25,029 nucleotides of DNA from a virus. Under the pieces are notes generated by a model. The model searched no databases and was not told where the DNA came from. It saw only the letters and a program-made list of their open reading frames with translations. Made by a program: the position numbers and the translations under genes. The DNA is taken from positions 1-25,029 of the IMG/VR virus record IMGVR_UViG_3300009008_000229; one strand, written 5' to 3'. Shown here one piece after another: positions 1 to 25,029 of the stretch; within the stretch, counting starts at the first letter, position 1; each line of letters opens with the position of its first letter.

Positions 1-468
1 CACGAGCTGGCGGCGATAATAACGCACGACTGGGGCTATTGGGGATGCGGGAATCTGGATGGGGATGAGGGCGAGAACCATCCAGGAATCATGTCTTCTT
101 TGTGGAATGAATTATGGTGGAGAGGTTGGAGCGGCCAGTTCAGCCTCAATGTGGCTGATCTGATCGTGGGGCATAGCAGGTTTTTCGCAAAGCAGAATGG
201 ACATCCTATTTCAAAGCTGTTCTATGCGGACAAGTTGAGCATTGGATTTATGCCCGCATGGCTCTACTGGCTGCTGGGGACATTGAGCGGAGAGATCAAA
301 GAATACATGTATAGCCTCGATAGGAAATACCCAGAAACGATTCGGAAAAAACCTTCATTTCTTCAGTGGTTTCTGGAAGTGCGATCTCACTGCACGCTAA
401 TGGGCCTGTCCAGCGAGGAAGAGTGGAAGAAACGTGTGCAGGACATCGCAAAAGATCAGGCAGCATGA
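1..468 (+). CDS. HD-domain phosphohydrolase-like protein, 3' part only
   Basis: The frame is open from the first base of the window, so the 5' end is missing; 155 residues are visible. A start at position 91 is possible but would cut off the best motif. In the visible part the HD-superfamily pattern can be followed: an H-D pair at residues 9-10 (THDWGYWG), His27 (ENHP), His58 (GHSRFFAK) and Asp77 (ADKLS). HD proteins bind metal through these residues and hydrolyse phosphate esters, often of nucleotides. The GYWG, GHSRF and ADKLS stretches resemble phage and bacterial HD proteins I recall; substrate unknown. The segment GFMPAWLYWLLGTLSG is hydrophobic but is more likely buried than membrane-spanning. 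It lies upstream of the replication genes, so an early role in nucleotide metabolism or host takeover is an inference. Confidence 0.6.
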   Translation, partial: HELAAIITHDWGYWGCGNLDGDEGENHPGIMSSLWNELWWRGWSGQFSLNVADLIVGHSRFFAKQNGHPISKLFYADKLSIGFMPAWLYWLLGTLSGEIKEYMYSLDRKYPETIRKKPSFLQWFLEVRSHCTLMGLSSEEEWKKRVQDIAKDQAA

Positions 469-473
469 GGATT

Positions 474-497
474 TATACTGATGAAATATACAGTATG
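474..497. promoter_or_regulatory. Dyad symmetry around a start codon
   Basis: ATACTG at 475-480 is matched by its inverse CAGTAT at 491-496, with a 10-base spacer that contains the ATG of the following small gene. In RNA the stem could gain one U-G pair (474/497) and place the start codon in the loop. It may be an operator or a translation-control hairpin, or chance; only 6-7 pairs support it. Confidence 0.25.
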
Positions 498-618
498 TGA
501 AGAATGGGAACGATTCGGATGCCTCACGGACTGCGGGGATCCGGATTCGATCGATGCCTTCCTCGAGGAAGTAGATGCGTGCCACCCGGATCAGGATCTG
601 CTCGGAGGACGAGCATGA
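481..618 (+). CDS. Small acidic Cys-containing phage protein (45 aa), unknown
   Basis: This short frame starts with ATG 13 bases after the previous stop, with GAGG 10 bases upstream. It encodes 45 residues that are acidic in the C-terminal half and contain Cys at 6, 14, 18 and 34. I do not recognise a family. It fills the gap between the HD-like gene and the next Cys-rich gene and fits the tightly packed layout of the early region, which is the main reason to call it. It is too short for composition alone to prove coding. Confidence 0.4.
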   Translation: MKYTVCEEWERFGCLTDCGDPDSIDAFLEEVDACHPDQDLLGGRA

Positions 619-640
619 ATCCTATAGTGGAGTGGCACAG

Positions 641-808
641 ATGAAAGATTGCCATAATTGCCAGTACAAGAGGCGGATGGGAAGCAGGCTCAAGGGGGTC
701 CGGATCCCTGACGGCGAGGGGAAGTGCATCCGGCCGGAGGGGCACTGCGATCCGGACATCGTGCCGGGGAAGATCGGCGAAGGACCGCGGATCAGAAAAC
801 TGAAATGA
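641..808 (+). CDS. Small four-cysteine phage protein (55 aa)
   Basis: The product has a CxxC pair at residues 4 and 7 and two more cysteines at 29 and 36 (GKCIRPEGHC), a spacing that suggests a small zinc-binding fold. The pattern resembles short proteins I recall from early regions of related phages; no function is known to me. ATG 641 is chosen over an in-frame upstream start at 575 because GGAG lies about 8 bases before it, the CxxC then sits at the N-terminus, and the earlier start would overlap the preceding gene. The stop overlaps the next start (ATGA at 805-808), so the two are probably translationally coupled. Confidence 0.5.
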   Translation: MKDCHNCQYKRRMGSRLKGVRIPDGEGKCIRPEGHCDPDIVPGKIGEGPRIRKLK

Positions 809-1590
809 ACCGGCAAGCCCAACCATACAACACAGCGACCTGGTGGCCGAGCTACGTGTCGAGTGCCGGCACTGACGAGAAGGCGGCACGAGCGGCTCAT
901 GACGCCCTGGCATCGAGGCGGCTTTGGTGCCAAGTGATCCAGGAGGCGGTCGAGGATTTCTTGTCTGTGCACAAAGGCATCCGGATCCGGGAGAGCGCAA
1001 GACGTTGGCTCTTCGATCCGGGCGAAGACGATGATTTCCGCGAGGTGTGCAGGCTGGCCGGGATCGATCCGGAGATAATCAGAGAAGGAGTGCGGCAGGC
1101 CGCCCAGGAGAGGGAGCTGTCCTGCGATCTTCCGAATATCACGAAACCGAAATGCTCCAATAAGCCGAAAACAGATCCGAGAGAACAACGACAGGAGGGT
1201 GATGCAATGAAGAAGTCCAATGAAGAACTGAAGAAGGAAAAGATAAAGGAGTGTCTCGAGCAGGGATACAGCATCCGGGAGACTTCCCGCACGGTCGGCG
1301 GTGCCATGGATACGGTGAAAAAAGTGCTGACTGAGCTGGAGGTCGCCAAAGGAGAGAAACTCAAGTGCACATGCGGCCTGGCACTTACGCATAACGGCCG
1401 GTGCGCAGATCGCCGGCGACGCTACAACGCACCGAAAAATATCGTCAAGCAGTACAGGCCAGCCGGCAAAGATACTGCGCCGGCTGCCGTCAAGGTAGGC
1501 ATCAAGTCGCTGGACGAGGAAATCGAGAAAATCGAGGATGATCTGGCCAGCCTGAAAAAGGCCAGAGAGATCATCCTTGGCCGGCAGTGA
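805..1590 (+). CDS. Two-domain phage protein: small conserved domain plus HTH/Cys-His domain
   Basis: ATG 805 overlaps the previous stop (ATGA). The 261-residue frame has two parts. Residues about 25-95 resemble a small phage protein I recall as a stand-alone family (WCQVIQEAVEDFL, ARRWLF, then FREVCRLAGIDPEIIREGV); its role is unknown. Residues 135-261 form a second unit: a helix-turn-helix-like segment (ECLEQGYSIRETSRTVGG), a CxCG-(N)-H-(N)-C motif (CTCGLALTHNGRC) that could bind zinc, and a C-terminal coiled coil (EEIEKIEDDLASLKKAREI). The second unit has its own strong ribosome site and start (see 1207-1590). The whole looks like a DNA-binding early regulator joined to an unrelated small protein. 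Six 10-bp repeats run across its stop codon, so autoregulation is possible but unproven. Confidence 0.6.
   Translation: MNRQAQPYNTATWWPSYVSSAGTDEKAARAAHDALASRRLWCQVIQEAVEDFLSVHKGIRIRESARRWLFDPGEDDDFREVCRLAGIDPEIIREGVRQAAQERELSCDLPNITKPKCSNKPKTDPREQRQEGDAMKKSNEELKKEKIKECLEQGYSIRETSRTVGGAMDTVKKVLTELEVAKGEKLKCTCGLALTHNGRCADRRRRYNAPKNIVKQYRPAGKDTAPAAVKVGIKSLDEEIEKIEDDLASLKKAREIILGRQ
1207..1590 (+). CDS. Nested in-frame start: HTH/Cys-His DNA-binding-like protein (127 aa)
   Basis: Inside the 805-1590 frame, GGAGG lies 8 bases before ATG 1207, one of the best ribosome sites of the early region. The product would be 127 residues: HTH-like helices at about 10-45, Cys54, Cys56, His62 and Cys66 as a possible zinc knuckle, and a charged coiled coil at 99-122. 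Two originally separate genes may have lost the stop between them, or both long and short forms may be made. A short form would keep DNA-binding and dimerisation parts without the N-terminal domain. Confidence 0.45.
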   Translation: MKKSNEELKKEKIKECLEQGYSIRETSRTVGGAMDTVKKVLTELEVAKGEKLKCTCGLALTHNGRCADRRRRYNAPKNIVKQYRPAGKDTAPAAVKVGIKSLDEEIEKIEDDLASLKKAREIILGRQ

Positions 1591-1637
1591 CAGGCATTGA
1601 CCGGATCTGACCGGCTTTAGTCAGCTTTGACCGATTC
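1578..1637. repeat. Array of six 10-bp direct repeats before the MuB-like gene
   Basis: Reading in register of exactly ten bases gives units at 1578 (TGGCCGGCAG), 1588 (TGACAGGCAT), 1598 (TGACCGGATC), 1608 (TGACCGGCTT), 1618 (TAGTCAGCTT) and 1628 (TGACCGATTC). The shared core is TGACCGG; three central or late copies fit best. A 10-bp period puts every unit on the same face of the helix, as for cooperative protein binding. The array crosses the end of the HTH/Cys-His gene and ends 24 bases before the MuB-like start. It could be an operator, a binding site for transposition proteins, or a replication-related iteron set. Confidence 0.55.
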
Positions 1638-1661
1638 CAACCCGAAACAGGAGGTGTGCAA

Positions 1662-2582
1662 ATGGAATCAGCGATGAGGCAGAAGCTCAAGCAGTACCTG
1701 GAGGAAAATCAAGTCCCGATCGCGGACTTGGCGCCGATGCTCGGCTACTCCCGGACCGCGCTCAGCAAGTACCTGAGCGGCGATTACAACAATCCAGAGC
1801 GGATAGAGCGGGCGATCGACCTCTGGTTCAAGCGGGAAGCCGGGGCCGCCAAGAACGGCCTGAAAATCGGCTTTCGTGAGATCCACGCGGCCAGGGGCAT
1901 CTTCTTGGCAGCAAATGAGGCCAGAGGCGAGATGGATATCGCCGTGATCGTGGGGACTGCCGGCGTGGGGAAGACCTTCGCGCTCGAGCATTATATTCGG
2001 GTCTGCCGGCTCCACGGCGGCACGCCGGTTGCGCTGATCACTGCCAACGTGCTCACCACGGCCCGAGGGATCGTCAATAAAATCGCCAGGGCGATCGACG
2101 CCCAGGTGACCGGCACTGGTTCGGATCGGGTAGATCAGATTGTGGCCCGGCTCAAGAAGAAGCCTTTTTTCCTGATCATCGACGAGGCCAACCACCTCAA
2201 CGTCAGGGGGATCGAGGTTCTTCGGTACATCCACGACCAGGCTGGCGTGGGGCTTCTTCTTTGCGGCACGAAGGAGCTGCTCACCACGATGACGGACGGG
2301 GGCCGGCGCTCGCAGGACCTGGCGCAGCTTTATTCTCGAGTGGGCCTGTGCCGGATCCTTCCGGGCCTTTCAAAAAAGGAGCTCCGGGAGGTGGTCCGGG
2401 CTGCCCTGGGGAACGTGGACGAGCTCACGCTGGAAGCGATCGCCACGGCCTGCGGATTTCCGACCACGAGCTTCCGGCGCGTGGTGAAGCTCATTCCCCG
2501 GATCCAGGCGGTATGTGAGGCCAACGGCACGGAAGCCAACGTCGAGACGGTAAAGCTGGCCATGGGCCAGATGATCGCATAG
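1662..2582 (+). CDS. MuB-like AAA+ ATPase, transposition target-selection protein
   Basis: The 306-residue protein has an N-terminal helix-turn-helix (about 18-40, IADLAPMLGYSRTALSKYLS) and an AAA+ ATPase core. Walker A is GTAGVGKT at 98-105 and Walker B is LIIDEAN at 171-177. This order matches phage Mu B and related TniB/IstB-type ATPases. MuB binds DNA as ATP-dependent filaments, picks target DNA and activates the MuA transposase during replicative transposition. ATG 1662 is chosen because AGGAGG lies 7 bases upstream; an in-frame GTG at 1656 sits inside the ribosome site. The partner transposase is not in the window and would be expected upstream. The helical 10-bp repeats just before this gene may control it. 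Confidence 0.85.
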   Translation: MESAMRQKLKQYLEENQVPIADLAPMLGYSRTALSKYLSGDYNNPERIERAIDLWFKREAGAAKNGLKIGFREIHAARGIFLAANEARGEMDIAVIVGTAGVGKTFALEHYIRVCRLHGGTPVALITANVLTTARGIVNKIARAIDAQVTGTGSDRVDQIVARLKKKPFFLIIDEANHLNVRGIEVLRYIHDQAGVGLLLCGTKELLTTMTDGGRRSQDLAQLYSRVGLCRILPGLSKKELREVVRAALGNVDELTLEAIATACGFPTTSFRRVVKLIPRIQAVCEANGTEANVETVKLAMGQMIA

Positions 2583-2591
2583 GGGCTGGTG

Positions 2592-2819
2592 ATGAAGACG
2601 ATCAAGGAAGTCTTCGATGAACTGATCGAACAACACGGACGGCCGGCTGTTATCACGGCCGCGGCCAACCTCCTGCTCGGGTGGTCGGTTGAAGACGTGA
2701 GGGTTATCAAGCGGAGGCTCGAGCGTCAGGAGCACGATCTGAAACGGCTGCAGATGATGGGCCGAGAGCTCTGCAAAATCCGAGACGGTCATGTCGAGCC
2801 GACTCACGCGGTGTCCTAA
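2592..2819 (+). CDS. Small phage protein (75 aa), unknown
   Basis: It begins 9 bases after the MuB-like stop, with AGGGG 6 bases before ATG 2592 (a GTG lies directly before it in frame). The product has an N-terminal helical part with a hydrophobic stretch (PAVITAAANLLLGW) and a charged helix (VIKRRLERQEHDLKRL) that may form a coiled coil. The stretch is too short and mixed for a sure membrane helix. I recognise no family. Its end overlaps the next gene by 29 bases. Confidence 0.55.
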   Translation: MKTIKEVFDELIEQHGRPAVITAAANLLLGWSVEDVRVIKRRLERQEHDLKRLQMMGRELCKIRDGHVEPTHAVS

Positions 2820-3312
2820 ATGCGGGGCGACATACGACTACATGGAGATGATCCGGGATGGAGACGTTCGGGCGCTCCTCGAGGCCTCCCACCGTCTCGG
2901 TTCCGATTCGAGACTGGTGTTCGAGTACACGGACCTCTTCGAGGTCAGTCGTCCACTGTCCCACAAGAAGCGGCTGAGGTTGGTAAAGGAGATCGAGGAA
3001 CTACTGGAGGTATGCCGTTTTCGCGATGGTGGCCGCACCCACCGCAATATTTCACGTGCGGGGATCCTTGCGGGGATCAAAGAGGTCTGCAATCGGGATG
3101 TCCGGGAGCTCAAGAATCACAATTACCTGTACAAGGTGCTCAAGAGCGTGGCCGAGACCGAGGAGAAGGAAGCCCTGATCAAAGCAGACAAGGCGCATCG
3201 CCGCAAGGAGAAACGCTTGAGGCGGGGTGACCGGAGGGACGACCCAGGGCAGGAACGACGATGGAAGGAAGGGGCCGAGCAGGCCCATAAGATCCTGGAG
3301 GATCTGGAGTGA
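2791..3312 (+). CDS. Conserved Mu-like phage protein with N-terminal CxxC (173 aa)
   Basis: The N-terminus has a single zinc-knuckle-like pair (RCPKCGATYDYMEMI), followed by a helical middle part containing VFEYTDLF and LSHKKRLRLVKEI. This resembles a family I recall from early regions of Mu-like phages of proteobacteria, where a CPxCG start precedes an LFRP-like segment. No function is known to me. The C-terminal third is very rich in Lys, Arg and Glu. It overlaps the previous gene by 29 bases and the next by 4 (GTGA), so coupled translation is likely. Confidence 0.65.
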   Translation: MSSRLTRCPKCGATYDYMEMIRDGDVRALLEASHRLGSDSRLVFEYTDLFEVSRPLSHKKRLRLVKEIEELLEVCRFRDGGRTHRNISRAGILAGIKEVCNRDVRELKNHNYLYKVLKSVAETEEKEALIKADKAHRRKEKRLRRGDRRDDPGQERRWKEGAEQAHKILEDLE

Positions 3313-3449
3313 AAACCGAAACAGATAGGCGTGAAGAGTTTCAAAAGATGCTCGATCGATGGGGGCCGAAGGGTACGGCCTTCCTGATCGCAACCTGGCT
3401 GCAGAGGCGGCTGGAAGGAAGGGTGCAATGCCAAGACGAAAAAAGGTAA
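3309..3449 (+). CDS. Small phage protein (46 aa), unknown
   Basis: A GTG start overlaps the previous stop (GTGA at 3309-3312) and the frame ends inside the start of the Gam-like gene. The product has a central amphipathic segment (GPKGTAFLIATWLQRRLEG) that vaguely recalls the GRPAVITAAANLLLGW stretch of the gene at 2592; whether they are related cannot be settled by eye. It is called because it fills the gap between two real genes with the coupling typical of this operon. Confidence 0.45.
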   Translation: MKTETDRREEFQKMLDRWGPKGTAFLIATWLQRRLEGRVQCQDEKR

Positions 3450-3961
3450 CCGCAGCTCCTGTGTTCAAGACCTGGGCCGAGGTGGACGAGGCGCTCCATG
3501 AGGTGGCAGGGATCGACAGCCGGGTCGAAGCGCTCGAGGCCCGGTACACGAGGAAGATCCAGGACCTCCAGGAAAAACTCGCGCGCGAGACCGAGGATAT
3601 GCTCAAGCGCCGGACTCGGCTCACGAAAGACATGGAGGAGTATTCCAAGGCCCATAAAGCCGAACTCAGCGACAAGCGGCACATGAAGCTCAACCACGGC
3701 CTGGTGGGATTCCGGAAGACGCCGCCCTCGATCAAGTACAACAAAAAGACAAAGGAACAGGTCCTGAATCTGCTGAGGCGTTCGAGGCTCGGACATTACA
3801 TCCAGGCCAAGTACGACCTCAAGAGGAAGGAGCTTCTCACTCTGAGCGACGCGCGGCTCGCCAAGGTGGGCCTCAAGAAGCACTCCAAAGACGAGTTCTG
3901 GTTCGAGCTCAACCAGGCAAAGGCTTCGAGAGATGCAGTATCCGGATCCGCGACAGAATGA
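3428..3961 (+). CDS. gam: Gam-like host-nuclease inhibitor
   Basis: The 177-residue product matches Mu Gam in length (about 174) and in pattern: a long N-terminal coiled coil (about 15-75), a central KLNHGLVGFRKTPPSIKY segment, and a C-terminal helical part. Mu Gam is a Ku-like dimer that binds double-stranded DNA ends and protects them from host exonucleases. ATG 3428 is preferred over an in-frame start at 3359, because AAGGAAGGG lies just upstream and the family starts with a short basic leader like MPRRKK. Its position shortly after the MuB-like gene is the usual one in transposable phages. It overlaps the next gene by 29 bases. Confidence 0.88.
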   Translation: MPRRKKVTAAPVFKTWAEVDEALHEVAGIDSRVEALEARYTRKIQDLQEKLARETEDMLKRRTRLTKDMEEYSKAHKAELSDKRHMKLNHGLVGFRKTPPSIKYNKKTKEQVLNLLRRSRLGHYIQAKYDLKRKELLTLSDARLAKVGLKKHSKDEFWFELNQAKASRDAVSGSATE

Positions 3962-4343
3962 GCTCTTCCCCGCTCCGAAGTTTACGCCGGAGGAGCGTAA
4001 GGTCCTGGAGATCCTCGATCGCCACAGGGGCAAAGATAAGGCGATCCGGGTTCCGGATCTTGCCGAGCAGATCGACATGGACGGTCGAACGGTTCGAAAG
4101 GTGGTGAAGCACCTGGTTGAGTTTCACCACATTTCCATCGGATCGACGCCTTCGGGAGTCGCTGGATACTACATGATCAGGACAGCAGACGAGGCATGGG
4201 AGGTTTTCTTATCGCTCCGGAGACGAGCTCTGAGCATTCTTCGCCGGGCCACGGCATTTCAAAAAGCGACGCTTCCTGAGCTCCTCGGGCAGCTCAGTTT
4301 GGAAGTAGAGAAGAACCCGAAATTGGATCTGGGCGAAGAATGA
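3933..4343 (+). CDS. Winged-helix DNA-binding-like protein (136 aa)
   Basis: Residues about 17-80 read as a winged helix: FTPEERKVLEILDRHRG, then VPDLAEQIDMDGRTVRKVVKHLVE as the recognition pair, then a wing-like HHISIGSTPSGVAGYYMI. The C-terminal half is helical and rich in Arg and Leu. This suggests an early or middle regulator; it has no recognisable similarity to Mor or C of Mu. It starts inside the end of gam and shares ATGA with the next gene. Confidence 0.6.
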   Translation: MQYPDPRQNELFPAPKFTPEERKVLEILDRHRGKDKAIRVPDLAEQIDMDGRTVRKVVKHLVEFHHISIGSTPSGVAGYYMIRTADEAWEVFLSLRRRALSILRRATAFQKATLPELLGQLSLEVEKNPKLDLGEE

Positions 4344-4573
4344 GCGATCGGGTTGTCGTGAACACCATGAATCACAGATTTGTCGAAACGTCGATCGACA
4401 GGATCAGAAATCTCGTCAAGAAGCAAAGAAACAGTAATGATTCGGACGGACTAACAGTGGATAGACCGACTAATAAATACTCAGTAACAAATGATGAATT
4501 ATATCCGCTTGCATTGCTGATAATCAATGCTGTCGTGTGGATCGCGGCTTTTTCACTATTTGCTTTTTATTAA
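4340..4573 (+). CDS. Tail-anchored small membrane protein in AT-rich DNA (77 aa)
   Basis: ATG 4340 overlaps the previous stop. The first 50 residues are polar and low in complexity; the last 23 or so (about 55-77, LALLIINAVVWIAAFSLFAF) form one strong transmembrane helix reaching the C-terminus. This predicts a tail-anchored inner-membrane protein with a cytoplasmic N-terminal part. The DNA from about 4380 to 4640 is visibly richer in A and T and uses rarer codons than its neighbours, a sign of separate origin. I recognise no family. Possible roles are superinfection exclusion, lysis control or host modulation, all guesses. Confidence 0.55.
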   Translation: MSDRVVVNTMNHRFVETSIDRIRNLVKKQRNSNDSDGLTVDRPTNKYSVTNDELYPLALLIINAVVWIAAFSLFAFY

Positions 4574-4638
4574 TAATATAAGTTGCAAACATAGGTAACA
4601 AACAAAAGAAACACCTGGCAATTACCATTGTTAGAAGG
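4551..4638 (+). promoter_or_regulatory. AT-rich leader before the gemA-like gene, possible weak promoter
   Basis: The 65 bases between the tail-anchored protein and the gemA-like start are strongly AT-rich. TATAAG at 4577-4582 resembles a -10 box, but the nearest -35-like element (TTCACT at 4552-4557) is 19 bases away and matches poorly. A middle promoter here would suit the layout, since transcription must pass from early to late functions around this point. The evidence is composition and one hexamer only. Confidence 0.25.
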
Positions 4639-5271
4639 ATGTCAAAGCAACGAACACCGGCACAGAACCGGATGCTCCACGGACTCATGAACAAGATCGG
4701 CATGAGCAAAGACGAGCTCCGGGCTCTGGCCTTCGACCTTTTCGGAGTGGAGAGCACATCTCAGCTCAATGTGGAGGAGGCAAACCGGCTCATCGAGGAA
4801 TTGAGACGGAAGGGAGCGCCGGTAAAGAAGACGAAATATCGCCGCAGATCCGAGAGTAGAAATTTAAGACCGAGTGGACTTCCCACACGAGAACAGCTCC
4901 GGATGATCGAGCACCTTTGTGAGATCCTCGGTTGGCGCAAGGCGCGTCGGGAGGGCTTCAATAAGCGGATGACGAGGGGGCAGTCATGGCCCCAGACCTG
5001 GCGGGAGGCTAGCAACATCATCGAAGGACTCAAGAATATCCTCTGCCGGGACTACCTCGAGCGGATCCGGGGCCTCTGTAATGAGCTCGGATACAACAAA
5101 AACGAGAGGGAGAACGAGATCAGAGCCCATTGCCGGGAGGAGACGCCGAACGATCCGTGGCTACTTGCGGAGCTGATCGGCAAGCTCGAGGAACGAAAGC
5201 GGTGGCGCAATGAGGACCGACGTGAGATTTCCGGGATTCTGGGCCAGGCTGACCCGGTTTGCGTATCGTAA
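4639..5271 (+). CDS. gemA: GemA-like regulatory protein (DUF1018 family)
   Basis: The N-terminus (RTPAQNRMLHGLMNKIGMSKDELR, broken here as RTPAQNRMLHGLMNKIG then MSKDELRAL) and the later THEQL-like block TREQLRMIEHLCEILGW are typical of GemA/DUF1018 proteins of Mu-like phages. Mu GemA (gp16) changes host gene expression and DNA supercoiling state. Here a second related block follows (LERIRGLCNELGY, then WLLAELIGKLEERKR), making the protein 210 residues, somewhat longer than the Mu protein. The ribosome site is weak: AGAAGG touches the start codon. It follows the AT-rich patch and overlaps the next small gene by 62 bases if that gene starts at 5210. Confidence 0.75.
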   Translation: MSKQRTPAQNRMLHGLMNKIGMSKDELRALAFDLFGVESTSQLNVEEANRLIEELRRKGAPVKKTKYRRRSESRNLRPSGLPTREQLRMIEHLCEILGWRKARREGFNKRMTRGQSWPQTWREASNIIEGLKNILCRDYLERIRGLCNELGYNKNERENEIRAHCREETPNDPWLLAELIGKLEERKRWRNEDRREISGILGQADPVCVS

Positions 5272-5452
5272 ATGGATGAAGATCGAGAAGAAAAAGCCTA
5301 TGGGAATCCCTGGAAATAGAGACCCAAGAAACCCGTGTACAGGCTATGCGCCACGGCCCTGGAGACTCGGTGACTGGTCCAGATGCGAGGGGGATGGTCA
5401 CTATTTATGCGCTGAATGCGCTCATAAGGAAAGTCATATTCTAGCTCGATAA
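5210..5452 (+). CDS. Small Cys-rich phage protein (80 aa)
   Basis: The C-terminal half has four cysteines and histidines in a compact pattern (CTGYAPRPW, SRCEGDGHYLCAECAHKE) that looks like a zinc-binding treble. Similar short proteins with a GDGHxLC core occur, as I recall, next to gemA in Mu-like phages. The start is uncertain: ATG 5210 gives a basic aromatic N-terminus (FWARLTRFAYRKWMKIEKK) but overlaps gemA by 62 bases; ATG 5276 would give 58 residues and a position 4 bases after gemA. The Cys-rich part is the same in both. Confidence 0.55.
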   Translation: MRTDVRFPGFWARLTRFAYRKWMKIEKKKPMGIPGNRDPRNPCTGYAPRPWRLGDWSRCEGDGHYLCAECAHKESHILAR

Positions 5453-5492
5453 CAAGAATTACCCGAGCACCCTCCTGTTGAGCTGGGGAGGT

Positions 5493-5528
5493 GGCGGCGA
5501 CGTAGGGCACCCTTCGATCGTCGTCGCC
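5493..5528. other. GC-rich hairpin in the gap before the head genes
   Basis: GGCGGCGACG at 5493-5502 pairs with CGTCGTCGCC at 5519-5528 (nine Watson-Crick pairs and one G-U pair), with a 16-base loop. It sits in the 109-base gap between the Cys-rich protein and the one-TM protein. No run of T follows, so it is not a standard Rho-independent terminator; an RNA processing site, an attenuator or a binding site are possible. Confidence 0.4.
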
Positions 5529-5561
5529 TCCCTGCTCACGGGAAACCAGCATGGAACTGAG

Positions 5562-5969
5562 ATGGAAGAATTAGGCAACATCACACAATTCGCGACAATA
5601 TGGGGGCCGGGCTTTGTCATTTTGGTCGGATTTTTTCTTCTACTTCGCCGCCTCATCGATCGTAGTTTCAGTGTCGGCGGCGAGCTCATGAAGGGAGCAC
5701 GGGAGGATTTTAAGGAGTTCGTAGGTGCGCAGACTGAGCAGGCCGGTGCCATGAGCGAGATGGCGATTACTCTGAAGGGACGCAATGAGTCCGATCGGGA
5801 CGAGCATCGCGAAATTCTCATGTGTATAAAGCTCCAGCAGGGACACCTGTTGGAGCTGCAGAAATCTATAGAGGCGCTGCAAAAAATATATGTGGAACAA
5901 GTTCGATTCACGCCCGACCGAGTGTCGGGTGCGACGAGAAAAGGAGATCAGGATGGGTGTACGCTTTGA
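5562..5969 (+). CDS. One-TM coiled-coil phage protein, DUF2730-like or holin-like
   Basis: From ATG 5562 the product has 135 residues: one transmembrane helix near the N-terminus (about 10-30, IWGPGFVILVGFFLLLRRL) followed by a long polar helical region likely to form a coiled coil (DEHREILMCIKLQQGHLLEL and after). In Mu-like phages a protein with this plan (DUF2730, next to gp26/gp27) lies just before the small terminase gene, which fits the place here. A holin or spanin part is an alternative, as no other lysis gene is seen in the window. The frame is open from TTG 5478, but that start would be unusual and covers the hairpin. The ribosome site is weak. It overlaps the next gene by 17 bases. 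Confidence 0.55.
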   Translation: MEELGNITQFATIWGPGFVILVGFFLLLRRLIDRSFSVGGELMKGAREDFKEFVGAQTEQAGAMSEMAITLKGRNESDRDEHREILMCIKLQQGHLLELQKSIEALQKIYVEQVRFTPDRVSGATRKGDQDGCTL

Positions 5970-6246
5970 CCCGGAATTCGCCAGGGCCCAAGTGATCGAG
6001 CTCCTTTATCAGGAGCATCCGGAGTTCACGCCGCGAAAGCTGCTCATTCGCTCGCTGGACACGTTGAACGTGACCCTATCGGACCAGCAGTTCAACTCAG
6101 TGGCCACGTATCTGCGCGACAAAGGATACTTGGAGTTTCGGGTGAAGAAGCAGGCCGGGCGTGAGGATCACTATGCTTTCCGGCTGACTCCACAAGGGGT
6201 CGATCTTTACGACGGTCACATTGAAGACGAAGCGATCGCCCTGTAG
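5953..6246 (+). CDS. Winged-helix-like phage protein before the terminase genes (97 aa)
   Basis: ATG 5953 has AAGGAG at the right distance; an in-frame start at 5890 has none. The product reads as a short winged helix: AQVIELLYQEHPEFTPRKLL, then LSDQQFNSVATYLRDKGYLE, then a basic wing (FRVKKQAGREDHYAFRLT) and a final LTPQGVDLYDG helix, a common ending of winged-helix proteins. Such genes are frequent just before gp27-like genes in Mu-like phages, with unknown role; DNA binding in packaging or late control is an inference. Confidence 0.6.
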   Translation: MGVRFDPEFARAQVIELLYQEHPEFTPRKLLIRSLDTLNVTLSDQQFNSVATYLRDKGYLEFRVKKQAGREDHYAFRLTPQGVDLYDGHIEDEAIAL

Positions 6247-6258
6247 GGGATTCCAATA

Positions 6259-6885
6259 ATGGCCAGATCGAAGGCAAGACGACATTTTGCGGTTGACAAG
6301 CTTTCGGAGGAGGGGCGTGAGCTTGTGGTGGGCATGCTTTCGGTAGATGTGGGACGGCGTCCTCCGTACATGGAGATCATCGGCGCCTTGAGAAACAGGA
6401 CAGGCGAGGAGATTTCGCTTTCGTCCCTGTCGCGCTACTACCATGCGATCGTGCTTTCGAGACTCGAGGAGGAGAAGGAGCACTGGAAGACGACGCAAGA
6501 AATTCGAGAAGCGATCAAGACGGCAATTCGCGAGGCCCCGGACAGTGACGCCGACGAGATCGCCACGGCCTTACTCAACTCGACTGTAATCATGAACCGC
6601 GACAAGATCAGCGATCTCGACATGGAAACTCTTCTTGTCGAGCAGAGGAAGCGCGAGACCTTAAAGCTTAATCGGGAAAAACTGGATCTCGCACGAGAGA
6701 AGCTCGCCGGATCCGGAGCAGAAGACGGTCCTGAATCGAAGAGAAATCACTTCCTGGATGGCTGTCAAACGGCATTGAAAGTCATCCTGGCCTATTCGGA
6801 TATCGAGCCACTGTTGAAGAAGAACAGGGATCAGATCGTAGCGCAGCTCGAGCATGAGGCGGAGGTTTATTGTGGCGCGGCCTAA
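6259..6885 (+). CDS. Small terminase-like subunit (DUF3486, Mu gp27-like)
   Basis: The 208-residue protein lies directly before the large terminase and fits DUF3486: an N-terminal helical DNA-binding part (KLSEEGRELVVGMLS, then YMEIIGALRNRTGEEISLSS, then LSRYYHAI) followed by long helices. The small terminase subunit recognises phage DNA and brings it to the motor. ATG 6259 follows an AGGGG about 9 bases upstream. The end overlaps the large-subunit gene by 14 bases (GTG start) or more. Confidence 0.75.
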   Translation: MARSKARRHFAVDKLSEEGRELVVGMLSVDVGRRPPYMEIIGALRNRTGEEISLSSLSRYYHAIVLSRLEEEKEHWKTTQEIREAIKTAIREAPDSDADEIATALLNSTVIMNRDKISDLDMETLLVEQRKRETLKLNREKLDLAREKLAGSGAEDGPESKRNHFLDGCQTALKVILAYSDIEPLLKKNRDQIVAQLEHEAEVYCGAA

Positions 6886-8410
6886 GAAAGCCAGTCGAAG
6901 TGTACGGAAGCGCGAGGGCCTTGAGCTGCTCCGCTCCGTCTTCGACGACTCCACGGTTCATCCGGGCCATCCGGAATTTAAGGCGGACCGCTTTGAAAAG
7001 GTCTGGGAGGCCGCGCAAGAGATCACGGAGTTCGCCTACCGCCATCTCCACCACTACATGGTGGATGAACAGACGGGCAAGGAGATCCCCCCGGCCGAGT
7101 TTCACAAGGAGATCTACGAGCTTCTCCTCACGGTCAAGCTCGGTGCCGTCGCTGCTCCTCGAGCGCATGCGAAATCCACGGTGGTCTCGCTCATTTTCGT
7201 TCTCTACTGCATCTGCCGGAAGCTTCGCCGTTTCATCCTTCTCGTTTCCGACACAGAGCCCCAAGCGATTCTGTTTCTGGCGGCCATCAAGGAGGAGCTG
7301 GAATCCAACGAATCGATCCGGGAAGACTACGGGGATCTGATTGGCGAAAAGAAGTGGGCAGAGAAGGACATCATTACATCCACCGGAATCCGGGTAAGTT
7401 CTCGGGGTGCTGGATCCAGTCTTCGAGGGCTTCGTCAGCGCCAGTATCGCCCCGATCTGATCATCTGCGATGACATCGAGAATGACGAGTCCGTAGGGAG
7501 TGATGAGCAGCGCGAGAAGCTCAAGGAGTGGTTCTTCTCGGCACTGATGAATCTCGGCGGCCCCTACTGCCAGATTTTCGTTATAGGCACGATCCTTCAT
7601 GACGACAGCTTGCTTTCAGAGTTGCTTGATGAGAATCAGCACAAGAGGTGGGCAAAGCGATTCTATGAAGCCTGTGATGAGAATTTCGAAAACGTCTTGT
7701 GGCCAGAGCGCTGGACGAAGGCGCTGCTCGAAGAGAAGTGTCAGGACATCGGATCGATCATATTCGATAAGGAATTCCGAAACCAGCCGATCAACAAGGC
7801 CACGCAGATCTTCAAAGAGGAGTGGATTCGATACTACGAAGAGAGCGATCTGGATCGCGCAAAGCTCAGCTCGATGGTCAGTTTCATGGCGGTCGATCCG
7901 GCGATATCAGAAAAGACCAGCGCCGATTATTTTGCCATCGTCACGATCAGCCGCGATTCCGCTGGATTTCTCTATGTTCGCCGTGCCTTTCAGGACCGAA
8001 TGGATGTGCCAAGCCAGCGGGACAAGATCTTCGAATTCAATTCTGAAGATCGCCCGATGATGATCGGCATTGAAACCGTGGCCTACCAGAAAGCTCTCAA
8101 GCAGATCATCGATGAGAAGGGACGCATAGATGGAATCTATCCACCGGTTTTCGAGCTGCCGCACACGACAGATAAAATCCTACGCATTTCTTCGACTTCG
8201 CCGCTCGTTGAGAACGGCACGGTCAAATTTCGCAAGGACCAAAAGCCCCTGATCAAACAGCTCCTCCGAATTCAAAAGACCAAGCATGACGATCTCGCCG
8301 ACGCTTTCGAGGGCGCGATATCACTGTGTCGGCAATTGGGGGAGGCCGGCAAAGCCGAATACTCGCCAATAGGCAAGAGGCGCATGGCCTCTATACGTGG
8401 GACCTACTAA
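6872..8410 (+). CDS. Terminase large subunit (Mu gp28-like)
   Basis: This is the ATP-driven DNA packaging motor with a C-terminal nuclease. In the 512-residue form, a Walker A-like APRAHAKST is at about 95-103 and Walker B (DLIICDDIEN) at about 195-204. The nuclease part has the RNase H-type acidic residues in MAVDPAISEKTSADY, MIGIETVAYQ and, near the end, KHDDLADAFEG. GTG 6872 is preferred: GGAGG lies 6 bases upstream. ATG 6854 in frame would add six residues and lies before that ribosome site. The stop overlaps the portal start (TAATG). The length is close to Mu gp28. Confidence 0.92.
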   Translation: MARPKKASRSVRKREGLELLRSVFDDSTVHPGHPEFKADRFEKVWEAAQEITEFAYRHLHHYMVDEQTGKEIPPAEFHKEIYELLLTVKLGAVAAPRAHAKSTVVSLIFVLYCICRKLRRFILLVSDTEPQAILFLAAIKEELESNESIREDYGDLIGEKKWAEKDIITSTGIRVSSRGAGSSLRGLRQRQYRPDLIICDDIENDESVGSDEQREKLKEWFFSALMNLGGPYCQIFVIGTILHDDSLLSELLDENQHKRWAKRFYEACDENFENVLWPERWTKALLEEKCQDIGSIIFDKEFRNQPINKATQIFKEEWIRYYEESDLDRAKLSSMVSFMAVDPAISEKTSADYFAIVTISRDSAGFLYVRRAFQDRMDVPSQRDKIFEFNSEDRPMMIGIETVAYQKALKQIIDEKGRIDGIYPPVFELPHTTDKILRISSTSPLVENGTVKFRKDQKPLIKQLLRIQKTKHDDLADAFEGAISLCRQLGEAGKAEYSPIGKRRMASIRGTY

Positions 8411-10713
8411 TGACGCAAGAAAAAGCTACACGGCCCTCGCGGCCCAGGTCGGAGAAGGGTGGTCGATATCGAGGCCGGAAACCGAGCCGGAATAAATCCC
8501 GGGCCCGTAATTCCGAAGAGAAGCGACTCAAGAAGCCGAACCTCCGGGAGGTGGCGGTCGTCTCCATATCCGATCGCTACAGCTCGTACCCGACGAGTGG
8601 GCTCACGCCGGAGAAGCTTGCCCTGGTCATCCGGGAGGCCAACGCCGGGTATTACACGCGGCTCATGGAGATCTATCAGGAGGTCCTGGAGAAAGACACG
8701 CATATCAAATCTCAGCTCAACACCCGGTACCTGGCCGTGACAGGGAAGCCCTGGGAGATCAAGGAAGCAAGCGACGATCCCCTCGATATGGAGATCGCCT
8801 ATGCGGTGCGGGAGGGAATCAAATACATCGATCGATTTCGCACCGGGATCAGGGATCTCCTGGATGCGATCGCCAAGGGATGGGCATCCGGTGAAGTTAT
8901 GTGGGAGTGGGTGAACACGGAAAACTCGGACGGAGGAGCCGTCGAGCGCGTCTATCCCTGGGCGATCAAGGCCCGGCCTCAGATAAAATTCACGATGGAT
9001 GAACAGGAGAATTTCCGGCTTATCACGAAGACCAACCGGGTCAAGGGGGAGCCGATCCCGGACCGGAAATTCATCTTTCACCGCCTGCCTGAGCAGGGGA
9101 GCCTACTGCGGGCCGGAGTGCTGAGGACGCTTCTGTGGATCTTCCTCTTCAAGAACTACACGATCAAGGACTGGGTGAGCTTCGTGGAGGTCTACGGCCA
9201 GCCCTACCGGGTCGGCAAATACCCGGTGGGCGCCGGCGAGGAATACAAGGACGTGCTCACACAGGCTGTGATCGGGATCGCCACGGACGCCGGGGCCGTG
9301 ATTCCGCAGAACATGGAGATCGAGTTCAAGGAGGTGAATCGGACCGGGTCGGTGCAGGCTTATGAGAAATTCGCCGGATTCTGTAACGCCGAGATCAGCA
9401 AAATAATCCTGGGCCAGACGCTCACGAGCGACGTGGGCCGGGGCGGCGGCGGGGCCTTTGCTCTAGGCAAAGTACATGCCGATGTACGCCAGGACATCCT
9501 CGAGGCCGATTGCGTTGACCTGGAAGAGACGCTCAACAGCACGCTCGTTGTGTGGATCACGGAATTCAACTTCGGCAAGCAGGTGCGGTACCCGGAATTC
9601 AAGATCTTCTGCGAGCCCGAGGAGGACCTCAAAACACTGGCCGAGACCCACAAAGCAGTGATCGTGGACATGGGGCTGCCGGTGGCCAAGGATTTCCTCT
9701 ACGAGAAATACAACATTCCCCGGCCGGCCGAGGGGGAGGAGCTCCTCGAGATCCCGACCGGGGGAGGCGATCCTTTGATGGCCAGACGTCGGACTACGTT
9801 GCCGGTGGCCTCTGCTCGAAGCGAAGACGACCGCGACGATGAAATCGGCGATCAGCGCTCCCTCTGGGAGAGCGCCACGCGGGAGGGCATCGGAGCCTTC
9901 AAGCCGATCCTCGAGGCGATCGAGGCCGAAAGCGTGGATGACCTGGTCAGAGAGGTGCCGGATGCGGCGCTCTCGGATCTTGCCGACCTTCTCTTTCGCA
10001 CGATCATCACCGGCAAGCTCCTGGGCGAGGCGCACGTCTACAGCGAGATCGAGGAGGAAAAGCTCACGGAGAACGTGCGGGATTTCGCCACGGTCGAGCC
10101 TCTTGCGCCGAAGGAAGCCATCGAGTTTTTCAAGTCGAAGATTCCCGTGTGGTCCGAGGCATACGAGAAACTTGCGGAAGCGGACCGGCCGCTGGCTTTC
10201 AAGGTGGCAGGGGTTACGAGCGCCACGCTGATCGACAAGCTCCATGACAGCTTGAGCAAGGCGCTTGAGGAGGGGCAGAGCTTCCGGACGTGGAAGAAGG
10301 GGATCAATGAGCACTATGCAAAGGCCGGCTATACGGCGCTAGATCCACACCACATCAAGAACATCTTCACCACGAACGTACTCTCAGCCTACAGCGTGGG
10401 CCGGTACAAGAAGCTCCACGATCCGGAGATCGAGGACCTGATTCCGTATTTCAGGTACTGGTCGGCCCGGCAGCCGACGACGCGACCGAATCACCAGGCC
10501 ATGCACGGAGTCCTGGTGAGCCGTCATCATTCGGTCTGGGAGCGCTGGTGGCCGCTCAACGGATACCAGTGCAAGTGCCGGGTCACAGGGGCCACGGAGC
10601 GACAGAAAGAGCGCTGGGGAGTGAAGGAGCCGCCGCCCTTTGTCGAGCCGGATCCGGGCTGGGCAGGATCTCCCGGCACGCTCACACAAGAGCAGATTTT
10701 CGGGGTGAAATAA
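8410..10713 (+). CDS. Portal protein fused to F-like head morphogenesis protein (gp29-gp30 fusion)
   Basis: One 767-residue frame covers two head genes that are separate in Mu. Residues about 40-460 match the DUF935 portal (Mu gp29): LTPEKLALVIREANAGYY, HIKSQLNTRYLAV, the FEVYGQPYR-like FVEVYGQPYRVGKYP, and GQTLTSDVGRGGGGAF. The portal ring forms the DNA channel at the head vertex. Residues about 490-755 are the F-like minor head protein (Mu gp30/F): helical region, then YFRYWSARQPTTRPNHQAMH and WERWWPLNGYQCKCRVTG, the family's signature end. The linker (about 460-490) is rich in charged residues and Gly. I see no start with a good ribosome site at the junction, so a true fusion is likely. 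Confidence 0.88.
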   Translation: MTQEKATRPSRPRSEKGGRYRGRKPSRNKSRARNSEEKRLKKPNLREVAVVSISDRYSSYPTSGLTPEKLALVIREANAGYYTRLMEIYQEVLEKDTHIKSQLNTRYLAVTGKPWEIKEASDDPLDMEIAYAVREGIKYIDRFRTGIRDLLDAIAKGWASGEVMWEWVNTENSDGGAVERVYPWAIKARPQIKFTMDEQENFRLITKTNRVKGEPIPDRKFIFHRLPEQGSLLRAGVLRTLLWIFLFKNYTIKDWVSFVEVYGQPYRVGKYPVGAGEEYKDVLTQAVIGIATDAGAVIPQNMEIEFKEVNRTGSVQAYEKFAGFCNAEISKIILGQTLTSDVGRGGGGAFALGKVHADVRQDILEADCVDLEETLNSTLVVWITEFNFGKQVRYPEFKIFCEPEEDLKTLAETHKAVIVDMGLPVAKDFLYEKYNIPRPAEGEELLEIPTGGGDPLMARRRTTLPVASARSEDDRDDEIGDQRSLWESATREGIGAFKPILEAIEAESVDDLVREVPDAALSDLADLLFRTIITGKLLGEAHVYSEIEEEKLTENVRDFATVEPLAPKEAIEFFKSKIPVWSEAYEKLAEADRPLAFKVAGVTSATLIDKLHDSLSKALEEGQSFRTWKKGINEHYAKAGYTALDPHHIKNIFTTNVLSAYSVGRYKKLHDPEIEDLIPYFRYWSARQPTTRPNHQAMHGVLVSRHHSVWERWWPLNGYQCKCRVTGATERQKERWGVKEPPPFVEPDPGWAGSPGTLTQEQIFGVK

Positions 10714-10787
10714 GCGCCGGAACGCCGTGAACCGAGGGGTACTGGAAAGGGTCAGGGGAGGCTGAAAAGCCCGCCACAGGGCCAGGA

Positions 10788-10805
10788 CGGGCCTGGAAAG
10801 GCCCG
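10788..10805. other. Small hairpin in the 112-base gap before the protease gene
   Basis: CGGGCC and GGCCCG flank a 6-base loop. It lies 20 bases before the protease start in the largest fully gene-free gap of the window (10714-10825). No T run follows. It may be a processing or attenuation hairpin or chance in GC-rich DNA. The rest of the gap shows only the GAGGG ribosome site at 10811-10815. Confidence 0.3.
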
Positions 10806-10825
10806 AATTCGAGGGATACAAGACA

Positions 10826-12226
10826 ATGGCATTGACTACGGAAGAAGCCAAGCGCCGGCAGAAGGATCGGGCCGGTAAATACAAAATCGAGATCAAAGAA
10901 GGCGGTCACGTCACCAAGGCGGCCGAATGCGTTCATCTCAACGATGACGAATTCGCCGATCCGGTGAACTACCGCTGTCCCATTGACCAAGCCCATATTC
11001 GTGCGGCTGCGAGGTACTGGGGAAAGGAGGAGAACAGGGCTCTATATACAGAGGCCGAACAGGCGATCGTCACGGAGCGAATCGATGAAGCGCTCAAGCG
11101 CTACAAAGTAGGGCCGTACAGTGAGAACTCAGCCATGGGACCCGCGATGCCTTTTGCGCAAGGCGAAGCGCCCAAAGAGCCCCCAAGCATAATTCAGCTC
11201 TGCCCCCTTGGCTACCATTACCGGGGAAGCCGGCCCTTCTATCTCGCTCCGGAGGATATCCCGACGATCATAGCCAACTTCGAGGCATGGCCTCCGGACG
11301 TAGTGATCGACTACGAGCACGGCACCCACAGGCAGGGCGAACAGGGGCTCAAGGCGCCGGCTGCCGCATGGATCGGTAAGCTGATCGACGGAGGTGAACG
11401 GGGGCTACTGGCTGAGATCAAGGAATGGACGCCAGAAGGTACCTACCATGTGCTCGAGAAAGAATATCGCTACGTTTCCCCAGTGTTTCTCCTGGACGAA
11501 AACGAACACGCCCAGGAGCTGCTGAGCGTCGGCCTCACGAATTTCCCAGGAGTACCAATCGACCCGGTGATGAACCGGAATAATCAAACTGGCAAGGAGG
11601 AAAAAGTAATGGACGAGTTGATGAAGAAACTTCGAACTCTCTTCGGCCTGAACGACAAGGCCGGGGAGGACGACATTTACACGGCGGCAGAGACGAGCGT
11701 GAACCGGATGGATCCGGTTCGCAAGGAGCTCGGTCTGGCCGATGACGCGACCGACGATCAGGTGCTCGATGCGGTCAAGGTGAGCGTGAACCGGATCGCA
11801 CATCCGGAAGTGCTCAAGCTTCTCAAGCTCGATGACAAGGCCGGTGTGACCGAGGTCACCGGCAAGATCGTCACCCTCCAGAACTCGAGCGAGAACCGGG
11901 GCGATGTGGGCACCCGGATTGAGCAGCTCGAGAAGGACGCCAAGGATCGGCGCCGTGACGAGCTCGTGGACCGGGCCAAGAAAGAGGGGAAGATCACGGC
12001 CAATCAGATGGACTGGGCCAAGAAGATGGCAGGGGACGACCCGGCCGGCTTCGAGAAGTTCCTCGAATCGGCCCCTGTGGTCGTGAACACTCGCGAGCTC
12101 GGCAATGAGCACGTGGACACAGGCAGTGGGGATGCTCTGATCGACGAGGGCCAGGCATCGGTCAACCGGCAGCTCGGCATCTCGGAGGAGACCTTCAAGA
12201 AGCACAACAAGCCGGCCACGGTCTGA
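10826..12226 (+). CDS. Mu gpI-like prohead protease with N-terminal extra domain and nested scaffold
   Basis: Residues about 110-260 match the Mu I family: PPDVVIDYEHGTHRQGEQG, then APAAAWIGKL, LAEIKEWTPEG, YRYVSPVF, and SVGLTNFPGVP. This protease cleaves the internal scaffold during head assembly. The C-terminal 205 residues are the scaffold part, rich in charged helices, with their own start (see 11609-12226). The first 100 residues are unusual: HVTKAAECVHLNDDEFADP, then YRCPIDQAHIRAAARYWGKE, resembling the DUF6582-type domain found near phage capsid genes. That domain is not part of Mu gpI. Start ATG 10826 has GAGGG 10 bases upstream. Confidence 0.85.
   Translation: MALTTEEAKRRQKDRAGKYKIEIKEGGHVTKAAECVHLNDDEFADPVNYRCPIDQAHIRAAARYWGKEENRALYTEAEQAIVTERIDEALKRYKVGPYSENSAMGPAMPFAQGEAPKEPPSIIQLCPLGYHYRGSRPFYLAPEDIPTIIANFEAWPPDVVIDYEHGTHRQGEQGLKAPAAAWIGKLIDGGERGLLAEIKEWTPEGTYHVLEKEYRYVSPVFLLDENEHAQELLSVGLTNFPGVPIDPVMNRNNQTGKEEKVMDELMKKLRTLFGLNDKAGEDDIYTAAETSVNRMDPVRKELGLADDATDDQVLDAVKVSVNRIAHPEVLKLLKLDDKAGVTEVTGKIVTLQNSSENRGDVGTRIEQLEKDAKDRRRDELVDRAKKEGKITANQMDWAKKMAGDDPAGFEKFLESAPVVVNTRELGNEHVDTGSGDALIDEGQASVNRQLGISEETFKKHNKPATV
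11609..12226 (+). CDS. Scaffold protein from internal start in the protease gene (Mu gpZ-like)
   Basis: Within the protease frame, AAGGAGG at 11594-11600 lies 8 bases before ATG 11609, a near-perfect ribosome site. The 205-residue product starts MDELMKKLRTLFGL and is almost wholly polar and helical, with internal partial repetition (TAAETSVNRMDPV and AVKVSVNRIAHPE). This matches Mu, where the scaffold gpZ is the separately started C-terminal part of gpI. It would line the inside of the prohead and be degraded by the full-length protease. Confidence 0.78.
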   Translation: MDELMKKLRTLFGLNDKAGEDDIYTAAETSVNRMDPVRKELGLADDATDDQVLDAVKVSVNRIAHPEVLKLLKLDDKAGVTEVTGKIVTLQNSSENRGDVGTRIEQLEKDAKDRRRDELVDRAKKEGKITANQMDWAKKMAGDDPAGFEKFLESAPVVVNTRELGNEHVDTGSGDALIDEGQASVNRQLGISEETFKKHNKPATV

Positions 12227-12329
12227 GTGCCGGAGCGGCAAGAGAACGACGAAGAGAGCGGAGAAGAAGCGAGGGGAGCCGGAATAGCAGTCAAGCACTG
12301 AAGGATAACTCGAAAAGGAGAAATGAATC

Positions 12330-12728
12330 ATGGCACTCACTGCAGATCGAAATACCAAACGGAAGGACGGCGAGCTCATCACCGGGAAGGTGGCCGCTAC
12401 CACCACGATCTATCAGGGCGCCCTGTGCATGTTCGACGGCGGCTACGTGAAGAACGGGGCCGAGGCGGCAAGCAAGGTCGTGGCCGGCGTGGCCGAAGCC
12501 CAGGTGGACAACTCGGCCGGCGAGGACGGGGATCTCACGATTACCTTGCGCCGGAAGAAGATGTTCCTGTTCGCCAACAGCGCCACGAACGCCCTGGACC
12601 AGACCCACGTGGGCGGCCCCTGCTACATCGAGGACGAAGAGACCGTGAGCTCCAACTCCACGGACACCACGGAGGCCGGGATGGTCATCGAAGTTACCAC
12701 GGAAGGAGTGTGGGTCCACATCCCGTAG
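12330..12728 (+). CDS. Head cement/decoration-like protein (DUF2190-like)
   Basis: The 132-residue product is rich in Gly, Ala and Thr with a beta pattern (ITGKVAATTTIYQGALCMFDG, shown here from ITGKV to ALCMF) and ends GMVIEVTTEGVWVHIP. Small beta proteins of this type, lying between protease/scaffold and major capsid, act as capsid cement. AAGGAG lies about 10 bases before ATG 12330. An overlapping frame from ATG 12323 is a GC-driven shadow. The 103-base gap before it (12227-12329) is purine-rich and holds only this ribosome site. Confidence 0.72.
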   Translation: MALTADRNTKRKDGELITGKVAATTTIYQGALCMFDGGYVKNGAEAASKVVAGVAEAQVDNSAGEDGDLTITLRRKKMFLFANSATNALDQTHVGGPCYIEDEETVSSNSTDTTEAGMVIEVTTEGVWVHIP

Positions 12729-12790
12729 CGGAATGAGGGAACACGGTTTTCACTGACCACTGACTGAAATCTCAAAGGGAGGAACAAACG

Positions 12791-13687
12791 ATGATATTGA
12801 ACAAGGCAAACCTGGAACGGGCGGCCAAGAGCTTCAGGGCTCTCTATTACGAGGCCCTGGAAAAGCTCCCCGACCCGATTTACAAGCTTCTCGCGATGGT
12901 CGTGCCGAGCTCGGCCCAGGAAGAGAGCTACAACTGGCTCGGTGAGAGCCCTCTGCTCAAGGAGTGGTTCGATGAGCGCCAGATCGAGAGGCTCAAAGCC
13001 TACGATTACACGGTCCGCAACAAGGACTGGGAAGCCACGATCGCGGTCGGTCGCAACGATATCCTCTTCGACAAGCTGGGTCTCGTGCGGCCGAGGATCG
13101 AGGGCCTGGCAGCCGAGGGTCCGCGCCACTATGAGCGTCTGATTCTGGCGCTCTTCCTGACCGGGTTCGATACGGTCTGCTACGACGGGCAGTACTTCTT
13201 CGATTCCGACCATCCGAACGACTCCGAGGGCACGCAGAGCAACGTCACCGATGCGGTTCTGGCTGCAGACGCCTATGCCGCTGCCTATGCGGCGATGATG
13301 TCGCTGAAGAGCCACAAGGGCGAGCCCCTGGGCGTGCAGCCCACTCACCTCGCCGTCCCGCCCCAGCTCCGCAGTACGGGCCTTGAGATCCTCAAGGCCG
13401 AACGGCTGGCCGATGGAGCCACGAACGTCAACAAGGACTCGGCCGAGCTCATCGTGGTTCCGGAGTGGAGCGGGCATGCCACGAAGTGGGGACTTTTCGA
13501 TCTGAGCAAACCAGTGAAGCCCTTCATCCTCCAGGTCGTCAAGGAGGCCGAGTTCGCCGCCCTGGACATGCCCACCGACGAGAACGTGTTCATGCGCAAG
13601 GAGTTCCTCTTTGGCATCGACACGATCGACAACGCCGGCTTCGGGCTCTGGGAGCTGGGCTACGGATCGACCGGGGACGCCTCGTAA
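12791..13687 (+). CDS. Major capsid protein (Mu gpT-like)
   Basis: The 298-residue protein matches the Mu major head subunit family in length and blocks: FRALYYEALEKLPD near the start, YNWLGESPLLKEW, the FFDSDHPN segment (YDGQYFFDSDHP), HLAVPPQLRSTGLEIL, and a C-terminal MRKEFLFGIDTIDNAGFG. It forms the icosahedral shell with an HK97-type fold. GGGAGG lies about 7 bases before ATG 12791, the strong site expected for the most abundant virion protein. It is followed by a GC-rich hairpin leader (13726-13752), which may help set its higher expression relative to genes downstream. Confidence 0.9.
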   Translation: MILNKANLERAAKSFRALYYEALEKLPDPIYKLLAMVVPSSAQEESYNWLGESPLLKEWFDERQIERLKAYDYTVRNKDWEATIAVGRNDILFDKLGLVRPRIEGLAAEGPRHYERLILALFLTGFDTVCYDGQYFFDSDHPNDSEGTQSNVTDAVLAADAYAAAYAAMMSLKSHKGEPLGVQPTHLAVPPQLRSTGLEILKAERLADGATNVNKDSAELIVVPEWSGHATKWGLFDLSKPVKPFILQVVKEAEFAALDMPTDENVFMRKEFLFGIDTIDNAGFGLWELGYGSTGDAS

Positions 13688-13725
13688 GTCGGGGAGTTCT
13701 GAAGAAAGGATAAGCTGAATCTGTT

Positions 13726-13770
13726 CTGGGCGGTGCTAATTCCGCCGCCCAGGCATCACCGAAAAAGGAG
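13726..13770 (+). repeat. Hairpin leader, copy 1 (before the exported-protein gene)
   Basis: CTGGGCGG at 13726-13733 pairs with CCGCCCAG at 13745-13752, followed by a short stretch and AAAAAGGAG. The same arrangement recurs at 14295-14337 with high identity (the whole stem and most of the tail up to the ribosome site). Copy 1 is slightly less perfect in its stem interior. It has no T run, so it is not a standard terminator. Confidence 0.65.
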
Positions 13771-13778
13771 AGAGACAA

Positions 13779-14249
13779 ATGAGAAGAAACTCAAGTTCGA
13801 TGCGGATTCCCGCACTGATCGCGATAGCGTTTGTGATGATGATCCTGGCCGGACCGAGCTCCGCTTGCTACGGCCGGCAATCCCTCGAGGAGGCCGTTCC
13901 CCTCGACGAAGTCCTGAACTTCGAGACCTGCGCCGTCTCCCAAGCGCCGGCGTTGGGCCTCGAAGTGATCGAATACGAACGGGCGGCCTACATCGACGTG
14001 GAGATCAACCAGAACTCGAACGAGCTTTCCAGTGCCCTGGATTGGAGCAGAGAAGAAGCGAACCTGAATTCCGAAGACCAGACGATAATGGATGAAATGC
14101 AAATGGTCATGGAGGCCGGGTCCACTGCTTTCTTATTCCCCGATATCGGAGCAACCGAGAGAGCTCAGCGATACTACGATTTTCATCCGCTCGAGGCAGC
14201 ATTCTCCAGGTTGCGAAATCAGATCTTCGATCCTGTCGGGACAGGGTAA
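13779..14249 (+). CDS. Exported protein of unknown function, likely an inserted accessory gene
   Basis: The first 30 residues read as a signal peptide: basic start (MRRNSSSMR), hydrophobic core (IPALIAIAFVMMILAG) and a likely cleavage site after PSSA, before CYG. The motif before the Cys lacks the Leu of a normal lipobox, so a secreted soluble protein is more likely than a lipoprotein. The mature part (about 126 residues) is acidic and has two cysteines (CYG and ETC), which could form a disulfide in the periplasm. AAGGAG lies 8 bases before ATG 13779. No capsid or tail family is recognised, and a secretion signal is unusual between capsid and gp35-like genes. The flanking duplicated leaders suggest that it entered as a cassette. 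Confidence 0.65.
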   Translation: MRRNSSSMRIPALIAIAFVMMILAGPSSACYGRQSLEEAVPLDEVLNFETCAVSQAPALGLEVIEYERAAYIDVEINQNSNELSSALDWSREEANLNSEDQTIMDEMQMVMEAGSTAFLFPDIGATERAQRYYDFHPLEAAFSRLRNQIFDPVGTG

Positions 14250-14294
14250 AACAAGGCGAATCTGAACTGTAGGGAATCGTAAAGAACGCAATGC

Positions 14295-14337
14295 CTGGGC
14301 GGCGCTGAGTCGCCGCCCAGGATTCACCAGAAAGGAG
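14295..14337 (+). repeat. Hairpin leader, copy 2 (before the gp35-like gene)
   Basis: CTGGGCGGCG at 14295-14304 pairs perfectly with CGCCGCCCAG at 14311-14320 around a 6-base loop (CTGAGT), then GATTCACCAGAAAGGAG. It is a direct repeat of the leader at 13726-13770. The very stable 10-bp stem lacks a T run; it could stabilise or process late mRNA, or slow transcription. Confidence 0.7.
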
Positions 14338-14345
14338 CTGAAGAA

Positions 14346-14534
14346 ATGGCAATCAAGATCATCTCGAAGCAGGAAGGGTTCATGAGGTGCGGCATGAAGC
14401 ACTCCACGGAGCCGAAGGTCTACCCGGACGACAAGTTCAGCAAAAAGGAGCTCGCGCGCCTCGAGGGCGACAAGATGCTCATCGTCGTCAAGGTCCCGAA
14501 CTCCGAGCTCCCGAAGGAAAAGAAGGAGAAGTAG
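14346..14534 (+). CDS. Mu gp35/HI1506-like small head protein (62 aa)
   Basis: The product (IKIISKQEGFMRCGMKHS, then VYPDDKFSKKELARLEGD and LIVVKV) fits the short domain found in Mu gp35 and the Haemophilus FluMu HI1506 protein, where an FRRAG-like block is followed by a predicted helix and a D-x-x-L-x-V end. It lies at the normal place, between capsid and gp36-like genes. Function in the virion is not established. AAAGGAG lies 8 bases before ATG 14346. The stop is followed at once by the GTG of the next gene. Confidence 0.7.
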   Translation: MAIKIISKQEGFMRCGMKHSTEPKVYPDDKFSKKELARLEGDKMLIVVKVPNSELPKEKKEK

Positions 14535-14963
14535 GTGCCGTACTTGGAGCAAACGGACCTTCTCGAGCTCATCGACGAGGAGACCCTCATCTCCCTCACC
14601 GATGACGCAGACGACGGCTATGTGAACGAGGAGATCGTTGCCGAGGTCCTCGATACGGCCGAAGAGGAGGCCATGGGGTACGTGGCCAACCGGTACTCCG
14701 TGCCTCTTGCAGATGTGCCTGGCGTGGTGAAGAAGCACACGGTGGCGATCGCCGCCCATGCTCTTTACTCGAGACGCATGGACCCGCCCGATCGGATCGT
14801 GACGGCCCACAAGAATGCGATCAATTATTTTCTCAAGGTCGCAGACGGCAAGGCCCACATCCCAGGAGCAACGCTGAAGACCGATCCGGCCACGCGCACG
14901 AGCGCCGGCCGCACGGACGGGAACGAGAGGCTCTTCACCCGAGGAAAGCTCGAGGACGCCTGA
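14535..14963 (+). CDS. DUF1320/Mu gp36-like head completion protein
   Basis: The 142-residue product has the family's plan: MPYLEQTDLLELIDEETL at the start, DDGYVNEEIVAEVLDTAEEEAMGYVANRY in the middle (seen in parts as YVNEEIVAEVLDTA and MGYVANRYSVPL), and a helix around VAIAAHALYSRRM, then an alanine/glycine-poor basic tail. These proteins act at the head-tail connector. GTG 14535 is the start, with AAGGAG 6 bases before it and no earlier ATG. Its stop overlaps the next start (TGATG). Confidence 0.82.
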   Translation: MPYLEQTDLLELIDEETLISLTDDADDGYVNEEIVAEVLDTAEEEAMGYVANRYSVPLADVPGVVKKHTVAIAAHALYSRRMDPPDRIVTAHKNAINYFLKVADGKAHIPGATLKTDPATRTSAGRTDGNERLFTRGKLEDA

Positions 14964-15412
14964 TGAAGATCGCAGTGAGGACCGAGGGGCATGCCAAGCT
15001 CGAGGACGCCCTTGTTAGGGTTTTAAAAGGCGGGGCGTCTCCTCGGCCACTCATGAAGGCGATCGAACAGGCCCTCATAGCTTCGACGACCGACCGGTTC
15101 GACCGCGAGGTGGATCCGGACGAGGAACCCTGGGAGCCGCTCCAGCCGGCCACGAAAAAGCGCAAGGGGCACGATCGGATCCTACAGGATACGGAGGATC
15201 TTGCCGGCAGTATCGACAGCCAGCGCGACGACAACAGTGTCGAGGTGGGAACCAACAAGGAGTACATGGTCTACCACCAGGACACTGAGGAAACCGAGGA
15301 TATGGAGCGCGAGAGCATCCCGGAGCGAGCGGTTTTCGGCATCAGCGATGAGGACCGCGAAGACATCGAGGACCTGGCTGATCGATTCATGAAGAAGCTT
15401 CTCAAGGTGTGA
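14963..15412 (+). CDS. Virion morphogenesis protein (Mu gpG-like, tail completion)
   Basis: The 149-residue product fits the phage virion morphogenesis family: two N-terminal helices, a RFDREVDPDEEPWEPLQPAT block, TKKRKGHDRILQDTEDLAGS, and VEVGTNKEYMVYHQ. The PWxPL and (K)IL-x-DTG/E-L-x-S segments are diagnostic. Such proteins act in tail or head-tail completion. The C-terminus here is more acidic than usual (EETEDMERESIPERAVFG then DEDREDIEDLADRF). It shares TGATG overlaps at both ends. Confidence 0.82.
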   Translation: MKIAVRTEGHAKLEDALVRVLKGGASPRPLMKAIEQALIASTTDRFDREVDPDEEPWEPLQPATKKRKGHDRILQDTEDLAGSIDSQRDDNSVEVGTNKEYMVYHQDTEETEDMERESIPERAVFGISDEDREDIEDLADRFMKKLLKV

Positions 15413-15921
15413 TGATGCTCGAAGAGATCGGAAATTTTATCAAGGACGCCCTGGCCATCGCCGGGATCAACGAGAGCTCTGTCTGGATTTCTTTCCTCGG
15501 CCGTAAGGAAGAGAAGGAAAAGGCCCAGACGCTCAAGCCTCCATCGGCCGAGCTCAGAGTGAGGCGCGATGAGAGGATCCGCGATGGCTCGATTGTGAAG
15601 CGCACGATCGATGACGCAAACAACCAGATCCATCTCACCAGGCGCATGAACAGGCGCGAGGTAGACATCGAGATTCATCTTCGTGTGATCGAGCAGCGAG
15701 ATCTCGATGGGATCAAGGATGCCTTCGTCAATGCCCTCGAGCACTGGGTGGTTGACGAAGATTCGTTCGACATCCGGGCAGTGCCGGGCAGTTGCCGGTG
15801 GCATCAGAAGGCCCGGCGAGATCGGCGCCGATCGGTGCTCGTGGTGAGCTTCGAAGGGGGCGACTACAAGACGACCAGCGTGCCGCGATTTACTAACGTA
15901 ACCTTTACCATTCCGGATTAA
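15412..15921 (+). CDS. Mu gp37-like (DUF1834-type) tail/head-tail protein
   Basis: Two ATG codons (15412 and 15415) follow the overlap with the previous stop; 169 residues result from the first. The protein has an alpha/beta plan with a repeated strand pattern (REVDIEIHLRVIEQ and SVLVVSFEGGDY). It sits between the gpG-like and the sheath genes, where Mu-like phages carry gp37/DUF1834. The assignment leans on position and overall shape, as no single motif is diagnostic. Confidence 0.55.
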   Translation: MMLEEIGNFIKDALAIAGINESSVWISFLGRKEEKEKAQTLKPPSAELRVRRDERIRDGSIVKRTIDDANNQIHLTRRMNRREVDIEIHLRVIEQRDLDGIKDAFVNALEHWVVDEDSFDIRAVPGSCRWHQKARRDRRRSVLVVSFEGGDYKTTSVPRFTNVTFTIPD

Positions 15922-15935
15922 GGAGGCTTGAAAAA

Positions 15936-16145
15936 ATGCCACCTGCAGAGAAGAAAGAGAAACCCGGTCGGCCTCAAGAAATCGCTTATACGATCGAGGA
16001 GCTCGAACGCCGAACGAACACGCCGAGCTATGTCACAGCCGGAGCGCGAGTGCGCTACGGCTGGACCAAGGAGTCTCGGCTCTCTCAGCCGGCCTTCGAA
16101 AGCCTGATCAAGAAGTTCCTGGGGCCGAAGCGATCCAGGAAGTAA
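15936..16145 (+). CDS. Small conserved phage protein before the sheath gene (69 aa)
   Basis: A basic, Pro-rich start is followed by YTIEELERRTNTPSYVTAG, then YGWTKESRLSQPAFESLI. This Y-x-x-x-E-L, AG-x-x-x-x-x-GW, FE-x-x-(L/I) pattern resembles short proteins I recall before sheath genes of Mu-like phages. It is not the DUF2635 (gp38) type. Role unknown. AAGGAGG lies about 13 bases before ATG 15936, a slightly long spacing. Confidence 0.55.
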   Translation: MPPAEKKEKPGRPQEIAYTIEELERRTNTPSYVTAGARVRYGWTKESRLSQPAFESLIKKFLGPKRSRK

Positions 16146-16172
16146 CGACTCTGACCATAAGGAGGACAGATC

Positions 16173-17570
16173 ATGTGGGGAGGAGTAACCGAATACATCC
16201 AGGACGGCAATCTCGGGTTGCCGCCCACCGAAGTGGAGGGCTCTCTCCTGTTCGTCGGCGTGAGTGATACCGGCGAAGCGGAGACCCTCTACTATATCGA
16301 CAAGAACAGCAACGTCCGAGGCGATCTCGGCCTGGGCCCGCTGCCCACCAAGATCCTCGACGCCCTGGCCGTGGGATCTGAGAAGACCAAGATCGTGGCG
16401 GTGAAGGCCACGAGCGACGTGGCCGGCTCGAGGGGCGAAGTGACTCACACCGGTACCGGGAGTGCCACGGAGGAGACCAGCGGAAATCCCAAGGACGAGT
16501 ACCAGTTCCTTATCGAGATCGTCACGGGCGGGGAGCTCGCGGATGCCGTCTATAAGTGGTCCCGTGATGGCGGTCGTCACTGGTCCGGGGAGCTTGAATT
16601 CGGTGGCGTCGGGGCGGTCGTGCTCGGGGATACCGGCGTGACGATCACCTTCACCGAAGGCACGCCGCCGAGCTTCGTGGCCGGCGACACCTATGCCTTC
16701 AACGTGACGGCTCCGGACGCTTCGCTGGCGAACAAGCTCACCGCTCTGAACTGGGCGATCGAGCGCGTGGCCGTGGAAGGCATCGTGATCCTGGGCGAGA
16801 GCGATGCGGCGGCCTGGGCCTCGTTCGGCACGTGGGCCGACACGAAGTTCACCGAGCATCGGCCGATGTTCATGCTGCTCGAGTCCACGGCGCCTGCCGA
16901 TGGGGAGGCGCTGGCCACATGGGTTACGGCCCGAGTGACCGAGCGGGCCACATACTCTCACGTCAGAGTATCTGTCGTGGCCATGGGAGCGAACATCACG
17001 GACGCCGATGGCAACGCGATCGGCCGAAACGGTATCGGCCTGGTGGCCGGGACCGTCTCGAAGATCCCGACGATGCGCTCCATGGGTAACGTGATGGAAG
17101 CCCCTCAGACGCCGGCCGTGGCGCTCTATCCGGTTCTCACGACGGCGCAGATCAAGACCCTCGACGATAACGACTACATCACGTTTCGTCGCTATGTGGG
17201 CCTTGAGAACATCTTCATCACAGACGGCCATGTAATCGCCGCCGCCACGAGCGACTACCAGAAGCTCGAGACCCGGCGTGTGGTGGACAAGTCCGTGAGG
17301 CTCTGCCGTGTGGCGGCGCTCCGGAAGGTCCACAGCGAGACCGAAGGGGCCGAGGGCGACGAGAGCGGTCTCAAGGACCTCGAGAATCATCTGGAGCAGG
17401 CCCTGGAGCGCATGAAGCATCCGGTGCGCGAGATCACGAACTACGGTGTCGTGATACCGGAGGGTCAGGACATCATCGGCACGAGCGAGGTTCAGGTGCA
17501 GCTTTCGATGGTACCGGTGCCTATCATGCGCAAGATAATACTTAACTTCGGGCTGGCCGTTTCGCTGTAG
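16173..17570 (+). CDS. Tail sheath protein (DUF2586-like)
   Basis: The 465-residue protein sits at the sheath position, directly before the tube gene. Features seen: an N-terminal WGGVTEYIQDGNLGLPP, a LLFVGVSDTGEAETLYYI segment, a beta-rich insert (about 90-175, with WSRDGGRHWSGELEF), and a C-terminal part with DDNDYITFRRYVGLENIFIT, then ATSDYQKLETRRVVDKS, which is the conserved sheath core. It forms the contractile outer tail cylinder. AAGGAGG lies about 8 bases before ATG 16173. The length is near that of Mu gpL (about 495). Confidence 0.82.
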   Translation: MWGGVTEYIQDGNLGLPPTEVEGSLLFVGVSDTGEAETLYYIDKNSNVRGDLGLGPLPTKILDALAVGSEKTKIVAVKATSDVAGSRGEVTHTGTGSATEETSGNPKDEYQFLIEIVTGGELADAVYKWSRDGGRHWSGELEFGGVGAVVLGDTGVTITFTEGTPPSFVAGDTYAFNVTAPDASLANKLTALNWAIERVAVEGIVILGESDAAAWASFGTWADTKFTEHRPMFMLLESTAPADGEALATWVTARVTERATYSHVRVSVVAMGANITDADGNAIGRNGIGLVAGTVSKIPTMRSMGNVMEAPQTPAVALYPVLTTAQIKTLDDNDYITFRRYVGLENIFITDGHVIAAATSDYQKLETRRVVDKSVRLCRVAALRKVHSETEGAEGDESGLKDLENHLEQALERMKHPVREITNYGVVIPEGQDIIGTSEVQVQLSMVPVPIMRKIILNFGLAVSL

Positions 17571-17598
17571 TCCGGCCGGGCCGCAATAAGGAGAGATC

Positions 17599-18054
17599 AT
17601 GAGTGTCAACGGCCAATATTATTCATGGGAGGACATCACCATTTACCTTCCGCATGGGCCGCTCATCGATGTCCAGGACATCGAGTACGGCGACGAGAAG
17701 GAGGTGGAGGAGGTCTATGGCAAGGGCTCCAAGCCTGTGGGCTACGGTCGCGGCAACTACAAGGGGGCCGGCAAACTCACCCTGAAGCGCGAGGGCTATG
17801 ATCAGCTCGTGGCCTACTGCAAGGCTCAGGGTAAAGCCTTCTACAACCTGGCTCCCTTTCCCATCACGGTGAGCTATGCGAGCAGCAACAATGCGCCTAT
17901 CGCCGACAAGCTCAAGGACTGCAAGTTCACGAAGCGGGATTTCAAGGGCGCCCAGGGCGACAAGAGCCTGAACGTGGAGCTGCCGTTCATCATCATCGGT
18001 GGGATCAACTCCGATGGAGTGGACGCGACCGCAGACAACATGAGCCTTCAATAG
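17599..18054 (+). CDS. Tail tube protein (Mu gpM-like)
   Basis: The 151-residue product is a beta-rich protein with SWEDITIYLPHGPL, GKGSKPVGYGRGNYKGAGKL, APFPITVSYAS and CKFTKRDFKGAQGDKSL. The KPxGxGRGxYKxxGxL and late K-F-x-KRDF blocks are typical of tube proteins of contractile phages of this group. It polymerises to the inner tail tube. AAGGAG lies about 8 bases before ATG 17599, and the place between sheath and chaperone is standard. Confidence 0.82.
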   Translation: MSVNGQYYSWEDITIYLPHGPLIDVQDIEYGDEKEVEEVYGKGSKPVGYGRGNYKGAGKLTLKREGYDQLVAYCKAQGKAFYNLAPFPITVSYASSNNAPIADKLKDCKFTKRDFKGAQGDKSLNVELPFIIIGGINSDGVDATADNMSLQ

Positions 18055-18098
18055 GTGACTCGGCCTGATCGGCCGGGACGCTGACGGAGAGTGAGGAA

Positions 18099-18434
18099 AT
18101 GGCGAACGAATTACAGGCCAAGATCGAGGCTTGGAAGAAGGAACACGGCGAGCTCTCGGAGCTCATTGTGAGCTGGGACGTGGAAGGGGCTGAGCAGAGC
18201 CGCTCCTTCATCGTGCACAAGCCGAAGCCGGCGAGCTTCGACATCCTGATGCAGGGGATCATGCAGAAGCCCACGAAGGCAATGAAGAACTTCGTGATCT
18301 CGGTACTCCTGCATCCGAGCCAGGAGGAGTTCCTCTCCCTGGCGGAGAAGTATCCCGGCGTGCTCATGAACCTGGGGAACTCGATCCTCGAGGAGTTCGG
18401 CATCAAAGCCGACGTAGTTAAAAAAAAGCTCTAG
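18099..18434 (+). CDS. Tail assembly chaperone, unshifted product (111 aa)
   Basis: The short product is helical (LQAKIEAWKKEHGELSELIV, then PTKAMKNFVISVLLHPSQEE) and ends VVKKKL at a stop directly after a run of eight A. It lies between tube and tape measure, the fixed position of tail assembly chaperones, which bind the tape-measure protein and recruit tube subunits but are not in the finished virion. Most ribosomes are expected to stop here; a minority shift to make the longer product (see 18428-18619). Confidence 0.8.
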   Translation: MANELQAKIEAWKKEHGELSELIVSWDVEGAEQSRSFIVHKPKPASFDILMQGIMQKPTKAMKNFVISVLLHPSQEEFLSLAEKYPGVLMNLGNSILEEFGIKADVVKKKL

Positions 18435-18466
18435 AGATAAGGTCCTCGCCTCTGCGGGAGGGCCTT
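18420..18466 (+). promoter_or_regulatory. Programmed -1 frameshift signal: A8-G slippery run plus stem-loop
   Basis: Zero-frame codons are GTT AAA AAA AAG CTC TAG, so the heptamer A-AAA-AAG, the most efficient bacterial -1 site, lies 3 bases before the stop codon. Ten bases after the heptamer, AAGGTCCTC (18439-18447) pairs with GAGGGCCTT (18458-18466), nine pairs with one G-U, around a 10-base loop. Slippery site, spacing and stem fit the standard signal. Confidence 0.82.
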
Positions 18467-18619
18467 GTCCTCATCAGGCACTACTTCGGCATCGATGCAC
18501 GGAAATTCAACATGGACGAGTTCATAGAGCACTACTCAGAAGCCTGGTACATGGTGGAGTTGGAGCGGGATATTCTGGCCAGCGCGATCGGGAAGGCTTT
18601 TGGCGTGAAAGATCAGTGA
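18428..18619 (+). CDS. Tail assembly chaperone, -1 frameshift extension (63 aa)
   Basis: After a one-base slip back at A-AAA-AAG, translation continues from base 18428 for 63 codons to TGA 18617-18619, giving a 173-residue fusion. The extension (ALEIRSSPLREGLVLIRHYF, then FNMDEFIEHYSEAWYMVE and LERDILASAIGKAFGVKDQ) has normal amphipathic helices and no start codon of its own near its 5' end. The other possible frame is also open but yields Arg- and His-rich nonsense-like sequence. As in phage lambda G/GT, the extension would recruit tube subunits. Its last 7 bases overlap the end of the reverse-strand gene. Confidence 0.8.
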   Translation, partial: ALEIRSSPLREGLVLIRHYFGIDARKFNMDEFIEHYSEAWYMVELERDILASAIGKAFGVKDQ

Positions 18620-18837
18620 TTTGCAGATGAAAGTTTGGAGGTTTTCAGGGCTTTTTCACGGGCATCTTGAGCCTGCCAGCCCTTCATGAAGGATTCTTTC
18701 CAGACGTGAGCGACAATGCGGAAACAGGCATAGGTGAGTTTAATAAGCTTGGGACCGAAATAGAAAAGAGCCCAGCAGAGCCCGATGATAGCGCCAATGC
18801 CGAAGAAGAAAAAGACGGGACCGAGAGCTTCAAACAT
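18613..18837 (-). CDS. Reverse-strand moron: small membrane protein, candidate superinfection-exclusion factor
   Basis: This is the only reverse-strand gene seen. ATG (18837-18835) has AGGAGG 9 bases upstream. The 74-residue product has one transmembrane segment (about 8-28, VFFFFGIGAIIGLCWALFYF) and a basic, polar C-terminal part (VWKESFMKGWQAQDAREKAL). It has its own promoter (18870-18898). Single genes with their own promoter, inserted between chaperone and tape measure, are classic morons; HK97 gp15, a small membrane superinfection-exclusion protein, is, as I recall, inserted at the same place. Function by that analogy is inference. No Rho-independent terminator is seen after its stop, where it meets the chaperone gene tail to tail. 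Confidence 0.72.
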   Translation of the reverse strand: MFEALGPVFFFFGIGAIIGLCWALFYFGPKLIKLTYACFRIVAHVWKESFMKGWQAQDAREKALKTSKLSSANH

Positions 18838-18869
18838 GGCAGCACACCTCCTGTTAGGAAACTAAGTTC

Positions 18870-18898
18870 AGTATAGGGCAACAAGGACCTCCAGTCAA
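18870..18898 (-). promoter_or_regulatory. Sigma70 promoter of the reverse-strand gene
   Basis: On the reverse strand, TTGACT (18898-18893) and TATACT (18875-18870) are separated by exactly 17 bases; each hexamer matches five of six consensus bases. Transcription would start near 18863 and give a leader of about 25 bases with AGGAGG. The -35 box ends one base before the tape-measure ATG, and the forward AAGGA (18883-18887) of the tape-measure gene lies in its spacer. Confidence 0.75.
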
Positions 18899-20980
18899 AT
18901 GGACTCAATCTTCGAACTGGCCGTCATAATCAAGGCCATTGATCAGATCTCCGGGCCGATAAAGAGCGCTCGCAAGGTGCTCGGAGATTTCGATAAATGG
19001 GCCGGCAAGGCTGACGGCATGGTTCGATTCGGAGAACGGGCCGGCGTAGCCAGTGCCTTCATAGGAGCATCGGCAGCCAAGATGCGCGGAGCCCTGGGGG
19101 AAATCCTGGGGCCGCTCACCGAGGTCGAAGACTCCATGGCCAAGGTGCAAAGCGTCATAACACCGATGAGCGGAGACATGGCCGCCTCGATGGCGAACAT
19201 GAAAGCGGCGGCCCTGGACTGGAGCAAGGCCCACACCGACAGCGCCACGGAGTTTCTCGATACTTCCTACATGATGCTCTCCGCTGGACTCAACGAGGCA
19301 GCCGCTGTTGAAGCGACACGTACAGCGATGGCCGTAGCCACGGCCACGATGGGCGATAACGTCGAAGCGGCCGACCTTATGGCGCGCGTTTACAACAACC
19401 TGGGTGATCAGGGTGCCGATGTAGCAGGGGAGATGGGCCGGCTGGGCGATATCCTCACCAAGACTCAGCAGACCTTCCAGATTGCAAACCTCAACCAGCT
19501 CGCCACGGGCCTTCAGTACGGAATCCCAGTGGCCAAGCAGTTCGGGATCTCCGTTGAGCAGGTAAACGCCTCTGTCGGTATGCTCAATACTCTCGGCCTG
19601 CAGGGATCGATGGCGGGCACGGCCTTTGCCGCCACTATGCGCAATATGATCAAGGCCAGCAACGAGCTCGGCTTCGAGATGGCCAGGACTGCCTCCGGAG
19701 GCGTGGACTTCGTCGGGACCGTGGAAAACATCCGGGCCGTATACGGCGATTTCTCCAAGATGACCGATCGACAGAAAACCGCTTTCCAGAAGGCATTTGG
19801 AGACGAAGGGCTCCGGGCCATCTCTGTGCTGCTCGGAAAAACCGGAGAGCTGCGATCGGCCCTGGATACAGTGACTGGATCGACCGGAGCAACGAAAGCC
19901 GCACTGGATATCATGGAGAGTACGGCAAGTGCGAATTTCCAGACTCTCCACAACAACCTGTACGCCGTGAAGGTGACGATCGGCGAGCACCTTCTTCCTC
20001 TGATCAATATGGGCATTCCGATTGTTCAAAAGCTCATCACGAACATGGGACGGTTCGCCGAGGCTCACCCGTGGCTGATGAAGATCAGCGTGAGCCTCCT
20101 GGCCATCATGGCGGTGCTCCTGAGCATTATTGCTCCTGTCCTCGCAGTAGCTGCCGGTTTTATGTTGATGGGCGGCTATGGACTCAAGGCGATTCTGGGT
20201 GTCGTAAGCGCTCTGGAGTGGCTCCTGGGGATGATGACGTCCGGCAGTATCCAGGGCGCAGCCAAATCGATCGGAGTGGGATTCAGATGGGGCTTCGGCC
20301 TGGCCAGGACAGCCGTGCTTCGCAGTGTCACGGCTCTTCGAGCCTTCTCTCTCGGTGTCCTCCAATTAGCGCGCCAGGCGCTCATTGCGCTGATCGGCGT
20401 GCTGCCCGGCCTCATCGCTTCGGTATGGGCCTTCACGGCCGCTCTGCTTGCCAATCCGATCACATGGGTTGTGCTGGCTGTTGTGGGCCTTGGAGCCGGG
20501 CTCTGGGCTCTGATCAAGCACTGGGACACTGTGAAGGTCGCCTTCATGCAGGCCGTCGACTGGATCATGGGATTTGGGAAACAGATGTATGCAGCCGGAG
20601 CGGCCCTGTTCGCTGCCTTCACGGAAGGCCTGAAAAGCCTGGCCTCCAAACCCATTGAGTTCGTGAAGAATACCCTGGGCAAGATCCGGGCAATGCTTCC
20701 GTTCTCCGATGCCAAGATGGGGCCGCTGGCGGATCTGAGCAGTTCCGGGGAGGCGTTCAACGAGACACTGAGCCGGTCGATCGAGAAGTCGAGCCCCCGG
20801 CTGATCTCTACAGTGAAAGCCGAGCTCGGCGAACTCCTCCCTCAGCCAGCTCCGGCAGCCGCGCCGGCAGCTGAAGCAGGCGGCGGCGAGAGGGTGATCA
20901 ATATCAATATCAACGGTGCAGCTCCGAATATGATCGAGCAGATCGCGGCAGCCGTTAAACTTGCCGTGGAGGCCGCCTGA
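18899..20980 (+). CDS. Tail tape measure protein (TP901 family)
   Basis: The 693-residue protein has the TP901-type core in its first half: SMAKVQSVITPMSGD, FLDTSYMMLSAGLNEAAAVE, MARVYNNLGDQG, QLATGLQYGIPVAKQFGISV and AFGDEGLRAISVLLGK. Hydrophobic segments follow at about 395-435 and 495-545, which may insert into the host membrane during DNA entry. At about 1.5 angstrom per residue the tail would be near 100 nm. The ribosome site (AAGGA, 11 bases before the ATG) is weak and lies within the reverse promoter, suggesting the moron changed the leader. The stop overlaps the next start (TGATG). Confidence 0.9.
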   Translation: MDSIFELAVIIKAIDQISGPIKSARKVLGDFDKWAGKADGMVRFGERAGVASAFIGASAAKMRGALGEILGPLTEVEDSMAKVQSVITPMSGDMAASMANMKAAALDWSKAHTDSATEFLDTSYMMLSAGLNEAAAVEATRTAMAVATATMGDNVEAADLMARVYNNLGDQGADVAGEMGRLGDILTKTQQTFQIANLNQLATGLQYGIPVAKQFGISVEQVNASVGMLNTLGLQGSMAGTAFAATMRNMIKASNELGFEMARTASGGVDFVGTVENIRAVYGDFSKMTDRQKTAFQKAFGDEGLRAISVLLGKTGELRSALDTVTGSTGATKAALDIMESTASANFQTLHNNLYAVKVTIGEHLLPLINMGIPIVQKLITNMGRFAEAHPWLMKISVSLLAIMAVLLSIIAPVLAVAAGFMLMGGYGLKAILGVVSALEWLLGMMTSGSIQGAAKSIGVGFRWGFGLARTAVLRSVTALRAFSLGVLQLARQALIALIGVLPGLIASVWAFTAALLANPITWVVLAVVGLGAGLWALIKHWDTVKVAFMQAVDWIMGFGKQMYAAGAALFAAFTEGLKSLASKPIEFVKNTLGKIRAMLPFSDAKMGPLADLSSSGEAFNETLSRSIEKSSPRLISTVKAELGELLPQPAPAAAPAAEAGGGERVINININGAAPNMIEQIAAAVKLAVEAA

Positions 20981-21576
20981 TGGCCCTCGAGGTGAGCAAA
21001 ATTGCCTCCAAGGATGTAGGGGCCGTAAAGCTCGATTCATCCCTGCTTCCGGATGCGATCCAGTCCATGGGGATCGCACAGGAAGTGAAGATGGAACGCG
21101 TGGAGGTAGAAGGACGAAGCGGCCGGGCAAAGCTGGCCGAGGGATTCCAGGACGCAGACATCACAATTGAGTATGAGCTCACGGACGACAGCCCCGAGGG
21201 GGGCGCGACGGCTATGGATAAGCTCCAGTACATCCAGGACTTCTTCAGGAAAACGGACAACAGGGGCAAGCCCAATGTCTACAGGCTCTCCAATGAGCAC
21301 ACCAAGGCGCGAAAGATCGGCCAGGTGATTTTCCTCCGACTCAACAGCCGGGAGACCAACAGCAAGGATACTCTGATCGCGGCGCTTCATTTCACCGAGT
21401 ATGAGCCGATCGCAGTCACGATTGAGGACCAGGCCAACCAGATGAGTCTGGAAGTGGCAACCCGGCCCTCCGAGGCCGACGAGCTGGACGAGCTCATGAG
21501 CTATGAAGAGCCCGACATGTCCATAGGATCCCCCTGGCCTGCGGATGATGCCTTGGTTCCCGAGGTGCCTTCGTGA
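20980..21576 (+). CDS. Tail/baseplate protein in the gp43 position, unrecognised (198 aa)
   Basis: Between tape measure and gp44-like gene, Mu carries gp43 with a DNA-circularisation domain. This 198-residue protein has a different look: beta-strand pairs (VEVEGRSGRAKLAEGFQDA, ITIEYELTDD), a helix DKLQYIQDFFRKTD, and an acidic, disordered C-terminal tail (ADELDELMSYEEPDMSIG). It lacks an obvious LysM domain. It is coupled to both neighbours (TGATG and GTGA). A structural role at the tail tip is inferred from position alone. Confidence 0.6.
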   Translation: MALEVSKIASKDVGAVKLDSSLLPDAIQSMGIAQEVKMERVEVEGRSGRAKLAEGFQDADITIEYELTDDSPEGGATAMDKLQYIQDFFRKTDNRGKPNVYRLSNEHTKARKIGQVIFLRLNSRETNSKDTLIAALHFTEYEPIAVTIEDQANQMSLEVATRPSEADELDELMSYEEPDMSIGSPWPADDALVPEVPS

Positions 21577-22352
21577 AAACACCGTACTTTGCCGTGAAGC
21601 TCGAGCTCTATATCAACGGGCGGATTGTGAACGACCTACCTAGCGAGTTCGAGGTATGGCATTCGGTTGCCAACGACCTCGGTGAGGGAAGGCTTCTGTG
21701 GAGATCCCCGCGCACCGATCTCCTCGAGGTGTGCAGTATCGCCAAGGATGATCTGATCGAGGTGAAGTGGGGATTCAGAGAACAAGCCATCAATACGATC
21801 TTTCAGGGATGGATATTCGATGTGAGCCCGACAAAGACACTCGTGCTTCAAGGGACCTCAGCGAGCCCTGCTTTCCGGTCGACCCGGATCACCAGGTCAT
21901 GGAGCGACATAGATCCCTACACGGTGATCAACTACACCCTCGAGCAGGCAGGCATTACCGATTTCGATCTGTCGGGGCCGGCGCTTCCAAAGCGAGATCA
22001 CTTCGTGGCCAACAGCGATACTATCCCAGCGCTGCTCGCCAAGATCCGGAAGACCTGGGAGATCGATTGGAAATGGTATTTCGACCTGGAAGGGAATTTT
22101 CACTTCCATCCTTGGGCCAATCCGGGCAACAAGATCACCAGGCTCGAGTATGCCCAGAACATAGTCAGCCTTGAGCCCGGTGAAGATGTGAGCAAGCTCT
22201 TGACAATTCCGATGAGTCATATCTGGGCGGGGGATGTTATCACGATCGTCCATCCCCAGGTCGGCCAGGGTAGCTTCAGAGTGGACACGGTCAATCATTA
22301 TCGACGCGCAGGGCAGAACCGCACTGCGCTTTTCTATCGAGAGGCGGCGTGA
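21573..22352 (+). CDS. Baseplate hub protein (Mu gp44/gpD-like)
   Basis: The 259-residue product matches the hub plan: N-terminal beta domain (LELYINGRIVNDLPSEFEV), DLIEVKWGF, the TYVINYTLEQAGI-type helix (DPYTVINYTLEQAGITDFDL), IPALLAKIRKTWEIDWKWYF, and a C-terminal IWAGDVITIVHPQVGQGSFR block. It forms the central ring under the tube. GTG 21573 overlaps the previous stop (GTGA), with AGGTG upstream. Confidence 0.78.
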   Translation: MKTPYFAVKLELYINGRIVNDLPSEFEVWHSVANDLGEGRLLWRSPRTDLLEVCSIAKDDLIEVKWGFREQAINTIFQGWIFDVSPTKTLVLQGTSASPAFRSTRITRSWSDIDPYTVINYTLEQAGITDFDLSGPALPKRDHFVANSDTIPALLAKIRKTWEIDWKWYFDLEGNFHFHPWANPGNKITRLEYAQNIVSLEPGEDVSKLLTIPMSHIWAGDVITIVHPQVGQGSFRVDTVNHYRRAGQNRTALFYREAA

Positions 22353-22948
22353 TGGACGTGGCGGAGCTGAGGGTTCTATTCAAGCGGCTCGTCGAGAGCC
22401 TCATGCCGGATCTCTCCACATATCGACAGCACCCGGTGCGGGCTCGAGTGACCAAGGTCTATACGGACAGATATGTGGTGGACGTGCAGCCGGTTAAGCC
22501 CGACCTCTCCGATGATGAGGCAAGGTCCGAGATCTCCACGGTTCCACTTCCTACTCGTTGGGCGGATCCGAGTGAGACAGTCGGGCTGTTTGCCTATATT
22601 CCTGTGGATACGATCGTTCGAATCGGATTCTATGACGGCGATCCGAACCAGCCCTATGTCGATGACATTCTCGGCAGCAGTTCTCCCGCGCTCTCTGAGG
22701 GCCTGGTATCGCTCAAGGCGGCAAAGGAGTTGAAGCTCGAGGCGATGGACGGGGATGCGACGATCGCGGGGACAAACACCAAGCTGGGCGACGGGGCGGA
22801 TAAGAAGCTGATCATCGAGACGTTTCAGACCCTGTTTGATACTCACACACACGCTGGAGTTCAGGCCGGATCCGGAAGCACCGGGCCTCCGAGCACTCCA
22901 ATGAATCCGTCACACATGACCACCACAGTGGTGGCAAAGGCCGACTGA
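22352..22948 (+). CDS. Baseplate assembly protein / spike (Mu gp45, gpV-like)
   Basis: The 198-residue product has the OB-fold region of spike proteins (HPVRARVTKVYTDRYVVDVQ, then VDTIVRIGFYDGDPNQPYV), a beta-helix-like repeat (LVSLKAAKELKLEAMDGDA), and the ending FDTHTHAGVQAGSGSTGPPS followed by TPM. The HxH ending binds metal at the spike tip in related phages. ATG 22352 overlaps the hub stop; the GTG at 22349 in frame is an alternative. Confidence 0.82.
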   Translation: MDVAELRVLFKRLVESLMPDLSTYRQHPVRARVTKVYTDRYVVDVQPVKPDLSDDEARSEISTVPLPTRWADPSETVGLFAYIPVDTIVRIGFYDGDPNQPYVDDILGSSSPALSEGLVSLKAAKELKLEAMDGDATIAGTNTKLGDGADKKLIIETFQTLFDTHTHAGVQAGSGSTGPPSTPMNPSHMTTTVVAKAD

Positions 22949-23355
22949 TGAGCAGATTTCTGGGTACTGATATCGCTCTCGATGCGGACGGCGACTTCAT
23001 CGTCGACACAGATGGGGATCTGGCTTTGGTCGAGGGCCGCGACTGTCTCAGCCAGGATATCCGTCATCGAGTCATTACTCCCAAAGGAGCCCTCTGGTAC
23101 GCCGAGAACTACGGCGTGGGGCTGCAGCAGCGCCTGCACAGCGAAGACAGCTCCGGAGAGCGGACCGAGATTGAGAAGATCACCGAGGAAGAGCTCACGG
23201 ACGAGCCCAGGGTCGATCCGTTTTCCATCGAAGCCCAAGTTACAGAAATGACCGGCGACGAGATCAAGCTCATGCTCGAGGCGACTCCCCAGGGCGAGAC
23301 CAATCCGCTTAACCTGGTCGTGGGCGCCGACTCGGAAGGCGTTACGGAGGAATAG
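22948..23355 (+). CDS. Baseplate protein (Mu gp46, gp25-like)
   Basis: The 135-residue product has the family's order: GTDIALDADGDFIVDTDGDL, a QDIRHRVITPKGALWY helix-turn (seen as LSQDIRHRVITPKGALWY), then ENYGVGLQQRLHSED and a final strand pair. It is the wedge protein equivalent to T4 gp25. It follows the spike gene with ATGA-type overlap and is followed directly by the J-like gene. Confidence 0.8.
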   Translation: MSRFLGTDIALDADGDFIVDTDGDLALVEGRDCLSQDIRHRVITPKGALWYAENYGVGLQQRLHSEDSSGERTEIEKITEEELTDEPRVDPFSIEAQVTEMTGDEIKLMLEATPQGETNPLNLVVGADSEGVTEE

Positions 23356-24492
23356 ATGGCAGTCACCATAAAGGACGAGGATACTCTATACGAAGAGTTG
23401 AAAACGGACGCCCAGTCCGAGATCCCCGCCATCACCAATTACAACACCGGGGGCGTGTGGGCCTCCATCCTCCGAATTATCGCTCGGGGCCTGGCCGCCC
23501 TGTACAGCCTTCTTCGCACGGTCATCCGACTGCTTTTCCTGGATAGCTCAGAGGGCACCTGGCTGGATCTCAAGGCGGCCGAGTACGACAACGAGCGCCA
23601 CCCGGCTGTCAAGACCGAAGGTGATGTCACCTTCGGCCGGACCGGCACGTCCGGCAATATCACGATCGAGGTGAACAAGATCGTCGCCACCGAGGTCGAC
23701 TCCCAGGGTCACGAGTATCGCTACCTGGTGACCACAGAAACCGTCCTTCCGGATGGCGAGAGCGAAGTGGATGTTCCTACGAAAGCTGAGCAGGCGGGAG
23801 CATCTTACAACGTGGGGCCGGGCACAATCACCCGTCTCATCACTCCGATCACCGGGATCGAATACGTTACAAACGGAGCCAGCTGGCTGACCAAGGAGGG
23901 GAGCGCCAGTGAAGAGGACGATGCGCTGATTCTGCGCTGTCAGAACAAGTGGTCTCAACTGGCCCGAGGATCCAACGACGAGGCGTATCAGTCCTGGGCC
24001 ATGGAAGTGACCGGCGTTGTCAGCGCTTTTGTAAACAGCAACGACCCGAGAGGCAGGGGAACGGTCGACGTGCTCATCACCGGAGCTGCCGGGCCTCCTT
24101 CGCCAGAGTTGGTGGAGGACGTTCAGGATTATATCGATGCCCGCAGGCCGCTGAGCGCCGACGTACTCGTGAAAGGCCCGGACGAGGTTCCGGTCAATAT
24201 CGACATCACAGTAACCGCAGAGCCCAACGACGGCGACCTCGATGCGATCGAGCTGGACTGTGAAAACGCGATTAATGCCATGTTCACGGCCAGTGAGGAT
24301 TATCCGGCGATCGCCCAGCAGCAGCCAGGGTGGGACTTCCGCAAGGCTCGAATTGTTTCCTCTATCATGCCACGCGATCACGTCATCAATGTCGTCGTGA
24401 ACACTCCGGCCCTGGATGTAGAGATCGATCCTGACGAGCTGGCGACCAAGGGTACCGTGAACGTCACGGTAAATCGAGGCGAGCAATACTGA
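23356..24492 (+). CDS. Baseplate J-like protein (Mu gp47)
   Basis: The 378-residue protein has the J-like order: TNYNTGGVWASILRIIARGL, LDSSEGTWLDLKAAEYDNER, AGASYNVGPGTITRLITPIT, then LILRCQNKWSQLARGSNDEA, and the late VLVKGPDEVPVNIDITVTA block. It forms the baseplate wedge ring with the gp46- and gp48-like proteins. It starts directly after the previous stop, with GGAG 9 bases upstream, and overlaps the next start (TGATG). Confidence 0.88.
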   Translation: MAVTIKDEDTLYEELKTDAQSEIPAITNYNTGGVWASILRIIARGLAALYSLLRTVIRLLFLDSSEGTWLDLKAAEYDNERHPAVKTEGDVTFGRTGTSGNITIEVNKIVATEVDSQGHEYRYLVTTETVLPDGESEVDVPTKAEQAGASYNVGPGTITRLITPITGIEYVTNGASWLTKEGSASEEDDALILRCQNKWSQLARGSNDEAYQSWAMEVTGVVSAFVNSNDPRGRGTVDVLITGAAGPPSPELVEDVQDYIDARRPLSADVLVKGPDEVPVNIDITVTAEPNDGDLDAIELDCENAINAMFTASEDYPAIAQQQPGWDFRKARIVSSIMPRDHVINVVVNTPALDVEIDPDELATKGTVNVTVNRGEQY

Positions 24493-25029
24493 TGACCTTT
24501 CTTTCGTATCTGTGGGAAAAACTGGCCCACATCATCTTCAAGAAGCGCGTTCTCGCCACGAAGCGAAAGGTGCAGGCGCTCCTCGAGATCGTCGGCGACA
24601 AGATGGACGATCTCCGGGCTGAGATATACCAGGCAAGGCTCGATCTGCTGCTGGCTAAAGCTACCGGGACAGGGCTCGATCGCCATGGAAGGAACCGCAA
24701 GCTCTACAGACAGAGTGGAGAAAGTGACGCAGACTATCTCACCCGCTTGCTCGGGGCCTGGGACTACTACGGCATGACCGGCACAGCACTCATATTTGCG
24801 GTCGAAGTCCACATGTACCTGGAAAGCGGAATTCTCATTGACCAAGTCTATGAGATGTTCGAAGCCTACGGGGACGGGGATCCCCGGCCGAACTGGAATG
24901 AATTTGCTTTCAAAGGGCTATCCACTTCACTGTACCATATCCTCACGACTGCCGTCGGCCAGCGCCCGCCGCGAACGCCCGTGTACCAGGCGACGGTACG
25001 GTACGGGGTCCGTTGCTACTGCTTGCTGC
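24492..25029 (+). CDS. Baseplate/tail protein (Mu gp48-like), 5' part only
   Basis: The frame starts at ATG 24492, overlapping the previous stop, and remains open to the last base of the window (179 codons). It contains ATGTGLDRHGRNRKLYRQSG, then ESDADYLTRLLGAWDYYGM and TGTALIF, a GLDR-(N)-R-(N)-GE-x-DA-x-Y-x-x-R pattern usual in tail proteins that link the wedge to fibres. The position after the gp47-like gene supports gp48. The last 20 or so codons (RQPPRTP-like region to RCYCLL) look less like the family, which may reflect sequence quality or divergence near the end. Confidence 0.65.
   Translation, partial: MTFLSYLWEKLAHIIFKKRVLATKRKVQALLEIVGDKMDDLRAEIYQARLDLLLAKATGTGLDRHGRNRKLYRQSGESDADYLTRLLGAWDYYGMTGTALIFAVEVHMYLESGILIDQVYEMFEAYGDGDPRPNWNEFAFKGLSTSLYHILTTAVGQRPPRTPVYQATVRYGVRCYCLL

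Follow-up and report, generated by a model that had tools for sequence, protein, structure and literature searches.

A conserved antisense gene between the tail chaperone and tape-measure genes of Mu-like phages encodes a candidate superinfection-exclusion membrane protein

The window analyzed here, the whole 25,029-nucleotide stretch of the virus record IMGVR_UViG_3300009008_000229, carries a reverse-strand gene for a 74-residue protein with one predicted transmembrane (TM) segment between the genes for the tail assembly chaperone and the tail tape-measure protein (TMP). As judged from sequence comparison, this gene is an old, conserved resident of the chaperone/TMP slot across divergent phages. 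Its product may be a prophage-expressed membrane moron of Mu-like phages that excludes superinfecting relatives, probably at TMP-dependent DNA entry, a reading for and against which we see the chances as about even.

The gene and its signals

The window represents a contig of a Mu-like contractile-tail phage with a MuB-like ATPase gene (1656-2582) and late genes for a Mu-like gpT head protein, a DUF2586 sheath, a tube, a DUF6848 chaperone (18099..18434, + strand) and a TMP with a PhageMin_Tail match (18899..20980, + strand). The placement between tail chaperone and tape measure, proposed in the initial annotation, was borne out by the ORFs and profile matches of both neighbors. No repressor was visible in the window, which is a truncated contig. 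The chaperone ORF contains an A-rich slippery stretch at about 18420-18428, and a −1 frameshift extension could be read from the sequence to a stop codon at 18617-18619; this extension and the reverse gene are convergent and meet almost exactly.

The reverse ORF (18613..18837, − strand) starts with ATG, encodes the pattern FFFFGIG...GLxW...FGP...W..SFxxGW and was assigned by family alignment and dN/dS. It is preceded by a Shine-Dalgarno sequence AGGAGG (18847..18852, − strand) 9 nt 5′ of the ATG and by a putative promoter consisting of a −10 hexamer TATACT (18870..18875, − strand), a spacer of 17 nt and a −35 hexamer TTGACT (18893..18898, − strand). The −35 box touches the TMP start codon of the opposite strand (18899) and overlaps the TMP leader. 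Thus, the ORF, Shine-Dalgarno sequence, TTGACT-17-TATACT promoter and one-TM protein described initially are all present. The promoter matches the consensus at 10 of 12 positions; a local scan found one such site in 3 kb at a chance expectation of 0.9 per 3 kb, so that its score is no better than chance and the promoter assignment needs comparative support. No terminator was found 3′ of the reverse gene. A terminator-like site at 18783 was dismissed, as it falls within the reverse ORF.

The Kyte–Doolittle maximum of 2.21 for the 74-residue protein (2.2-2.9 across the family) supports one TM segment, and AlphaFold2 predicted a single continuous helix from residue 5 to 72 with a pLDDT of 87. Hydrophobic residues near positions 5-27 followed by K/R suggest an N-out, C-in topology. 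A single small membrane protein, as expected for superinfection exclusion, is thereby predicted. Size and hydrophobicity would also fit a small hydrophobic toxin or holin-like protein, but a constitutive-type promoter would then kill the lysogenic host, the gene lies antisense to the lytic program, and long-term chromosomal retention of the gene alone, with no visible partner, also speaks against this highly improbable assignment.

The reverse frame was compared with that of L005, a relative with 89% nucleotide identity to the window over the late region that carries the same 74-codon reverse ORF. The first, second, and third codon positions had 5, 1, and 14 substitutions, respectively, and dN/dS was 0.165 for the reverse frame versus 1.24 for the overlapping forward ORF (18667-18876, + strand), for which a coding function was consequently rejected. 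With values of 0.06-0.33 in other pairs of the family, the codon-level conservation anticipated by the initial annotation was seen, and the reverse frame is, on these ratios, under purifying selection. Both promoter hexamers are identical in L005, and the segment from the promoter to the TMP gene is unchanged, whereas the 5′ UTR has an indel. Among the head genes, the window has approximately 0.5 kb that is extra relative to L005 (13690-14293); this segment, which encodes a secreted or lipoprotein-like protein of 156 amino acids without a Pfam match (13779-14249, + strand), is a recent moron.

The reverse transcript might alternatively serve mainly as antisense RNA that dampens the chaperone or TMP gene in the lysogen, with the protein being secondary. 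The missing terminator and the abutment of the −35 box on the TMP start codon, by which both transcription units must interfere, favor such a role; protein-level conservation with low dN/dS, the sharing of the slot by unrelated proteins rather than by an RNA, and stand-alone copies that have no late operon to regulate (see below) make it very unlikely.

Searches against Pfam, PHROG, NCBIfam, PADLOC, and PDB gave no family match for the small protein (best weak hits with E values of 0.03-0.9), so that the family is unannotated, as the initial annotation had suggested; nor did any known exclusion or defense family match in PADLOC, PHROGs, Pfam, and NCBIfam. In phage records, tblastn retrieved no relatives of the small protein, and no annotated reverse gene was present in the slot in four characterized phages inspected near the TMP gene (ZY1, M16-3, SFCi1, and Mu). 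Homology to HK97 gp15 was rejected (hhalign probability 0.2%), as was that to known families by the profile searches.

Occurrence in relatives

Relatives among phages and prophages were gathered by TMP-guided searches; a pattern scan of genome contigs with a three-sequence alignment had yielded nothing, and the TMP alignment was used instead. The family pattern FFFFGIG..LGL.W...FGP...W..AF.EGW recurs in reverse ORFs before the TMP gene, each of which is antisense and starts some 34-86 nt ahead of the TMP match. About a dozen divergent Mu-like phages and prophages have a homologous reverse gene in this slot, with slot and orientation shared by the window, L005, L023, L024, L027, L028, L034-L036, L038-L040, L044, L079, L080, and L102. 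The position in relatives, which had been singled out for checking, is therefore the same throughout this set. The homologues in the slot share 17-38% identity, which rules out a recent one-off insertion.

A reverse promoter with 9-12 of 12 consensus matches lies at the same place in 12 of the 13 canonical-slot loci tested, which are not all independent; the exception is L028 (8/12), and antisense windows at other gene starts of the window phage gave a mean of about 7.1/12. The elements read TTGACA-17-TAAAAT in L034/L036, TTGACA-17-TATAAT in L039, and TTGACA-17-TATACT in L080, with weaker promoters in L027, L028, L040, and L079; the counterparts of the window's −10 box are TAAAAT, TATAGT, TATAAT, and TATACT. 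Since it is kept in L005 and relatives have promoters at the same place, the window promoter is more than a chance match. A promoter-like site of its own at a fixed place, as expected of a moron, thus appears to accompany the gene in relatives.

The host is a member of the Bacillota wherever it is known for carriers of the family. Among 398 genomes of the phylum to which the Clostridiaceae genome G001 belongs, HMM searches gave 12 with the family, two of them as weak hits; a profile search of 189 Myxococcota genomes gave none. Carriers cluster on the TMP tree: 4 changes were counted, against 9.1 for shuffled data, and none of 500 shuffles came as low.

In L025/L081 and L074 the small gene lies downstream of the TMP gene, so that adjacency to the TMP gene in the canonical arrangement is not obligatory. 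L074 and L081 (genomes G013 and G003) represent a reduced Mu-like element with a near-identical gene set in both genomes, comprising a MuB-like ATPase, chaperone, TMP, and a protease-related piece, with the small gene approximately 1.3 kb downstream of the TMP gene. Activator-like and HTH genes, identified by eye, come next after the small gene.

Other relatives have no room for the gene: 0-16 nt separate the chaperone end from the TMP gene in L037, L041, L043, L045, and L049 and 32 nt in L046, compared with a distance of about 250-280 nt where the gene is present. The clean junction sought in relatives without the gene was thus observed, the chaperone directly adjoining the TMP gene, and the gene is, like a moron, present in some relatives and cleanly absent from others. 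In the Myxococcota-type clade L026, L029, and L042 and in the spirochaete-associated L050, the same slot holds unrelated one-TM reverse ORFs, which are short and less certain; no significant promoter lay within 100 nt of the start in L050. The ORF of the Myxococcales prophage L029 (5885-5965, − strand) comprises 26 codons (MDIFFIVMFIFGVIGGVDGLIRWSRR) and starts 8 nt after the −10 box of a TTGACA-17-TACGAT element, and its mRNA is possibly leaderless.

Over 12 kb, the phage/prophage sequences L102 and L024 share about 99% identity, interrupted at TMP codons ~67-409, where a clean domain swap has left 28% identity and both versions match PhageMin_Tail. Replacement pressure on the TMP is evident from the exchange of a domain within so similar a pair. 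Between the two, the small protein keeps 96% identity; as it did not change together with the TMP cassette, allele-specific recognition of the TMP is not supported in this pair. L024 and L102 make the question of the TMP as target directly testable.

Copies outside intact phages

In genome G378 (L072/L082), approximately 0.7 kb of prophage is left between host genes: a 53-bp end of the sheath gene and a chaperone gene frameshifted by single-base indels remain, the TMP gene is gone, and the small gene is intact with one in-frame 9-bp deletion. A first reading of L073 as a further case of selective retention was dropped; its chaperone piece is unbroken too, so that the support is weak.

Stand-alone chromosomal copies occur in G194, G171, and G316 (L075, L076, L077, and L078 are listed as stand-alone). 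The G316 copy L088 (contig C64, 1531-1710, − strand) has a CRISPR array on one side and, on the other, a WYL regulator followed by csa1, cas4, cas2, and cas1. In G171, a family member with its own Shine-Dalgarno sequence (L085, contig C34, 11864-12031, − strand) fills exactly the 185 bp between two CRISPR repeats, in the place of a 32-bp spacer. Either capture of an oversized segment or faulty assembly could account for it. A moron-carrying remnant in G060 lies approximately 1.2 kb from a CRISPR array on the same contig, two spacers of which (L084:18857-18978) match an L036-type Mu-like phage with 94 and 97% identity. In total, three of six non-phage copies are near CRISPR, a striking proportion, but from a small post-hoc sample.

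Intact stand-alone copies, some of them next to CRISPR loci, would be in keeping with a lysogenic-conversion membrane protein that confers another host benefit, such as in envelope stress, transport, or exclusion of unrelated phages or plasmids. We consider this unlikely, given the dominant association of the family with one phage slot and TMP type and the inconsistent host neighborhood.

Discussion

Superinfection exclusion is the best-supported reading of the gene, but unproven. In the lysogen, we infer, a sigma70-type promoter placed against the TMP start codon would drive the gene independently of the late operon. The product would be a small protein anchored in the inner membrane by a single TM helix at its N-terminus, with a charged helical tail that probably faces the cytoplasm. 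It would block DNA entry of superinfecting relatives by interference with the incoming TMP or the host membrane site that the TMP uses, a mechanism proposed for HK97 gp15. With the gene in antisense orientation, strong late transcription at induction would tend to silence it. Exclusion at the stage of DNA entry, described for HK97 gp15 and other membrane exclusion proteins (PMC10883804), would suit a prophage-expressed membrane protein whose gene is tied to that of the TMP.

An antisense, self-promoted moron can indeed be prophage-expressed and act through the TMP, as the precedent of Tab (Tail assembly blocker) from the Mu-like phage JBD26 indicates: Tab is encoded on the minus strand as a moron under its own promoter, is produced by the prophage, and acts upon the TMP (PMC10884400). 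The window gene lies between genes for two proteins that assemble onto one another and might accordingly encode a Tab-like inhibitor, which would prevent tail formation by binding the invading phage's TMP inside the cell. This is rather improbable, as the strong TM helix would hold the protein in the membrane, whereas tails assemble in the cytosol, and Tab needs an anti-Tab to protect its own phage, whereas no extra such ORF was seen in the slot.

More tentatively, and with clearly less confidence than in exclusion itself, the chaperone/TMP junction of Mu-like phages may be a dedicated antisense exclusion slot, with a promoter against the TMP start and interchangeable small one-TM proteins in different lineages (the family described here in Bacillota phages, unrelated proteins down to 26 amino acids in the Myxococcota type); bacteria may have co-opted the gene as stand-alone immunity, sometimes within CRISPR loci.

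The proteins described here form a so far unannotated family of prophage membrane proteins, encoded at a fixed site that can be predicted. A reverse ORF with a promoter just before the TMP gene provides a rule for finding such genes that reaches proteins too short for normal annotation. If exclusion holds true, TMP-linked exclusion would reach beyond E. coli siphoviruses to Mu-like phages with contractile tails in Bacillota.

Comparison with known systems

The late region of phage Mu has the same order as the window (sheath, tube, chaperone, and TMP genes), but unlike the window no annotated reverse gene between gp41 and gp42. DNA injection is blocked by P22 SieA, TP-J34 Ltp, and Tuc2009 Sie2009, which are encoded by prophages and located in the membrane or at the surface; tape-measure changes overcome the TP-J34 block (PMC10883804). 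They are likened to the window protein by description and differ from it in protein, position, and host. JBD26 Tab shares with the window gene the minus-strand location inside the late operon of a Mu-like phage; it differs in that it lies between terminase genes, inhibits tail assembly and is paired with anti-Tab.

The closest parallel in position is HK97 gp15, likewise a small predicted inner-membrane protein, whose exclusion is escaped by hybrids with the HK022 tail tube and TMP genes (PMC10883804). The statement in the initial annotation that gp15 occupies the same interval was correct with respect to position, as its gene lies between a −1 frameshift chaperone and the TMP gene (NC_002167); the likeness does not extend to strand or sequence. 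The gp15 gene shares the + strand with the late genes and precedes an annotated terminator, whereas the window gene is antisense, and the two proteins are unrelated in sequence. HK97 is an E. coli siphovirus; the window family belongs to Mu-like phages with contractile tails, whose hosts, as far as known, are Bacillota. Prophage morons of the exclusion type are already known; what is new here is a gene that is antisense and unrelated to gp15.
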